Assembly (NCBI RefSeq): GCF_021209385.1
Contig: NZ_JAJOIL010000024.1
Location: forward strand, 1-64,000
Direction: 5' to 3'
Length of the DNA: 64,000 nucleotides
From: Seleniivibrio sp.
GTDB taxonomy: Bacteria > Chrysiogenota > Deferribacteres > Deferribacterales > Geovibrionaceae
This document shows positions 1 through 64,000 of this stretch, piece after piece (the first letter of the stretch is position 1; each line of letters opens with the position of its first letter). A program made the translations under genes and the position numbers. The notes under the pieces were generated by a model. The model saw only the letters and a program-made list of their open reading frames with translations, was not told the DNA's origin and made no database searches.

Positions 1-74
1 TGAAATACCCGTGATAAATGATGAAAATCAGCTTTCGGCTGCGATATAAACCGGAAAAAGAAATAACAAGATAC

Positions 75-115
75 AAAAACAAAAAACGCCGCACTTCTCA
101 CGAAATACGGCGTTT
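75..115 (-). terminator. Rho-independent terminator of the chemoreceptor gene
   Basis: Arms at 84-91 and 108-115 are perfectly complementary (8 bp). Read on the minus strand the hairpin is followed by a T-rich run (complement of 75-86). It lies just beyond the stop of the minus-strand chemoreceptor ending at 157. Confidence 0.75.
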
Positions 116-127
116 GTCATCAGTCTG

Positions 128-153
128 AGGCGACCGATTGGTCGCCTTTTTTT
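128..153 (+). terminator. Rho-independent terminator of a plus-strand gene left of the window
   Basis: An 8-bp perfect stem (128-135 with 140-147) and a four-base loop are followed by seven T on the plus strand. It must serve a plus-strand gene that ends at or before the window start. Bases 1-75 show no gene I can support. The stem is the same as that of the terminator at 10791-10816. Confidence 0.7.
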
Positions 154-156
154 GCT

Positions 157-1824
157 CTATATTTTGAACTGGCTTATAACTTCCTGCAACTCCACAGACT
201 GCTTTTCCAAATCTGCAACAGTACGACCTATTTCCACAAGAGCGTTAGAACTCTGCTCAACACCAGCCGAAATCGCCTGTGTTTTATCGTTTATCTCCTG
301 CATTCCGTCCTTCTGCTCTGTCATTGATTTTTCAATGAATGTGTTCATCCGCTGCATCTCGCCGACAGAATTAACTATTTTATCAAAGAAACCCGCTGTT
401 TCAAGCATGATACCCACGCCTGATTCAACCTGTTGTTTCGCGGCGTTCATATCGTTAGACGCTTTCTGCGAATCTGACCGGAGATTGCCTATAATATTGC
501 CTATTTCCCCTGTTGAACTCTGTGTTCTTTCCGCAAGTTTCCTGACCTCATCAGCAACGACTGCAAACCCTCTTCCGTGATCTCCTGCTCTTGCCGCCTC
601 GATTGCCGCATTAAGGGCAAGCAGGTTTGTCTGGTCTGCGATATCGCTGATAACATCAAGTATCTCGTTTATCTCCTGAGAAGAGTTCACAAGATTTTGT
701 ATAGTGCCATTGAGCTGGTCAACTCTGGTTTTGATTCCGTTCACTTCTTCAACGGCGGATTGAATCCTGTTGCGCCCCTCGGCTGTGGTTTCGGATGTTT
801 CGTTTGCTATTTGACCGCTGGACGACAAACTCTTCGCCATTGCCGCAGAGGATGAATTCATTTGGCTTGTTGCTCCGGCAACGCTTGAAATCTGTGACGA
901 CTGATCATTAACAGTGGCAGAAAGTTCCTCAGTGGCTGATGCCAGCTCAGAACTTCCTGATGCGACAGCATGAGCGTTATGCTGTAAAGCAGATATTATT
1001 TCCCGAAGTTTATCAATGAAGCTGTTGAAATATTCCGCAAGCTTGCCTACCTCGTCCTGTGATTTTACATCCAGTTTTTTTGTCAAATCTCCCTTGCCGG
1101 AAGATATCTCCTTCAATGTGGCAGAAGCTTTTATAATACCGGAGGCAAGCACAACAACAAAATATCTGGCGGCAACAAGAGTGATTCCTATAACTATCAG
1201 TGATATAAGCAGCACTTGCACAACGGTTTTGACAATTTTGTCATGCGCGTCCTCATTGATTTTTTCCACAGCATTTTCGATATCCTCAGTGCTGGCAGCT
1301 GTGCCTACCATCATCCCAAGCTTATCTATGCCCTTCGCATAGCTTATTTTCAGAACTTCCCTATCCGTACCAGGCAGTTTCCACATATAATCGTCATACC
1401 CGCCTCCGTTTTTTGCTGCAATAATGGAGTTTTTAACCCTGTCATAAAGGTTCTTACCCACCAGATCGGGAGCTGTACGTATTGACAGAGCTGTTCCGTC
1501 ATAGGCATAGCCGACAAGATACCCGTCTTTATTGCCGATATTGTCAAAAGCCGTCTGATCAAGCATCTTTATGATAAGTTCGCGTTGCTGGTCTGTGGTC
1601 AGGTTTCCGTCGTTAAGGATAGGCGTGATGGATGATATATATTCGTCTATCAGTTTTTTCAACTCACTCTTTTTGTTCGCAACAAGATTTGTGCGTGTGT
1701 TCTCTATCTCCTGCGATGCGCTGATATTCATCTCAACCGTCACAAGGGAAAGAATAATGGCTGTGACTGCGATAACAGGTATTGTCACCAACAGCAAGAT
1801 CTTGCTCGAAATAGATTTAAACAT
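157..1824 (-). CDS. Methyl-accepting chemotaxis protein, single-Cache sensor
   Basis: This is a transmembrane chemoreceptor that would signal to CheA/CheW in the inner-membrane array. A first membrane segment lies at about residues 8-30, followed by a periplasmic region of about 170 residues resembling a single Cache domain (motifs around [10 protein letters not shown] and YDDYMWK). A second membrane segment is at about 200-225, a HAMP linker at 222-275, and the signalling domain follows with the conserved hairpin tip ([18 protein letters not shown]). The start is supported by GGAGG just upstream. It is monocistronic, with a terminator directly after it. The ligand cannot be read from the sequence. 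Confidence 0.95.
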
Positions 1825-2023
1825 TCAAAGCCTCCGCATAAATAATTGATAAAGCTCGTTACGAGACACTTTTATCCACCTCATGCAAGCAAAATCAACG
1901 CCACCACACTTTTTAAGCTAAATAGTTAATATAAAAGGTATTTAAAATGATTTTTCAGATAAATTACCGTATAATGAAACACTCTGTATCAACCCGTGAG
2001 ACATTTTTTGATGGAAAGAGACA

Positions 2024-2048
2024 CGGCGACGGAGACTGTCCGACGCCG
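2024..2048 (-). terminator. Possible terminator of nhaA
   Basis: A 25-base hairpin with nine paired positions and one mismatch sits 10 bases beyond the nhaA stop. The following minus-strand sequence is only weakly T-rich, so termination is uncertain. The rest of 1825-2057 holds no gene that I can see. Confidence 0.35.
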
Positions 2049-2057
2049 CATTGACAT

Positions 2058-3353
2058 TTATATATGTTTTTTGAGGTAGGCAAGTCCGAGAACTGCCGAC
2101 AGAGCCGAAGCACCCAATATGGAAAGCTTCGCTACGTTCTGCATCTCTTCTGGAAATGCCATGGTGGAGATGAATATAGACATGGTGAGACCTACACCCG
2201 CCAGCATACCGGCACCGATAATGTGTTTCATATTAACGCCTTCAGGCAGAGACACTTTGCCGAACTTCATGAGAAGAGCGACACTGCCCACGATGCCCAA
2301 TGGTTTGCCTATGACAAGTCCTGCGGCAATACCCGCGGAAACAGCGGCACCGTCCGAACCTACATTGCCAAGATCGAACAGCAGTCCCATATTAGAAAAT
2401 GCGAAAACAGGCATTATTATATACGCGGTGAAGCTGTGCAGGCTCTCTTCAAGCCTTGAAAGAGGACTTGCAGCGTAGGTAGCCATATGAACCACCCTGT
2501 TCAGCTCGTGTTCGTTCTCTTTCGTCAGCTCCCTGTTCTCGTCATTATCAATTTTAGATATCGACGCTCTGGTCAGACGGCTGAAAACGTTCAGAGGAAT
2601 CGCAGGTGAGGAAGGAACGAACATGGCTGTTATAACCCCTGCCGCTGTGGCGTGTATGCCCGCTTTCAGCAGGCAATACCAGAGTATACCGCCCACAACC
2701 ATATAGGGTGTGATTGCCGCAACTTTCATCCTGTTCAGCACGAACAGAACCGCAACGGAGACAGCACCCCACATCATATATGACATAACGATTGATTCTG
2801 TATAAAAAAGAGCTATCACAAGCACCGCCAGCAAATCGTCAACAACTGCCAATGATGCAAGAAACACTTTAAGACCGGACGGAACACCGCTTCCCAGCAG
2901 TGTCAGAAGACCTATGGCAAAGGCTATATCAGTTGCCATGGGGACGCCCCAGCCGCTCATCACACCCTTAACGTTCAGAAGTGCATAGATGGCGGCAGGC
3001 ACAATAGCGCCGCCAATCGCTCCCACAGCAGGCAAAACCGCCTGCGCAGGTGTGGAAAGCTCGCCGTGAACGAACTCCCGTTTCACTTCCAGCCCAACAA
3101 GGAGGAAGAACAGTGCCATCAGACCGTCATTTATCCAGAGGATAAGCGGCTTATACAGCGAAAAAGCACCCATAGTAACGCCAAGCCTCTGCTGAAAGAA
3201 TGAGAAATAACCGTCTGAAACCGCAGAATTTGCAAATAACAGTGCCAGAACCATCGAGCCTATCATAAGGATACTGCTGGATGATTCAAGCCTCAGAAAC
3301 CTCCCGAAAGGGTCAAGTGTGTTTGAAATAAGCCTGTTAACTCTCTTCTGCAT
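2058..3353 (-). CDS. nhaA: Na+/H+ antiporter NhaA
   Basis: An inner-membrane antiporter that exchanges cytoplasmic Na+ for external protons. The 431-residue length is slightly above the Escherichia coli protein (388). The family fold is visible: the motif GLEVKREFVHGEL at about 87-99, the aspartate of PMATDIAFAIGLL (Asp142), and the adjacent pair Asp172-Asp173 in AVVDDLLAVLVIALFYT, matching the E. coli D133 and D163/D164 ion-binding residues. About ten further hydrophobic segments are present. It is transcribed alone, divergently from the aminopeptidase gene at 3450. Confidence 0.97.
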   Translation of the reverse strand: MQKRVNRLISNTLDPFGRFLRLESSSSILMIGSMVLALLFANSAVSDGYFSFFQQRLGVTMGAFSLYKPLILWINDGLMALFFLLVGLEVKREFVHGELSTPAQAVLPAVGAIGGAIVPAAIYALLNVKGVMSGWGVPMATDIAFAIGLLTLLGSGVPSGLKVFLASLAVVDDLLAVLVIALFYTESIVMSYMMWGAVSVAVLFVLNRMKVAAITPYMVVGGILWYCLLKAGIHATAAGVITAMFVPSSPAIPLNVFSRLTRASISKIDNDENRELTKENEHELNRVVHMATYAASPLSRLEESLHSFTAYIIMPVFAFSNMGLLFDLGNVGSDGAAVSAGIAAGLVIGKPLGIVGSVALLMKFGKVSLPEGVNMKHIIGAGMLAGVGLTMSIFISTMAFPEEMQNVAKLSILGASALSAVLGLAYLKKHI

Positions 3354-3449
3354 TTATCACCTGATAGATTTAATTATATTGTAAAGACTTGTTGATTAAT
3401 AACGAGTTCATACTATTATAGCATAATTGAACGAAAACAGGAGCGTATC

Positions 3450-4546
3450 ATGCAACTAGAAAAGAAGATGGCTGACCTTATATGCGAATACTCCCTCAAC
3501 CTGAAAGAGGATGACATATTTCTTATCCGCGCGGAGACCGTATCCGAACCCCTCGTTAAAGCACTGATGGTGAAAGCCCTGCAAATGGGCGCGCACCCTG
3601 TTCTGCGTATGGCTATCGCCGAACAGCAGGCGGCTTTTTACAGCAACGCCAGCGCAAAACAGCTTGAGTTCATAGCGCCCAGCGTTATGGCGGACGCGCA
3701 CAACATCACCGCGCAAGTATATATTGACAGCACCAGCAACACAAAACAGCTCACAAGAGCTGACAAATCTAAAATAGCTCTCGCCAGCAAGACAATGCGT
3801 CAGGTGCGCGACGTTCTTATGGAGCGTGAGCAGAAAGGCGAATTCCGCTGGTCACTCTGCCCCTACCCTTCACAGGCTATGGCACAGGATGCTGAAATGT
3901 CGCTGGATGAATACACAGAGTTCGTTTACAACGCATGCAAGCTGAACGAACCAGACCCAGTTGCCGCATGGCGCAAGGTTGACGAGTTCCAGAAAAAAGT
4001 TGTGAACATACTCACCGGAACAAAGGAGCTTCGCGTTGTGGGAGACAAAACCGACCTCACCTATAATGTTGAAGGGCGCAAATGGCTGAACTGCAACGGA
4101 CACCACAACATGCCCGACGGCGAGGTTTACACCAGCCCCGTTGAAGACGGTGTTAACGGACAGATATATTTCGACCTGCCCACATCATACATGGGTGTGG
4201 AAGCCGGCGGCATACTTCTGAAAATTGAAAATGGTCGTATAATGGAAGCATCAGCCGAAAAAGGTAACGACTTCCTGCAAAGCGTTCTGGAGACAGACGA
4301 AGGCTCAAGATTCATCGGCGAGTGCGCTTTCGGTCTTAACGACAACATAGACAAGCCCACAAAGAACATCCTTTTCGACGAAAGATAGGACGCACAATCC
4401 ACATGGCAGTGGGTGCGAGCTATCCCGAAGCCGGCGGAAAGAACAAGTCAGGCATCCACTGGGATATGATCAAGTCCATGCATGACGGAAAAGCATATGC
4501 CGACGGAAAACTTATCTACAGCGAAGGAAAATTTTTAGGTTTATAA
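3450..4546 (+). pseudogene. M29-family metallo-aminopeptidase (AmpS/PepS-like), frameshifted near its C-terminus
   Basis: The first 312 codons (3450-4385) read as an M29 aminopeptidase: an alpha/beta N-terminal half, then metal-ligand regions MPDGEVYTSP and IGECAFGLN. The frame stops at TAG 4386-4388. The family's last segment continues without loss in the next frame, 4385-4546, starting [10 protein letters not shown] and containing NKSGIHWDM. Restoring one A in the AAA at 4381-4383 gives a 365-residue protein of normal length. The histidine of TIHMAVG and the His and Asp of IHWDM are expected metal ligands, so the truncated product should be inactive. It is either a true frameshift mutation or a sequence error in a short A run; the shifted tail shows no decay. 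Confidence 0.85.
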
Positions 4547-4549
4547 GAT

Positions 4550-4582
4550 AGACTGCTTCGTCATTTCATTCCTCGCAGAGAC
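4550..4582 (+). repeat. REP-like repeat, type 2 arm (partial copy)
   Basis: Begins AGACTGCTTCG and ends CTCGCAGAGAC. The same ends occur at 10869-10896 and 25150-25184, and inverted at 29586-29617. It starts within 4 bases of the aminopeptidase stop. A C-run/G-run hairpin (4607-4625) of a kind common in intergenic repeats follows. Confidence 0.65.
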
Positions 4583-4738
4583 GAAATCAAGAAAATCCCC
4601 CTTAATCCCCCTTTGTCAAAGGGGGAGACAAGACAGGAAAAAAATTTGGCGGTTAGATGCGAGCAGAACAAGAAAGACTTTTTGAACGAGCTACGCCCTC
4701 GCAGAGACGGCAAACGTCTTGAACTTATCGGCTATAAA

Positions 4739-4808
4739 CGAGCAGTTCAAGGGAAGGATAAAAAATATGCGCAGTGTACGCAACGAAGGTACATGAGCAA
4801 TATTTTTT
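4739..4808 (+). repeat. AT-rich hairpin repeat unit, copy 1
   Basis: CGAGCAGTTCAAGG (4739-4752) is followed by an imperfect inverted repeat (4760-4808) whose outer arms are AAAAATAT and ATATTTTT, with inner arms ending GTGTAC and GTACAT. The same arrangement recurs at 11033-11099. Together with 4550-4626 it fills the 334-base gap between the aminopeptidase and upp genes. An apparent 65-codon reading frame across it is not credible as a gene. Confidence 0.65.
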
Positions 4809-4847
4809 AGACTTCAACGAAGAAATGAGAAGTTTAGAAGCGATAAT

Positions 4848-4877
4848 AAAACAAATGGGCGGGTTTTTAACCCGCCC
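4848..4877 (-). terminator. Rho-independent terminator of uraA-upp
   Basis: A 9-bp perfect GC-rich stem (4857-4865 with 4869-4877) has a three-base loop and lies four bases beyond the upp stop. On the minus strand a T-rich tail follows (complement of 4848-4856). Confidence 0.8.
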
Positions 4878-4880
4878 TGT

Positions 4881-5519
4881 CTACTTAGTACCAAATAACC
4901 TGTCGCCAGCGTCTCCAAGCCCGGGTACAATGTAACCGTTCTCGTTCAGACACTCGTCAAGCCCTGCGGCAAACACCTTAACATCAGGGTGTGCATCGCA
5001 GAAAGCCTTAACCCCTTCCGGAGCAGCTATCAGGCACATAAACTTGATATTCTTAACACCCACCTCTTTCAGCTTATCCACAGCTGCAATAGCAGAGCCG
5101 CCTGTCGCAAGCATCGGGTCGATGAGTATGAAATCCCTGTCCTCACTCTGAGGCGGAATTTTAAAGTAATATGAAACAGGCTGGAGCGTCTCGTGGTCTC
5201 TGTAAAGACCAATATGCCCCACACGGGCGGACGGGATAAGTTTCAGTATTCCGTCTACCATGCCCAGACCCGCGCGCAGGATAGGCACAAGAACAACCTT
5301 TTTGCCGGAGACTATTTTGGTCTTCGTTTTGCAGATAGGTGTTTCTATCTCAACTTCCTCCAGCGGAAAGTCCTTTGTGATCTCGTACGCCATAAGCATT
5401 GCAACTTCGTCCACAAGTTCCTTAAAACCCTTTTTCGGGGTGGTCAGGTCGCGGATAAAGGTCAGTTTATGCTCGATGAGCGGGTGGCTGATAACTTGAA
5501 AATTCGGGTAGTTCATCAT
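4881..5519 (-). CDS. upp: Uracil phosphoribosyltransferase
   Basis: A cytoplasmic salvage enzyme converting uracil and PRPP to UMP. The 212 residues match the usual family length (about 208). The PRPP-binding loop is clear ([14 protein letters not shown], about 129-142), as are the family segments [13 protein letters not shown] and the C-terminal [13 protein letters not shown]. It overlaps the upstream permease gene by four bases (ATGA), so the two are translationally coupled and probably cotranscribed as uraA-upp, giving uptake plus trapping of uracil. Confidence 0.98.
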
Positions 5520-6745
5520 TTATCCTTGGGGAGTATTAAGTTCAGGATAACGCCGACTATGCCCGCGAGACCGATACCGCCGAGAGTAATCTTGCCCATT
5601 GTTATGCTGAGGTCGCCGATACCGACAACGAGGATAACAGAGGCGATGATAAGGTTGCGCGCTTTGGACATATCCACGCGTTCGCGTACGACGGTTCCGA
5701 TACCGATGGCGGCTATCATACCGAACAGCAGTATCATGATTCCGCCCATAACGGGAACGGGTATCGTTTTAAGCACTGCACCGAGTTTACCGACGAAAGC
5801 AAGCACTATGGCTGTGCATGCGGCGATAGTCATATAGACAACTCTGTATGATTTTGTAAGAGCCACGGCTCCTGTAACTTCGGAATAAGTTGTGTTGGGA
5901 GGTCCGCCAAGAAGGCTTGCAAGTGTGGTCGCAAGACCGTCGCCAAGAAGCGTTCTGTGAAGACCGGGGCTTTTAAGATAGTTCTTGCCTGCAACGTTTG
6001 AAATGGCAAGAACGTCGCCGACGTGTTCAATAGCAGGAGCTATTGCCACGGGAACTATATAAAGGATAGCAGATATATCGAACACGGGCATAGCGAATGA
6101 ACCGTTTGCCAGTGCGGCAGACCAGGGGTTTGCGAGCCATGCGGCATCCGCAATGGGCTGAAAGCTGACAACACCCATGATGAGCGATACGACGTAACCT
6201 ACGATGATCCCCATCAGAACGGGGATAAGACTGAGCAGCTTCTTACCGTAAACAACTGTCAGAATAGCGGTAAGCAGTGATATCATTGCGATAAGCATCG
6301 CCTTGCCGTCATAGTTACCGGAGGCATCGAAGCTCTTTGCCATGTCGACGGCAACTGGAGCGAGGTTAAGACCGATGACCATGATAACCGGACCTGTAAC
6401 GATAGCGGGCAGGTATTTTTCGATGGCTTCAACACCGCCGACCTTTACCATTGCGCTGAAAACGAAGTATGCAAGACCGGCACAGGCGAGACCACCCAGA
6501 GTGGCGCCAACACCGAACTGCTTGATACCGAACTGTATGGGAGCGATAAACGCGAAAGAACTTGCGAGAAAAACGGGAACCATCCGTTTTGTGATAACCT
6601 GAAACAAAAGTGTGCCTGCGCCAGCAGTAAACAGAGCAATTGAAGGATCAAGCCCTGTAAGCAGGGGAACAAGAACCAGCGCTCCGAAAGCAACAAACAG
6701 CATCTGGATACCGATAAGACCGGTTTTCAGCTTGCTTTCTTCCAT
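5516..6745 (-). CDS. uraA: Uracil permease (NCS2 nucleobase:cation symporter)
   Basis: An inner-membrane importer of uracil of the NCS2/NAT family. The 409 residues are almost entirely hydrophobic and give 12-14 membrane segments. Family signatures include [13 protein letters not shown] and the stretch [19 protein letters not shown], which matches the NAT motif region. The partner gene upp supports uracil as substrate over xanthine. The start is preceded by GGAGGG. The 186-base gap to the divergent gene at 6932 shows no attenuator that I recognise. Confidence 0.95.
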
Positions 6746-6931
6746 AAAAACCCTCCAAGATTTTCATTCAAAACAATCTAGTTTAAAGGTTTTTAATATG
6801 GATGTAAAGCCAAAACAGCATAGGTCAAAATATTGACAAATAAGGTCTTTTTATAACCAAACTAATACATTGCGAATATGAACGGTTAATGCTACTATTA
6901 TTTTTTTATAAAGTAATTAAAGGCATTTCAA

Positions 6932-7933
6932 ATGGATATTTTATTCTTAAGCGACAACACGGCGCCTGCCGACCCAAGGGTAATGCAGGCTGTGACTGAC
7001 GCAGGCATTGGATATGCAAAATCATACGGCAGCGACAGGTGGACGGAAGAAGCTGAAACTCTTTTCAGAAAAGAGTTCGGCGAACAGGCGCTTTATTTTC
7101 CCGTGCTGACGGGAACAGGTGCAAACGTCATTTCGCTGGCAAGTGTCCTTTCCCCCTATCAGTCTATTTTATGTGCGGAAACGGCACACATTGCATGCGA
7201 CGAATGCGGTGCAGTGGAGCGTTTCACAGCAAGCAAGCTTGTACCGGTCAAAACACCCGACGGCAAACTTAAGCCGGAGATGCTGAAGCCCTATCTGGCA
7301 CATATCGGCTTTGAACACCAGAGCCAGCCGAAGGCAGTTTCCATCAGCCAGACGACGGAAACAGGCACAGCATACACTCCCGACGAACTCAAAGAACTCT
7401 CAGATTTCACAAAACAAAATAACCTCATACTTCACATAGACGGATCAAGAATAGCCAATGCGGCGGCAGGCATGTCTCTCAGCCTGAAACAGGCGTGCGC
7501 CGGTGCAGACATTTTGAGTTTCGGCGGCACAAAAAACGGGCTTATGATGGGAGAAGCGGTGATCTTTCTCAACCCCGCTCTGGCTGAAAGCGCGAAATAT
7601 GTCCGCAAGCAGTACGGACAGCTCTTTTCCAAGATGCGCTATGTCTCCGCACAGTTTATTCCATATCTTAAAGACTGTATATGGCTTGAGAACGCTGACC
7701 GTGCAAACGCCATAGCCCGAAGGCTGGCGGACGGTTTCACCGACAGGGGCATATCAATCAAATATCCCGTTAACGGAAACACGGTTTTCGCGCACCTTTC
7801 CGATGTGCAGATAAAGAAACTTTCAGAAAAATATGTATTCTATGTGTGGGATGAAACGGAGAACCTTTGCAGGTTCGTCTGCCCATATACAGCAACAGAA
7901 CGGGATGCAGACGGGGTCTTGACTCTGCTTTAA
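6932..7933 (+). CDS. Threonine aldolase-family PLP lyase
   Basis: A fold-type I PLP enzyme of the beta-eliminating lyase group, most like low-specificity L-threonine aldolase (threonine or allo-threonine to glycine and acetaldehyde). The start MDILFLSDNTAP, the residues around ETAHIACDECGAVE, the aspartate of LHIDGSRIANA (Asp170) and the PLP lysine in SFGGTKNG (Lys201) all fit. At 333 residues it is normal length. It is transcribed alone, divergently from uraA. Exact substrate stereospecificity cannot be read from sequence. Confidence 0.9.
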   Translation: MDILFLSDNTAPADPRVMQAVTDAGIGYAKSYGSDRWTEEAETLFRKEFGEQALYFPVLTGTGANVISLASVLSPYQSILCAETAHIACDECGAVERFTASKLVPVKTPDGKLKPEMLKPYLAHIGFEHQSQPKAVSISQTTETGTAYTPDELKELSDFTKQNNLILHIDGSRIANAAAGMSLSLKQACAGADILSFGGTKNGLMMGEAVIFLNPALAESAKYVRKQYGQLFSKMRYVSAQFIPYLKDCIWLENADRANAIARRLADGFTDRGISIKYPVNGNTVFAHLSDVQIKKLSEKYVFYVWDETENLCRFVCPYTATERDADGVLTLL

Positions 7934-7988
7934 CAGATCTGTGTTAATCATAGACATTTTTACTTTATTTTTTAGCTGTTTTTTTTTG

Positions 7989-7994
7989 TATAAT
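7989..7994 (+). promoter_or_regulatory. Candidate -10 box for the ABC transporter operon
   Basis: A perfect TATAAT lies 34 bases upstream of the first gene of the operon. No good -35 hexamer is seen at the usual distance, so this is only a candidate. Confidence 0.35.
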
Positions 7995-8027
7995 TGAGGT
8001 TTAAGACGCATATTTAAGGAGGCAGTA

Positions 8028-8186
8028 ATGGCGGAAAAAGAAAAGGTGACAACCGTTGAAGTCAAATGCCCGCTTTGCGATCATACCCAGATAGTCTACA
8101 TCCCGAAAGAGGAGATCCCTCTCTGTCCTATACATAAAAAGAAAATGATCATAAAAGAAGTGCTTGAAGAAGGAAAATCATGCTAA
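8028..8186 (+). CDS. Small zinc-ribbon-like protein (52 residues)
   Basis: A short gene with a strong Shine-Dalgarno (AAGGAGG at 8017-8023, spacing 4-5). The peptide starts MAEKEKVTTVEVKCPLCDH and carries two pairs of likely metal ligands: CPLCDH at 14-19 and CPIH at 33-36, followed by a lysine-rich tail and a C-terminal Cys. The spacing resembles a small zinc ribbon. It is the first gene of the amino acid ABC operon; its stop lies 10 bases before the binding-protein start and overlaps that gene's ribosome site. I do not recognise the family. A regulatory or metal-binding role is possible but unproven. Confidence 0.75.
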   Translation: MAEKEKVTTVEVKCPLCDHTQIVYIPKEEIPLCPIHKKKMIIKEVLEEGKSC

Positions 8187-8196
8187 GGAGGCATAT

Positions 8197-9069
8197 ATGA
8201 AGAAATTCATCGTATCAGTGTTTTACGCTGCCGTGCTTATGCTGGCTCTGCTGGTTGCCGGTTGCGGTTCCGAAAAGAAAGAAGCTGCTGCTACAGCCGC
8301 TCCCGCTGCTGAAGGCGGCGCTGCCAACGGTATCTGGGAGCAGTCAACTCTCAACAAAATCCTTAAGAACAAAGTTCTCAGGGTCGGTCTTGAAGCAGGC
8401 TACATGCCCTTCGAGCTGAAAAGCAAAAACGGTGACCTCGTCGGTTTCGACGTTGATATCGCAAAAATGATGGCAGAAGATATGGGCGTTAAGCTCGAGC
8501 TTGTCAACACTGCATGGGACGGTATCATCCCCGCTCTGCTCACAGACAAATTCGACGTCATCATGTCCGGTATGACCATCACTCCCCAGAGAAACCTTCA
8601 GGTTAACTTCTGCGACCCCTACATTGTAGTCGGTCAGACAATCTTCATCAGAAAAGACCTTGAAGGCAAAGTCAAGTCTTACAAAGACCTTGACGACCCC
8701 AAATACAACATCGCAACAAAGCTCGGTGTAACTGCTGACTATGCATCAAAAAAATACATGGGCAAAGCAAACATCAAACTTTATGAGACAGAGCAGGAAG
8801 GCGCTATGGAAGTTCTGAACGGCAAAGCTGACGCTTTCGTTTATGACCTGCCCTACAACGCAATATTCTACGCTCAGAACAAAGATAAACTCACTTTCCT
8901 TGACCAGCCCTTCACTTATGAGCCTCTGGCATGGGCTGTTCGCAAAGGCGATCCCGACTTCGTTAACTTCCTGAACAACTACCTTGCTCAGATCAAAGGC
9001 GACGGCAGATATCAGGCCGCTTACGACAAGTGGTTCGGCTCCACAGACTGGCTGGCTGATATCCAGTAA
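8197..9069 (+). CDS. Polar amino acid ABC transporter substrate-binding lipoprotein
   Basis: A periplasmic, lipid-anchored binding protein of solute-binding family 3. An N-terminal signal with lipobox LLVAGC puts the lipidated residue at Cys23. An alanine-rich linker follows, then the two-lobe domain (LRVGLEAGYMPFE, GDLVGFDVDIAKMMAEDMG, DVIMSGMTITPQR). The upstream TTG at 8164 in the same frame is rejected because AAGGAGG sits at 8185-8191 and the signal peptide starts at 8197. The genes downstream encode the matching permease and ATPase. The ligand is probably a polar or acidic amino acid, inferred from the family only. Confidence 0.93.
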   Translation: MKKFIVSVFYAAVLMLALLVAGCGSEKKEAAATAAPAAEGGAANGIWEQSTLNKILKNKVLRVGLEAGYMPFELKSKNGDLVGFDVDIAKMMAEDMGVKLELVNTAWDGIIPALLTDKFDVIMSGMTITPQRNLQVNFCDPYIVVGQTIFIRKDLEGKVKSYKDLDDPKYNIATKLGVTADYASKKYMGKANIKLYETEQEGAMEVLNGKADAFVYDLPYNAIFYAQNKDKLTFLDQPFTYEPLAWAVRKGDPDFVNFLNNYLAQIKGDGRYQAAYDKWFGSTDWLADIQ

Positions 9070-9094
9070 TTAAAAAATTCAGGAGTGCTTTCAA

Positions 9095-10042
9095 GTGACA
9101 TCGAAAACTAAAAACCTAATTTGGAACGGATTGCTGGTTGTTTTCCTATTCCTTCTTGGATTCGGAATTTACGGCGCATCCGTTAAGATTGATTACATCT
9201 GGCGATGGGAGAGGCTTCCGAAGTATATTTTCTACACGGACAGCCAGACCACAGCCGCACCTGTTGACGGAACCGTTACAATAGAGGGTTCAAAACTCAG
9301 TATTGTTCCCGCGGGAAGAGGTGATGCAGTCAGCTTTGAAGGTCTTGACGGTATAAAGGTCAAAAACGGCGACACTGTCACAAAAGGAAGCACCATAGCT
9401 GAAACAAGTTCGACAAAAGCAGGCCCGCTCGTGGTGGGCCTGTTTACTACACTTTACATCTCCTTCTTCTCGATTATTTTCGCGATCATTTTAGGTATTG
9501 TGACGGGACTCGCAAGGGTTTCGGGCAACCCGTTCTTTAAGAAGCTTTCGGTCTTTTATATTGAACTCATCAGAGGGACCCCCCTTCTGGTGCAGATATT
9601 CATTTTTTACTTTTTCATCGGGACAATATTCAATCTCGACAGAGTTACGGCGGGTATCGCCGCGCTATCGGTTTTCACGGGGGCATACATAGCCGAAATA
9701 GTCCGCGCGGGCATACAGTCCATCTCACGAGGTCAGATGGAAGCGGCACGAAGCCTTGGTATGAGCTATACACAGGCAATGGCACTGGTAATCCTGCCGC
9801 AGGCGTTTAAAAGAACGCTTCCACCAATGGCAGGTCAGTTTATATCTCTTATCAAAGATTCATCGCTGGTATCCGTTATATCCATCACCGATCTTACCAA
9901 AGCGGGAAGAGAGGTCGTCGCCTCAACTTTCAGCCCCTTCGAGGTCTGGTTTACAGTTGCGGCACTCTATCTCATTCTGACATCCGGTCTGTCGTTCCTT
10001 GTCCAGCTTCTGGAAAAGAGAATGGCTGCACAGGACAGGTAA
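9095..10042 (+). CDS. Polar amino acid ABC transporter permease with extracytoplasmic insert
   Basis: The membrane subunit of the importer. It starts at GTG, with AGGAG upstream. The C-terminal two thirds are a normal HisM/GlnP-type permease: FISLIKDSSLVSVISI near the end and the EAA-type loop AARSLGMSYTQAMALVILPQA that docks the ATPase. Residues 10-30 form an extra first membrane segment. Residues about 32-108 form an insert with repeated short beta strands and the motif VKNGDTVTKGS, resembling a barrel-sandwich (biotinyl/lipoyl-like) fold but without a modifiable lysine motif. The insert would face the periplasm. Confidence 0.92.
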   Translation: MTSKTKNLIWNGLLVVFLFLLGFGIYGASVKIDYIWRWERLPKYIFYTDSQTTAAPVDGTVTIEGSKLSIVPAGRGDAVSFEGLDGIKVKNGDTVTKGSTIAETSSTKAGPLVVGLFTTLYISFFSIIFAIILGIVTGLARVSGNPFFKKLSVFYIELIRGTPLLVQIFIFYFFIGTIFNLDRVTAGIAALSVFTGAYIAEIVRAGIQSISRGQMEAARSLGMSYTQAMALVILPQAFKRTLPPMAGQFISLIKDSSLVSVISITDLTKAGREVVASTFSPFEVWFTVAALYLILTSGLSFLVQLLEKRMAAQDR

Positions 10043-10054
10043 GGAGGCGATAAC

Positions 10055-10780
10055 ATGATTAAAGCTGAAAACGTAGTTAAAATATATCCCAACGGCGTAA
10101 AGGCGCTTAAAGGCGTTTCACTGGACGTGGCAAAGAGCGAAGTTCTGGTTATCATCGGACCTTCGGGTTCCGGCAAATCCACGATGCTTCGCACACTGAA
10201 CCTTCTTGAAGAGGTTCAGGAGGGCGAAATAGCTATCGACGGACAGTCGCTCACGCATCCTAAAACAAACATAAACCACCTGCGCGAAAACGTGGGTATG
10301 GTGTTTCAGGCATTCAACCTGTTTCCCCATAAAACTGTTCTTCAGAATATCACCCTCGCACCTATAAAGGTTAAAAAGCTGAAAAAAGACGAGGCTGATA
10401 CAATAGCCACGGAACTTCTGAAAAAGGTCGGTCTGTCGGATAAACGCGACTGCTACCCCAGCCAGCTTTCCGGCGGTCAGCAGCAAAGGGTTGCCATTGC
10501 GCGCGCACTCGCTATGCGTCCGAAGGTTATGCTCTTTGACGAACCTACCTCGGCTCTTGACCCCGAAATGATCGGCGAGGTTCTGGATGTTATGAAAACC
10601 CTCGCAAAAGAGGGAATGACAATGGTCGTCGTAACCCACGAGATGGGGTTTGCCCGCGAAATGGCGGACAGAGTTATCTTTATGGACGACGGGCTGAAGG
10701 TTGAAGAAGGAACACCGGCCGAATTGTTCAACAACCCGAAGAGCGACAGATTGAAGCTCTTTTTAAGTCAGGTACTTTAA
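10055..10780 (+). CDS. Polar amino acid ABC transporter ATP-binding protein
   Basis: A GlnQ/HisP-type ATPase energising the importer from the cytoplasmic face. Walker A is GPSGSGKST at 35-43. The Q-loop region is [13 protein letters not shown]. The signature is [15 protein letters not shown], Walker B is [12 protein letters not shown], and the switch histidine is in VVTHEMGFA. The 241 residues are the normal length. An AAGGAGG ribosome site follows the permease stop by two bases, and a strong terminator follows the gene, closing the four-gene operon. Confidence 0.97.
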
Positions 10781-10790
10781 TTAAAAAGTA

Positions 10791-10816
10791 AAGGCGACCG
10801 TTTGGTCGCCTTTTTT
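10791..10816 (+). terminator. Rho-independent terminator of the ABC transporter operon
   Basis: A 9-bp perfect stem (10791-10799 with 10804-10812) has a four-base loop and runs into six T. The stem matches that at 128-147. Confidence 0.88.
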
Positions 10817-10868
10817 ATTATCCACAAGTTTTTGCAAACCCTGTCATGGTAAACATACTATGCTTTTC

Positions 10869-10942
10869 AGACTGCTTCGCATACGCTCGCAGAGACAGGT
10901 TTTTCTTTCCGTCTTCGCGAGAAGCGCAGCGACGACGCGATC
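10869..10942. repeat. REP-like palindromic repeat, full copy
   Basis: A type 2 arm (10869-10896, from AGACTGCTTCG to CTCGCAGAGAC) is followed by an inverted type 1 arm (10911-10942, from GTCTTCGCGAG to GCGATC). The unit is the reverse orientation of the full copy at 29547-29617. It sits in the 360-base gap after the ABC operon terminator. Confidence 0.7.
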
Positions 10943-10980
10943 CAACTTTTTCTCCCCCCTTTAGAAAAGGAGACTTAAAG

Positions 10981-11130
10981 CTGACAACGCCGGAATGCGA
11001 TGCGTTATCAACTTTCCTGCGGTGCTTAGAACCGAGCAGTCCAAGGCGGAGGGAGAAAAATATGCGCAGTGTACTCGAATGTACATGAGCAATATTTTTA
11101 TCCTGACAACGCCGGAATGCGATGCGTTAT
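10981..11130. repeat. Pair of 28-bp direct repeats flanking an AT-rich hairpin unit
   Basis: Identical 28-base copies at 10981-11008 and 11103-11130 (core CGCCGGAATGCGATGCG) flank CGAGCAGTCCAAGGCGGA (11033-11050) and an imperfect inverted repeat (11056-11099) nearly the same as that at 4760-4808. No open reading frame of substance lies inside. This and the repeat at 10869 fill the gap between the ABC operon and the next chemoreceptor. Confidence 0.75.
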
Positions 11131-11140
11131 AAGCGCCGTA

Positions 11141-12949
11141 TCATATCTTAAAGATACGTGTTCCTTCCATCTGCTCATCCGCCTGCTTCTGCAGGTCTGC
11201 AACAGTATGAGAAACCTGAGAAATAGCCGCCGTACTCTGTTCCAGCCCGCTCGATATTACCTGAGCATTGTCGTTTATGTTTGTTATAGCCTGCGACTGT
11301 TCACCAACAGCGGTTGTTATCATTGAGCTTGATGTGGATATCTCGTTAACTGATTCCACGATCTTTTCAAATATCTGGTCAACAGCGTTAAGCTTTTCTG
11401 CACCGGTTTCAACCTTTTTACCTGCCGCAATCATTTCAGTATTGGTTCTTGCAGTTTCTTTTACAAACTGGGAGATGATTGTGCGAATCTCCTCGGTTGA
11501 CTGCTGTGTACGCTCCGCAAGCTTACGGACTTCGTCTGCGACAACTGCGAAACCTCGTCCGTGGTCGCCTGCTCTTGCTGCTTCAATAGCTGCGTTAAGA
11601 GCAAGAAGGTTTGTCTGGTCAGCGATATCGTTTATAACAAGCAGGATGCTTCCGATGTCCTCTGACGACTTTGCAAGCCCGGCAACGGTTGTGCTGAGCT
11701 CTGAAACGTTTTTGCGTATGTCGCCCATAACGTCGTTGGCGGATTCGATATGCTTCTGTCCCTCTGCCGTAAGTCCTTTTGCAGCGGACGACTTATCGGA
11801 GACCTCGTGTATGGACTGCATTACAAGTGCAGAAGAAGTGCTTATCTCTTCCACAGCGGATGCGACTGACGAAACCTGCTGTGACTGTTCGGAGAACGTA
11901 CTTGCCAGTTCCTCGGTGGTGCTTGCAAGCTCCGTACTGCCGGATGCCAGAGAGTTAGCAGAAAGTATGATATTCTCTATTATTTCTTTGAGCCTGAGCC
12001 TCATCTCCTCCATAGCTGCCGCAAGATGACCTATTTCGTCTGTCTGACGGATGTCAAGCGGTTTGGAGAAATCGCCCTTGGAAAGATTTGCAGCGAAATC
12101 CATTGCTTTGCCCATGGGAACAGTGAGCGAACGTGTGATCAGTACAGATAAAAGGGTTCCCAGAGCAACAGATGCCAGTGAAAAGACAATTATAATTATT
12201 ACTGATACTGCAGTATTAGTATTCATTTTTGCCTTTTCCTTTTCAACAACCACTATGGAAAGCTTCTGTGCGTTTGAGGCAGATTTAAGCATATCGTTCT
12301 GCAATGATGCCATGTGTTCAACAGTTTCAACACTTTTCTTAAAAGATGCCTCGTATTCATTTAACAATGACAATATGTTAGGCATCCCTGAGGCAGATGC
12401 GCTTACTGCTTTAAAACTTCTGTTAACTTCATCCAGAGGCATAGCAGTATTATTCATATAACGCAGAACTTCAATGCGCATCTTTAAAAGATTCTCATGA
12501 ACAGCAGGGACAGAATTTGTGGCTGCAATGGCTTTTGCTCCCGCAGCAGCCATTTCATCACGAATTCTATTCTTTGTTTCCAGAGTGGCAACATATTCTT
12601 TCAGCTTGTCATGATAGGTTTTAACAGAAACAAGTATTTCCTGAATTTCTTGATCATCCTTCATTTCCGGATATTCATCATATCCATCTTCAATCAGTTT
12701 GGTTGCAAGGTTCAGATTTTCATCTGTTTTCGCAGCGTAAGATTCATCGAAAGAGTTTGAATACATGAATCTTGCGATTCTTGCCTCATATATGGCATTC
12801 TGCACATTAGAGATTGTATCCATTTTTCTTGCCTGGCTTGCTATTCCTTTGATTTCAAAGTAGCTTACGAGCCCCATCACCACAAGGAATAACAGAACGA
12901 TTCCGAATCCAATGGTAAGCTTAAGGGAAAGTTTCATGTTGTTGAGCAT
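11141..12949 (-). CDS. Methyl-accepting chemotaxis protein, helical (HBM-like) sensor
   Basis: A transmembrane chemoreceptor of 602 residues. Membrane segment 1 is at about 10-32. A long all-helical periplasmic domain of about 210 residues follows, with the size and character of a helical bimodular (HBM) sensor, a class that binds organic acids in other bacteria. Membrane segment 2 is at about 246-272, then HAMP and a signalling domain with the usual hairpin tip ([18 protein letters not shown]). I start at the ATG at 12949 ([10 protein letters not shown]) because GAGGT lies six bases upstream; an in-frame ATG at 12994 precedes that site. No clear terminator is seen; the direct repeat lies just after the stop. 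Confidence 0.94.
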
Positions 12950-13051
12950 AATACACCTCAAATAATAAAGAGACTTTAATTGTGTAATTTCCAATATGGA
13001 ATTAATTTTCCATTCGTCAACGATAAAATTTATTTACACTAGTATACATTA

Positions 13052-13744
13052 TTATTCGGTACAATGCTCAACAAATTTACTTAAAAGTGTATTTGCCTCA
13101 AGAGTTTCGCTAATTGAACACAGAATTGACTCAGGGTTAATTAATTTATTTTTCTGGAACAGGGCATATTCCCTGCTGATGATTGAATCGTATTCAGGAT
13201 GGAATTGAACTCCCCATGCGTTCTTTCCAATTCTGAAAGCGTGGTGAGGCTCATAATCGTTTTCGGCAAGAAGAACGGCACCCTCCGGCAGTGTCAGAAC
13301 TGACTGTGTGTGCGTAACATGTGCCTTAAAAGATTTCGGCATGGATTTAAAAACCGGATCTTTCTTTGCTTCGGCTGTAAGATTGATATCAACAGTTCCG
13401 ATCTCAGGTCCCTTCGGATGATCCCCGACAACGCCGCCCATGGCATGAGCAAGAAGCTGATGCCCGTAGCAGACGCCCATTATTGGAATCTCCTTTGCAA
13501 CTGCATCTTTCAGCCAGTGCGCGGTCATTTCGCTCCACTCGTGGCGGTCGGTGACCATCTCGTGAGCGCCTGTGATGAGTATCCCGTCGAAATCATCCGG
13601 CTTAGGCAGCGCACTCTTCTGTACGTCGATGATCTTTACCTGCTGCCTCATAACACCCATGAACCTTATCATCCAGTCTTCAAAGTCGCCGTAATGCGTT
13701 GAAAGGTCTCTCATGGTGTTGCCGGTTTTTATCAAAAGGAACAT
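13052..13744 (-). CDS. Class I glutamine amidotransferase domain protein
   Basis: A stand-alone class I glutamine amidotransferase of 230 residues, like the GMP-synthase-type or gamma-glutamyl hydrolase-type proteins often found alone in genomes. The catalytic triad is visible: Cys92 in MGVCYGHQ, and His182 and Glu184 in GVQFHPEYD. No synthetase domain is attached and no obvious acceptor enzyme lies nearby. The downstream neighbour on the same strand is a chemoreceptor and the upstream one is aconitase, so no pathway can be read from context. GAGGAT precedes the start. Confidence 0.88.
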   Translation of the reverse strand: MFLLIKTGNTMRDLSTHYGDFEDWMIRFMGVMRQQVKIIDVQKSALPKPDDFDGILITGAHEMVTDRHEWSEMTAHWLKDAVAKEIPIMGVCYGHQLLAHAMGGVVGDHPKGPEIGTVDINLTAEAKKDPVFKSMPKSFKAHVTHTQSVLTLPEGAVLLAENDYEPHHAFRIGKNAWGVQFHPEYDSIISREYALFQKNKLINPESILCSISETLEANTLLSKFVEHCTE

Positions 13745-13794
13745 ATTAATATCCTCAATGTCAGTATGTCAGAACAGTATAGACCTTTTTTGGC

Positions 13795-13830
13795 AAAATA
13801 AAACAGAAAAGGCAGGGTTTCCCCTGCCTT
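13795..13830 (-). terminator. Rho-independent terminator of the aconitase gene
   Basis: A 9-bp stem (13809-13817 with 13822-13830) lies 22 bases after the aconitase stop. The minus-strand tail (complement of 13795-13808) is T-rich. Confidence 0.78.
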
Positions 13831-13852
13831 AAAGATTCGTAAAGGATATGGT

Positions 13853-16498
13853 TTATTTCGCCATGTTCCTGAGAACATAGGGTAAAATACCGCCGTGTCT
13901 GAAATATTCAATCTCAATCTCAGTATCCAGACGGCACATGACGTCAAATTTGATCTCTTTTCCGTCAGGCTTGGTTGCGGTCACTTTCAGAGTGCATCTG
14001 GGTGAAACTTTATCCACACCGACAACGTCATAGGTCTCTGTCCCATCCAGCCCCAGAGTTTTCCAGCCGTCGCCGTTTGTGAACACCATGGGAAGAACTC
14101 CCATGCCCGCGAGATTGCTTCTGTGGATACGCTCAAAGCTCTCCGCAATAACACCTTTTACGCCGAGCAGAACCGTACCTTTCGCCGCCCAGTCGCGTGA
14201 TGAACCGGAACCGTATTCCTTACCGCCGAGGATTATGGAAGGAACGCCTTCTTTAATATACTTCATTGCGGCGTCATAAATATACATCTCTTCGCCGTCC
14301 GGCATATGGCGTGTGAAACCGCCCTCTTTCGGTTCGGCAAGTTTGTTCGCAATGCGCACGTTTGCAAGAGTTCCGCGCATCATCACCTCATGGTTGCCGC
14401 GTCTGGCACCGTAAGAGTTGAAATCGAACGGGGTAACGCCGTTTTCCTGCAAATATTTACCCGCCGGATAGTCGGCAGGTATGGTACCTGCTGGTGATAT
14501 GTGATCGGTCGTGATGGTGTCGCCAAGCATGCAAAGAGGTTTCGCACCTTTGATATCACCGGGGATAACAGGTGTCAGGCTGAAATCCTCGAAGAACGGG
14601 GGTCTTCTGATGTATGTTGATTTCTGATCCCAGTCGTAGATACTGCCTTTGACAGTTGGAAGCGCTCTCCAGTTCTCGTCGCCGTCCAGAATCTCGCTGT
14701 AGCGTTTTTTGTACTGCTCATTGCTAACGCATTTGTTCACCAGCGCCCATACCTCGTCGTTTGAAGGGAAAACGTCTTTCATATAAACGTCTTTACCGTC
14801 TTTGGATTTACCGATGGGGTCTTTGTAAAGATCAATATCCATTGTTCCAGCCAGAGCGTAAACTACCACAAGCATCGGGGATGCAAGATAGTTCTGACGA
14901 ACAAGCGGATGAATCCTCGCCTCAAAGTTTCTGTTGCCGGAAAGCACTGATGCAACGTTCAGCTTGTTCTCTTTGATAACCTTTTCAAGTTCGGGTTTCA
15001 GAGGTCCTGCGTTACCGATACATGTTGTACAGCCGTAAGCGGCGAGGTTAAAACCAAGCTGGTTGAAATAAACGTCAACGCCCGCTTCGCGGAGGTAGTC
15101 TGTGACGACCTGTGATCCGGGGGCAAGACTCGTTTTCACATAGGGCTTAATAGTGAGCCCCAGCTCAACGGCTTTTTTAGCAACAAGACCGGCACCTATC
15201 ATAACATAAGGATTGGAAGTGTTGGTGCAGGAGGTGATTGCGGCTATAACGACATCGCTCTCTCTGAGAGCAAATTTCTTGCCGTCCATCTCAACATCAA
15301 ATGAACGGGGAGCCGCAACTTCGTTCGCAACGGTTGCCTTCAATGCATCCAGCGGAACGTGCTGGTGGGGTTTTTTGGGACCAGCGACGCACTTTTTAAC
15401 TGTGGCAAGGTCAAGCTCAAGCACCTGAGTATATTCCGGTTCCTGCGAATAGTCGTTAAAAAGCAGGTTCGCTTTCGTATAGTTTTCAACAAAGTCGGCA
15501 ACGTCGCCTCTGTTCGTATTGCGCAGATAACGGAGTGTTTCGTCATCAACGGCAAAAAAGCCCATAGTTGAACCGAATTCGGGAGACATGTTTGATATGG
15601 TAGCTCTGTCGGGCAGAGTGAGTGATTTAAGTCCGGGACCGTAAACCTCAACAAATTTCTCCACAACTTTCGCCTTGCGAAGAAGTTCTGTGATGGAAAG
15701 AACTACGTCTGTACCTGTGATACCCTCCGCAATCTTTCCTGTGAGTCTGAGACCGATAACCTCAGGAATAGGCATATAGTAAGGCTGACCGAGCATTACC
15801 GCTTCCGCCTCGATACCGCCCACGCCCCAGCCCAGAACGCCGATGGCGTTGATCATGGTGGTGTGTGAATCCGTACCGACAAGTGTGTCGCAGAAAGCTG
15901 TTTTCTCGCCGTCAACGTCCCCTTTCAGAACAACCTGACCGAGGTATTCAAGGTTTACCTGATGGCAGATGCCTGATTTCGGGGGAACGATGCGCATATT
16001 GTTAAAGCTCGCCTGTGCCCATTTAAGAAAAGCATAGCGCTCGCCGTTGCGTTCATATTCTCTTTTAACGTTCTTGTCCAGCGAATCGGGTGTCCCGTAA
16101 TAGTCCACCTGAACAGAGTGGTCAACGATGAGATCAACGGGAACAAGGGGATTTATGAATGAGGCATCTTTGCCCTTTTCAACCAGTGCGTCGCGCATTG
16201 CCGCAAGATCAACAACGCCGGGAACTCCGGTGTAGTCCTGCATGATAACTCTTGCTGGGTGATACGGTATCTCATAAGGCACTGCATAAGACTTTTTCCA
16301 TTTGCCAAGCTCTTTAACAGCGTCCTCTTTAACTATCCTTCCGTCAAAATTTCTGACAAGGTTCTCCAATAAAACCCTGATAGAAAAAGGCAGCTTCTGT
16401 ATATCCGCAATCCCTGCGTCGCGTACCTTTTTCAGGTCGTAATAGGCGTATGCCTGACCGCCAAACTCAAAATGACTTCTGAATTGCTCTTTATTCAT
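13853..16498 (-). CDS. acnA: Aconitate hydratase, AcnA type
   Basis: A cytoplasmic [4Fe-4S] enzyme that interconverts citrate and isocitrate in the citric acid cycle. At 881 residues it fits the AcnA/IRP-like family. The cluster cysteines are Cys424 (ITSCTNTSNP) and Cys490/Cys493 (YGCTTCIGNAGP). The C-terminal swivelling domain carries GGKEYGSGSSRDWAAKG. I start at 16498 (MNKEQFRS): the sequence GGAG sits 7 bases upstream, inside the reading frame that runs from an alternative ATG at 16525. It is transcribed alone. Together with the korAB-type oxidoreductase at 31.7-34.3 kb it points to a ferredoxin-linked citric acid cycle. Confidence 0.97.
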   Translation of the reverse strand: MNKEQFRSHFEFGGQAYAYYDLKKVRDAGIADIQKLPFSIRVLLENLVRNFDGRIVKEDAVKELGKWKKSYAVPYEIPYHPARVIMQDYTGVPGVVDLAAMRDALVEKGKDASFINPLVPVDLIVDHSVQVDYYGTPDSLDKNVKREYERNGERYAFLKWAQASFNNMRIVPPKSGICHQVNLEYLGQVVLKGDVDGEKTAFCDTLVGTDSHTTMINAIGVLGWGVGGIEAEAVMLGQPYYMPIPEVIGLRLTGKIAEGITGTDVVLSITELLRKAKVVEKFVEVYGPGLKSLTLPDRATISNMSPEFGSTMGFFAVDDETLRYLRNTNRGDVADFVENYTKANLLFNDYSQEPEYTQVLELDLATVKKCVAGPKKPHQHVPLDALKATVANEVAAPRSFDVEMDGKKFALRESDVVIAAITSCTNTSNPYVMIGAGLVAKKAVELGLTIKPYVKTSLAPGSQVVTDYLREAGVDVYFNQLGFNLAAYGCTTCIGNAGPLKPELEKVIKENKLNVASVLSGNRNFEARIHPLVRQNYLASPMLVVVYALAGTMDIDLYKDPIGKSKDGKDVYMKDVFPSNDEVWALVNKCVSNEQYKKRYSEILDGDENWRALPTVKGSIYDWDQKSTYIRRPPFFEDFSLTPVIPGDIKGAKPLCMLGDTITTDHISPAGTIPADYPAGKYLQENGVTPFDFNSYGARRGNHEVMMRGTLANVRIANKLAEPKEGGFTRHMPDGEEMYIYDAAMKYIKEGVPSIILGGKEYGSGSSRDWAAKGTVLLGVKGVIAESFERIHRSNLAGMGVLPMVFTNGDGWKTLGLDGTETYDVVGVDKVSPRCTLKVTATKPDGKEIKFDVMCRLDTEIEIEYFRHGGILPYVLRNMAK

Positions 16499-16596
16499 CA
16501 TTCGTCTCCTTGTTTTTTTCGGCAAGTATATGTAATTTTACTATTATATTTCCAAGACGCAAACAAATAAAATAAGTTTACGGAAAATAAGGAGGT

Positions 16597-17055
16597 ATGT
16601 TGAAAGCTCAAAAACTTGAAAGAATACAGTTCATGAACGTGACTGCGGAAAAGGCATGGGACTTTTTCTCATCACCGATGAATCTGGCGGAAATAACACC
16701 GCCCTGGCTTGATTTCCGCGTAATGTCGGAAGTACCGGAAAAGATGTACGAAGGCATGATGGTACAGTATAAGGTTCATCCGCTGGCAGGTTTACCTATA
16801 TGGTGGGTGACGGAAATAACCCATGTGAACGAGCCGTATTTCTTTGTGGACGAACAGCGAAAAGGTCCTTATAGGCTCTGGCACCATGAACACCATTTCA
16901 AAGAACAGGACGGCGGCGTCCTCATGACGGATATAGTCCATTACATACTGCCGCTCTCCGCCATCTCCCAGCCTTTCATCGGCTGGTACGTCGCCCGTAA
17001 GCTGGACGCTATTTTTGATTACAGAGCAAATATGCTTAAACATCTGTTTTTATAA
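16597..17055 (+). CDS. SRPBCC-family ligand-binding protein
   Basis: A 152-residue protein with the START/SRPBCC helix-grip fold pattern: ERIQFMNVTAEKAWDFFSSPMNLAEITPPWLDF at the start is characteristic of the small stand-alone members, sometimes labelled cell division inhibitor or coenzyme-binding. The ligand and role are unknown. The AAGGAGG site ends only one base before the ATG at 16597, which is unusually close; the second codon, TTG at 16600, would have a better spacing and may be the real start. It is plus strand, divergent from aconitase and 54 bases ahead of the EAL-GGDEF gene. Confidence 0.85.
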   Translation: MLKAQKLERIQFMNVTAEKAWDFFSSPMNLAEITPPWLDFRVMSEVPEKMYEGMMVQYKVHPLAGLPIWWVTEITHVNEPYFFVDEQRKGPYRLWHHEHHFKEQDGGVLMTDIVHYILPLSAISQPFIGWYVARKLDAIFDYRANMLKHLFL

Positions 17056-17109
17056 TTTAATTAACATTGTCTGACAATTACATGACATCTGCCTACTATT
17101 AAGAGTGGT

Positions 17110-18948
17110 ATGATAAAAACAATGGAATTGCCGATAGCCTGGCAAAAAAGACTTATTCATCTGGAGCATGCTTTTCAGCCCATCATAAACCCGCTGAGCG
17201 GAAGGCTCTTTGCTGTGGAGGCGCTGCTTAGGGGATGGGACAATGCCGGATTTGACAGTATCTTTGACCTTTTCGATGCAGCTTTTGAAGATGGGGTTCT
17301 TCTCCCTGTCGATCTGGAACTCAGACGCAAAGCGGTGGAAAAATTCACGCGTATACCACATCACAAAAAAATAAAGCTCTTCTACAATTTCGATGTCCGC
17401 ATAACCGACATGGACGAATATCAGCCCGGCATGTCCGGACGAATAATGCAGGACATAGGGCTTGACCCCGGCGTTTTCTGCTTCGAGATAAGCGAACGCC
17501 ACAAAATGAACGACAAAAACATGAACTGCCTGCTGAACAGCGCAAAAACCTCAGGCTGCCGTATCGCCATCGACGATTTCGGTTCCGGTTTCGCAAACTT
17601 TGAACTGTTCTATTTCAGCGAGCCGGATTTCATTAAGCTTGACCGTTTTCTCGTATCCGACATCCACAAAGACGTGCGTAAACGCAAGTTCTGCACGCAT
17701 ATAATAAATCTTGCCCACTTCTTCGGCATCAGCATCATCGCCGAGGGTATAGAAACAGAGCGGGAATTCCTTTCATGCCGGGATATGGGCGTAGACCTTA
17801 TCCAAGGTTATTTCGTCGCACGACCCTCGCTGAATACCTCTGATATGCTCCCCGTCTTCGGACACATCGAATCGCTCTTTTCAAATAACAGAAGACTGGA
17901 CACGCAGGATGCCCACCTTGTCAGCAACGAAATGGTCTACATCGACCCCATAGACGTGCACGGCTCTGTGGAAGAACTTCTGCATAAAATAAGCCTCAAA
18001 CCGGATCTGAACCTTGTTCCGGTGGTTGATGCAAACAACATTCCCGTGGGCATCATAAGCGAAACCAATCTGAAACAGTACCTTTACAAACCGTTCGGCA
18101 AGGAGCTTCTTTTCAACAGAAGCCACACGCCGTCCATAAAGAAATTCATGAAGAAATGCCCCATAATCGAGATAACCATCCCGCTGGAGCAGATGCTTGA
18201 GATATATGTTGCAAACCCCGAATCGGAAGGTATCGTCATCACCAAAGACCTGAAATACCACGGTTTCATGACGGCTCAGTCACTTCTGAACACTCTGAAC
18301 GAAAAGAACCTTGCCTTCGCCAGAGATATGAACCCGCTGACAAAACTGCCCGGCAACAGTCTGATAAACAACTATCTGAACAAAGCCTATAAAGACGAGG
18401 ACAGCTCCTACGTCTTCATATATTTCGACTTTGACAACTTCAAACCGTTCAACGACCGTTTCGGTTTCCGTCAGGGCGACCGCGCCATCATGATGTTCAC
18501 TGAGGTAATGCGTGAAAGGATCACCGAGCCGAACACCTTCATAGGACACATAGGCGGTGACGATTTCTTCTGCGCTGTATCCTTTAACAACAGCGAACCC
18601 GAAAGCGGCATAAACGTCATGGCGGTTATAAACAGAGTTATTCAGGACTTCACCGACACAGCCGCTTCCTTCTACGACCCGAATGAAGTTGTCGCGAAAT
18701 GTTATACAGCAAAGGACAGGGACGGCAATGAAAGACAGTTTCCTCTGCTCTCCGTCAGTGCCGCGATAATCAGGCTTCCCGAAGGAAAAAGGGACTACAC
18801 GTCCGACGATTTGAGCAACACTCTTGCTCTGCTTAAAAAGGAAGCTAAAAAAGCAAAATCCAAGACAGCTTTTATCGACCTCGGTTCAGATACGAAAGTG
18901 GACACACGCATAAACATGCTGCTGAAACATGCAATAAATCCCATTTAG
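17110..18948 (+). CDS. EAL-CBS-GGDEF cyclic di-GMP signalling protein
   Basis: A cytoplasmic protein with, in order, an EAL phosphodiesterase domain (about 18-245), a pair of CBS domains (about 270-395) and a GGDEF domain (about 405-600). No membrane segment is seen. EAL catalytic landmarks are intact: VEALLRG (Glu37), DDFGSG (Asp155-Asp156), KLDRF (Lys176) and AEGIE (Glu212). The GGDEF site reads GGDDF at 482-486, a substitution often compatible with cyclase activity. CBS pairs commonly bind adenine nucleotides, so the enzyme may couple c-di-GMP turnover to energy charge (inference). The ribosome site is weak; the ATG at 17122 is an alternative start. Confidence 0.92.
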   Translation: MIKTMELPIAWQKRLIHLEHAFQPIINPLSGRLFAVEALLRGWDNAGFDSIFDLFDAAFEDGVLLPVDLELRRKAVEKFTRIPHHKKIKLFYNFDVRITDMDEYQPGMSGRIMQDIGLDPGVFCFEISERHKMNDKNMNCLLNSAKTSGCRIAIDDFGSGFANFELFYFSEPDFIKLDRFLVSDIHKDVRKRKFCTHIINLAHFFGISIIAEGIETEREFLSCRDMGVDLIQGYFVARPSLNTSDMLPVFGHIESLFSNNRRLDTQDAHLVSNEMVYIDPIDVHGSVEELLHKISLKPDLNLVPVVDANNIPVGIISETNLKQYLYKPFGKELLFNRSHTPSIKKFMKKCPIIEITIPLEQMLEIYVANPESEGIVITKDLKYHGFMTAQSLLNTLNEKNLAFARDMNPLTKLPGNSLINNYLNKAYKDEDSSYVFIYFDFDNFKPFNDRFGFRQGDRAIMMFTEVMRERITEPNTFIGHIGGDDFFCAVSFNNSEPESGINVMAVINRVIQDFTDTAASFYDPNEVVAKCYTAKDRDGNERQFPLLSVSAAIIRLPEGKRDYTSDDLSNTLALLKKEAKKAKSKTAFIDLGSDTKVDTRINMLLKHAINPI

Positions 18949-19028
18949 TTGAACGCATCCTCTTGACATCCGCAGCCGTTCAGCCTATAAATCACACCAA
19001 TCCGGTATCCAATCTCCATGAGGTCAAT

Positions 19029-20669
19029 ATGTCAGAAGTAATCATCGTCGGACACAAAAACCCCGACAGCGACTCAGTTTGTTCCGCATACGCATACGCA
19101 CAGCTCAAAAACCGCCTGAACGACGGAACAAGATATACCCCCGCACGCTGCGGGAACATAAATAAACAGACCAGATTCATTTTCGAGCGCTTCGGCGCTG
19201 AAGTTCCGAAATTCATCAGCGACGTCTACCCGAAAGTAAAAGACGTTATGACCCATAAAGTTATCGCCATAGACGAGAATGAACCCATCAAAGGAGTTCT
19301 GCGCAATATCGAGGAACTTAAGATACGCATCACCCCTGTAACAACAGGCGGCGTGAAACTCTGCGGAGTTATAAGCATCCTTGAAATCGCACATTTCTTC
19401 ACTCCGGAAGACCCTTCAAAGCGTCCGGAATACATCTTCCGCGGTTCAAACTTTGAAAAATCAGTCAAAGGCTACACCCACATACGCGGCGAAAAGGATG
19501 AGTTCCGCGCCGGATTCATGGTAGGCGCTATGCCCTATGAGCGCTTTGTTGAGCGCATGGAGGCTGTGGACAAACAGCACACCATTCTCATTGTCGGCAA
19601 ACGCCGCGACATCATTGAATATGCTGTCCAGAATGAGCTTCCCGCCATCGTACTTACAGGCATGCGCGGCGAACAGGACATGGATTTTGACTTTTCCGCC
19701 TTCAAAGGCTGGGTCTATGTCTCTGAACTGGACACTGCGGAAACACTGCGCAACCTCCAGCTGAGCATCCCCGCAAAAGCGTTCATGACAGCAGATATGC
19801 CGGAACTCTCCGCAGAAGACTATCTTGACGCGGCAAGCAATACACTCATGGGCGTTGACCACAAAGGGCTTCCCGTTACAAGCGACGGCAGACTGATAGG
19901 CATACTGACCCGTTCGGACATCATTAAAAAGGCGCAGAAAGAACTTATACTTATGGACCACAACGAGCTGACACAGGCTGTTGACGGTGCGGAATCAGCC
20001 CGCATAGTTGAAATAGTCGATCACCACAGGCTCGGCACCATAAAGACAAAAACTCCCATACACTTCTTTGCGAAACCTGTGGGCAGCACCTGCACACTCG
20101 TTTATCAGCTTTTCAAAATAAGCGGCGAAACACCCGACAAACTTACGGCATCTGTTTTGCTTTCGGGTATTCTCTCCGACACAGTGATTCTGAAATCCCC
20201 CACGACGACACCGCAGGACGAACAGGCTGTTCAGGAACTCGCGGAACTGGCAGGACTGGATTACAAAGAATACGGCGTGGAGATGTTCTCATCCACCGAC
20301 AGCCTGAAATCCAGAGAGCCAAGAGACATCCTCGGAACAGACTTCAAAGTGTTCAACGAATACGGAATGACAGTAGGTATCGGTCAGGTAGAAGTTGTCA
20401 ACCTTGAGGAACTCAACGATACACAGGATGCACTGTTCAAAATAATCGACGAGGTCAAAAAGGAGAAAGGACTCAGCTGGTGCATGCTCCTTGTGACCGA
20501 CATTATAAAAGAGGAATCCGTACTGCTCACCAGCGGACATGAGATTGCTGAAAAGCTTCTGGCATATAAACCCACAGAACCCAAAAGATTTTTCCTGCCC
20601 GGCGTACTCTCCAGAAAGAAACAGCTTCTTCCGGAGATACTCAGGGTTCTTGAAGAGCTTACATCCTGA
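19029..20669 (+). CDS. ppaC: Family II (Mn-dependent) inorganic pyrophosphatase with CBS-DRTGG-CBS regulatory insert
   Basis: A cytoplasmic enzyme hydrolysing pyrophosphate. The N-terminal DHH domain starts VIIVGHKNPDSDS and continues after the insert with IVDHHRLG; a DHHA2 domain ends the protein. The insert (about 65-310) has a CBS motif (VKDVMTHKVIAIDENE), a DRTGG-like domain, and a second CBS. Enzymes of this architecture are inhibited by AMP and ADP and activated by diadenosine polyphosphates in other bacteria. I start at 19029 because GAGGT lies six bases upstream and the DHH domain starts there; a frame extending back to 18963 encodes no family sequence. Its stop overlaps the next gene's start. 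Confidence 0.94.
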   Translation: MSEVIIVGHKNPDSDSVCSAYAYAQLKNRLNDGTRYTPARCGNINKQTRFIFERFGAEVPKFISDVYPKVKDVMTHKVIAIDENEPIKGVLRNIEELKIRITPVTTGGVKLCGVISILEIAHFFTPEDPSKRPEYIFRGSNFEKSVKGYTHIRGEKDEFRAGFMVGAMPYERFVERMEAVDKQHTILIVGKRRDIIEYAVQNELPAIVLTGMRGEQDMDFDFSAFKGWVYVSELDTAETLRNLQLSIPAKAFMTADMPELSAEDYLDAASNTLMGVDHKGLPVTSDGRLIGILTRSDIIKKAQKELILMDHNELTQAVDGAESARIVEIVDHHRLGTIKTKTPIHFFAKPVGSTCTLVYQLFKISGETPDKLTASVLLSGILSDTVILKSPTTTPQDEQAVQELAELAGLDYKEYGVEMFSSTDSLKSREPRDILGTDFKVFNEYGMTVGIGQVEVVNLEELNDTQDALFKIIDEVKKEKGLSWCMLLVTDIIKEESVLLTSGHEIAEKLLAYKPTEPKRFFLPGVLSRKKQLLPEILRVLEELTS

Positions 20670-21391
20670 TGAACATCCCTTTTTCAACCCCCGAAGAGGC
20701 GATAGCCTATTTCGGCATAAAAGCCGACGAGCCGGACTTCAGAAGGATAGAGGATATCCGCAGTTCGTTGCGGGCATCCGGCAGAGTTCTGAGCTATAAA
20801 GACTATGGCGCAGGACAGCCGCAGATGAAGCTTTCCGCAGAAGAGATGCACGAAGGGCGCAGGGTTGAAAAAGATCTGAACGAAGTATGCGGATGGGGCA
20901 TGAAAGGCGCATGGGCGGCTTTCATGTACGGCATGACAAAATATTATAAACCCGCGAAAGTACTGGAACTCGGCACCTGCTGCGGGTTTTCTTCTGCATA
21001 TATGGCGCTTGGCAATCCGCAGAGTAGCATAGTCACCATAGAGGGAGCGCCGGAGATATCTGCAGTTGCCGCAGAGGTTCACAAAGCATTGGGTATATCC
21101 AATATCGAACGGGTAGTCGGAAGATTTTCCGACGTACTGGGCGATGTTCTCTCAAAACACGGACATTTCGATCTGGTCTTTATAGACGGGCATCACGCAT
21201 ACGAACCCACGGTAAACTATTTCCGCACCATAAAGCCCTATGCGGCGGGTGCACACATCATTTTTGATGATATCTCATGGTCGGAAGGTATGAAACAGGC
21301 ATGGAAAGAGGTCATTTCCGACAGCTCCGTAAGCTGTCATATGGACATGGGAAAGGCAGGTCTGCTTATCACCGGTTGTAAGGAAGGCTGA
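20669..21391 (+). CDS. Class I SAM-dependent methyltransferase
   Basis: A 240-residue Rossmann methyltransferase of the O-methyltransferase-like (Methyltransf_24) group. The SAM-binding motif is VLELGTCCGFSSAYMAL; the acidic residue after strand 2 is in VTIEGAPE; the later motif LVFIDGHHAYEPT is typical of the group. It starts within the stop region of the pyrophosphatase gene (TGATG), so the two are translationally coupled. The substrate is unknown. The last 23 bases overlap the 3' end of the convergent kinase gene. Confidence 0.87.
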   Translation: MNIPFSTPEEAIAYFGIKADEPDFRRIEDIRSSLRASGRVLSYKDYGAGQPQMKLSAEEMHEGRRVEKDLNEVCGWGMKGAWAAFMYGMTKYYKPAKVLELGTCCGFSSAYMALGNPQSSIVTIEGAPEISAVAAEVHKALGISNIERVVGRFSDVLGDVLSKHGHFDLVFIDGHHAYEPTVNYFRTIKPYAAGAHIIFDDISWSEGMKQAWKEVISDSSVSCHMDMGKAGLLITGCKEG

Positions 21392-22976
21392 CCGTCATAA
21401 CCGTCCCGGAAGGCATGGAGGCGGCTGAAAGCCTGCCGTGCATATGCTGTTCGACAATCACCTTTGACATATAAAGTCCGATCCCCGAACCGCCTGTCTT
21501 TGTTGTGAAATACGGATCGAACATCTTTTCGGCAATATCGCCGTCAATTCCGCATCCGTTATCGGTTATGAATATATTAAGGGTATCGCCCGCCTCTTCA
21601 ACTTTTATGGATATTCTGCCGTCGTTGCTGTTTTTTTCTATGATGGCATCCACAGCATTGTTAAGGATATTGATGATAACCTGCTTGAACTCTGCGGGGA
21701 CTCCTTTCAGATGGATAAAATCATTTTCCCCCAGTACCTGCTCGATATTCGTTTCATCCGCATGGAGCGACTTTTGCTGGGCGAAGCAGGTAAATGCAAG
21801 TGAAACGTTGCTGTTCTTCATCCTTGCGCTTTGCAGAGAAATGACCTCTGCCAGCATCCTGAACGCAGAAAAATTCTCTTCATCCTGACCGGAACGGAAG
21901 AAACTGCTCAAATCATCCATAGTCTTTGAAATTGTCTTTATGAGCGCCATGGAATCTTTGGTCAGTTCTTTGATATAGTCCTCGTCAAGCTCTCCTGCGT
22001 TGTATGCATCCTCAAGGTCTTCAATATTTATACCCAGAGCCGAAAGGGGCTGCCTCCACTGGTGGGCTATTGCGCTTATCATCTGCCCCATGGCAAGGAA
22101 TCTGGACTGTTCAAATATTATCTGCTCGTTCTTCTTCCTTTTGTCGGTCTCTTCAACAACTGCCTTCGCAAGCTCAAGGTTCACTATCTCAAGTTCCTTC
22201 TGCTTATCCATCAGCTGTTTTTCAGCTTCCATCTTCTCCGTTATGTCATGGAAAATATGAACTATACTGCCGGACGGCAGTTTGTAGATGTAGTGGTTGA
22301 ACCAGCCGCGGATGATATCATCCTCATAGTACATCTTGTCCGCTTTAAGCGGCTGTCCGGTATCCTGAACCTGATTGATGGATTCAAGAAGCCCGTATTT
22401 CAGAGCATTTTTATATATTGCCGTAACCGGTCTTGAAACAAGATCCGTCCTGTTTCTTTTCAGAAGCTCGCAGGCGGTATTATTCACATCCGTAAATATA
22501 AATTTGCTTCCGAACTCTATGAGATCATATATAGCGACCCCGCTTGACATATTATTGAAAAGCTCGCGGTATTTAAGCTCGCTCTCTTTAACGGAGGTGT
22601 CGTTTTTGAATTTGTGCAGAGCAAGTTCTATGGTGGTTTGAAGTGTGGATTCATCAATAGGCGCATAGATATAGCCGTAATGGTTGGTCTTCATGGTCTG
22701 GTACAGGGTGCGGCTGTTTATCGCTTCGGTGTAGTATATGACCGGAACAGCAAACTCCGCCTGTACAAGAGACGCCTTGGCGATAATGTTCTTGTCCGCA
22801 TTAACCGTCATGTCCACTATGAGAATATCGGGCATGTATGATTTAACTTCTGAACCGAGGTCATCGGTTCTGAAGTTCACGATACGGACACCGTACATCA
22901 GTCCTCTGAGAGCCTTTTCAAGATTGCCTGTGGAACCGGACTTCGCCTCCACTATCATAACGTTTCTGTTTTTCAT
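21369..22976 (-). CDS. Histidine kinase with degenerate receiver and PAS domain
   Basis: A soluble 535-residue sensor kinase. Residues 1-120 look like a receiver domain that keeps the phospho-acceptor position (Asp55 in ILIVDMT) but lacks the usual acidic pair (VMIVEAKSG) and the conserved lysine (YIYAPID), so phosphorylation is doubtful. A PAS-like domain spans about 130-250, a coiled coil about 250-295, the H-box is IAHQWRQPL (His305), and the ATPase domain carries NILNNAVDAI, DNGCGID and GGSGIGL. The STAS gene lies 59 bases upstream on the same strand, suggesting one transcript. No response regulator of its own is adjacent, apart from the divergent receiver-PP2C gene. Confidence 0.9.
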   Translation of the reverse strand: MKNRNVMIVEAKSGSTGNLEKALRGLMYGVRIVNFRTDDLGSEVKSYMPDILIVDMTVNADKNIIAKASLVQAEFAVPVIYYTEAINSRTLYQTMKTNHYGYIYAPIDESTLQTTIELALHKFKNDTSVKESELKYRELFNNMSSGVAIYDLIEFGSKFIFTDVNNTACELLKRNRTDLVSRPVTAIYKNALKYGLLESINQVQDTGQPLKADKMYYEDDIIRGWFNHYIYKLPSGSIVHIFHDITEKMEAEKQLMDKQKELEIVNLELAKAVVEETDKRKKNEQIIFEQSRFLAMGQMISAIAHQWRQPLSALGINIEDLEDAYNAGELDEDYIKELTKDSMALIKTISKTMDDLSSFFRSGQDEENFSAFRMLAEVISLQSARMKNSNVSLAFTCFAQQKSLHADETNIEQVLGENDFIHLKGVPAEFKQVIINILNNAVDAIIEKNSNDGRISIKVEEAGDTLNIFITDNGCGIDGDIAEKMFDPYFTTKTGGSGIGLYMSKVIVEQHMHGRLSAASMPSGTVMTVSLPYNR

Positions 22977-23035
22977 ATCATCTCGGTTTAGCCGATAATT
23001 GCGGCAATAACAATAACAAAATGAGAATCTGTCTG

Positions 23036-23338
23036 TTAAATATTGTCTACATGTCTGACATTGAAAAGTTTTATCAGATTCAGATCCTCAAGCAGACCGT
23101 AAAGCCTACGGTCGTGTACCAAAAGTGACAGATTTATCCCGTCTCTGTGTATTATTTTAGTAAAAAAACCTATTATAGAAGATGTCATGGTCATAGAATC
23201 TGTAATCTCTATGATAAGCTCTTTTTCGCATGAGGAGATGAATTTCAGGATACTGTCTTTGATCTCGGTATAGTTTTCAATTGTATTGACCTCACCGCTG
23301 ATCCGCATTGTGTTTTTGCCGGGAAACTCAATATGCAT
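23036..23338 (-). CDS. STAS-domain protein, possible anti-sigma factor antagonist
   Basis: A 100-residue single-domain protein with the alternating pattern of a STAS domain: an IEFPGKNTMRISG start, ELIIEITDS before the conserved loop, and MTSSIIGFFTKI where the phosphorylatable serine of anti-anti-sigma factors normally lies. It is weaker than classical RsbV in the loop. I start at the ATG at 23338 (AGGGG five bases upstream); a GTG at 23344 is possible. It is divergent from a receiver-PP2C-HATPase gene and upstream of a kinase gene, as expected for a partner-switching regulator. The call rests on pattern and context. Confidence 0.75.
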   Translation of the reverse strand: MHIEFPGKNTMRISGEVNTIENYTEIKDSILKFISSCEKELIIEITDSMTMTSSIIGFFTKIIHRDGINLSLLVHDRRLYGLLEDLNLIKLFNVRHVDNI

Positions 23339-23448
23339 ATCCACCCCTGAAAACTGAAAGCCAATTTATTTTGATTTTTTCTCTTTGTTATTATAAACTG
23401 AAACTGACAGAAATTCATCAAAATAAAATTGTCTTCCGACGGATATTT

Positions 23449-25137
23449 ATGAACGAAATTAATATTATGACCGACCTTATGCGGGAACTGGTGGTTCTCT
23501 GCGTTGACGATGAACCACTTGCTCTGGAATATCTGGGAGCAAAACTTGCCAGAAAGTTCAAATCCGTCATTAAGGCATCCGACGGTACTGAAGGACTTGA
23601 AATGTTCCTTGCATACCAGCCGGATCTGATAATAACAGACAACAGAATGGGATTTATGGACGGTATCGACATGATAAAGGAGATACGCAAGACAAATCCC
23701 GACATACCGATAATTCTCGTTACTGCCTATACTGAAAAAGACGCCCTTGTTGAAGCCATAAACAACAACGTAACCCAGTTCCTCTCAAAACCCATAGACA
23801 CAAAAAAGCTGAATCAGGCAATTGAAAAATCAATGCAGTCCTTCGTAAACCAGAGACTGCAGGAAAAGAACCTTAAACAAGAACTGGAACTTCTGAAATA
23901 TCAGGAAAAATATCACTCTCAGCAGGAACTTAACGCTTTCAAAAAAGAGCTGAGCCTGATACAGAACGATCTTTTTCTGGAAAAATTCAGTCTGTCGAAC
24001 GTTTACGGCGAAAACTACAGCGTATATCTGAACATTTTTTACAAACCGCTGGATATCCTAAGCGGTGATATATACTCAATACGAAAGCTGGACGACGGTT
24101 CGCTGTTCATATTCCTTGCTGATTCCATGGGAAAAGGACTGTCCGCATCCGTCACATCAATTCTTACCTCGGCATACATGAACCACATCATAGACACCGA
24201 AAGGGAAGTTATCAAAGGACCGCTCAAAAACTCCGTACAGGTGTTCAACAACTACATCAGAGGCATACTTCTCGACGATGAGATACTCTCGATCACCTTT
24301 ATGCGTCTGGATTTCATAAATGAAAATATGGAAGTAGCAAGTTTCAGCTCCCCCCCTGTTTATGTCAAATCCAAAGACGGCACTGTTGAAACCATCAAAT
24401 GCAACAACCCGCCGCTGACAAAATATATGACCGACTTCCGCACGGACAAATACAGCATAAGAGACGTTCTCGGAATAATGGTGATAACCGACGGACTTTA
24501 CGAATGTAAGAGCCACGAGGGCGAAACCATGGTGGACAAGGTCACTGAAGGATTTCAGGCGTGCGCCATGAAAACAGACTTCCACAAATACGTCGGAAGC
24601 CTCATGGAAACACCGGAAGACGATATATCGTGCATCCATATTCTCAAGATAGACGAACAGCTTGAAGACGTCCGCGAGTTCAGGTTCAACTCCTGTCTGA
24701 AAAACGTAGGCAAGGCTATCGAATGGGCGGAAGAGTGTTTTACTGTGATGCAGAGCGACTTTGAAACAATGAATATGCTCACCCTCGCCTTTACCGAAAT
24801 GGTGATGAACTCCTTTGAACATTCGGTTCTGGAGCTGGATAACAGACAAAAATATCTGATGATCAATCAGGGAATATACGACGATTTCATCGCCGCCGCA
24901 GATTCAGAAAAGATGATATCAACCACTATCGGAATACAGAAACTCTGGGACAAAAAGGCAATAGTGATACGCATCGAGGACGAAGGAACAGGGTTTGACC
25001 CGCATATCCTGAAAACATGGATGTATGACAGGGAAAAGAGCGACGGCAAAGGTATAAAAATTTCACGGCGTATCACCGACGAAATATATTATTCAAAAGG
25101 CGGAAGAGAATCCATCATTATAAGGGTTCTCGACTGA
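23449..25137 (+). CDS. Receiver-PP2C phosphatase-HATPase response regulator (HsbR/RsbU-like)
   Basis: A 562-residue cytoplasmic protein with three domains. Residues 1-125 are a complete receiver: Asp20-Asp21, phospho-acceptor Asp64 (IITDNRMG) and Lys114 (LSKPID). A coiled coil at about 130-175 leads to a SpoIIE/PP2C phosphatase at about 190-400, with metal-binding aspartates in SGDIYS (Asp207), ADSMGKG (Asp225), VITDGLYE (Asp348) and PEDDIS. Residues about 415-562 are an RsbW-like ATPase/kinase domain (TEMVMNSFEHS, DEGTGFDPH). The same order is known in HsbR of Pseudomonas, which switches the STAS protein HsbA. The start at 23449 leaves the divergent STAS gene free; an upstream extension to 23308 is not family sequence. 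Confidence 0.92.
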   Translation: MNEINIMTDLMRELVVLCVDDEPLALEYLGAKLARKFKSVIKASDGTEGLEMFLAYQPDLIITDNRMGFMDGIDMIKEIRKTNPDIPIILVTAYTEKDALVEAINNNVTQFLSKPIDTKKLNQAIEKSMQSFVNQRLQEKNLKQELELLKYQEKYHSQQELNAFKKELSLIQNDLFLEKFSLSNVYGENYSVYLNIFYKPLDILSGDIYSIRKLDDGSLFIFLADSMGKGLSASVTSILTSAYMNHIIDTEREVIKGPLKNSVQVFNNYIRGILLDDEILSITFMRLDFINENMEVASFSSPPVYVKSKDGTVETIKCNNPPLTKYMTDFRTDKYSIRDVLGIMVITDGLYECKSHEGETMVDKVTEGFQACAMKTDFHKYVGSLMETPEDDISCIHILKIDEQLEDVREFRFNSCLKNVGKAIEWAEECFTVMQSDFETMNMLTLAFTEMVMNSFEHSVLELDNRQKYLMINQGIYDDFIAAADSEKMISTTIGIQKLWDKKAIVIRIEDEGTGFDPHILKTWMYDREKSDGKGIKISRRITDEIYYSKGGRESIIIRVLD

Positions 25138-25149
25138 CATCCAAAAGAC

Positions 25150-25184
25150 AGACTGCCGCGCCTGCTTTGCAGGCTCGCAGAGAC
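25150..25184 (+). repeat. REP-like repeat, type 2 arm (partial copy)
   Basis: Starts AGACTGC and ends CTCGCAGAGAC like the arm at 10869-10896. It lies 13 bases after the stop of the PP2C protein. The rest of the 307-base gap to 25444 holds no gene, only the terminator below. Confidence 0.6.
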
Positions 25185-25288
25185 AATTCGGCAAGCCATA
25201 TCTTACTGACGCTTAGATACTCGCTGTGCATAGAAGTATGTGAGCTGTTCCGAACGAGAACTGACGATGTAGAGCGCCGCAGATAAGC

Positions 25289-25326
25289 CTCAGAAAAAGA
25301 AAATGGCCGCTTGCTCCGGCGGCCAT
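25289..25326 (-). terminator. Rho-independent terminator, minus strand
   Basis: An 8-bp perfect stem (25303-25310 with 25319-25326) is followed on the minus strand by a T-rich tail (complement of 25289-25302). It lies about 120 bases past the stop of the DUF4405-like gene, the only minus-strand gene it could serve. Confidence 0.72.
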
Positions 25327-25444
25327 CAACATAAGGGGACTGTGAGATTAAAACGTAAACCCTGCTGCTCAATTCAGAGCTTACGCCTGTAAATATAATA
25401 TATCACTCAAAAAATAAAACAAGTCATTTCTTTGTTTCATTTTA

Positions 25445-26308
25445 TTAAGGTTTTTTTCCGGTATCAATTATCGCGTATATCTCAATCGGTGTCAGCGAAG
25501 CTTTTTCGGCGGCATCTCTGAGCGTGTCTGATGCTGAAACCTGAACGGAATTTTTCGCAAGACGTGCGATAGCCTCATCAGCGGTTATACCGCAGTTCTC
25601 CGCAGCCTGCGCAACGGTCTTCATTCCCATACCGCTACCCTGCAGGTGTTCATATTTAGACATATCAACCTTTTCGCTCTCTTCTATGACAATTTGTTTC
25701 TTCTGTTTTGCCGGAAGTATTATCTTGTAAAGCTGAGCGGGATTCATTCCGTTCTTTGCGGCTATGTCTTTAAAGGTGGATTCATTATCATGGGTAAACC
25801 CTTTCTCCTGCATGATCTGCTCTATTTTACCCATGTCCATCTTCATGCGGTCGGCAAGAACAGGCAGAGTGCTGAGTTCCGCGTGTCCGTACGGCGGGTT
25901 GCCTACGGTATATTCATAGTCCTCTTTAAAGTCGGCAAGAGCATTGTTTACGGTAGAAAAAGGCGCAAGACCATAGATGGTTCCGAAAAATACAACACAG
26001 GCTATTATAAGTCCGGCTGTGGTTTCCGGTGTAAAAACAATGAGTTTTCTGGTTTTGCTTCTCATATAGCCGACGATGGCACCGAAATTCAGCCAGACGT
26101 GAAGCACCATGGCAACGATAAACAGCATGGACACTGTTGTGTGTGTCTGTCCGATATTGTCTTTGTTCAGCCCGAAGATATGCCAGTCTACCCAATAGGC
26201 GATCCTGCCGGGAGGCATAAAATACATTATAATGCCTGTAAAGCTCAGCCAGATAAAGGAAAACAGTGCTGTCATTGATGTCGTTTTTCTGATGACCTGT
26301 TTAATCAT
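25445..26308 (-). CDS. DUF4405-like membrane protein with C-terminal helical repeats
   Basis: A 287-residue protein with three or four membrane segments in its N-terminal half and histidines placed within or near them (DWHIFG, QTHTTV, VLHVWLNF), resembling DUF4405/cytochrome b561-like proteins that may bind haem. The C-terminal half, after GNPPYGHAELSTLPVLADRM, has three to four short helical repeats of the form D(I/A)A.K.G(M/L/I)(N/T)P...Y.II. The start at 26308 has GAGGT eight bases upstream; the reading frame extends to 26581 but that stretch is antisense to the HAD gene. Function is unknown; electron transfer at the membrane is a guess. Confidence 0.78.
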   Translation of the reverse strand: MIKQVIRKTTSMTALFSFIWLSFTGIIMYFMPPGRIAYWVDWHIFGLNKDNIGQTHTTVSMLFIVAMVLHVWLNFGAIVGYMRSKTRKLIVFTPETTAGLIIACVVFFGTIYGLAPFSTVNNALADFKEDYEYTVGNPPYGHAELSTLPVLADRMKMDMGKIEQIMQEKGFTHDNESTFKDIAAKNGMNPAQLYKIILPAKQKKQIVIEESEKVDMSKYEHLQGSGMGMKTVAQAAENCGITADEAIARLAKNSVQVSASDTLRDAAEKASLTPIEIYAIIDTGKKP

Positions 26309-26479
26309 GATTTTGAACCTCATGTAAATTGTATTAACAAATAATACGCAAACAATATGCCAAAAACAATACTTATGAAAATCAATATCTTGCATAATGG
26401 GGGCTGTGTCAAATTTGCACACCTGCGCATAATCTGCACAATTTTCTTGTTTCCTCTGTCCGATGTTGTATAAAGGCTC

Positions 26480-27153
26480 ATGAAAAAAATATACTCTTTG
26501 ATCTGGACGGCACTCTGACAGACCCGTCCGAAGGCATAACCGCCTGTATAGCATATGCCCTTGAAAAAATGAAAATCCCATGCCCGCCTAAACAGCAGCT
26601 CAAAAAATATATCGGTCCGCCTCTCTGGCAGAGTTTTGCGGAGCTTATAGGCACAGATGACAAAGCGGAGGCACAGGCAGCCGTAGGTATTTACCGCGAA
26701 CGCTTCTCAACCATAGGTCTGTACGAAAACACACCGTATGACGGCATCGAGAACGCGCTTAAAAGGATAAAAAGCAGCGGTTACAAGCTTTTCGTCTGCA
26801 CATCAAAACCAAAGGTGTTTGCGGAGAGGATTCTGGTGCATTTCAGACTGGACGGTTTCTTCAACAGGGTATACGGGAGCAGTCTGGACGGAACCCATGT
26901 CGAAAAGGACGGACTCATTGCACATCTTCTGACCGCTGAAAAGCTTAATCCTGTAAATACTGTTATGATAGGCGACAGGGTATACGACATAGCCGGTGCG
27001 CGTGCAAACGGTATAAAAGCATACGGGGTCTCTTACGGATTCGGTGAAAATGGGGAGTTTGAAGAAGCGGAGGCTGTTTTCGGAAGTCCTTCGGAGTTAG
27101 CAGACTACTTCACTGTACAAAACCCCTCTGCACCGGAACACGGATGGGAGTGA
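26480..27153 (+). pseudogene. HAD-family phosphatase (phosphoglycolate phosphatase-like), frameshifted at the start
   Basis: A good start (AAGG, then ATG at 26480) opens into a run of seven A (26483-26489), after which the family sequence ILFDLDGTLTDPSEG is read one frame off. One extra A would give MKKNILFDLDGT and a 224-residue protein of normal length. In the family frame no ATG, GTG or TTG precedes the DxD nucleophile motif; the first in-frame ATG, 26569, would lose it. Other motifs are intact: FVCTSKPKVFAERIL and VMIGDRVYDIAGARANG. So the gene is either mutated, mis-sequenced in the A run, or rescued by slippage on it. It is divergent from the DUF4405-like gene. Confidence 0.82.
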
Positions 27154-27211
27154 GTCATCCGGAGCGGTGCAGAGAAGTTATATCAATGCCCCTTCGGGCA
27201 GTGAAAGCATA

Positions 27212-27535
27212 TTAAACGGTTCTTGTCATTGTGAACTTGTCGTTTATAAAAGCGGCAAGGTCAGCGGCGATCATATTTATGTTGCCGACATATGTCAGCG
27301 AATCCTCGCCGGAAAGGTACAGTATCTCCTCTCTGGAAAGTCTTGTTTTCTCGAACTGGTTCACATAAGCCAGCTCTCTGTCTGTCCAGCGCTCAAATGT
27401 GGAAAGACTCAAGAGAGTGAAATGTTCTTTCTCAATGATGAATCTGGCAAGAACGACAAGTTTTTCCTTTTGCAGTCCTCTGTCAAAAACCCTGAAAATG
27501 TCTCCAACGCAGTACATTGCTTGACTGTGCATCAT
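27212..27535 (-). CDS. Hypothetical protein (107 residues)
   Basis: Not recognised. A predicted soluble protein with helical character in the middle (STFERWTDRELAYVNQFEKT). The start ATG-ATG overlaps the stop of the upstream small frame by four bases, with GAGG just ahead, which fits translational coupling. Alternatively the two frames are one 170-residue gene broken by loss of one base in the GGG at 27548-27550. The frame upstream of the ATG also reads as plausible protein (AEPVYEVMMHSQ), which favours the second view. Confidence 0.5.
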   Translation of the reverse strand: MMHSQAMYCVGDIFRVFDRGLQKEKLVVLARFIIEKEHFTLLSLSTFERWTDRELAYVNQFEKTRLSREEILYLSGEDSLTYVGNINMIAADLAAFINDKFTMTRTV

Positions 27536-27723
27536 AACCTCATAGACGGGCTCAGCCCGATGTTCTTGTGTAGCTTTACAATATGAATTATAAAGACTGT
27601 ATCTATTTCTGCAAGCAAAAGTTTTTTCTTAATTAATAACCTCTTTATGAAATAGGCATATGCTTTCACAATAAATGTACCTGCGTCCAAAACGGCTGAA
27701 AGTTCAGTATCTTCCGCAGACAT
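27532..27723 (-). CDS. Hypothetical protein (63 residues), possibly the 5' part of the next gene
   Basis: Not recognised. It begins MSAEDTELSAVLDAG, with a lysine-rich hydrophobic middle (FIKRLLIKKKLLLAEI). No clear ribosome site precedes it. It ends in the four-base overlap with the 107-residue frame. It may be a small gene in its own right or the N-terminal part of a frameshifted 170-residue protein. Confidence 0.4.
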   Translation of the reverse strand: MSAEDTELSAVLDAGTFIVKAYAYFIKRLLIKKKLLLAEIDTVFIIHIVKLHKNIGLSPSMRL

Positions 27724-27874
27724 ATGAAAGAAAAGACGTTTTATTCAATGAGAAACTCCATTAAAAAAAATTATAGGTATGCATATTTTTAACTTCTCGC
27801 GAACAGATTTTTTATTTCCCATAAGGATATCCGTAATGGATATATTCAATGTCCATATTATGAACACCAAGTGA

Positions 27875-27907
27875 TTAATAATTGAACACTCATTCAATAA
27901 TTATTAA
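27875..27907. promoter_or_regulatory. Imperfect inverted repeat, candidate activator site
   Basis: TTAATAATTGAA at 27875-27886 faces TTCAATAATTATTAA at 27893-27907, the same arm with three extra bases. It lies about 85 bases upstream of the sigma-54 promoter, a distance usual for bacterial enhancer-binding proteins. The rest of 27724-27992 is AT-rich and shows no gene. Confidence 0.35.
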
Positions 27908-27992
27908 ACAGTAAATATTACAAATAAACACAAAACATGCACAGAGAAATGGATACAGGAAATTGTAAGGAAACTGACAAGGTTGTATTGTT

Positions 27993-28010
27993 TTGGCACA
28001 ATGATTGCAA
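27993..28010 (+). promoter_or_regulatory. Sigma-54 (RpoN) promoter
   Basis: TTGGCAC, five bases, then TTGCA matches the -24/-12 consensus at every key position (GG at -24 and GC at -12 correctly spaced). Transcription would start near 28021, leaving a short leader with GAGGAGG before the ATG at 28037. It therefore rules out the in-frame upstream ATG at 27983 as start. Confidence 0.85.
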
Positions 28011-28036
28011 AACCCCACCACATTGAGGAGGCGTAC

Positions 28037-29449
28037 ATGTGGGGAACGTCAACACGTCATTTTAACAACTTATTATCATCGCTTGAGAAAATGATCTCAG
28101 GCAATCTCGACCTGAACATTAGATTTGAGGAGTCAAAAAACGGGCAATGCTCCCGTGCTGGCGAGCTGCTGAATAAGCTTTTCGATAAGATGCAGTCATC
28201 CGTTTTCAACATCTCATCAGCATCCGTAAAGCTGTCAAAGACAGCTCCTGTGCTTGACAGTGCAGCAAAAACGCTGAAAAGCAGTTCCGTCACACAGGCG
28301 GAACAGGTTATGCAGATAGCCGCGGCATCCAGAGAACTTTCCGCAACGGTCGAAAGTGTTACCAACAGCACAGTTGAGGCTACGGAGTTTTCATCATCAA
28401 TCATCAAATCCGCTGATGCGGCAATGAACAAGAGTAAATACTCATCCGATACCATGCAGGAAGTGAAAAAGAAAGTGGACGAACTTCAGGCACAGATGCA
28501 CTCCATGGAGGAGTATTCAAAAAGTATCAGCTCCATCATGGAAATGATAAAAAAAATAGCAGACCAGACAAACCTGCTCTCTCTCAACGCTTCAATCGAA
28601 GCGGCAAGAGCCGGAGAGATGGGAAGAGGCTTTGCTGTCGTTGCCACGGAGGTGCGCAAACTGGCAGAGCAGTCTATGGAAGCCACCAACGGTGTGGAAA
28701 GCATACTGAACAGCATCAAATCAAGCATAACGACATCAAGCAGGTCTGTCGGCGAAGTGCTGAAATCCGTTGATGTAAGCGCAGAGATAAGCAGTGAAGC
28801 GGTTGTTCTGCTCGAAAGCGTCACGTTAAGCATTGAACAGCTCGACGACAGATTGAAAGCTATAGCGCTTTCCGGAAAAGAGCAGGAAGAAACAATGCAC
28901 AGCGTTGCTGACTCCATCGAACACATCGCCGTTCAGGCGGACGAACAGTCCAACCTTGCGGGGCAACTGGAACAGATAGTGGATACCATAAACTCAGGCT
29001 GTGACGAACTCCTTATGGGTGTCGGCAAATTCCGCCTGAAAGCTCATGAAAAATCGGCACATACGGCAGAATCAGCGGCTTCTTCCAGAGAGCTTAAAAA
29101 CATGGACACAGCTTCTCTCGAATCGTTCCTGAACGGATTCATCTCCCGCAACGGCTTCATAGAGCTGGCATACGTCACAGACAATCGGGGCAGACAGGTC
29201 TCTTCGAACGTATGGAACAAATCCGTCAAAAATGAAAACGACCGCTCGTCTGTCGGTTCGGACTGGTCAAACCGCGAATGGTACAGGGTACCCGCTCGTT
29301 CAGGCGAAACATACATAAGTGATATTTACCGCTCCGTGGCATCAGGCAGTTTCTGTTTCACAGTTGCTGTTCCTGTCAAAACAGACGACGGTAATATAAA
29401 GGGAGTTTTTGCAGTAGATATTAACTTTTCTGCGATGATTGACATTTAA
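28037..29449 (+). CDS. Cytoplasmic chemoreceptor with C-terminal Cache-like domain
   Basis: A 470-residue methyl-accepting protein without any membrane segment. Residues about 1-60 are a short HAMP-like or linker region. The signalling domain follows, with the hairpin tip [18 protein letters not shown] (the second Leu-Ser and Ser replace the usual Ala residues). The final 125 residues resemble a PDC/Cache sensor ([35 protein letters not shown]), a fold that is normally periplasmic but here is C-terminal and cytoplasmic. The start is fixed by GAGGAGG at 28025-28031 and the sigma-54 promoter just upstream. No terminator is obvious. Confidence 0.92.
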
Positions 29450-29546
29450 AATTAAAAAACTGACACATCTCAATTGAAACTGAGAAAAAATAGTGCCATA
29501 ACTTCTGTATAGACGATTTTCACTGTACGGCAAAATTTACAATATC

Positions 29547-29617
29547 AGATCGCCGCGTCGCTGCGCTCCTCGCGAAGACTAATTCGTCTCTGCGAGGGCT
29601 TAAGCCCGAAGCAGTCT
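29547..29617. repeat. REP-like palindromic repeat, full copy
   Basis: A type 1 arm (29547-29579, AGATCGC to CGCGAAGAC) is followed by an inverted type 2 arm (29586-29617, GTCTCTGCGAG to CGAAGCAGTCT). The arms are imperfect inverted copies and can fold into one long hairpin. It lies between the chemoreceptor and the methyltransferase genes. Confidence 0.7.
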
Positions 29618-29665
29618 CATTCATTTTTTGTCGGAAGTCCAAACTATTTTCAGAGGGTTTGATTA

Positions 29666-30343
29666 ATGGATTTTTACAGAATGCTGTCAGAAGGCTATGA
29701 CGAAATATTCCCCTATTCCCCGGATGCAGCCGCTCTGGTGAAAAGTTTTGCGCCGCCGAAAGGATTCATTCTCGACGTCGGCAGCGCAACGGGACAATAC
29801 ATTAAACGATACTCCAGAAGCGGTTACAATGCATACGGTCTTGAATATGTACCGGAGCTGATACATTTCAAAGAGAACACGGTCGTCGGTGATATGACCG
29901 ATCTGCCGTATTCTCCTGTTTTCGATGTGGTTTCCTGCATGGGCAACACCCTTGCACACTGCCGGAACTACACTCATGCTGAAAACATCATCCGCGGTTT
30001 TTACGACGTGCTGAAACCGAACGGAACCGCTGTGGTGCAGATTCTCAACTATCACAGAATACTCACTATCAACCCCTTATCGCTCCCCGAGATACGCACG
30101 GAACATTATGTTTTTAAAAGGTATTACGAATACATTAAAAACCACATCTCTTTCAAAGGGGTGCTTAAAGGCGGCAGGCAGTCCAAAACATCCACAGTCA
30201 CACTTTACCCGTTAACCCCCAGGGAACTTCTGGATGCCTCAATGGCAGCAGGTTTCAGATGTATAGAGTACATGGGTGACTTTAAGAGTGCAGGTTTTGA
30301 AATGTCAGACGATTTTATCTTAGTGGCGGTGCTTAAAAAATGA
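29666..30343 (+). CDS. Class I SAM-dependent methyltransferase
   Basis: A 225-residue cytoplasmic methyltransferase. The SAM-binding glycine motif is ILDVGSATGQYIKR, motif II ends YGLEYVPELI, and a later strand reads FDVVSCMGNTLAHC, a pattern common in Methyltransf_11/25 proteins. The substrate is unknown. The start has GAGGG upstream. Its last four bases overlap the dioxygenase-like gene, so the two are coupled. Confidence 0.87.
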   Translation: MDFYRMLSEGYDEIFPYSPDAAALVKSFAPPKGFILDVGSATGQYIKRYSRSGYNAYGLEYVPELIHFKENTVVGDMTDLPYSPVFDVVSCMGNTLAHCRNYTHAENIIRGFYDVLKPNGTAVVQILNYHRILTINPLSLPEIRTEHYVFKRYYEYIKNHISFKGVLKGGRQSKTSTVTLYPLTPRELLDASMAAGFRCIEYMGDFKSAGFEMSDDFILVAVLKK

Positions 30344-31104
30344 AAACTCCGGTTCTGTTCATAGGTCACGGATCACCCATGAACATAGTGCAAAAAAACA
30401 AATTTACGATGAGCCTCGAAACGCTCGGACAGACCATAAAAAAACCTAAAGCGATATGCATCATCTCCGCTCACTGGCAGACGCAGGGTATAAAGGTTCA
30501 CTGCGGCGACAGAGCGAAACAGATATACGACTTCTTCGGATTTCCGGACGAGCTTTACAGAGTTGTATACAATCCTGTCGGCGCTCCGGCTTATGCAAAA
30601 AAAGCGGCTGAACTGTCAGGCGGCAAATGCGACAGCTCATGGGGAAACGATCATGCGGCATGGAGTGTTCTTCTGCACATGTACCCCGAAGCGGATATCC
30701 CCGTGTTCTACATGAGTTCAGACATGACAGCGGATTACCAGACGCTTTTCAACGCGGCGGCAAATCTTAAACCCTTGCGCGAGAACGGAGTTCTGTTCAT
30801 AGGCAGCGGCAATATTGTCCATAACCTTCGCAACGCGGATTTTTTCAATGAAAACGCGGAACCGAATTACAGAGGCGTGGAATTTGACACAGCCATGAAA
30901 GGCGCGGTGATGTCATCCAACATGGCAAGAATATGCGACCCGATGAAACTCGGCGAATGTGCAAAATTCTCAATCCCGACAAAAGACCATTATATTCCTT
31001 TCGTGATGGCATGCGGACTGAAAGACAAGACCGACACTGTAAGCTTCCCGTGTGAAATATTCCAGAATGCCAGTGTCTCAATGCGCTCAGTGATGTTCGC
31101 ATAA
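30340..31104 (+). CDS. LigB-family extradiol dioxygenase (DODA/YgiD-like)
   Basis: A 254-residue class III extradiol dioxygenase-fold protein similar to 4,5-DOPA dioxygenase/YgiD. Putative metal-binding histidines are His10 (FIGHGSPMN), His45 (ISAHWQ), plus His105 (GNDHAAWSVL) and His217 (TKDHYIPF), all in the family positions. The natural substrate is uncertain: many bacterial members act on catechols only weakly. It is followed 76 bases later by an AMMECR1 gene; the LigB fold is also that of Memo, the usual partner of AMMECR1. Confidence 0.88.
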   Translation: MKTPVLFIGHGSPMNIVQKNKFTMSLETLGQTIKKPKAICIISAHWQTQGIKVHCGDRAKQIYDFFGFPDELYRVVYNPVGAPAYAKKAAELSGGKCDSSWGNDHAAWSVLLHMYPEADIPVFYMSSDMTADYQTLFNAAANLKPLRENGVLFIGSGNIVHNLRNADFFNENAEPNYRGVEFDTAMKGAVMSSNMARICDPMKLGECAKFSIPTKDHYIPFVMACGLKDKTDTVSFPCEIFQNASVSMRSVMFA

Positions 31105-31180
31105 GAATATCGTTTCTTGCAGTTGACAAATCTTTTCCAACCCGTTTTAATTATGGTAACATTATTTTATTTGGTGAAAC

Positions 31181-31747
31181 ATGGGTTTTAAAATAAGCAG
31201 GGAAGGAAAGCTGTTTCTGCTGAAAACCGCCAGAAACAGTATTAAGGACAAACTTTACGGTACTGCCACAGACTGCGGAGAAGCTCCAGAGGGTCTGGAC
31301 TTTATGAGCGGATGCTTTGTTACCATCCACCTTCGCAAGCGCCTGCGCGGGTGCATAGGCAACTTCCGCGACGATATAGGCATTGTGGAGAACGTGAAAG
31401 ACATGGCACGTCAGGCGGCGTTTGCCGACCCAAGATTCGGTCCCGTTTCAAAGGACGAATTCGCTATGTGCGAACTGGAAATATCCGTCCTATCCCCCAT
31501 GATACCCGCTGATGCCGAAGAGATAACAGTCGGCAGAGACGGCATTTACATCATCAAAGGTTACAACAGAGGCGTTCTTCTGCCGCAGGTGGCACAGGAA
31601 CACTATTGGGACAGAGAAACATTTCTGGAACAGACCTGCGTTAAAGCGGGACTGCCACAGGATGCCTATAAAGACAAAGACACAACGATATTCAGGTTTG
31701 AAGCGCTGGTTTTCGGCGACGGCAACCTGTACCGTTCAGAGGAATGA
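31181..31747 (+). CDS. AMMECR1-domain protein
   Basis: A 188-residue protein consisting of the AMMECR1 domain, with the invariant signature LRGCIG (55-60) preceded by GCFVTIHLRKR. Its biochemical function is unknown. Bacterial homologues usually belong to a three-gene set with a Memo protein and a radical SAM enzyme; neither a radical SAM gene nor a true Memo gene is next to this one, only a LigB-type dioxygenase. The stop region overlaps the upstream end of the oxidoreductase gene, so it is probably in one transcript with korAB. Confidence 0.9.
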   Translation: MGFKISREGKLFLLKTARNSIKDKLYGTATDCGEAPEGLDFMSGCFVTIHLRKRLRGCIGNFRDDIGIVENVKDMARQAAFADPRFGPVSKDEFAMCELEISVLSPMIPADAEEITVGRDGIYIIKGYNRGVLLPQVAQEHYWDRETFLEQTCVKAGLPQDAYKDKDTTIFRFEALVFGDGNLYRSEE

Positions 31748-31749
31748 AC

Positions 31750-33438
31750 ATGGAAAAAACTTTCGTATGGAAAGTGGGCGGACCTGCCGGTTTCGGCATA
31801 ACCACCCTCGGACCCGTATTCGCAAAAATTCTTAAAGACTGCGGATATTTCATTCACGGATATCTGGAATATCCTTCGCTGATCCGCGGCGGCTACAACA
31901 GCTATCAGATGGTCTTCGGCAAAACCCCCGTTACGGCGCCGAAAAAACGTATCGACCTGTACATTGCGCTTGACGACGTGTGCTTTGAAAAAGAGACGTT
32001 CGACGACGATACCATAGTAATAGGTGATTTTGACAACCTTAAAAAAGCGTACGACATTAAAGGCATTAAGGTCAATGTGCCTCTTAAGAAAATAGTTGAA
32101 GACCTCAACGGCAAGGATATCATGCGCAACACTGCGGCACTTGGGGCTTCCGTTGCCGCGCTCGGTCTGCCAAAAGAGGTCATGACCGAAGTGGTTGCCG
32201 CAAGCTATCCGGGCAAAATATCTAAACCAAACGTAGACGCGGCAGAAGCTGGGTTCGCACACTGCCAGCCCATGATAAAGCTGGAAAAAACACATAACGC
32301 ATCCTGCAAAAAGGCTCCGGTCATGACAGGAAACGAAGCGGTCGCCATCGGCGCGATACGCGCAGGCGTCACCTTTTTCAGCACATACCCCATGACCCCT
32401 GCATCATCTATCCTGCACTATCTGGCTAAAGAAGCGCGAGATTACCATGTAACGGTTAAGCACGCCGAAGACGAGATAGCGGGTATCCTTATGGCGATAG
32501 GCGCATCCCATGCAGGCGCAAGAGCCATGACAGGCACGTCAGGCGGCGGTTTCGCACTGATGAACGAAGGTTTCGGGCTCGCGGCGATAACCGAGATACC
32601 GATAGTGGTCGCGCTTTCACAGCGCCCCGGACCTGCAACAGGTATGCCCACATGGACAGAGCAGGCAGACCTGCAATACGCTCTGCACGCTTCACAGGGT
32701 GAGTTTCTGAGAGCAATCTACTCCCCTGCCGACCTTGACGAAGCATACAAATTCACTGTTGACGCTTTCAACCTTGCGGATAAATACCAGATACCCGTAA
32801 TAGTGCTTCTGGACAAATTCCTGTCCGAATCGCACTTCATGGCGGGTGACATGTCCACCGATTACGGCACGATGGACAGAGGACTGATTTTTAAAGGCAA
32901 CCCCGAAACCCCCAACGAGCATTTCAAACGCTATGAGGAGACGGAGAACGGCGTTCCGACACGAAGCATCCCCGGCACACCCGGCGGTCTTTTTGTCGCA
33001 GGCAGTAATGAACACGACAAAACCGGATTCGTTATCGACTCGGCTGAAAACAGGGTTTATCAGACCGACAGACGCTTTAAAAAAGAGCCTTTCGTTGCGG
33101 CAGAGATGCCCCACCCCTATCTTATAGGCAAAGAAGACGCGCCGCTTACTTTCGTCTGCTTCGGCTCCATGAAACAGGTGCTTCTTGAAGCTATGAAATA
33201 CGACGACAGATTCAACTTCATCTATTTCCCCGCAGTACATCCCCTGCAATGGGACAAAGTTGCCGATCTGCTTAAAGGCAAAAACCTTGTGGCTTTCGAG
33301 AACAACAAGACCGCTCAGCTTCGCGCGCTCATCGCGGAGAACACAGGCATATACATCAAAAAGACCTGTCTGAAATACGATGGTCGCCCCTTCTTCACAG
33401 AGGAAGTCGTTCAATACATCGGGGAGGCGCTTAAATGA
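31750..33438 (+). CDS. korA: 2-oxoacid:ferredoxin oxidoreductase, fused gamma-alpha subunit
   Basis: The alpha subunit of a two-subunit 2-oxoacid (probably 2-oxoglutarate) oxidoreductase, which decarboxylates the oxoacid to the acyl-CoA with reduction of ferredoxin, or the reverse. Residues 1-180 are the gamma domain (GGPAGFGITTLGPVF); residues 200 onward are the alpha domain (GNEAVAIGAIRAGVTFFSTYPMTPAS, then AEDEIAGILMAIGASHAGAR). The ATG at 31744 has the ribosome site AGAGGA touching it; the ATG at 31750 has a spacing of six and is preferred. It overlaps korB by four bases. Confidence 0.93.
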   Translation: MEKTFVWKVGGPAGFGITTLGPVFAKILKDCGYFIHGYLEYPSLIRGGYNSYQMVFGKTPVTAPKKRIDLYIALDDVCFEKETFDDDTIVIGDFDNLKKAYDIKGIKVNVPLKKIVEDLNGKDIMRNTAALGASVAALGLPKEVMTEVVAASYPGKISKPNVDAAEAGFAHCQPMIKLEKTHNASCKKAPVMTGNEAVAIGAIRAGVTFFSTYPMTPASSILHYLAKEARDYHVTVKHAEDEIAGILMAIGASHAGARAMTGTSGGGFALMNEGFGLAAITEIPIVVALSQRPGPATGMPTWTEQADLQYALHASQGEFLRAIYSPADLDEAYKFTVDAFNLADKYQIPVIVLLDKFLSESHFMAGDMSTDYGTMDRGLIFKGNPETPNEHFKRYEETENGVPTRSIPGTPGGLFVAGSNEHDKTGFVIDSAENRVYQTDRRFKKEPFVAAEMPHPYLIGKEDAPLTFVCFGSMKQVLLEAMKYDDRFNFIYFPAVHPLQWDKVADLLKGKNLVAFENNKTAQLRALIAENTGIYIKKTCLKYDGRPFFTEEVVQYIGEALK

Positions 33439-34256
33439 AACCTGTTGAATACAATACCGGAAAAATACCTAACTGGTGTCCCGGATGCGGAAACTTCGCA
33501 ATCTGGAACAGTATAAAAAAAGCCCTTGCAAACCTTGATATAGAACCTCATAAGCTGGCGCTGGTCTCCGGCATCGGCTGTTCGGGAAAAATGGTTAACT
33601 ATGTCCGAAGCTATGCACTGCAAACGCTCCACGGCAGAACAATGCCCATCGCAACCGGTATCAAGCTCGCTAACCCCGACATGACGGTTCTTGTCAACGG
33701 CGGTGACGGCGACGGTTACGGAATGGGTGTAGGACACCTTATACACGCCATCAGAAGAAACATAAACGTGACTTATATAGTTCACCACAACAAAGTGTAC
33801 GGTCTGACCACCGGACAGGCGGCGCCAACATCCCCCGAAGGCACGATAACAAAATCAACCCCTTTCGGCGTTGTTGATGCGACCATCAATCCGCTGATAC
33901 TGGCAATGGCAACAGGCGCAACATTCGTTGCAAGAGGCTATACGGGCGAATCCGAACACCTCACCGACCTCATCATGCAGGGTATCAACCATAAGGGCTT
34001 CGCACTGATTGACGTATTCCAACCCTGCGTCACCTTCGGCGGACAATACAAATATGAATATTACGACGAACGAGTTGTTAAGATGGACAAAATGCCGTCA
34101 CACGACGAAGCTGTGAAGCTGGCAGCGGATCAGGAAAAGCTGTCCATCGGCGTGTATTCGCAATATGAACGCGCACCATATGAGGCACGTCACCCTGAAA
34201 TAAGCCGCACCGTGGAGATGAAAGACGTCTCCAAGCTTATAGAGGCTTTTATCTAA
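33435..34256 (+). CDS. korB: 2-oxoacid:ferredoxin oxidoreductase, beta subunit
   Basis: The thiamine-diphosphate subunit of the KorAB complex, 273 residues. Likely [4Fe-4S] ligands are Cys15 and Cys18 (NWCPGCGN), Cys49 (GIGCSGK) and Cys198 (VFQPCVTF). The TPP-binding motif starts at GGDGDGYGMGVGHLIHAIRRN, with the Asn of HHNKVYGLTTGQ. No separate ferredoxin-like delta subunit lies in the operon, which is the usual two-subunit arrangement. A strong terminator follows at once. Confidence 0.95.
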   Translation: MKPVEYNTGKIPNWCPGCGNFAIWNSIKKALANLDIEPHKLALVSGIGCSGKMVNYVRSYALQTLHGRTMPIATGIKLANPDMTVLVNGGDGDGYGMGVGHLIHAIRRNINVTYIVHHNKVYGLTTGQAAPTSPEGTITKSTPFGVVDATINPLILAMATGATFVARGYTGESEHLTDLIMQGINHKGFALIDVFQPCVTFGGQYKYEYYDERVVKMDKMPSHDEAVKLAADQEKLSIGVYSQYERAPYEARHPEISRTVEMKDVSKLIEAFI

Positions 34257-34269
34257 TCAAAAATGACAG

Positions 34270-34294
34270 AGCGGTGCTTCGGCACCGCTTTTTT
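34270..34294 (+). terminator. Rho-independent terminator of the korAB transcript
   Basis: An 8-bp perfect stem (34270-34277 with 34282-34289) has a TTCG loop and runs into six T. The gap from here to 34544 is AT-rich and shows nothing else that I can support. Confidence 0.92.
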
Positions 34295-34544
34295 ATTACG
34301 GACACGTCAGGTCGTCAATTAAAAACATATCGAATCACATATCCTTTCTCATCAAGTATTTCCGTTAATTTTTTTTTACGTTTAATAATAACCTTTTTAT
34401 AAAACATATCAGCTATTTAAATTCAGATAATTAGAAACTATGTTAATTGATAATATTATTCCTCTTGACAAATCTCTGCCAAAATGGAAAACTTCCTTAA
34501 CGATAATATTTATCGCTTCAATCAACTAATCTAAGAGGTGGAAC

Positions 34545-35609
34545 ATGAAAGTTATTTCTATGAGTAAATGGGCTGATTTACTCACTCTCGCTTCATTTAT
34601 CGCGCTCGTTCTGACATTCTCAACAGCGCACGCTGCGGACGCACTTATGAAAGAGGCACAGGCAACATTCAAACCGATTCCTGCCAAAGCTCCTGCTGTC
34701 AAAGGCAACGCGGCAACACCGGAAAAAGTCGAGCTCGGTAAAATGCTTTTCTTCGATCCCAGACTTTCCAAAAGCGGATTCATAAGCTGTAACTCCTGCC
34801 ACAACGTTGGTATGGGCGGCGTGGACTACCAGCCCACATCAACAGGTCACGGATGGAAACAGGGACCCAGAAACGCCCCCACAGTGCTTAACTCTGTCTT
34901 CAACGTCGCACAGTTCTGGGACGGACGCGCGAAAGACCTTGCGGAACAGGCAAAAGGTCCCGTTCAGGCCGGTGTAGAAATGAACAACACTCCCGCCAAT
35001 GTTGTTAAGACACTTAACAGCATGCCCGAATACGTTGCACTATTCAAAAAATCTTTCCCCGGCGAGAAAGACCCTGTGACTTTCGATAATATGGCAAAAG
35101 CTATAGAAGTTTTTGAAGCAACGCTTATCACTCCCGATTCAAAATTCGACAAATACCTGAAAGGCGACGCGAAAGCACTTTCCAAAACAGAGAAAGAAGG
35201 TCTTAAACTTTTCATGGACAACGGATGCGCTGGCTGCCACTCCGGTGTTAACATGGGCGGAGACGACTACTACACTATGGGTGTGGTTACAAGACCCGCA
35301 GAGAGCATCATGAAAGGCGACAAAGGCAGAGTAGCTGTCACTCATGCAGAGGCAGACGAATTCGCTTTCAAATCCCCCTCTCTGAGAAACATAGACCTGA
35401 CAGCCCCCTACTTCCACTCCGGTGCTGTTTACAGCCTTATGGAAGCTATCGAGGTTATGAACGTTTCTCAGCTTGGCTCAAAAATGTCTAAGGAAGATAT
35501 GAGCAAAGTTGAAGCGTTCCTTAAGTCTGCCACAGGCGTACAGCCGAAAGTGGTTTACCCGATACTCCCCGCTCCCACAGACGCGACACTTAAACCCGCG
35601 CTTGACTGA
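34545..35609 (+). CDS. Di-haem cytochrome c peroxidase
   Basis: A periplasmic peroxidase that reduces hydrogen peroxide with electrons from cytochrome c. A signal peptide ends near residue 30 (FSTAHA). Two haem c attachment sites are seen, CNSCH (82-86) and CAGCH (228-232), with the spacing of the bacterial CcpA/MauG family. The segments GPRNAPTVLNSVFN and FWDGRAKDLAEQA are characteristic. At 354 residues it is full length. GAGGTG precedes the start. It is transcribed alone, with its own terminator. Confidence 0.96.
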   Translation: MKVISMSKWADLLTLASFIALVLTFSTAHAADALMKEAQATFKPIPAKAPAVKGNAATPEKVELGKMLFFDPRLSKSGFISCNSCHNVGMGGVDYQPTSTGHGWKQGPRNAPTVLNSVFNVAQFWDGRAKDLAEQAKGPVQAGVEMNNTPANVVKTLNSMPEYVALFKKSFPGEKDPVTFDNMAKAIEVFEATLITPDSKFDKYLKGDAKALSKTEKEGLKLFMDNGCAGCHSGVNMGGDDYYTMGVVTRPAESIMKGDKGRVAVTHAEADEFAFKSPSLRNIDLTAPYFHSGAVYSLMEAIEVMNVSQLGSKMSKEDMSKVEAFLKSATGVQPKVVYPILPAPTDATLKPALD

Positions 35610-35622
35610 TACCTACACAATT

Positions 35623-35649
35623 AAAGAGCAGGCGCTGCCTGCTCTTTTT
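35623..35649 (+). terminator. Rho-independent terminator of the cytochrome c peroxidase gene
   Basis: An 11-bp perfect stem (35623-35633 with 35637-35647) has a three-base loop and a T tail. Confidence 0.9.
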
Positions 35650-35754
35650 CTTTATATCCCTCCATTATGTTAAAAATCACTATTTTTATCCTTTAATCAC
35701 ATAAAAAATATGATAAACTTTTGTAAATAATTATTTCTTGAATCGGGAGTTCCA

Positions 35755-37372
35755 ATGAACATCAGAACAAAACTTATAGGCGTTGTCATAGCCGTCAATA
35801 TCATCATTATTGCAATATATGTTTTTTATGCCGCTTCCATCAAAAAAGATGCAGTTTATCAAAAGATAGACGCAACACTTGTTTCCGCTGCATATTCGCT
35901 TTCGCCATATCTGAAAGAATATCACGAACGGATAGCCAAAAAACAGCCCACGGAAGAGGAATATAAGCAACTTATCTTTATCCTTGGAAAACCGGCAAAC
36001 GAGATGGGCGTCAAGTATCTTTACTCTGTAATCGAAAAAGACGGCAGGTTCTTCTTCACATCGGACTCAGGAACTCCTGAAGAATATGCACAAGGGGACT
36101 ACAGCCGCTATATGAGCGGATATGAAGACCCCAGTCCGATGATTTCCGAAGCTGTCAGGACAGGAAAGATTCAGTTTGATGAATACACCGACGAGTGGGG
36201 AACCTTCCGCTCGGCTTTTCTGCCGCTGGGCAACATAGGCGGGCATGCGACAGTAATATGCGTAGACTACTCCCTTGAAGATCTTAAAACAGAGGTGAAC
36301 TCCGCAATAATAGGCGCCCTGTGGCGCGGTGCCATCCTTTTTGTTTTCTCAACCTGCGTATTTATCCTGCTTTTAAATCCTATAATAAAGAACGCACAGG
36401 CTATCATAGACAGGCTTGAAAAAATGTCCTCCGGCGGGCTTGATTTGCGTTCCAAGGTTGATATCGCTTCCTCCGACGAATTCGGACGCATAGCCAACCA
36501 CTTCAATCTTTTCATAGACACCACAAGAGCGGCTCTTTCAGACATCATGTCGCAGGTGGACGTTATAACAAGGTCGGGCGAAAAGATGAAAATGAGCGTT
36601 CAGGATATCTCCGGCGGCATCTCTTCTCAGGGGAATGAGGTGGAACAGCTCATGGAATTGCTGAACGAACTGAACATGAGTATCGGTCAGATAGCCGAAA
36701 GTGCAGTGGAAACTTCACATAAATCAGCTGATACCCTTAACATCACCAACGAAAGCAAAAAATCGGTGGACATAACAGTCGAGCAGATTGAAGAAATAGC
36801 TGAAAGCGTTGAGCAGAACAAAAAATTCATAGAAAACCTCAGAACGTCAGCAGAGGCGATAGGCTCCATCAGCGGGGTTATCAACGATATCGCAGACCAG
36901 ACAAACCTTCTGGCACTGAACGCCGCCATCGAGGCGGCACGCGCAGGTGAACACGGACGCGGGTTCGCGGTCGTGGCGGATGAAGTTCGCAAGCTTGCTG
37001 AAAAAACTCAAACCTCCACCAAAGAAATAGACGGCATGATAGCATCTTTACGCGGTGAGATGCAGGGTATCGTCGAAAATTTTCCGAACAACTAAAAAAT
37101 CAGAAAAAGGAAAAGAGATCGCTGTTGTCATAGGTTCCAGCATAAACAGAATATCAGAACATACCACAGTTACGTCTGATATGATAACCAGAATAGCCAC
37201 CGCAGCCGAACAGCAGTCGAGCTCGTCCACGGAAATCACTAACAAAGTAGGTAATATTAACGAGATATCCCATAAGAACACGGAAGACCTTGACGAAATA
37301 AACAGCTCCGCCGACGAGCTTAATACTGTCGTGACGGAGCTGAAAAGAGCAGTTTCGGTATTTAAGATTTAA
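35755..37372 (+). pseudogene. Methyl-accepting chemotaxis protein, frameshifted in the signalling domain
   Basis: A transmembrane chemoreceptor: membrane segment 1 at about 7-27, a periplasmic sensor of about 150 residues, segment 2 at about 181-205, then HAMP and the signalling domain with an intact tip ([18 protein letters not shown]). After residue 440 the frame (35755-37095) ends in VENFPNN and a stop. The remaining 95 residues, ending in a normal SVFKI terminus, continue one frame later up to 37372. Removing one T from the run of four at 37080-37083 restores a 538-residue receptor ([18 protein letters not shown]). The C-terminal helix is otherwise intact, so the lesion is recent, an assembly error, or bypassed. 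Confidence 0.87.
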
Positions 37373-38304
37373 AGAGCATTGCGGGGTGTGCCGCCGCCGA
37401 AAACAGTTAGTATACTGTCACAGCAGAGTGCGCCCATAGCGCTTCTGGTGTCTGTTGTGCCGCTTCCTATGTGGGGTGCTAGGATAACGTTATCCAGTGC
37501 GAAGAGGCGCTGTTCGATCTTCGGTTCAAACTCGTAAACGTCAAGCCCTGCGGCAAATATCAGCTTCTGTTCCAGAGCGTCAGCAAGGTCTGATTCCTTT
37601 ATTATCTCGCCCCTGCCGATGTTCACAAGGACAGCGGTGCTTTTCATCTTTTTAAAGGTTTCCATGGTGAACTTATGCTTCGTTTCAGGTGTTGCGGGTG
37701 CAGTGATAATAACAAAATCGGACTTTGAAACCAGTTCACCGAAATCCGCATATTCTGCGGCGAACGAAACATCTTTCTTAGTTCTGGCGTTGTAAAGCAC
37801 CTTCATTCCGAAACCAATGGACATCTTTGCAACAGCCTGTCCGATACGTCCGAACCCGAATACGCCTATTGTCTTGCCGAAAAAGTCCACGCCGAGCATC
37901 ATGTCGGATTTCCATCCGTGGAACCTGCCCTCGCGGGTGAATTTATCTGACTCAACAATGCGCCTTCCCGCTGCCATCATAAGACTGAACCCCAGTTCCG
38001 CAGTCGCCTGTGTCAGAACGTCCGGTGTGTTGCACACGGTGATGCCTTTGCTCTTCGCGTATGCCACGTCTATATTGTTGAAACCTACAGCATAGTTTGC
38101 AACCGCCTTGAGCTTCGGACAGCCGTCTATAAGCTCTGGTGTTATCTTATCGCTGAGCATACTAATTATGGCGTCGGCTCCCTTTGCACGTTCAGCCAGT
38201 TCCGCAGGAGTAAGCCCGTTTTCTGTATCGTTATAATCCACTTCGTGTCCTGCCAGATGTTTTTTAACGTCATACGGCAGTTTCGCTGTGACTAAAATTT
38301 TCAT
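37369..38304 (-). CDS. D-2-hydroxyacid dehydrogenase (glyoxylate/hydroxypyruvate reductase-like)
   Basis: A 311-residue cytosolic NAD(P)H-dependent dehydrogenase of the D-isomer family. The Rossmann motif is IGVFGFGRIGQAVAKM. Catalytic residues lie in VNIGRGEI (Arg), GLDVYEFEP (Glu) and LAPHIGSGT (His). The overall pattern fits glyoxylate or hydroxypyruvate reductase better than phosphoglycerate dehydrogenase, as there is no ACT or ASB regulatory domain. The last four bases overlap the convergent chemoreceptor gene. GGGGG precedes the start. Substrate is inferred only. Confidence 0.9.
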   Translation of the reverse strand: MKILVTAKLPYDVKKHLAGHEVDYNDTENGLTPAELAERAKGADAIISMLSDKITPELIDGCPKLKAVANYAVGFNNIDVAYAKSKGITVCNTPDVLTQATAELGFSLMMAAGRRIVESDKFTREGRFHGWKSDMMLGVDFFGKTIGVFGFGRIGQAVAKMSIGFGMKVLYNARTKKDVSFAAEYADFGELVSKSDFVIITAPATPETKHKFTMETFKKMKSTAVLVNIGRGEIIKESDLADALEQKLIFAAGLDVYEFEPKIEQRLFALDNVILAPHIGSGTTDTRSAMGALCCDSILTVFGGGTPRNAL

Positions 38305-38424
38305 GTTTCCCCCTTGTCTGCGATAAACTATATTTAACCCATTTCAAATCAACAATCAAACTTGAAAAATATGCGAAAGAAAGTCATAATATCATTTCTC
38401 ATTAAAACCATAGAGGTATGCAAA

Positions 38425-38718
38425 GTGTCCCAAACCGTTTCAAAACAGGATGTACTGCACATCGCAACCCTCGCCAGACTCAAGTTTGACGACGAACAGG
38501 CAGAAAGATTCACAAACGACCTGAACAACATTTTAGGTTACATCGACAAACTGAATGAACTGAATACAGACAACATAGAACCCACTTCCCACGCTCTGGA
38601 CGTTTACACAGTGACACGCCCCGACAGGGCGGAAGCCTCCCTTTCTAACGAGGACGCAATCAGAAACGCTCCCCAGTCGGAAAACGGAATGTTCCGTGTT
38701 CCAAAAGTGATAGAGTAA
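38425..38718 (+). CDS. gatC: Aspartyl/glutamyl-tRNA amidotransferase subunit C
   Basis: The small subunit of the GatCAB complex, which amidates mischarged Glu-tRNA(Gln) and Asp-tRNA(Asn). The 97 residues carry the family pattern VLHIATLARLKFDDEQAERFTNDLNNILGYIDKLNE and the C-terminal RPDRAEAS and FRVPKVIE. The start is the GTG at 38425 with GAGGT seven bases upstream; a longer in-frame reading from 38362 adds residues not seen in the family. It leads the gatCAB operon. Confidence 0.93.
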   Translation: MSQTVSKQDVLHIATLARLKFDDEQAERFTNDLNNILGYIDKLNELNTDNIEPTSHALDVYTVTRPDRAEASLSNEDAIRNAPQSENGMFRVPKVIE

Positions 38719-38728
38719 GGGGGCTGAC

Positions 38729-40180
38729 ATGCTTGGAAAAACACTTAAACAACTTTCAGAATCACTTAGCAAAAAAGAGTTTTCATCCGCAGAACTCACA
38801 CAGTTCTATCTGGACAGGATAAACAGATACGACGGCGAAATATGCGCCTATAACTACATAAATGAAAAGGTCATTGAACAGGCGAAAGCGGTTGACGAAA
38901 AACGTGCCAAAGGCGAAACCCTGCCTGTTTACGCAGGTATCCCCATGGCGCTGAAAGACCTTATCATTCAGAAAGATATGCCAGCCACTTGCAGCTCGAA
39001 GATACTGGAAGGATTCGTCCCTCCGTTTCAGGGAACTGCGGCACAGCTTCTGGAGGATGCAGGCTTCCTCTGCCTCGGCAAGCTGAGCATGGACGAATTC
39101 GCCATGGGTTCATCCAACGAGACGGCTTTCCGTAAAAAGACCCGCAACCCTTGGGACACAACAAAAGTTCCCGGCGGTTCGTCAGGCGGTTCAGCGGCAT
39201 CCGTTGCGGCAGGACTGACAACTTTTGCACTGGGCAGTGACACAGGCGGCTCAATACGCCAGCCCGCTTCACTCTGCGGCATCACAGGTATGAAACCCAC
39301 ATACGGCAGGGTCTCCCGATTCGGTCTTATCGCGTTTGCGTCGTCACTGGATCAGATAGGTCCCATGACATCGAACATCAGCGACAACGCAGCCGTACTC
39401 TCAGTCATCGGTAAATACGATAAAAAAGACTCAACCAGCCTCAACATTGCACAGGATGATTATTCCAAATACCTCACAGGCGACGTTAAAGGGATGAAAA
39501 TAGGCGTTCCGAAAGAATATTTCGCGGAAGGTATAGCCGCCGACGTGCGTGAGTGCGTGAACAACGCAATCAAAGCATACGAAGGCATGGGATGCGAAAT
39601 TATTGAAATCAGTATGCCCCACACTGAATATGCTGTGGCGACTTACTATATCATCGCAACTGCGGAAGCATCAAGCAACCTCGGACGCTACGACGGTATC
39701 AGATTCGGATACAGAGCGGATGCGGACAATCTTAAGGATATGTTCTACGAATCCCGCTCACAGGGCTTCGGCGACGAGGTGAAACGACGCATCATGCTCG
39801 GCACCTACGTTCTCAGCGCAGGATATTATGACGCATACTATATAAAAGCACAGAAAGTAAGGACGCTTATCAAGCAGGACTTCGTGAACGCTTTTGAAAA
39901 AGTGGACGCGATAATCTGCCCCACTTCGCCAACAACAGCTTTCAAAGCAGGCGAAAAGATGAGCGACCCGCTCCAGATGTACCTCAGCGATATCAACACC
40001 ATCTCGCTGAACCTCTACGGCGGATGCGGGCTTTCAATGCCTTGCGGCTTCGGTGCAGACGGTATGCCCGTCGGCGTACAGCTTCTCGGCAAATATTTTG
40101 ACGAGGGAAGACTTTACAACCTAGCATATGCGTTTGAGCAGCAGGCGAAACTGCCCACTATGCCTGAAAAACTGAAATAA
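38729..40180 (+). CDS. gatA: Aspartyl/glutamyl-tRNA amidotransferase subunit A
   Basis: The amidase subunit that releases ammonia from glutamine for tRNA amidation. The Ser-cisSer-Lys catalytic triad is present: Lys in GIPMALKDLI, the serines in PGGSSGGSAAS and GSDTGGSIRQPAS. The length, 483 residues, is normal. It lies 10 bases after gatC and 13 before gatB, in one operon. Confidence 0.98.
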   Translation: MLGKTLKQLSESLSKKEFSSAELTQFYLDRINRYDGEICAYNYINEKVIEQAKAVDEKRAKGETLPVYAGIPMALKDLIIQKDMPATCSSKILEGFVPPFQGTAAQLLEDAGFLCLGKLSMDEFAMGSSNETAFRKKTRNPWDTTKVPGGSSGGSAASVAAGLTTFALGSDTGGSIRQPASLCGITGMKPTYGRVSRFGLIAFASSLDQIGPMTSNISDNAAVLSVIGKYDKKDSTSLNIAQDDYSKYLTGDVKGMKIGVPKEYFAEGIAADVRECVNNAIKAYEGMGCEIIEISMPHTEYAVATYYIIATAEASSNLGRYDGIRFGYRADADNLKDMFYESRSQGFGDEVKRRIMLGTYVLSAGYYDAYYIKAQKVRTLIKQDFVNAFEKVDAIICPTSPTTAFKAGEKMSDPLQMYLSDINTISLNLYGGCGLSMPCGFGADGMPVGVQLLGKYFDEGRLYNLAYAFEQQAKLPTMPEKLK

Positions 40181-40193
40181 TAGGATATAAAAG

Positions 40194-41618
40194 ATGAGCT
40201 ATGAACCCGTAATAGGACTTGAAGTGCATGTCCAGATGTCTACCGAAAGCAAGATATTCTGCACATGCTCAAATAAATTCGGATCAGACCCCAACACCAA
40301 CGTATGCCCCGTTTGTCTGGGTATGCCCGGTGTTCTGCCGGTTCTCAACGAAAAAGTGGTGGAATACACTGTAAAAGCAGGACTTGCTCTTAACTGCCAG
40401 ATACGCACCAAAAGCGTCTTCGCCAGAAAGAACTATTTCTACCCCGATCTGCCGAAAGCGTATCAGATTTCCCAGTATGAACTGCCTATCTGCGAACACG
40501 GATACATCGACATCGAGCTTGAGGACGGCACACAGAAACGCATCGGCATCACCCGTATACACATCGAAGAGGACGCGGGCAAACTGAACCACGAAGCGGG
40601 ATGCAGTCTCGTTGATCTCAACCGTACAGGCACCCCCCTTATGGAGATAGTATCCGAACCCGACCTGCGAAGTGCGGAAGAGGCAAAAGCGTACCTCACA
40701 AAACTCAAAACCATCCTCGAATACGTCGAAGTTTCCGACTGCAACATGGAGGAAGGCTCCATGAGATGCGACGCCAACGTTTCCATCCGTCCCGATTCCA
40801 ACGCTCCATTCGGAACACGCGCGGAGATAAAAAACGTCAACTCTTTCAGAAACGTTGAAAGAGCCATCAAATACGAACAGAAACGTCAGGAAAAAGTATT
40901 GAACGAAGGCGGAAAGATAGTTCAGGAGACACGTCTTTTCAACGCTGACACAGGTATAACAGCCTCAATGCGCGGCAAAGAGGATGCCCACGACTACCGT
41001 TATTTCCCCGACCCTGACCTTGTGCCGATAGTACTCGAGGACAAGTTCATAGACGGCATCAAAGCATGGATGCCCGAACTGCCCGATGCGAAACGCGCAA
41101 GGTTCATGAGCGAATACGGACTGTCAGGCATAGACGCCGATTTCCTTGTATCTGCCAAATCATACGGCGCATATTTTGAACAGGCTGTCAAATCCCACTA
41201 CAACCCAAAAGCAGTCTGCAACTGGGTCATGGGCGAGCTGATGCGCAGGCTGAACGACAAACAATGCACAATCTTTGAAGCGGGCGTATCGCCTGAAAAC
41301 CTCGCAGAGATTGTGAAACTCATAGACGAAGGAAAAATAAGCGGAAACATCGCAAAACAGGTGTTTGACGAAACTGCCGAAACGGGTAAAAAACCCTCAG
41401 ATATCGTTGCGGAGAAAGGACTTGTCCAGAACAGCAACGAAGACGAACTGGAAGCCATCGTTAAACAGGTGCTGGATGCAAACCCCGCCGAAACAGAAAG
41501 ATACAAAAACGGCGAAACCAAGCTTCAGGGATTTTTCATGGGACAGATCATGAAAGCATCCAAAGGCAAGGCAAACCCCGCCGTCGTTGCCCCCCTGCTT
41601 AAGAAATTAACGAGCTAG
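40194..41618 (+). CDS. gatB: Aspartyl/glutamyl-tRNA amidotransferase subunit B
   Basis: The tRNA-binding kinase-like subunit of GatCAB, 474 residues. It starts [20 protein letters not shown]. The zinc-site cysteines CTCSNKF and NVCPVC are conserved, and the C-terminal YqeY-like tail ends [17 protein letters not shown], the usual signature. Having GatCAB suggests that glutaminyl- or asparaginyl-tRNA is made by the indirect route in this organism. Confidence 0.98.
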
Positions 41619-41629
41619 AGGTGATTTGC

Positions 41630-42064
41630 ATGCTTGAGAAGATAGACCACATCGGCATTGCCGTAAGAAATCTTGATGAGGCTACTAAGTTCTACATAAC
41701 AATGGGAATTAAACCCTACCACTACGAAGAAGTCGAAAGCCAGAAAGTAAAAGTTGCGTTCGTTAAGGTCGGCGAAAGTAATATCGAGCTTCTGGAACCC
41801 ACAAGTCCTGAAAGCCCCATCGCTAAATTTCTTGAGAAGAAAGGCGAAGGCATACATCACGTTGCATACAGCGTCGCAAATATTACGACTGCGCTGAAAA
41901 AGCTGAAAGAGGACGGCGCGACACTTATCAACGAAGAACCCATGGACGGCGCACACGGCAAAAAAGTTGCATTTGTGCATCCCAAAAGCGTCAACGGAGT
42001 TCTGACGGAACTTTCAATGGACGGCTGCTGCGGTTCATGCGGCTGCGGCACCCACGAACACTAG
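41630..42064 (+). CDS. mce: Methylmalonyl-CoA epimerase with Cys-rich tail
   Basis: Interconverts the R and S forms of methylmalonyl-CoA in propionate metabolism. A vicinal oxygen chelate fold of 144 residues, with metal ligands in KIDHIGIAVRN (His), GIHHVAYSV (His) and LTELSMDG (Glu). The start is the ATG at 41630, with GAGGTG upstream; the GTG nine bases earlier is part of that site. Beyond the normal end, the protein carries a 14-residue tail, DGCCGSCGCGTHEH, rich in Cys and His. It is 11 bases after gatB and shares its terminator, but is not functionally linked to it. Confidence 0.93.
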   Translation: MLEKIDHIGIAVRNLDEATKFYITMGIKPYHYEEVESQKVKVAFVKVGESNIELLEPTSPESPIAKFLEKKGEGIHHVAYSVANITTALKKLKEDGATLINEEPMDGAHGKKVAFVHPKSVNGVLTELSMDGCCGSCGCGTHEH

Positions 42065-42074
42065 AAAACGAAAA

Positions 42075-42107
42075 AGCGGAGGTTTTTATGCCTCCGCTGT
42101 TTTTTTA
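42075..42107. terminator. Bidirectional terminator
   Basis: An 8-bp stem (42075-42082 with 42091-42098) has T-rich tails on both strands: 42100-42106 on the plus strand and the complement of 42066-42075 on the minus strand. It separates the gatCAB-epimerase operon from the convergent fccB-like gene. Confidence 0.85.
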
Positions 42108-43409
42108 TCCGAGTATATCGTTCCAGATTCCGAGCGCCCAGTCTTCGGCATGTTTTCCGAAGAGAACGGAGCGTTCGGGGGATGTTCCGCCGGATGCGGA
42201 GATTATCCTCTTACTCACATCGTCATACTTATAAGAAGCGGCAACAAATATAGCCTCGTCATCATTAACCATGCTGTAACAGGTGTTTATCAGAGAAGGC
42301 GCAAGTGGCTCCTGACCGTTCAGTGTGCGGACGGCAGCGCTTGCCGCGACCTTGCCCATTGAGTTTGCCACATATCCGGATTTCGGCACACCGCCGACAG
42401 CTCCGTTGTGGGTGGCATCACCAATGACGTACACGTCTTTAAAGTTATAGGACTCAAGAGTGTAAGCATCCGCGCGGACAAACTTGTCGTCGGGTTTGTT
42501 CATAAGTCCAAGGTCAAAAGCAGATTTTCCGGCTGTCATAGTCGGAATGATGTTAGCAACGTCTGACTTTATCTCGCCCTGCTCGGTGGTAATAACTCCA
42601 GTGGAAGCGTCAACCTTTGTAACGGCTGCATCGGGAATATATTCAAGGATATCCTTGTAATAATCCGCCCAAGCCTTTTTAAACAGCGGTCCTTTGGATG
42701 TAACGTCGTCGTTTGCATCCACAACGATTATCTTAGAACCTTTTTTATATTTTTTCAGGAAATTAGCGATAAGAGAAGCTCTTTCGTAGGGTCCGGGGGG
42801 ACATCTGTAAGGCACAGGGGGAACCGCAAGAACAACCACTCCGCCGGGTTTCATGGCAACAAGTTTTTCCCTGAGAGCAACTGTTTCCGCCCCTGCTTTG
42901 AAAGCCGCAGGGAATTTTTTGATCGCCGCCGCATTGTTCAGCCCCTCTATCGCATCGTAGTCATAGCTTATGCCGGGTGAAACAATGAGCTTATCATACT
43001 CGATCGTACCTGCTTTGGTAGTAAGCGTCTTTTTAACCGCATCCAGAGCTGTCGCCTCGGTATAAACTATTTTTATTCCGTAGTTCTTTGCCAGCTTGTC
43101 GCGTGTGAAGGTGATATCCTTCATAGTTTTCTGACCGCCGATTACAAGGTTGCTTATGGGGCATGAGATGAATTTGGGGTCTCTTTCGATAAGTATCACC
43201 TCAACCTTCGGATCTTCCATTCTGGCGTATTTTGCCGCTGTGCATCCGCCCCAGCCGCCTCCGAGAACCACTATCCTTTTGCCTTTCTTAGGCATTATGA
43301 TACCTGATGTTTTCTGAGCCGCGGGAGCAACGGCGGAATGTCCGAGAACGGAAGCGCCTGCAACAGCCGCAAAGGTGTATTTTATAAAGTTACGTCTTGT
43401 AATGCTCAT
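42105..43409 (-). CDS. Flavocytochrome c sulfide dehydrogenase-like flavoprotein
   Basis: A periplasmic FAD protein that would oxidise sulfide and pass electrons to a cytochrome c partner. A twin-arginine signal (SITRRNFIKYTF) exports it folded. The FAD-binding motif is IVVLGGGWGGCTAAKYA. The two redox-active disulfide cysteines of the FccB family are seen in VPYRCPPGPYERASL and INTCYSMV, and the C-terminal FAD segment is FKDVYVIGDATHNG. I start at 43409 (MSITRRN) because the purine-rich site AAGGGGGCGG is adjacent; an in-frame ATG at 43460 lies inside the upstream gene. The cytochrome gene lies 10 bases upstream. Confidence 0.9.
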   Translation of the reverse strand: MSITRRNFIKYTFAAVAGASVLGHSAVAPAAQKTSGIIMPKKGKRIVVLGGGWGGCTAAKYARMEDPKVEVILIERDPKFISCPISNLVIGGQKTMKDITFTRDKLAKNYGIKIVYTEATALDAVKKTLTTKAGTIEYDKLIVSPGISYDYDAIEGLNNAAAIKKFPAAFKAGAETVALREKLVAMKPGGVVVLAVPPVPYRCPPGPYERASLIANFLKKYKKGSKIIVVDANDDVTSKGPLFKKAWADYYKDILEYIPDAAVTKVDASTGVITTEQGEIKSDVANIIPTMTAGKSAFDLGLMNKPDDKFVRADAYTLESYNFKDVYVIGDATHNGAVGGVPKSGYVANSMGKVAASAAVRTLNGQEPLAPSLINTCYSMVNDDEAIFVAASYKYDDVSKRIISASGGTSPERSVLFGKHAEDWALGIWNDILG

Positions 43410-43419
43410 ATCCGCCCCC

Positions 43420-44004
43420 TTATTTCCTGATGCCTGAAAAATACTGTGCAAGAGCTTCAAGCTGGCTGTCGGACATATCTTTCACCAGCGCCATCTCTTC
43501 GGATTCTATCTTTCCCGTCTGGTAGCGTTTCAGAACTTCGTGAAGGTATCCTGAGTTCTGCCCGCCGATTCTGGGATATGCGTCCATCCCCTCCCCTTTC
43601 GTTCCGTGGCAGTCGAAACAGCCGTTCTCTTTGGCTATTTTAAAACCTGCCGCAGATTTCTTGGGATCGATCTTATTAGTAGAGTTCTTCCACGGTTTGC
43701 CTGCATAATATTCAGAGATAGCGGCAAGATCAGCTTCCGAGTATCCTTTTGCCAGCAAAGACATTTCAACGCTGCCTTTGCGTTTTCCCGCTGCAAAATC
43801 CTTCATGACCTTTGTCATATACTCTGCGTTCTGACCGCCTATGCGTGCAATGTACTCACCAGGAGCATAACCGTCTGTAGCATGGCATCCCGCGCAGGGT
43901 CTGCCTAGTCTTTCGCCCTCGGACACAGCCGAAGCGGCGAACGCGGCGACCGGAACAAGCACAGCCGCGGCGACAATACAATAAAACAATCTGAGTTTCT
44001 GCAT
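43420..44004 (-). CDS. Di-haem cytochrome c, FccA-like electron acceptor
   Basis: A periplasmic cytochrome of 194 residues with a signal peptide (cleavage near AFAASA, residue 25) and two class I haem sites, CAGCH (37-41) and CFDCH (129-133). The two halves are internal repeats (ARIGGQNAEYMTKVM and PRIGGQNSGYLHEVL), like the c4/FccA cytochromes. It immediately precedes the flavoprotein gene, which supports a two-subunit sulfide dehydrogenase. The start at 44004 has GGAGG six bases upstream; the ATG at 44031 does not. A perfect 18-base palindrome lies 31 bases upstream. Confidence 0.93.
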   Translation of the reverse strand: MQKLRLFYCIVAAAVLVPVAAFAASAVSEGERLGRPCAGCHATDGYAPGEYIARIGGQNAEYMTKVMKDFAAGKRKGSVEMSLLAKGYSEADLAAISEYYAGKPWKNSTNKIDPKKSAAGFKIAKENGCFDCHGTKGEGMDAYPRIGGQNSGYLHEVLKRYQTGKIESEEMALVKDMSDSQLEALAQYFSGIRK

Positions 44005-44034
44005 ATCTGCCTCCGATATCATATTCAACACCTG

Positions 44035-44052
44035 AATAGTATTAATACTATT
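44035..44052. promoter_or_regulatory. 18-bp perfect palindrome upstream of the sulfide dehydrogenase genes
   Basis: AATAGTATTAATACTATT reads identically on both strands. It sits between the cytochrome start and the divergent gene, in the position of an operator. A related but imperfect site, ACTAATA-CAT-TATTAGT, lies at 44194-44210. The regulator is unknown. The rest of this 330-base divergent gap is AT-rich with no gene. Confidence 0.5.
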
Positions 44053-44301
44053 TATATCTTTTTTAACTCATATTTTTGAATATTGCAAGATATACCTATA
44101 TTATTACACGCATACCCGAGGTTTAACACACAATGTGGTTGAAAATTTTTCGGTTCAAAAAGGACATTTCATACATCCTTATTGCATATTTTAACTAATA
44201 CATTATTAGTATCAATATCTTCATGGGAATTAGCTGTATATTGTATACAAAAAAAACCTTGAAATTATGTCGTTATAGTGATATCTTCAAATATGACTAT
44301 A

Positions 44302-44317
44302 AACCAATATATTGGTT
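44302..44317. promoter_or_regulatory. 16-bp perfect palindrome ahead of the small secreted protein
   Basis: AACCAATATATTGGTT lies just before the ribosome site of the gene at 44336. It could be an operator, or fold at the mRNA 5' end. Confidence 0.45.
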
Positions 44318-44335
44318 GCTATAAGGAGTGTTGAA

Positions 44336-44668
44336 ATGTTCAAGAAAATCATGTTAGTGGTTCTGGCTCTGGCTTTCACAGCTTCAACTGTTTTTGCTTT
44401 CGATTTTAACGGCGGCGACGGAAGAAAAGGAAAAAGACTGTGGAAAAGATACCACACTATGTGTGCTGACGGCACAACTCTTCCCCAGAAACAAGGTGCA
44501 TCCACTAAGACTCAGGCTCAGTGGAAAGACGCTTTCACTAACCGCGCAAAACTTCCTTGCGGCGGTAAGTTCAAAGAAGGTATCAAAACTGAAGAAGACT
44601 TCCAGAACGTATACAGATATCTGTTCGATCACGCTGCTGACTCTGATCAGCCCGAAACTTGTGGTTAA
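44336..44668 (+). CDS. Small secreted cytochrome c-like protein lacking the haem motif
   Basis: A 110-residue periplasmic protein with a signal peptide (LALAFTASTVFA). The body resembles the small monohaem cytochrome family with GDGRKGKRLWKR... followed by TKTQAQWKDAF and a late TEEDFQNVYRYLFDHAADS, but where those proteins have CxxCH this one has YHTMCADG. Three Cys remain (MCADG, LPCGG, ETCG). Thus it likely binds no covalent haem. AAGGAG precedes the ATG at 44336; the upstream in-frame start at 44312 overlaps the palindrome and is rejected. It diverges from the sulfide dehydrogenase genes. Confidence 0.75.
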   Translation: MFKKIMLVVLALAFTASTVFAFDFNGGDGRKGKRLWKRYHTMCADGTTLPQKQGASTKTQAQWKDAFTNRAKLPCGGKFKEGIKTEEDFQNVYRYLFDHAADSDQPETCG

Positions 44669-44698
44669 TAGATACTCTGCTTAGACAGAAATAATAAG

Positions 44699-44727
44699 AA
44701 GGCGGTTCGCAGGAACCGCCTTTTTTT
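44699..44727 (+). terminator. Rho-independent terminator of the small secreted protein gene
   Basis: A 10-bp perfect stem (44699-44708 with 44713-44722) and a four-base loop, then seven T. Confidence 0.92.
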
Positions 44728-44778
44728 ATGCCATATTCAGGCAAACAGTCACAGATATATCAACGGGCATGTCAAATG

Positions 44779-44861
44779 AGATCGCTTCGTCGCTAAACCT
44801 CCTCGCGAAGACATTTATTTCTAACCATCTCTGCGAACCCTGTGGGGGGGTAAAGCAGCCT
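44779..44861. repeat. REP-like palindromic repeat, full but degenerate copy
   Basis: A type 1 arm (44779-44812, AGATCGCTTCGTCG to CGCGAAGAC) and a diverged inverted type 2 arm (44829-44861, TCTCTGCGA to AAAGCAGCCT) with a G7 run between. It occupies the 332-base gap between the small secreted protein and the OmpA gene; nothing else is seen there except the two terminators. Confidence 0.65.
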
Positions 44862-44932
44862 TATTCTTATAACATACAATACTATTACCAAATATGTTCG
44901 GCGTGTGACGGCGGCGTTTCTGTACGCTGCCC

Positions 44933-44977
44933 ATAGAAATAAAAAGACCCCGCCGCCGGACAGGCAAACGGGGTCTT
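44933..44977 (-). terminator. Rho-independent terminator of the OmpA-family gene
   Basis: A 9-bp perfect stem (44944-44952 with 44969-44977) lies 23 bases after the stop at 45001. The minus-strand tail is T-rich. Confidence 0.82.
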
Positions 44978-45000
44978 GCAGCTTAATAAGCTATCAATAC

Positions 45001-46110
45001 TTATTTAACGACAGTTTCAATCCTGCGGTTTTTAAGCATGTTTTCGGGAGTATCGTTGGGCGCTATGGGCTGAGTTTCGCCATAACCGACAGCTGTCAGT
45101 CTGGAAGATTCAATGCCGTATTTGTTTATAAGCTCTTTAACGATAGAATCTGCTCTTTTCTGAGACAGTTTCTGGTTGTATGCATCCTTTCCAGCGCTGT
45201 CAGTGTGACCTTGAATTTCAACGTGTACAGATGGGTTTGCTTTCAGGAATTCAGCAAAATCGCTGATCTCCTGATCATAGCCGTCTGCAATATCAGCGCT
45301 GTTGGTTTTGAAGTTAACATTCAGGGTTGCAGCTATAAAACAGCCTTCTGCGTTAACTTTGTAACCTTTTTTAGTGCCGGGGCATTTGTCAAGGTAGTCG
45401 TAAACGCCGTCGCCGTCGGAATCAAGAGGGCAGCCTACAGAATCAACAGGAGCGCCTTCAGGTGTACCGGGGCATTTATCTGCATCATCATAAACGCCGT
45501 CTTTGTCACTGTCTGCGGAAGCAACTGCAACAGCGGCAGGTTCGGGAGCTTTTTCGACTTCCGCAGGTGCGGGAGCCGGCTCTTCTTTAACAGGTTCAGC
45601 AACTTTTGCGACAACTGGTGCAGGTTTGCCGAAAGCCACTGTAAGAGCAACGGAAGGAACTATATCGTTGCGTGTGTCTGTCATGAACATGTCCTTAACG
45701 CGAAGGTCGAGACCTACCGTATCGTTAAAAGGAACTTTCGCGCCGACACCGCCGATTACTCCGGCGTGGTCGTCATCATAGAACATGCCACCGAGACCAA
45801 GCAGCAGGTAAGGTCTGATAGCGCCGTCCAGATTGAAATGTATCAGAGAGTTAAGGCTCAGTGTTGTAGCGTTGACTTCTCCACCGCTGTCTTTGTCTGC
45901 ATTTGCATATGCAAACTCCCCTTCAAGAGCATATCTCTCTGACAGGAACTTACCGACTCTGATTGCAGGCTCGGCAGCATCGTCAAGATCGTGGTCTTCG
46001 TCAAAGAAGTGGTAACCGAGCGCTGGTGCGATATACATTTCACCTTTTTCATAGGCAAATGCTGTCGTCATGCATGAAGCGGCAATGACTGAAATGAGAA
46101 ATTTTTTCAT
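45001..46110 (-). CDS. OmpA-family outer membrane protein with TSP3 repeats
   Basis: An outer-membrane protein of 369 residues. A signal peptide (to AFA, about residue 19) precedes an eight-stranded beta-barrel domain (about 20-175), then a Pro/Ala/Glu-rich linker, two thrombospondin type 3 calcium-binding repeats (DSDKDGVYDDADKCPGT and DSDGDGVYDYLDKCPGT) and a peptidoglycan-binding OmpA domain (VEIQGHTDSAGKDAYNQKLS, NRRIETVV). The ATG at 46110 starts the signal peptide, with AGGAGG 11 bases upstream; the open frame back to 46245 is not coding. It has its own terminator. It likely anchors the outer membrane to the wall. Confidence 0.95.
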   Translation of the reverse strand: MKKFLISVIAASCMTTAFAYEKGEMYIAPALGYHFFDEDHDLDDAAEPAIRVGKFLSERYALEGEFAYANADKDSGGEVNATTLSLNSLIHFNLDGAIRPYLLLGLGGMFYDDDHAGVIGGVGAKVPFNDTVGLDLRVKDMFMTDTRNDIVPSVALTVAFGKPAPVVAKVAEPVKEEPAPAPAEVEKAPEPAAVAVASADSDKDGVYDDADKCPGTPEGAPVDSVGCPLDSDGDGVYDYLDKCPGTKKGYKVNAEGCFIAATLNVNFKTNSADIADGYDQEISDFAEFLKANPSVHVEIQGHTDSAGKDAYNQKLSQKRADSIVKELINKYGIESSRLTAVGYGETQPIAPNDTPENMLKNRRIETVVK

Positions 46111-46215
46111 TGTTCTGAATTCCTCCTGTGTGTTTGATAAGAAAAACATTAGCATATAAAAAAAAATACTCAAACAATCATTTGCGGTAGGTTGTGACAT
46201 TTTTACAATAACGCA

Positions 46216-46239
46216 AGAAGCCCCGCTGGCGGGGCTTCT
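46216..46239 (-). terminator. Likely terminator of the rhodanese-to-S4 gene cluster
   Basis: A 10-bp perfect stem (46216-46225 with 46230-46239) lies two bases after the S4 gene stop. The following minus-strand tail is only weakly T-rich. Confidence 0.6.
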
Positions 46240-46241
46240 AG

Positions 46242-46511
46242 TCATATATCGTTTTTCACTTTGTATTCAATGGTTTTTATGAATTTGTCAGCGTCCTGTT
46301 TAGAGACGCTTCCTTTTTCAGGCAGGGCAATGATTTCTATCTTTTTATACATATTCCATGCGTCAATCTCAAGAATATCGCCTGCTTTTATCTGAGCGGA
46401 AGGTTTTGCCGATCGTCCGTTCAATTTCACAAACCCCTCGTCCGCCATTTCGTTTGCAACTGTGCGACGCTTTATAAGCATCATCACTTTAAGAAACTTA
46501 TCAACCCGCAT
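46242..46511 (-). CDS. S4-domain RNA-binding protein (RqcP/HslR-like)
   Basis: An 89-residue protein made of one S4 domain (MRVDKFLKVMMLIKRRTVANEMADEGFVKLNG), as in ribosome-associated heat shock protein 15/RqcP, which acts on stalled 50S-peptidyl-tRNA complexes. AGAGGA lies five bases before the ATG at 46511; the longer frame to 46583 is antisense-free but inside the preceding gene. It overlaps that gene by 11 bases and ends the operon. Confidence 0.9.
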   Translation of the reverse strand: MRVDKFLKVMMLIKRRTVANEMADEGFVKLNGRSAKPSAQIKAGDILEIDAWNMYKKIEIIALPEKGSVSKQDADKFIKTIEYKVKNDI

Positions 46512-47442
46512 ATTTCCTCTGGATAAATATCTCGTCTTTTTTGTCCTGCAGCCACTGCTCAAAAGCGCTTTTTGCTTTTGCATCTTTCATTGCTCTTATA
46601 ATATTCTCTTTTTTATCGCTCTCCACATCGGATTTGTCTTTATATCCCTCAACGTAAAAAACCCTGTAACCGTCAACATCCTCAAGGGGTTTTGTTATTC
46701 CCTGTTTCATATCGCCGATCAGCTCGCGAATCTTCGGATCAAGGAAACCAAGCTCAACCCATCCCAGATAACCGCCGTTTTCTGCCAGTTTGTCTTCGGA
46801 GTATTTCATCGCTGTGTCACGGAAGCTCTTATGCTCTTCAAAATCCTTCATAGCTTCATCCAGCTTCTCTTTTGAGCCAAGTTTCATCATGCGCAGTTCA
46901 TACATATCTGAAAGGTCTAGTGTTTTTTCATGTTCCATAACGTATTTTTTAAAATCTTCATCTGTAACAACGACTTTCGGACGGAAATAAGAAGACATCA
47001 GCCTTGTTGTGAGGATGTCCACCTTAATTTTCCATTTATACTGTTCATATGTCTGGTGCTGTGCGGCAAGCAGCTCTTCGAGCTGTTCTTTGTTTACATT
47101 GTTTCTCTGCATAATATCCTGAAGCGCGCCTTCAACTTCTGCATCGGAAACACGGACACCCTCTTCCGCAGCGGCTATCTCAACGACATAGTTGTCTATG
47201 AGGTTCTCCATATTCTCACGATAAAAATCGTTAAGCTGCTGTTTTCTCTCTTCGCCTTTGAATTTTGTGTAGATGAGTTTAAGTCTTTGGGGGTTAATGG
47301 ATTCCACGTCATACTGTGTTATAACCTTGTCGCCCACCACCGCAAAAACGCGGTTAATGACCTCTGCTCCCGCATTATTGAGGGTCAGAACTGAGAGAAG
47401 AACCGTCAGCGAAAACAATCTTAGATTTTTCATATAAGCCAT
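46501..47442 (-). CDS. Periplasmic SurA-like peptidyl-prolyl isomerase
   Basis: An exported chaperone/isomerase of 313 residues. A signal peptide (to NAGA) precedes a SurA N-terminal domain (VINRVFAVVGDKVITQYDVE, FYRENMENLIDNYVVE) and one parvulin domain (about 175-270, LSDMYELRMMKLG, SEDKLAENGGYLGWVELGFL). It likely helps outer-membrane proteins fold. Its start lies 68 bases inside the preceding parvulin gene. Confidence 0.92.
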   Translation of the reverse strand: MAYMKNLRLFSLTVLLSVLTLNNAGAEVINRVFAVVGDKVITQYDVESINPQRLKLIYTKFKGEERKQQLNDFYRENMENLIDNYVVEIAAAEEGVRVSDAEVEGALQDIMQRNNVNKEQLEELLAAQHQTYEQYKWKIKVDILTTRLMSSYFRPKVVVTDEDFKKYVMEHEKTLDLSDMYELRMMKLGSKEKLDEAMKDFEEHKSFRDTAMKYSEDKLAENGGYLGWVELGFLDPKIRELIGDMKQGITKPLEDVDGYRVFYVEGYKDKSDVESDKKENIIRAMKDAKAKSAFEQWLQDKKDEIFIQRKYAG

Positions 47443-48346
47443 TGATATAGTCCTTTAACTTTTTTTCCTGTTTTATTCCGTAAAGCTCGTCCTTAAGCTG
47501 AGCTTTATAATAATCGAATGAATTAACCTTCTCTTTCACATCCACCAGATGGAAGATGTGGTAGCCGAACTCGGATTTAAGCACACCGCTGGTTTCGCCG
47601 GGTTTCAGTTTAAGTGCCTCTGAAAAAACGTCAGGATAAGACGAAACATCTATATAGCCTAGATCACCGCCCTGTTCAGCTTCCGGAGCGATGGAATATT
47701 TCTGCGCAGTCTCTGCAAAGCTTATGCCCTTGTTCATCATAGTGAGCGCTTCACGCGCTTTTTTTTCATCGGCGGTAACTATATGGAGTATATGAACAAG
47801 AGCAACGTCCGAAAGTTCACTTTTGCGTTTTTCATAATACGCTTTAAGTTCTTTGTCGGAAACTGTAATGTTCCCGGTCTCCTCGCTTAAAAGCTCGGTG
47901 ACGATAACACGCTGGCGCAGGAGTTCTTCAATCTTTCCGAAATCCAGATCATACTGTTTCTGCATCTCGGTTATTGTCTGTCCTCCCTGCTCTTTTTTGA
48001 AAGTATCAAGCAGTTCAGTGAATTTTTTCTCGTCGATTTTTATTCCCTGTTTCTTCGCCTGATGCAGAAGCAGTCTGTGACGCACGAAATCCTCTTTAAG
48101 AGATTCCAGAACAGCTTTGTTGTCTCTGTTCTCCGGATCCATCATAGCGTTCGTATAGGAGATGAAATCTCTGAAATCGCCCTTGGTAAGCACTTCATCG
48201 TTAATTGTTACAAAGGGTTGTGTAAGGTCTTCCGTGTCTTCGGCTTTTGTTTCCGGTTCATGGGCGCTCTCTTTCTCTTTCTTTCCGCATCCGGCGAAAA
48301 GGAAAAGTGAGGCGATGATAAGGATAATGAAAGGTATTCTCTTCAT
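47375..48346 (-). CDS. Parvulin-type peptidyl-prolyl isomerase lipoprotein (PrsA-like)
   Basis: A lipid-anchored periplasmic isomerase of 323 residues. The lipobox is LFLFAGC, lipidated at about Cys20. A SurA-like N-terminal helical region is followed by a PpiC domain (VALVHILHIVTADEKKAREAL, GGDLGYIDVSSYPDVFSEALKLKPGETSG, FGYHIFHLVDV). It lies 41 bases after mfd and overlaps the next isomerase by 68 bases, so the two are tightly coupled. The ribosome site is weak. Confidence 0.93.
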   Translation of the reverse strand: MKRIPFIILIIASLFLFAGCGKKEKESAHEPETKAEDTEDLTQPFVTINDEVLTKGDFRDFISYTNAMMDPENRDNKAVLESLKEDFVRHRLLLHQAKKQGIKIDEKKFTELLDTFKKEQGGQTITEMQKQYDLDFGKIEELLRQRVIVTELLSEETGNITVSDKELKAYYEKRKSELSDVALVHILHIVTADEKKAREALTMMNKGISFAETAQKYSIAPEAEQGGDLGYIDVSSYPDVFSEALKLKPGETSGVLKSEFGYHIFHLVDVKEKVNSFDYYKAQLKDELYGIKQEKKLKDYINGLYEKSKIVFADGSSLSSDPQ

Positions 48347-48387
48347 ATTGACAGATTACTTAATAGCAAACTAATTTGCAATAGTCT

Positions 48388-51300
48388 TTATTCCCTTGCG
48401 GGGGCTATAAGTGAAAGGAAGACAGCACCGGAGGACAATGTCTTTTCCGCCCGCTCAAAAAGAAGCGAAAGGGTGAATTCGTCGTCGAATTTCAATAGAC
48501 CGCCGCATTTTGACGCGCTGTCCATCAGAACAGGCGGCTGAACCGAGCTGTTCTTCGTAAATTTCATTTTTATGCGATTTGAATAGATGTAAATCTTTTC
48601 GACGTTCGCTCTGCCTGCGAGGTTCTTAAGCAGCATTATGCGCGCAAAATTTCTGGTCTGTTCACCTGTTTCGCCGAACATCCCCTCCATTTCTTCAAGA
48701 AGCCCGACAGTCTCTTCCTCTGTGGCGACATAGGAAAACTTGCGGTAATAGTCCAGCCTGAGCCGCGTATCCTCAATATAGTCCGCAGGAATATAATGCG
48801 GAACGGCTGTTATTATCTCTGTGTCTGTGAAAATGTCAGTGATACCTTTCAGTTCTTTTACAGCCTCGTCTATCATGGCGATGAACAGTTCATATCCCAC
48901 TTTAACCACAAAGCCCGACTGGTCGGCGCCGAGAAGGTCGCCGGCACCTCTAAGCTGGAGGTCATAAAAGGCTATCTTAACACCGCTTCCGAGATCAGAA
49001 AGCTGCTGAATTATCTTAAGACGTTTCTGCGCAACCAGCGAAAGACCGGAAAAGTTCGGAACCACAAGGTAGCAGTAGCCGCGACGCACTGAGCGCCCCA
49101 CCCTGCCTTTAAGCTGGTATATCTGCGCCAGTCCGAGATGAGCCGCATCGTTTATAACAATAGTGTTTACGTTTGGAATATCTATCCCGTTCTCAATAAT
49201 CGCCGTGCAGACAAGAACGTCGGTCTCCCCTGCGTAAAACTCCATGAGTATCTTTTCAAGCGTCTGAGCGTCCATCTGCCCGTGGGCAAAACCTACCCGC
49301 GCTCCCGGAAGCATGCTGCGCACCCCTGCAGTCACCTGCTCAATGTCCTCTACTCTGTTGTGCAGATAAAATACCTGACCGCCCCGTTCAAGCTCTCGCT
49401 GAATGGCAATCTTTATCTCCTCGTCCTTCTTCACAACCTTTGTAATGACCGGAAGTCTGTCCACAGGCGGCGTATCTATTACAGATATGTCCCGTATGCC
49501 GGAGAGTGAAAGCTGCAAAGTCCTCGGTATGGGCGTTGCGGAAAGATAAAGCACGTCCACGTTGGTTTTCATGGCTTTTATCTTCTCTTTGTGGGAAACG
49601 CCGAACCGCTGTTCCTCATCTATTATAAGCAGACCGAGGTCTGAAAATTCCACATCCTTTCCGAGCATCTTGTGCGTTCCCACCAGAATATCAATCTGCC
49701 CTTTGGACAACCTGTCCAGAATGTCGCGCACTTCTTTGTGTGTGCGGAAACGGCTGACATAATCGACGTTGACAGGCAGTTCGCCGAAACGTTTTTTAAA
49801 TGTCAGGTAATGCTGACGTGCAAGAACTGTCGTCGGAACCAGAACGGCAACCTGTTTGCCTCCCGCCACTGCCTTACAGGCGGCTCGCATCGCAACCTCG
49901 GTCTTTCCGAAGCCGACGTCACCGCAAACAAGCCTTTCCATGGGAAGCAGATTCTCCATGTCGTTATAAACGTCATGAATAGCAGTGAGCTGGTCGTCGG
50001 TCTCGTCAAACTCGAACTGCTGCTCGAAATCCTCCGTCATCTTACCGTCGTCATGAAACGCAAAACCTTTTTCCAGCTTCCGTTTGGCATAAAGCTGTAA
50101 AAGGTCGAACGCTATCTTTTTTGCCCTTGTACGCGCCTGAGCCTTAAGTTTCTTCCATGTCTGGGTCTGTAGAGAACTTACGCGGGGTCTGGAACCTTCG
50201 GAACCGATGTATTTCTGTAACTGCCCTATGGAGGACAAAGGCACATAGAGAAATTCACCGTTATCATACTCAAGCTGTAAAAAATCTCCCTCTACACCGC
50301 CGATGCTCTGATGCACCAGCCCTTTATAGATACCGATACCGTAATCCACATGGACAACGAAATCGCCGCTTTCAAGATCGGAGATAGAGGTGGAATAGAC
50401 CTCTTTCTTACCTCTTTTCGGTTTCTTGCGTGCAACTCCGAAAATATCCTCATCGCTGAACACAGCAAGCAGACGTTTTTCATCTATAAACCCGCCGCGC
50501 AGTTTCTCGTTCAGGACATACAGTCCCGCATGTGTCACTTCCGCATGGACGGATATTTTCTGTGCGCTGTAACCGTAATCCACGGAGAAGTTTGTAAACA
50601 GTTCCATGAGCTTTCCGCTCTCAATGGCGCAAATTACGCGGTACCCGTTCTCCGTATGGCTCTTTATGATATCCATCGCCGCAGACATGGACTGATAAAC
50701 GTTTCCTTTCTTCCCGCCGAGAAGCATCGCACTGCTTTTGTATGGTACAGTGACGGCACTCTCTGTCACGATGTCCGCCAGTACCATCCGCTCGTGTTCA
50801 TCGTATTCCGGATAGATTAGCGACGGGGATATGAAATTATGTATAAAAAATTCACCTTCCGGTTTGCGTCTGTCCGCCAGAGCAAGAAGATCCGTGAAAT
50901 GAGTTTTATAATCCTCAGTAAAAAAGACAAAATTGTAACTGTTTCCTGCGTATTCGAGTATATTGGACATCCGCCCGTAAATTGCAGGGGCAAGCCAGTG
51001 ACATCCGGCGTATTTGCCGTAAAGCTCTGTTTTATCCAGTATATCTTTATCTGTTATGCGTTTTTTGATATCCTCCGCGTCAAACAGCGCTTCGGATGCC
51101 GGAAGCAGAACCACATGTTTCATGGTTTTCAAGGGTTTGCGGGTGCTTCTGTCCACAAGGGAAATCCGCTCCGCTTCATCGCCGAAAAATTCTATCAGAC
51201 ATGGATTGTCAAAATCCGCTGGAAAAACTTCAAGTATGTCACCGCGGAATGCGTATTCACCAGGACCGTCCACAAGTTCAACATGAACGTATCCGGCGTA

Positions 51301-51696
51301 GTTCAGCAGATATTCAAGCTCCTGCCTGTCATAGTCTCCGCCGACGTTGATGTTTATAACGGAACTCTTAAAAACGTCGACAGGTGCAAGACCTTTCAGA
51401 AGAGCATAAGGTGTTGTAACCACTATACAGGGGGCATCTGAGTTAAGAAGTGTATTAAGCGCAGCGGCACGGGCGGAGATAACCTCCGGCAGAACGCGTG
51501 CCTCTTCAAAAGGTTCCTGAGTGTATTCGGGAAAACCCAGAACCGCAGAACGGGAGAAGAAATAGCGGGTTTCCTGAAGAATAAGCTCGTATTCCCTTTT
51601 GTTTGAAGCAACAAAGAAAGTAACGCGTCCCTCCGGTCTTTTGTTATAGAAATACCAGACGGAGGAACATCCCCAGAGACCGCAAAACTTCTGCAT
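48388..51696 (-). CDS. mfd: Transcription-repair coupling factor
   Basis: A 1102-residue ATP-dependent translocase that removes RNA polymerase stalled at DNA lesions and recruits UvrA. UvrB-like domains 1-2 lie at the start, the RNA polymerase-interacting (CarD-like) domain around FVVHVDYGIGIYKGLVHQSIGG, then the RecG-type helicase (Walker A GDVGFGKTEVAMRAA, DEEQ box, SATPIPRTLQLSL) and the C-terminal TRCF domain. The start at 51696 shares one base with the gmhA stop. uvrB is elsewhere in the window (60.6 kb). Confidence 0.97.
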   Translation of the reverse strand: MQKFCGLWGCSSVWYFYNKRPEGRVTFFVASNKREYELILQETRYFFSRSAVLGFPEYTQEPFEEARVLPEVISARAAALNTLLNSDAPCIVVTTPYALLKGLAPVDVFKSSVININVGGDYDRQELEYLLNYAGYVHVELVDGPGEYAFRGDILEVFPADFDNPCLIEFFGDEAERISLVDRSTRKPLKTMKHVVLLPASEALFDAEDIKKRITDKDILDKTELYGKYAGCHWLAPAIYGRMSNILEYAGNSYNFVFFTEDYKTHFTDLLALADRRKPEGEFFIHNFISPSLIYPEYDEHERMVLADIVTESAVTVPYKSSAMLLGGKKGNVYQSMSAAMDIIKSHTENGYRVICAIESGKLMELFTNFSVDYGYSAQKISVHAEVTHAGLYVLNEKLRGGFIDEKRLLAVFSDEDIFGVARKKPKRGKKEVYSTSISDLESGDFVVHVDYGIGIYKGLVHQSIGGVEGDFLQLEYDNGEFLYVPLSSIGQLQKYIGSEGSRPRVSSLQTQTWKKLKAQARTRAKKIAFDLLQLYAKRKLEKGFAFHDDGKMTEDFEQQFEFDETDDQLTAIHDVYNDMENLLPMERLVCGDVGFGKTEVAMRAACKAVAGGKQVAVLVPTTVLARQHYLTFKKRFGELPVNVDYVSRFRTHKEVRDILDRLSKGQIDILVGTHKMLGKDVEFSDLGLLIIDEEQRFGVSHKEKIKAMKTNVDVLYLSATPIPRTLQLSLSGIRDISVIDTPPVDRLPVITKVVKKDEEIKIAIQRELERGGQVFYLHNRVEDIEQVTAGVRSMLPGARVGFAHGQMDAQTLEKILMEFYAGETDVLVCTAIIENGIDIPNVNTIVINDAAHLGLAQIYQLKGRVGRSVRRGYCYLVVPNFSGLSLVAQKRLKIIQQLSDLGSGVKIAFYDLQLRGAGDLLGADQSGFVVKVGYELFIAMIDEAVKELKGITDIFTDTEIITAVPHYIPADYIEDTRLRLDYYRKFSYVATEEETVGLLEEMEGMFGETGEQTRNFARIMLLKNLAGRANVEKIYIYSNRIKMKFTKNSSVQPPVLMDSASKCGGLLKFDDEFTLSLLFERAEKTLSSGAVFLSLIAPARE

Positions 51697-52274
51697 CAGG
51701 AAAATTTGCCGAACATCATCTCATCCACAAGCTGACAGATTATATGCGCTGCCGCTATGTGGATTTCCTGTATTCTCGGCGTATTATCCGTTGGCGACTG
51801 GAAAAGAATATCGCAAAGTCCTTTCATCTTTCCGCCGTCGCGTCCTGTGAAACCGATGATACGGACGTTCATTCTGTCCGCCTCGCGCAGAGCCCTGACA
51901 ACGTTTTCGGAATTTCCGCTGGTTGAGATTCCCCAGATGATATCCTTTTCGCTGCCGAGCGCACTCACCTGTTTAAGGAATATATCGTTGAACTCGTAAT
52001 CGTTACCTATTGATGTGATTATAGATGTATCAGTTGTAAGCGCTATCGCAGGAAGGGGCGGGCGCTCCATTTTAAACCTGTTCACAAATTCCGCTGCGAT
52101 ATGCTGTGCATCCGCTGCAGACCCGCCGTTTCCGCAGATAAGCAGTTTCCCGCCGTTCTCGAAACACTTGGTGATTTCGGTTGCTATGGCTATGAGAACA
52201 GGGGTGCTTTCAGTGATAAATCTTGTCTGCACCTCTTTCATCTCTTCAAATATAGACTCAATGAATTTATCCAT
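51696..52274 (-). CDS. gmhA: Phosphoheptose isomerase (GmhA/DiaA-type SIS protein)
   Basis: A 192-residue SIS-domain protein that converts sedoheptulose 7-phosphate to D-glycero-D-manno-heptose 7-phosphate for lipopolysaccharide core. Key segments are LICGNGGSAADAQHIAAEFVNRF, TTDTSIITSIGNDYEFNDIF, ISTSGNSENVVRAL and the C-terminal IQEIHIAAAHIICQLVDE with its metal-site His and Glu. DiaA, a DnaA-binding homologue, shares the fold but the retained heptose-isomerase residues favour GmhA. It overlaps mfd by one base. Confidence 0.92.
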   Translation of the reverse strand: MDKFIESIFEEMKEVQTRFITESTPVLIAIATEITKCFENGGKLLICGNGGSAADAQHIAAEFVNRFKMERPPLPAIALTTDTSIITSIGNDYEFNDIFLKQVSALGSEKDIIWGISTSGNSENVVRALREADRMNVRIIGFTGRDGGKMKGLCDILFQSPTDNTPRIQEIHIAAAHIICQLVDEMMFGKFS

Positions 52275-52346
52275 ATATTAACCCTGTTAAAGCATTTTAC
52301 ATCATTAATATATTCCAAACGGGAAGATAGCAACCAGAAATCCCTA

Positions 52347-52823
52347 TTATCTGACAATAAGCCTGTCTTTTCCGTATTTTACTTTTGCAATAAGATAATA
52401 CATTCCGTCGGGGCTTATGCCGCATCCGCCGTCCTTTTTGGGGTCTGTAAGATTATAGAACATCTCTTCCGCACGGGGACCGAACGGACAAACAAAAATT
52501 ATCTTTTCATTTTCCGGAAGCTGAGGGATTATCTTTTCACAGGCTCCGTCCTCTTCAAACAGTGCAACAGGGATGTTCACCATTCCCTCTGTGTGCTTCT
52601 TTTCATATTCCTGAGGAGTTCTTACATCAACAACGAAATAATCGGCGGGAAGTCCTTCATAAAACAGAGGGGCTGCGTTTTCAACAGTCACCTTTCCGTT
52701 TTCCGGCATAGGCAGAGGATCAGCCACTTTTCTAGGGCTGTTTGATATGTAAAAATAAGCTCCGCCGCCGGCAATACAAAGTGCGAAAACCACACAAACA
52801 ACAATTACAATTGCTCTTTTCAT
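52347..52823 (-). CDS. Membrane-anchored rhodanese-domain protein
   Basis: A 158-residue protein with an N-terminal membrane anchor or signal (about 3-27) and one periplasmic rhodanese domain: ADYFVVDVRTPQEYEKKHTEGMVNIPV, and an active-site loop FVCPFGPRAEEM with a likely catalytic Cys. The tail (KKDGGCGISPDGMYYLI) departs from simple rhodaneses. AGGAGG precedes the start. It is 72 bases ahead of gmhA on the same strand; whether it belongs to that operon is not clear. Confidence 0.87.
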   Translation of the reverse strand: MKRAIVIVVCVVFALCIAGGGAYFYISNSPRKVADPLPMPENGKVTVENAAPLFYEGLPADYFVVDVRTPQEYEKKHTEGMVNIPVALFEEDGACEKIIPQLPENEKIIFVCPFGPRAEEMFYNLTDPKKDGGCGISPDGMYYLIAKVKYGKDRLIVR

Positions 52824-52930
52824 AACTCCTCCTATGTTTAATATGTATACTTTATTTTATATGGAATCAATATAAACATCCGGGTTGCGCCAGGCAGTAA
52901 AGGGCTGTAAAATTAAACACCGGTGAAAAA

Positions 52931-54916
52931 ATGACACAAAACAGGGAAAAGCTCAGGCGATATTATTTTCTGACAACCTTTGCCGTGATCGCAGTGATAA
53001 TCATGTCCATAGCCGTTGGTTTTGTCATCGAAGAACACAGCAACTTTGAAAAAGCTATACGGACAAACAAGCAAAACCTGATGGACAGCAAGAAGATGAC
53101 CATTAAAGGGATAGTGGACAGCGTCGCTCAGCAGGTTCAGCTTGTAATAAAGGAATCCCAGAACAATCTTGAAACACGCATTAACGAAAGACTGAACCTC
53201 GCATACTCCGCTGCAAAGGCAGCCTATGCCGCGGCACGGAGTGAAAACCATGCAAGACAAGATATCAAAGCTACCCTCGCAGGAATGAAGTGGGGTAAAA
53301 ACAGTGTCTTCATCTTTGATATGGACGGCAATATTATAAGCATGCCTAATCAGAAGTCTCTGGAAGGCAAAAACATTCTGGGAAGCCCCAATGCCAAGCC
53401 CAGACAGGAGATGATTGAGGCGCTGAAACGGCTGAAATATTCCGACACAACAGAATTTGAAGTCGAATGGACAAAACCGGACGGAACCCTATCTCCATCA
53501 AAACACATTATGCTCCGCAGATTTAAACCGCTTAACTGGGTAATAGGTTACGGCGAATACTATGACGAATTCATCGTTGAGGTTCAGAAAAAACTGATAG
53601 CCCAGCTTGAATCCATTCAACTGCCTGAAGACGGCTATATCTTTATGAGCGACTACACAGGTATGTCGCTGACCAAACCCGCAAGAAACAAATTCATGCT
53701 GAATGTTCAGGATTTTAACGGAAAATTCATCGTTCAGGATATGATAAAACTCGCAAAAAACGGAGGCGGCTTTTATGAATATGTCATGCCTCCTTTCCCC
53801 GGAATGAAACCGGAGAAAAAACTCAGCTACGTCACCAACATAAAAGGCTGGAACTGGTACATCGGCACCGGAATTTATCTTACGGATTTCGAGAACGAGT
53901 ACAATCACAGAATGACCGACGAAAAAAAGAATTCCACAAAAGAACTGATGGTGGTTCTTCTGCTTCTCGCGGCTGTTCTTGCTCTTGCGGGTGTCATAAC
54001 ATTCGTAATGTCGAACCGTATGCAAAAACTGATCGACAGACACAATCTGGAGATAAAGCGCAAAAATGAAGAGCTCAGATCTCTTAACATTACACTCGAA
54101 TCAAAAGTTGCGGAAAAAACAGTCGAACTTACACTGCTCAACGCATCACTTGAAAAACGGGTCAAAGATGAAACTGAAAAAAACCGCGAACAGGAGCATA
54201 TTATGTTCCAGCAGGGCAGACTTGCCGCAATGGGCGAGATGCTGTCAAACATTGCCCACCAGTGGCGGCAGCCGCTGAACAATATAGGACTTTATATTCA
54301 GGACATTCAGGATGCTCAGGATGCCGGAGAACTTTCAAGTGAATATCTGGACAAATCGGTACACACCTGTCTGGATATAATACAGCACATGTCTGCCACC
54401 ATTGATAATTTCCGCGATTTTTTCAAGCCGGATAAAGATAAGATACTTTTTGACGTCAACGACTGCATAAAACAGAGCCTCACACTTCTTAGAGCCGGAA
54501 TTGAAAACAGCCACATAGAGATACGGACAGAACTTGAAACATGCGGAAAAACAAAAGGAGTTCCGGGTGAATACTCACAGGTGCTGGTGAATATCATCAC
54601 CAACGCCAAAGATGCACTCATAGAAAACAAGGTACGAAACCCATGCATAACAATACGAAGCCACTCAGAGAACCAGATAGCCGTGGTTTCAATTGAAGAC
54701 AACGGCACAGGAATACCCGACAGCATAGCCGAAAAGATATTCGAGCCTTACTTCACAACAAAAGGCGAAGGCAAAGGCACAGGTATAGGGCTTTATTTTT
54801 CAAAGATCATCATAGAAAAAAACATGGGCGGAAAGATAACCTTTGAAAGTTCAAAACGCGGAGTAACTTTCCACATCTCCCTGCCGGAAGCCGACAGGGA
54901 CACAACCTATCTGTAG
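52931..54916 (+). CDS. Histidine kinase with double Cache sensor
   Basis: A membrane-bound sensor kinase, 661 residues. Membrane segment 1 at about 12-33 and segment 2 at about 338-365 enclose a large periplasmic sensor with two Cache-like units (KWGKNSVFIFDMDGNII..., and EDGYIFMSDYTGMSLTKPAR..., WYIGTGIYL). A coiled coil follows (about 370-430), then the H-box NIAHQWRQPLNNI and the ATPase domain (NIITNAKDALIENK, DNGTGIPD, GKGTGIGLYFSKI). The H-box is the same type as in the kinase at 21369. No response regulator gene is next to it. The last ten bases overlap the convergent cupin gene. Confidence 0.93.
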   Translation: MTQNREKLRRYYFLTTFAVIAVIIMSIAVGFVIEEHSNFEKAIRTNKQNLMDSKKMTIKGIVDSVAQQVQLVIKESQNNLETRINERLNLAYSAAKAAYAAARSENHARQDIKATLAGMKWGKNSVFIFDMDGNIISMPNQKSLEGKNILGSPNAKPRQEMIEALKRLKYSDTTEFEVEWTKPDGTLSPSKHIMLRRFKPLNWVIGYGEYYDEFIVEVQKKLIAQLESIQLPEDGYIFMSDYTGMSLTKPARNKFMLNVQDFNGKFIVQDMIKLAKNGGGFYEYVMPPFPGMKPEKKLSYVTNIKGWNWYIGTGIYLTDFENEYNHRMTDEKKNSTKELMVVLLLLAAVLALAGVITFVMSNRMQKLIDRHNLEIKRKNEELRSLNITLESKVAEKTVELTLLNASLEKRVKDETEKNREQEHIMFQQGRLAAMGEMLSNIAHQWRQPLNNIGLYIQDIQDAQDAGELSSEYLDKSVHTCLDIIQHMSATIDNFRDFFKPDKDKILFDVNDCIKQSLTLLRAGIENSHIEIRTELETCGKTKGVPGEYSQVLVNIITNAKDALIENKVRNPCITIRSHSENQIAVVSIEDNGTGIPDSIAEKIFEPYFTTKGEGKGTGIGLYFSKIIIEKNMGGKITFESSKRGVTFHISLPEADRDTTYL

Positions 54917-55224
54917 TCTTCACGCACAGGGTAAAACACATCAAGAAGCTCGCACTCGGTTATAGCCCTGCCCTTATGAGAAACGCCTGACGGGATCATC
55001 GCAACATCGCTGTGGGTGAGCACCTTAACCTCATCACCGACAGTAAGCTCAAACACGCCGTTTATCAGTTTTGTCATCTGCTCGTGAGGATGCGAATGTT
55101 CCGGAAGCTCCGAGCCGGGCTCAAAACGCCACAGTGACATGGTCATGTTGTCCGAATGGACAAAACGGGCTTTAGCCCCTTTGAACATTTCTTTTTCGAG
55201 TTTTTCTGTATCTATAAAAGACAT
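54907..55224 (-). CDS. Cupin-domain protein
   Basis: A 105-residue single-domain cupin. The metal-binding motif 1 is seen in ELPEHSHPHEQMTKLINGVFEL and motif 2 in VAMIPSGVSHKG. Small cupins of this kind (pectin-degradation/AraC-arm-like) have diverse roles; none can be assigned here. AGGAGG precedes the start. Confidence 0.88.
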   Translation of the reverse strand: MSFIDTEKLEKEMFKGAKARFVHSDNMTMSLWRFEPGSELPEHSHPHEQMTKLINGVFELTVGDEVKVLTHSDVAMIPSGVSHKGRAITECELLDVFYPVREDYR

Positions 55225-55394
55225 TTTGCCTCCTAATTTACAATTTTAGCAAAAATTCACGTTTATGAATTATAAAAAAACTACCATTTTTAGTATATTC
55301 TACACTATTCTGAAAATAAACTAACAGATTTATTTACATTAAAGATTATATAGGTTAATATTTTTTGTTATTTTATTCATTTTCAGGAGTCACA

Positions 55395-57041
55395 ATGAGT
55401 CAGTCAAAATCTAACCATTTGATGGCGAAGGTCATATTCGTCCTTTTATTACAGGGCTTCACAGCTCTTCTTATCTTCTGGTTTAACTACAGTAAAATCT
55501 CTCAGGCATTAAAAATGGAGCCGGAAACGGCAAAAGCAATGCTTGAAGATTCTTCCGGCACAGTTCTGACGTTTTCAATCGGTCTGCTCATCTTCGGTCT
55601 TATCATTGCATCAGTGGTTGCACTTTTTTTCCATGGATCATATTCCAACGGTGTCAGTAACATATCAAATGTTTTGAAAAGTGTAAAGGGAGGAGATCTC
55701 AGAATCAGAGTTGATGAAAAAACCGCGCAGGCAATGCCGGAGCTGGGGGAATCCATTAACTCTGCTGTTGAAGATTTCGAGACAACAATAGCAAGCTTCG
55801 GATTTGCATCAAACAACATTAAAAGTGCTTCCAAGAACCTGATGGAAATATATACCAGCGTCGGGCACAGGATAAGCATCGTGAACGATAACGTGGTAAG
55901 CGTAAGCTCTGCCGCGGAGGAACTCACCTCCACCGGTTACAGCGTGCTTGAGAAATGCCGTACATCCTTTGAAAGCATCCGCAAATGCAACGAGGATGTG
56001 ATTAAAGGTAAAAACATAGTTTCCAAGAGCAAACAGAGCATGGAGGAGATAGCGGGAAGCATAAACTCCATTGTTGACGTTGTTTCCGGATTTCAGAAGC
56101 AGTCGCAGGAGATCGGACAGATAGTTATCTCCATCAACGATATTGCGGAGCAAACAAATATGCTGGCACTCAACGCGGCGATAGAAGCGGCAAGAGCAGG
56201 CGAACACGGCAAAGGTTTCGCTGTTGTTGCCGACGAAGTCCGTAAGCTGGCAGGCAAGACATCCGAATCCACAAAAAAGATAGAGGACGTCATCAAAGAG
56301 CTCCAGACGCGCATCAAAACAGTTTCCGAATCGGTTCAAAGCTCTGTTGATATGGTTGAAAAAGGCATAGAACTCTCAACCGTATCCGTTGCGTCCATCG
56401 ACGCAATAGACAGCAATATACAGCACGTTTCCCAGCAGATAGAGGGTATCGTGCACTCAAAAGAGGAAGAATCGCTTGCGCTGGCAGACGTTACAAAAAG
56501 CACAACCGAAATAAGCTCTGAAACATCTGAGATAGTTACAACAGTGGAAGAATCGTTCAGCGCCGGACAAAACCTTGTGGATCTGGCAGAGGGACTTGGC
56601 GGAAAGGTTAAAAAATACAAATCTGACAAGATGAACGTATATATGCCATGGAGCAGTGACCTTGAGCTTGGCATAAAGGTTTTCGATGATCAGCATAAAA
56701 AACTCATCGAACTCATCAACCTGCTTTACGATGCCATCCGCGACAACAAGGTCAGATCGACCATCGACAGAATACTCAACGAACTTGTATCATACACGGT
56801 TTACCACTTCAACACAGAAGAGGAAGCGTTCAAAAAATACGGCTATCCCGATTTCCCAAAGCACAGAGAGATACATGAGAACCTGAAAAAGACCGTCGGA
56901 GAGGTCAAAGCAAAACTTGATTCCGGCAAAGAAGTCATCGGGTTCAACATCATCTCTTTCCTTGAGAACTGGGTGAAAAACCACATCATGGTGGAAGACA
57001 AGAAATACGCACCCTTCCTTAAAAAGAACGGCATGGAATAA
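55395..57041 (+). CDS. Chemoreceptor with C-terminal bacteriohaemerythrin domain
   Basis: A 548-residue methyl-accepting protein with two membrane segments (about 10-30 and 58-80) joined by a short periplasmic loop of about 28 residues, so it has no periplasmic sensor. HAMP-like and signalling domains follow ([26 protein letters not shown]). Residues about 415-548 are a bacteriohaemerythrin: [34 protein letters not shown] and [10 protein letters not shown] carry the di-iron His and carboxylate ligands. As in DcrH of Desulfovibrio it should sense O2 (or NO) directly in the cytoplasm. The start at 55395 has AGGAG five bases upstream. A terminator follows. Confidence 0.94.
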
Positions 57042-57049
57042 CACAAGGA

Positions 57050-57078
57050 AGCCCGCTCATCTGAGCGGGCTTTTTTTT
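57050..57078 (+). terminator. Rho-independent terminator of the haemerythrin chemoreceptor gene
   Basis: A 9-bp perfect stem (57050-57058 with 57063-57071) and a four-base loop, then eight T. Confidence 0.93.
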
Positions 57079-57091
57079 ATGATGTTCAAAC

Positions 57092-57171
57092 AGATCGCTT
57101 CGTCACTTGCGTTCCTCGCGAAGACGTATGTTTCCGCAATCGCTGTTTCGATGCGAGCAGTACAAGGCGGA
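57092..57171. repeat. REP-like repeat, type 1 arm, with CGAGCAGT unit
   Basis: A type 1 arm (57092-57125, AGATCGCTTCGTC to CTCGCGAAGAC) and then CGAGCAGTACAAGGCGGA (57154-57171), which also occurs at 11033-11050 with one difference. The remaining bases up to 57314 contain short repeats of the same style but no gene. Confidence 0.6.
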
Positions 57172-57314
57172 GTCTATTGTACAGCAGTTAAGTTTCCGGC
57201 AAGATGCGAGTTATGCAAGGAAACTGTCATAATACGAGCAAAAGCGTACTTACGCTGTACGTGTTGCGAGTGAGTGACTGTTGACGCCGCAGAACGAAGT
57301 ATATTGACGGAAAC

Positions 57315-58259
57315 CTAGGGGTTGATCATGGGAATGTAGATACTAAACGTCGTCCCCATCCCCACCGTAGACTGCACCTCAATACGTCCCTTATGTTTTT
57401 CCGTTATCTCTTTCGCTATGACCAGCCCAAGCCCCGTACCTCTGTTCTTCGTTGTGAAGAACGGTGTAAAAAGCTTTGTAAGGGTCTCTTCCGGTATTCC
57501 TGAACCGGTGTCGCTTATGGATATCTTCATCATAGGAACAGCCTGTCCGCTCGCCTTGCACACATATTTTATGGTGGGATCAAGTCCTATGTGCAGAGCA
57601 ACCTGCCCTGTGCGCTGTGCTTCACAGGCGTTTTTGAGGATGTTGTTCACCGCCATGAAAAGCTTCTTCTTATCTGCATAAAGTGAGCTTAAATTAGGCT
57701 CCACCTGAACGGAAAGCTTTATGTCGGGAAACAGTACTGACAGCGAGTTAAGCATCTCCTCCAGAAAGCTTTTCACTTCAAACTCGGCATATTCGAGAAC
57801 CATTCCCGAAAGCAGTCTGATATTCTGAAGCATATGCTTAATTCTCTGTGTTTCGTTAAGTATTATTCCTGCGCATTTTTTAATATAGTCGTCGGAAGCT
57901 TTCGCAAGAATAAGCTGTGATGTGCCGTCAATGACGGTCAGCGGATTTTTCATCTCATGCTGGAAAGAGCTGATATCAAAAAGCTCTTCAAGGCTGGGAC
58001 GGAACTCGTCAAGTCCGAAAACCAGAATTCTGAGCGGCATTGAAGGGGTTATCACTTTTATACCGAACTCTCTGTGCTGAAGTCTTATGCTGACGTCCCC
58101 AGCGGAAACTCTTTCCGCCAGCATCTTTCTGAAATCCTTGATACCCGCCTCGTAAGCAAGGTGCAGAAGTTTTTCCGCGGCAGGGTTCATATCTGCGACC
58201 CTGCCGTCCTGCAGCTCGAAAAAGGCGATATTCAGGTCATTGACACTGCAATCGCTCAT
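57315..58259 (-). CDS. Soluble PAS-type histidine kinase
   Basis: A 314-residue cytoplasmic kinase without membrane segments. Residues 1-85 form a PAS-like sensor (IAFFELQDGRVADMNPAAEKLL); the H-box is SSFQHEMKNPLTVI (His101) and the ATPase domain has NNILKNACEA, DTGSGIPEE and GTGLGLVIAKEI. No response regulator is adjacent. It is the last gene of the selB-uvrB-PBP1A group, seven bases after the PBP gene, so it may be expressed with cell-wall and repair functions. Confidence 0.9.
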   Translation of the reverse strand: MSDCSVNDLNIAFFELQDGRVADMNPAAEKLLHLAYEAGIKDFRKMLAERVSAGDVSIRLQHREFGIKVITPSMPLRILVFGLDEFRPSLEELFDISSFQHEMKNPLTVIDGTSQLILAKASDDYIKKCAGIILNETQRIKHMLQNIRLLSGMVLEYAEFEVKSFLEEMLNSLSVLFPDIKLSVQVEPNLSSLYADKKKLFMAVNNILKNACEAQRTGQVALHIGLDPTIKYVCKASGQAVPMMKISISDTGSGIPEETLTKLFTPFFTTKNRGTGLGLVIAKEITEKHKGRIEVQSTVGMGTTFSIYIPMINP

Positions 58260-58266
58260 ATATTAA

Positions 58267-60546
58267 TTACTCCGTTATGCTCATCGGGCGGTCATAAGGC
58301 TCGAATGTGAATTCGTCGCTGTACCCGTCCGTGATCTGTTTTGTTTCCGCATCCACACGGAAGTAGGACACGTCCTTTGCAACGGGGAACATTTTTTTAC
58401 CGAACGGCGTGTATATTCTGCCTGTATAACGCAGCCACTGGGGCAAAGCCGCATTTGAACCGGAAGCACCTCTGGGCAGAGCTTTGAAGTCGTCGAAACC
58501 TACCCATGAACCTGTAACAAGGTCTGACATGAAACCTACGAACCATGTGTCCTTGCTGTCGTTTGTTGTGCCTGTCTTGCCGCCGACAACGCGGGGAATG
58601 GCGAGTGCGCGTCTGCCCGTGCCGTGGTCAACAACGTTTATGAGTGTGTCCGTTATTATCTGTGCAGTACTCTCTTTTATAACCGGAATGGATTCCGAAG
58701 GCTCAAATTCTTCAACTTTTTTACCATCCGGATACACAATCTTTGTCACGCAATAGGGTTTGTGTCTGACACCCATGTTGGGGAAAACACTGAATCCATA
58801 AACCATTTCCTGCAGGGTGACTGAACCGGAACCGATGCTGACCGCAAGCTCTCTGGGCATCTCACCCTCAAGACCGAACTTGCGCGCAAGGTCGATGATC
58901 TTACCTATGCCCACCTGTTCAGCAAGTTTTATGGTAACAAGGTTTCTTGAGTGTGTCAGAGCATCTTTCAGCGTGGTGTTTCCGAAATATTCGCCTGACG
59001 AGTTTCTGGGTTTCCAGACCTCTCCCTCTTCGTTAAGCTGTTTTTCTATGGGTGCGTCGAGTACCTGTGACATCATGTCCATGCCGTTTTCAAGCGCCGC
59101 CGAATAGACTATGGGTTTCAGAAGTGAACCCGCCTGACGTTTCGCCTGATATGCTCTGTTGAACATGGAGCGTCTGTAGTCGAAACCGCCCACCATGGCG
59201 TATATGCCTCCGTCCGCAGGTGATATTGAAAGAATAGCTCCCTCAAGGGGCGGATCCTGTGTCAGAACGTAGCGGTCGTGTTTCTTTTTAACATAGATGA
59301 TGTCGTTATCGTGAAGGATGTCAGCAAAGCTGTTCAGTCTGCCTCTTTTGCCATCAGCGGGGCTTGCCCACCTGCTGTCCTCAAGACGTATCTGGGATTC
59401 CTCGGAAAGCGTGGTTATGTTCGCGGTAGACTGTGTTACTCTCGTAACAAGCGCTCTTTCAAAGCCAAGCTCAGCAAGGTATGTCTTGTCCATATTAAGT
59501 TGTTTGGCAATATCGCCGTTTTCCGGCAGAAATTTTGCGATGGGACCGTAATAGCCTGTCTGCTCGGAAAGCTCCAGCAGGTTTTCTTTAACTGCTTCTT
59601 CCGCTTTAAGCTGCATATCAAGGTCAAGTGTGGTGTATATCGCCATACCGGAGTTGTCGATATCCTCTATATTCTCCACTGTGGTAAGATATTTTTTAAC
59701 GTAATCAACAAAATAGCCGGCAAGAAGGTTTTTCGGAGGCACCTTGTCAACGATAACGGGCATCTCCCTTGCGGCTTCCTTATACTGAGCTTCGGTGATG
59801 TAGCCCACTTCCGCCATGCGGTAAAGGACGTGGTTGCGGCGTTTGATGGATTTATCAAGTCCGAGGTGCGGAGCGTAGATGCCTGGTGCTTTCGGGATAC
59901 CGGCTATCATGGCGCACTCTGCGAGAGTAAGGTCTGCAACGTCCTTTCCGAAATAGTTCTGTGCTGCCGCCTGAACACCGTACGAACCCCTTCCGAAATA
60001 AACCTGATTCAGGTACATCAGAAGTATCTCTTTTTTGGAAAGCGCCTTGTCGATTTTATAGGCAAGTATCTGCTCTTTAACCTTTCTTTTAAGCTTCTTT
60101 TCAGGTGTGAGATAAAGTATCTTAACAAGCTGCTGGGTCAGGGTACTTCCACCCTCAACAACCCTTCCGGCGCGGATGTTTGTAACAAACGCACGCATGA
60201 TACCCATCATGTCAACGCCGCCGTGTTCATAAAAGCGTGCATCCTCAACGGCAACAACTGCATTCTGGAGGTTTTCAGGTATCTGATCCATAGCAACAGG
60301 ATATCTGCGCTCTTCGCCCAGTTCTGCGATCTGCTTACCGTTGCGATCGTATATCATTGTGGGCATTTTATATTTATAGTTTTTCAGTTCCTCTGTCGAG
60401 GGGAGTTCGCGGCTCATCATAAAGAAATAGATAACAAGGCTGAGCGCGCCGACAAAACATATGGCGAGCATTGCAAGTCCGGCGGCAATGACTATCTGCC
60501 CCGCCGTAAGGCTTTTCAGGTCGAACTGTTTAAAATTAAATTTCAT
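58267..60546 (-). CDS. Penicillin-binding protein 1A (bifunctional transglycosylase/transpeptidase)
   Basis: An inner-membrane enzyme that polymerises and cross-links peptidoglycan; 759 residues. One membrane anchor at about 18-42, then the GT51 transglycosylase domain (VEDARFYEHGGVDMMGIMRAF, EGGSTLTQQLVK) and the transpeptidase with SxxK in AGSLLKPIVYSAAL, SRN in LTHSRNLVT and KTG in VGGKTGTTNDSKDTWF. The C-terminus is short. It lies seven bases after uvrB and seven before the kinase gene. Confidence 0.96.
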   Translation of the reverse strand: MKFNFKQFDLKSLTAGQIVIAAGLAMLAICFVGALSLVIYFFMMSRELPSTEELKNYKYKMPTMIYDRNGKQIAELGEERRYPVAMDQIPENLQNAVVAVEDARFYEHGGVDMMGIMRAFVTNIRAGRVVEGGSTLTQQLVKILYLTPEKKLKRKVKEQILAYKIDKALSKKEILLMYLNQVYFGRGSYGVQAAAQNYFGKDVADLTLAECAMIAGIPKAPGIYAPHLGLDKSIKRRNHVLYRMAEVGYITEAQYKEAAREMPVIVDKVPPKNLLAGYFVDYVKKYLTTVENIEDIDNSGMAIYTTLDLDMQLKAEEAVKENLLELSEQTGYYGPIAKFLPENGDIAKQLNMDKTYLAELGFERALVTRVTQSTANITTLSEESQIRLEDSRWASPADGKRGRLNSFADILHDNDIIYVKKKHDRYVLTQDPPLEGAILSISPADGGIYAMVGGFDYRRSMFNRAYQAKRQAGSLLKPIVYSAALENGMDMMSQVLDAPIEKQLNEEGEVWKPRNSSGEYFGNTTLKDALTHSRNLVTIKLAEQVGIGKIIDLARKFGLEGEMPRELAVSIGSGSVTLQEMVYGFSVFPNMGVRHKPYCVTKIVYPDGKKVEEFEPSESIPVIKESTAQIITDTLINVVDHGTGRRALAIPRVVGGKTGTTNDSKDTWFVGFMSDLVTGSWVGFDDFKALPRGASGSNAALPQWLRYTGRIYTPFGKKMFPVAKDVSYFRVDAETKQITDGYSDEFTFEPYDRPMSITE

Positions 60547-60553
60547 ATATCCT

Positions 60554-62524
60554 CTATTTCACTGAAAGCTCAAACAGCATATCGCGTATCTTCGCCGCCT
60601 TTTCAAATTCAAGGTTTTTGGCGTGTTCCTGCATCTGCTTTTTGAGTTTATCCATATCTTTTTCTTTATTTCCCGATAATGTTATACCCATATCTGTGTC
60701 AATATCAACCGTTACATAATCCTTTTCGTAAATAGATTCAAGAATGTTTGATATCTCATTTTTAACAGACTGGGGTGTGATGCCGTTTTCTTCGTTATAT
60801 TTCTGCTGTTTCGCGCGCCTGCGTGCGGTTTCATCAATCGCAACCTGCATCGAACGGGTTATTGTATCCGCATAGAATATAGCACGTCCGTTAACGTTAC
60901 GCGCAGCACGTCCGACAGTCTGGATAAGTGCCTTCGACGAACGGAGAAATCCTTCCTTGTCCGCATCCAGCACAGCGACCAGTGCAACTTCCGGCAGATC
61001 GAGACCCTCGCGCAGAAGGTTGATCCCCACCAGAACGTCAAACTCGCCCATTCTGAGCGACCGCAGAATCTTTATACGCTCTATAGTGTCTATGTCCGAG
61101 TGCAGGTATTTCACCCGAACGCCCATTCCGTCGTAATATTTGGTAAGTTCCTCCGACATGCGCTTGGTGAGCGTGGTCACAAGAACTCTGCCGCCCTCCG
61201 CCGTGACCTTCACAACTTCCGCATAAAGATCGTCCACCTGACTTCTGGACGGGCGGATATCTATGGGCGGGTCGATGAGACCAGTGGGGCGGATGATCTG
61301 TTCGGCAAGAAGCCCCTGAGAATCGTTTATCTCATATTCGTCGGGTGTTGCGGACACATACATAACACGATGCACCCGTTCACGGAACTCCTCAAATTTA
61401 AGGGGTCTGTTGTCCAAAGCGGCAGGCAGACGGAAACCGAACTCCACAAGCGTCGTTTTGCGGCTTCTGTCGCCGTTGTACATCCCGCGTATCTGCGGAA
61501 CGGTCATGTGTGATTCGTCTATAATGACCAGCGCATCCTTTGGGAGATAGCTGAGAAGTGTCGGCGGAGCATCGCCCGGCTTGCGGTTCTCGAAAAATCT
61601 GGAATAGTTCTCAATGCCGCTGCAATATCCCGTCTCCATTATCATTTCAATGTCATACATGGTTCTCTGGGTAAGCCTCTGGCTCTCCAGAATCTTCTGC
61701 TCGTTGTCCAGCTGTGTGGTGCGAACCGCAAGTTCGCTCTTAATCTGCGCTATTGCATCGTCGCGGCTCACCGCTGTGGTGACATAGTGGGTGTTGGGAT
61801 AGATAGCTATCTTCGGTCTGTTGCGGATGGTCTTGCCCGTCAGCGGATCAAATTCAGAAATTCTATCCACTTCGTCCCCGAAAAACTCTATGCGGTATGC
61901 AACGCTGTCCTCATGGGCGGGAAAAACCTCAAGGGTGTCACCCTTCATGCGATATGTGCCGCGGTGAAAGTCGTAATCGTTTCGGTCGTACTGAATCTCC
62001 ACCAGTTTCGCAAGGATGCTGTCAATCTCCACCGTATCGTTCACTTCAAGCACCACAAGCATACCGGAATACGCTTCAGGAGAACCGAGACCGTAGATGC
62101 AGGAGACAGACGCTACAATAACGACGTCGCGGCGTTCCAGAAGGCTTCTGGTGGCGCTGTGGCGCAGTTTGTCGATATCCTCGTTAATGGATGAGTCCTT
62201 CTCTATGAAAGTATCCGTCTGCGGTTTATACGCTTCCGGCTGGTAGTAATCGTAATAACTGACGAAATACTCCACGGCGTTTTCAGGAAAGAACTTTTTG
62301 AATTCACCGTAAAGCTGTGCAGCGAGGGTCTTGTTATGGGCGATTATGAGCGTAGGAACGTTCAGTGCCTGAATGACGTTCGCCATGGTGTATGTCTTTC
62401 CTGAACCTGTAACGCCAAGAAGCACCTGCGCGTCTGCACCGTCATTGTAGTTTTCCACAAGCTGGCGCACTGCCTCCGGCTGGTCGCCAGCCATCCGGTA
62501 TTCTGAAACTAGTTTAAAACTCAT
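60554..62524 (-). CDS. uvrB: UvrABC excinuclease subunit B
   Basis: The damage-verification helicase-like subunit of nucleotide excision repair, 656 residues. Walker A is [17 protein letters not shown], the beta-hairpin reads [13 protein letters not shown], the DESH box is in [13 protein letters not shown], and motif VI in QTVGRAARN. The UVR domain ends the protein. It overlaps selB by four bases. Confidence 0.98.
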
Positions 62525-64000
62525 CTGTTTTTTAATATCCTCATGTTGTTGCGGTTTATAAAAAGCCCCGATTTATCCAACTGATCCATCAGAGGTATAA
62601 GCAGTTTGCGCGGCAGATCAAAACATTCTTTCATACGGTTCATTTCCACACCGCCGCTCTTTTTAGCCTCTGCCTCGGCTTTTTCCGTAAAGCTGTTTAT
62701 CAGTTCCATAGTGAGAAAAACGTTCCTGTCCACCCGCTTAACAAAACTTCTGTTGCAGAGATACTGCAAACATTTCTGAACCTTTTCCTCGCTCATTCCT
62801 GTTTTTTCGGAAATAAGCACAGGGTTTGAAAGCGCCGCTTCCTGTTTCATAGCGGAAAGCACGGTCATTGCCTCGTCCTGAAAAGGATCCTTAAGATTCA
62901 GCTTAAGCATATGTCCGTCAAAAACATAGCCCATTTTCTGACCGCCTTCGATGATACGGTTTATAATATCATGGCTAACCTGTTCAGGCAGTGTACATTC
63001 GAGCCGGAGCCTGTTTATGGCGAGCGAACCGTTCTCCCGCAGTCTGCTGAGTGAATCTTTGACAATTCCGTCTATCTTTCCGGCATCCATAAGGAAACCG
63101 TAGTAGTTAACAATATTATGCTGAGCCAGCTTATCCGCAAGTTCGCTGCGGAAAAGACCGGAAAACTGTATGGGTTCGTTCATGCAGAACCCGCATGTAT
63201 ATGTGCGCATGATGGCGCTGATTGCCGCATCATAATCGTAACGGCTGAGATGCCCTATTATCTCGCGGCTTGTCTTTCTGTCAGGATAGGTCTGTTCCAG
63301 ACCAAGCACCCTTCCACCCGCAACGCTTCTTTGGGGGCTGGCGGAGCGGATTACGAACGGGTCGTTGAAAAAAACCACCGCAGGTTTATCCAATTTTATG
63401 AAGCATATCGCCTCTTCCGAGGCGGCAAGCACTTTTTCATCAAAAAATATCATTCTGCCTTCAAACACTTCAGACCCAAGAATCACAGGATATGTTCTGT
63501 TATGGCGTATAAGCTCCGAATCTGTACAGCCGTCGAAAGCGCGAACAACCGCATAGATGCCGTTAGTATAAGCTATCTGGTTGTTCTCGCTGATGATGTC
63601 GCCGCGCTTCACATGTTCCACAGACAGATCCGACAGGTTGAGAGCGGTTCTCTGTCCGGCAACGGATTTCTCCGCAAAACGGTCGTGAACCTGTATTCCC
63701 TTCACGCGTGACCGTTCGCCGGTTCTCAGATTATAAACTGAATTATCTACTGCTATCTTTCCGAAAAGAGACGTTCCCGTGACCACGGTTCCGTGTCCTT
63801 TTATGTTAAAAACCCTGTCCGCACGCATAACATAGCACCTGTTCTGGGTCTTTGGCGTAACGCGAACAGCACAGTCGGAAACAGCCTGTTTCAGTGCATT
63901 TATGGATGCGCTGTCGCTAACGGATGTGCGTAAAACGGCTGTCAGCGTCATCCCGCTCCCGCTGAAAAGCTCTCTGACGGCATCTTCCGTCTGTTGCATC
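62521..64000 (-). CDS. selB: Selenocysteine-specific elongation factor SelB, C-terminal part (cut by window edge)
   Basis: About 493 residues of SelB are seen; the GTP-binding domain lies beyond the right edge. The domain II start, [18 protein letters not shown], is typical of SelB, followed by domain III ([16 protein letters not shown]) and winged-helix repeats that bind SECIS RNA. The ATG at 63999 is internal, not the true start. The gene shows that the organism inserts selenocysteine; no selenoprotein gene with an in-frame TGA was recognised in this window. Confidence 0.93.

Follow-up and report, generated by a model that had tools for sequence, protein, structure and literature searches.

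Few partner switches are known beyond Gram-positive bacteria, and it is often difficult to trace their inputs, which tend to be remote; in RsbV, the serine that serves as phosphosite is well established. Most of the closest described systems combine a STAS protein with an enzyme that carries both a phosphatase and a serine kinase domain. In HsbR/HsbA of Pseudomonas aeruginosa (PA3346/PA3347), a protein with the order receiver, PP2C, HATPase is the neighbour of a phosphoserine STAS protein (PMC6482189, PMC8256260). HsbR is fed by hybrid kinases via the HPt protein HptB, and phosphorylation of its receiver activates the phosphatase (PMC6482189). CrsR/CrsA of Shewanella oneidensis has the same domain order, a STAS partner and RpoS as its target, and its genes lie inside the che1 chemosensory locus (PMC9855816). 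In Vibrio fischeri, too, a dual serine kinase/phosphatase, SypE, has a single-domain STAS protein, SypA, as its substrate (PMC8256260). In RsfS/RsfR/RsfB of Mycobacterium smegmatis and RsbK/RsbY of Bacillus cereus, a histidine kinase phosphorylates the receiver of a PP2C phosphatase whose substrate is a STAS anti-sigma antagonist, and phosphorylation activates RsbY but inhibits RsfR as a phosphatase (PMC10950880).

Here we describe a locus in which an HsbR-type enzyme and a STAS protein are encoded beside a histidine kinase. By architecture, not orthology, the pair belongs with HsbR/HsbA and CrsR/CrsA. Unlike in HsbR/HsbA, a histidine kinase gene follows the STAS gene and the enzyme gene is divergent; no HPt or sigma gene was seen nearby. 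Within the three-gene block there was also no che gene, a difference from CrsR/CrsA. The kinase-to-PP2C step may work like that of RsfS/RsfR, by analogy, but the locus falls outside that group, since its RsbW-type STAS kinase is fused to the phosphatase, whereas in RsfS/RsfR/RsfB and RsbK/RsbY it is a separate protein. A preliminary description of this DNA had called the kinase-to-switch linkage unusual. Since a histidine kinase feeding a receiver-PP2C protein was already known, this applies to one part of it: the new element is the pairing of a histidine kinase with an HsbR-type fused phosphatase-kinase, of which we found no description in the open-access literature, to which the search was confined.

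Genes, domains and residues of the locus

The window, that is, the whole stretch of 64,000 nucleotides analysed, is contig C31 of a 2.9 Mb Seleniivibrio-like genome of the Deferribacterota. Its nearest named relative is Seleniivibrio woodruffii, with 92% identity for the receiver-PP2C-HATPase enzyme. The STAS gene and the enzyme gene are divergent neighbours, and the kinase gene begins 59 bp past the STAS stop on the same (minus) strand, which agrees with the preliminary description of a 535-residue kinase directly downstream. The features are as follows, with their basis in brackets.

21369..22976, minus strand: pseudoreceiver-PAS-HisKA-HATPase histidine kinase, 535 aa (Pfam, orthologs, alignment)
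22062..22064, minus strand: codon of His305 (HQWRQPL), the kinase's phosphoaccepting histidine (alignment, invariant 8/8)
22611..22976, minus strand: pseudoreceiver at the N-terminus of the kinase, residues 1-122, which retains D55 and T83 (Pfam, alignment, predicted structure)
23036..23338, minus strand: STAS-domain protein, 100 aa, putative anti-sigma-antagonist-type switch (AF2, PDB matches, orthologs)
23180..23182, minus strand: codon of Ser53, predicted phosphoacceptor, N-terminus of helix 2 (RsbV alignment with 6m36, invariance)
23375..23433, no strand: conserved part of the spacer that separates the divergent STAS and receiver-PP2C-HATPase genes, probably a control region (DNA alignment, 4 genomes of the genus)
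23449..25137, plus strand: receiver-PP2C-HATPase protein, 562 aa, HsbR/CrsR-like architecture (Pfam, 18-sequence alignment, phylum-wide search)
23494..23826, plus strand: receiver domain, intact (D20, D21, D64, T92, K114) (Pfam, alignment)
24091..24636, plus strand: PP2C/SpoIIE phosphatase domain, metal-site aspartates all intact (Pfam, alignment)
24697..25107, plus strand: RsbW-type HATPase (serine kinase) domain, N, G1 and G2 boxes intact (Pfam, alignment)

Comparison with orthologs favoured ATG 23338 over GTG 23344 as the STAS start and placed the enzyme start at ATG 23449. About 60 bp of the divergent intergenic region were conserved among the four aligned genomes of the genus. No terminator-like site was found in the window between the STAS and kinase genes. 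A FliA-like -10 motif (GCCGATAA) near 22993 was dropped, being without conservation in relatives.

The enzyme combines a receiver (Response_reg, 3.4e-26), a PP2C domain (SpoIIE/PP2C, 6.8e-16) and an RsbW-type HATPase (HATPase_c_2, 2.6e-7), in that order in one protein, and Pfam and the 18-sequence alignment agree on the HsbR-like order proposed earlier. The domain order of SypE differs, with the receiver in the middle. The receiver residues D20, D21, D64, T92 and K114 were kept in 18/18 aligned homologs, with D or E at position 20, and so were the PP2C aspartates D207, D225, D348, D391 and D392 and the residues of the N, G1 and G2 boxes of the HATPase. Apart from the D/E exchange at position 20, the earlier observation that phosphatase aspartates and receiver residues are intact therefore extends to all 18 homologs.

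The STAS protein matched its Pfam model with 18.8 bits, under the cut-off of 22.6. The preliminary description had staked its proposal on this fold, and the fold formed: AlphaFold2 (AF2), run on 50 sequences, gave a model with a pLDDT of 92.4 and a pTM of 0.83, in which strands and helices follow the order of a STAS domain. Its best matches among solved structures were RsfB, RsbV and SpoIIAA (probability 1.0), with TM scores mostly of 0.67-0.75 and modest E-values of ~3e-3 to 1e-2. The protein is thus predicted to have the SpoIIAA/RsbV fold. Coronavirus spike chains also appeared among the PDB sequence matches of the STAS profile; they were discarded as chance similarity, every single stretch being insignificant.

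In the predicted structure, helix 2 begins with Ser53. This residue aligns with the serine of RsbV in 'mDStGlG' (DS-T-GLG; 6m36). It was invariant in all 69 compared loci, where Ser54 can be replaced by Ala or Thr. Because Ser53 is invariant and aligned with the RsbV phosphoserine position, it is most likely the phosphoacceptor; the candidate phosphosite placed earlier in the 'SSII' motif stands, narrowed to the first Ser. The residue preceding it is T, P or N across the 69 loci, not the Asp of the canonical Asp-Ser site of SpoIIAA/RsbV, while the Ser and the downstream Gly are retained. By fold and serine, the protein may work like a SpoIIAA/RsbV antagonist, though one without the canonical Asp.

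In the kinase, PAS and HATPase_c matches were above the Pfam cut-off, and HisKA and N-terminal receiver matches were below it. AlphaFold2 and Foldseek gave the N-terminal domain a receiver fold (model from only six sequences). The PAS kinase had been described as carrying a degenerate receiver; in 8/8 orthologs the second acidic residue is lost (A, S or Y) and so is the Lys (A, T or S). The helix around the kinase His is a receiver docking site, and the alpha4-beta5-alpha5 face is a common receiver dimer face. Both are far more conserved than the other kinase regions in the eight orthologs: 33 of the 35 columns of the His-bearing helix and 35 of the 39 columns of the pseudoreceiver face were invariant, compared with 27-64% of columns elsewhere. 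This pattern suggests that contacts with partners, rather than phosphorylation of the dead receiver, are what selection has kept.

Conservation of the block and its wider family

To follow the block across the phylum, 51 genomes were sampled. Gene calls in relatives were mechanical ORFs with homology assigned by purpose-built profiles, and genome-wide counts rest on family searches. The block was found in all eight genomes of two genera, five of the window's genus and three of Denitrovibrio. Full-length kinase orthologs (59-91% identity) occurred only in block-bearing genomes among the 51, and the next kinase matches were partial and reached at most 44% identity. On either side of the block the two genera have different neighbouring genes; within it, order and orientation are retained, and protein identity between the genera fell to about 50-62%. 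The STAS stop and the kinase start are 3 bp apart in one relative (L036), compared with 59 bp in the window. Co-conservation of the three genes, named beforehand as a point that could sink the proposal, thus holds in two genera with changed flanks, and the label 'orphan' does not suit the kinase in evolutionary terms: it is a fixed neighbour of the pair.

We identified 80 relatives of the enzyme in named genomes, of which 78 had scorable context. A STAS gene adjoins the enzyme gene or shares its gene run in 65 of these 78 loci, in several phyla, and an MCP lies in the same run in 35/78, mainly in Campylobacterota. ORFs of the MCP-containing runs overlap or abut in sampled cases, and the sampled operon MCPs have an intact CheA/CheW-binding tip and NIT or dCache sensors. 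In Nitrospirota the pair is usually without an MCP. All enzyme/STAS pairs outside the two block-bearing genera are codirectional. Furthermore, enzyme and STAS distances correlate with r=0.76, a value that includes shared ancestry (best of 1000 shuffles, 0.14).

In the enzyme tree, the clade of the block and MCP-linked Geovibrio-like sequences form one group (support 93), placed next to Campylobacterota (support 89). Because of this grouping, the tree suggests that the kinase replaced a chemoreceptor in the lineage of the block. The kinase-linked form of the switch is probably derived, since the pair spans several phyla and an MCP accompanies it in 35/78 loci. In a few further loci the pair has kinases of different types nearby, and three outgroup genomes have kinases directly after STAS. 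As a tentative joint reading, which we regard as possible but not as the likelier case, a widespread and apparently undescribed MCP-linked switch would let chemosensory arrays set STAS phosphorylation, and in the window's lineage a dedicated histidine kinase with a docking dead receiver would have taken the place of the chemoreceptor. The one-operon STAS/MCP/enzyme switch proposed here would have its members in Campylobacterota, Deferribacterota and some deltaproteobacterial lineages. The nearest published arrangement is crsR-crsA in the Shewanella che1 locus (PMC9855816), a parallel to the MCP-linked relatives; no description of a STAS-MCP-enzyme operon was found in the open-access literature searched. 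The comparison directs attention to a link from chemoreceptor to STAS in Campylobacterota, likewise without a description in that literature. It also suggests one switch module fed by different sensor types across lineages, and makes the rewiring of two-component input testable.

Tight operons of STAS, MCP and enzyme genes (L147, L145, L133, L164, L154 and others) were seen in Campylobacterota, Mucispirillum, Geovibrio-like and Geobacter genomes. The sampled flanks of such operons (AAA ATPase-like, ribosomal protein) look unrelated.

Proposed phosphate path and other possible inputs

On balance, we think it probable that the locus encodes a partner switch of the HsbR/HsbA kind, served by a sensor histidine kinase of its own. 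In the path we infer, the PAS kinase would sense a signal and autophosphorylate on His305, and the phosphate would pass from His305 to the receiver of the PP2C-HATPase protein, at Asp64. The pseudoreceiver of the kinase would be unable to serve as a normal acceptor and is probably a docking or dimer module. Phosphorylation of the intact receiver would shift the fused enzyme between its two activities, the HATPase phosphorylating Ser53 of the STAS protein and the PP2C domain removing this phosphate, and the two STAS forms would bind different partners elsewhere in the cell. The known systems do not agree on the sign of this regulation. The preliminary description had spoken of a possible complete kinase-to-switch circuit. 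The input half is indeed encoded together, but 'complete' goes too far for a circuit whose phosphotransfer is deduced and whose output partners would act elsewhere in the cell. With kinase, fused kinase-phosphatase and switch protein encoded side by side, three purified proteins would suffice to test the entire input half.

What ties the kinase to this receiver is gene adjacency and co-occurrence, in a genome with many other histidine kinases, and other arrangements were weighed on the same evidence. The three genes could be neighbours without a functional connection, kept together by a short divergence time, and the restriction of the block to two genera of one family could indeed be explained by descent. 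We consider this highly improbable: the flanks were replaced on both sides while order and orientation held, identities between the genera of about 50-62% do not fit a short divergence time, and the enzyme-STAS pairing recurs across phyla. A functional pair could, however, still be driven by a chemosensory array, with phosphate running from MCP-CheW-CheA to the receiver, as it may in relatives whose operons include an MCP, and the kinase acting as a second input or serving another regulator. The intact tips of the sampled MCPs and the presence of an MCP in the runs of 35/78 relatives fit such an input, as do the MCP gene adjoining the second STAS gene of Denitrovibrio and the position of crsR and crsA inside che1 (PMC9855816). 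Yet none of the eight block genomes has an MCP in the block, where the kinase is fixed instead, and the nearly invariant His-bearing helix of the kinase also speaks against it, so that we hold a chemosensory drive to be rather unlikely.

The kinase might also be co-transcribed with STAS but work in a c-di-GMP or other pathway, leaving the enzyme alone to handle STAS; the enzyme's receiver would then take phosphate from a distant kinase or HPt protein, the way HsbR does. In 3/3 Denitrovibrio loci, a dCache-PAS-GGDEF-EAL gene comes next after that of the kinase, and the outgroup genome G001 has the order STAS, histidine kinase, receiver-GGDEF. In the window's genus, however, no receiver or c-di-GMP gene is adjacent on the kinase strand, and the only intact receiver within the conserved block is that on the PP2C-HATPase protein; we give this arrangement little credence. 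For a dedicated sensor kinase itself, cross-talk or swapped partners are possible because the genome encodes another such pair at a distance, with a STAS gene on contig C15 and a pseudoreceiver-PAS-PP2C-HATPase gene on contig C4.

Candidate outputs and further loci in the genome

The preliminary description saw no sigma factor gene nearby, and the genome-wide search bears this out: there is no sigma-70-family gene on the window's contig, and the six matches all lie on other contigs. Switches of the HsbR/HsbA and CrsR/CrsA type have FlgM/FliA, RpoS or a diguanylate cyclase as target. The genome encodes an RpoS-like sigma factor, FliA and FlgM, none of them on the window's contig. CrsR/CrsA acts on RpoS; the RpoS-like gene of this genome is on another contig, and across the phylum such genes are not distributed as the switch is. 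RpoS was therefore rejected as a universal target, since families f6, f7 and f10 carry the switch but no full-length RpoS-like sigma factor, and families f3, f4 and f8 carry the sigma factor but lack the switch. Flagellar motility was rejected as a common denominator as well: flagellin was found in 48/51 genomes and does not discriminate. Genomes G015 and G017 lack flagellin, enzyme and STAS, whereas their congener G016 has all three, an anecdotal contrast.

As an output of the switch, c-di-GMP is a plausible lead by analogy, because phosphorylated HsbA binds a diguanylate cyclase (PMC6482189). In G001 (L069:6369-9920), genes for a HAMP-GAF-PAS histidine kinase and a receiver-GGDEF protein come after the STAS gene, and this order suggests a c-di-GMP output in that genome.

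Several other loci were recorded. The arrangement of pcm next to rpoS is a proteobacterial one; the RpoS-like gene of this genome stands directly after pcm (L193:985-2852, contig C10) and scores 324 bits to the RpoS model, below the proteobacterial cut-off. The second enzyme gene (L105:5466-8944, C4) is convergent with a gene for an HQWRQPL-type PAS histidine kinase and has a counterpart in 8/8 genomes of both genera. This enzyme may pair with the second STAS gene on C15. That STAS gene, of the family described here (L040:6889-7182 on C15; also L045:7051-9302), has a PhoH-like gene in its neighbourhood, to which a dCache-HAMP-MCP gene is added at the corresponding locus of Denitrovibrio. On contig C18 (L104:4351-8508), a CheA-like gene has beside it genes that encode a PAS-PP2C phosphatase, a STAS protein of canonical type, a STAS-repeat protein and a CheR-like protein, possibly another link between a phosphatase-STAS module and a chemosensory cluster. 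In a Deferribacteraceae MAG (G030, L060:6034-7141), an ECF-type sigma factor gene follows the STAS gene.
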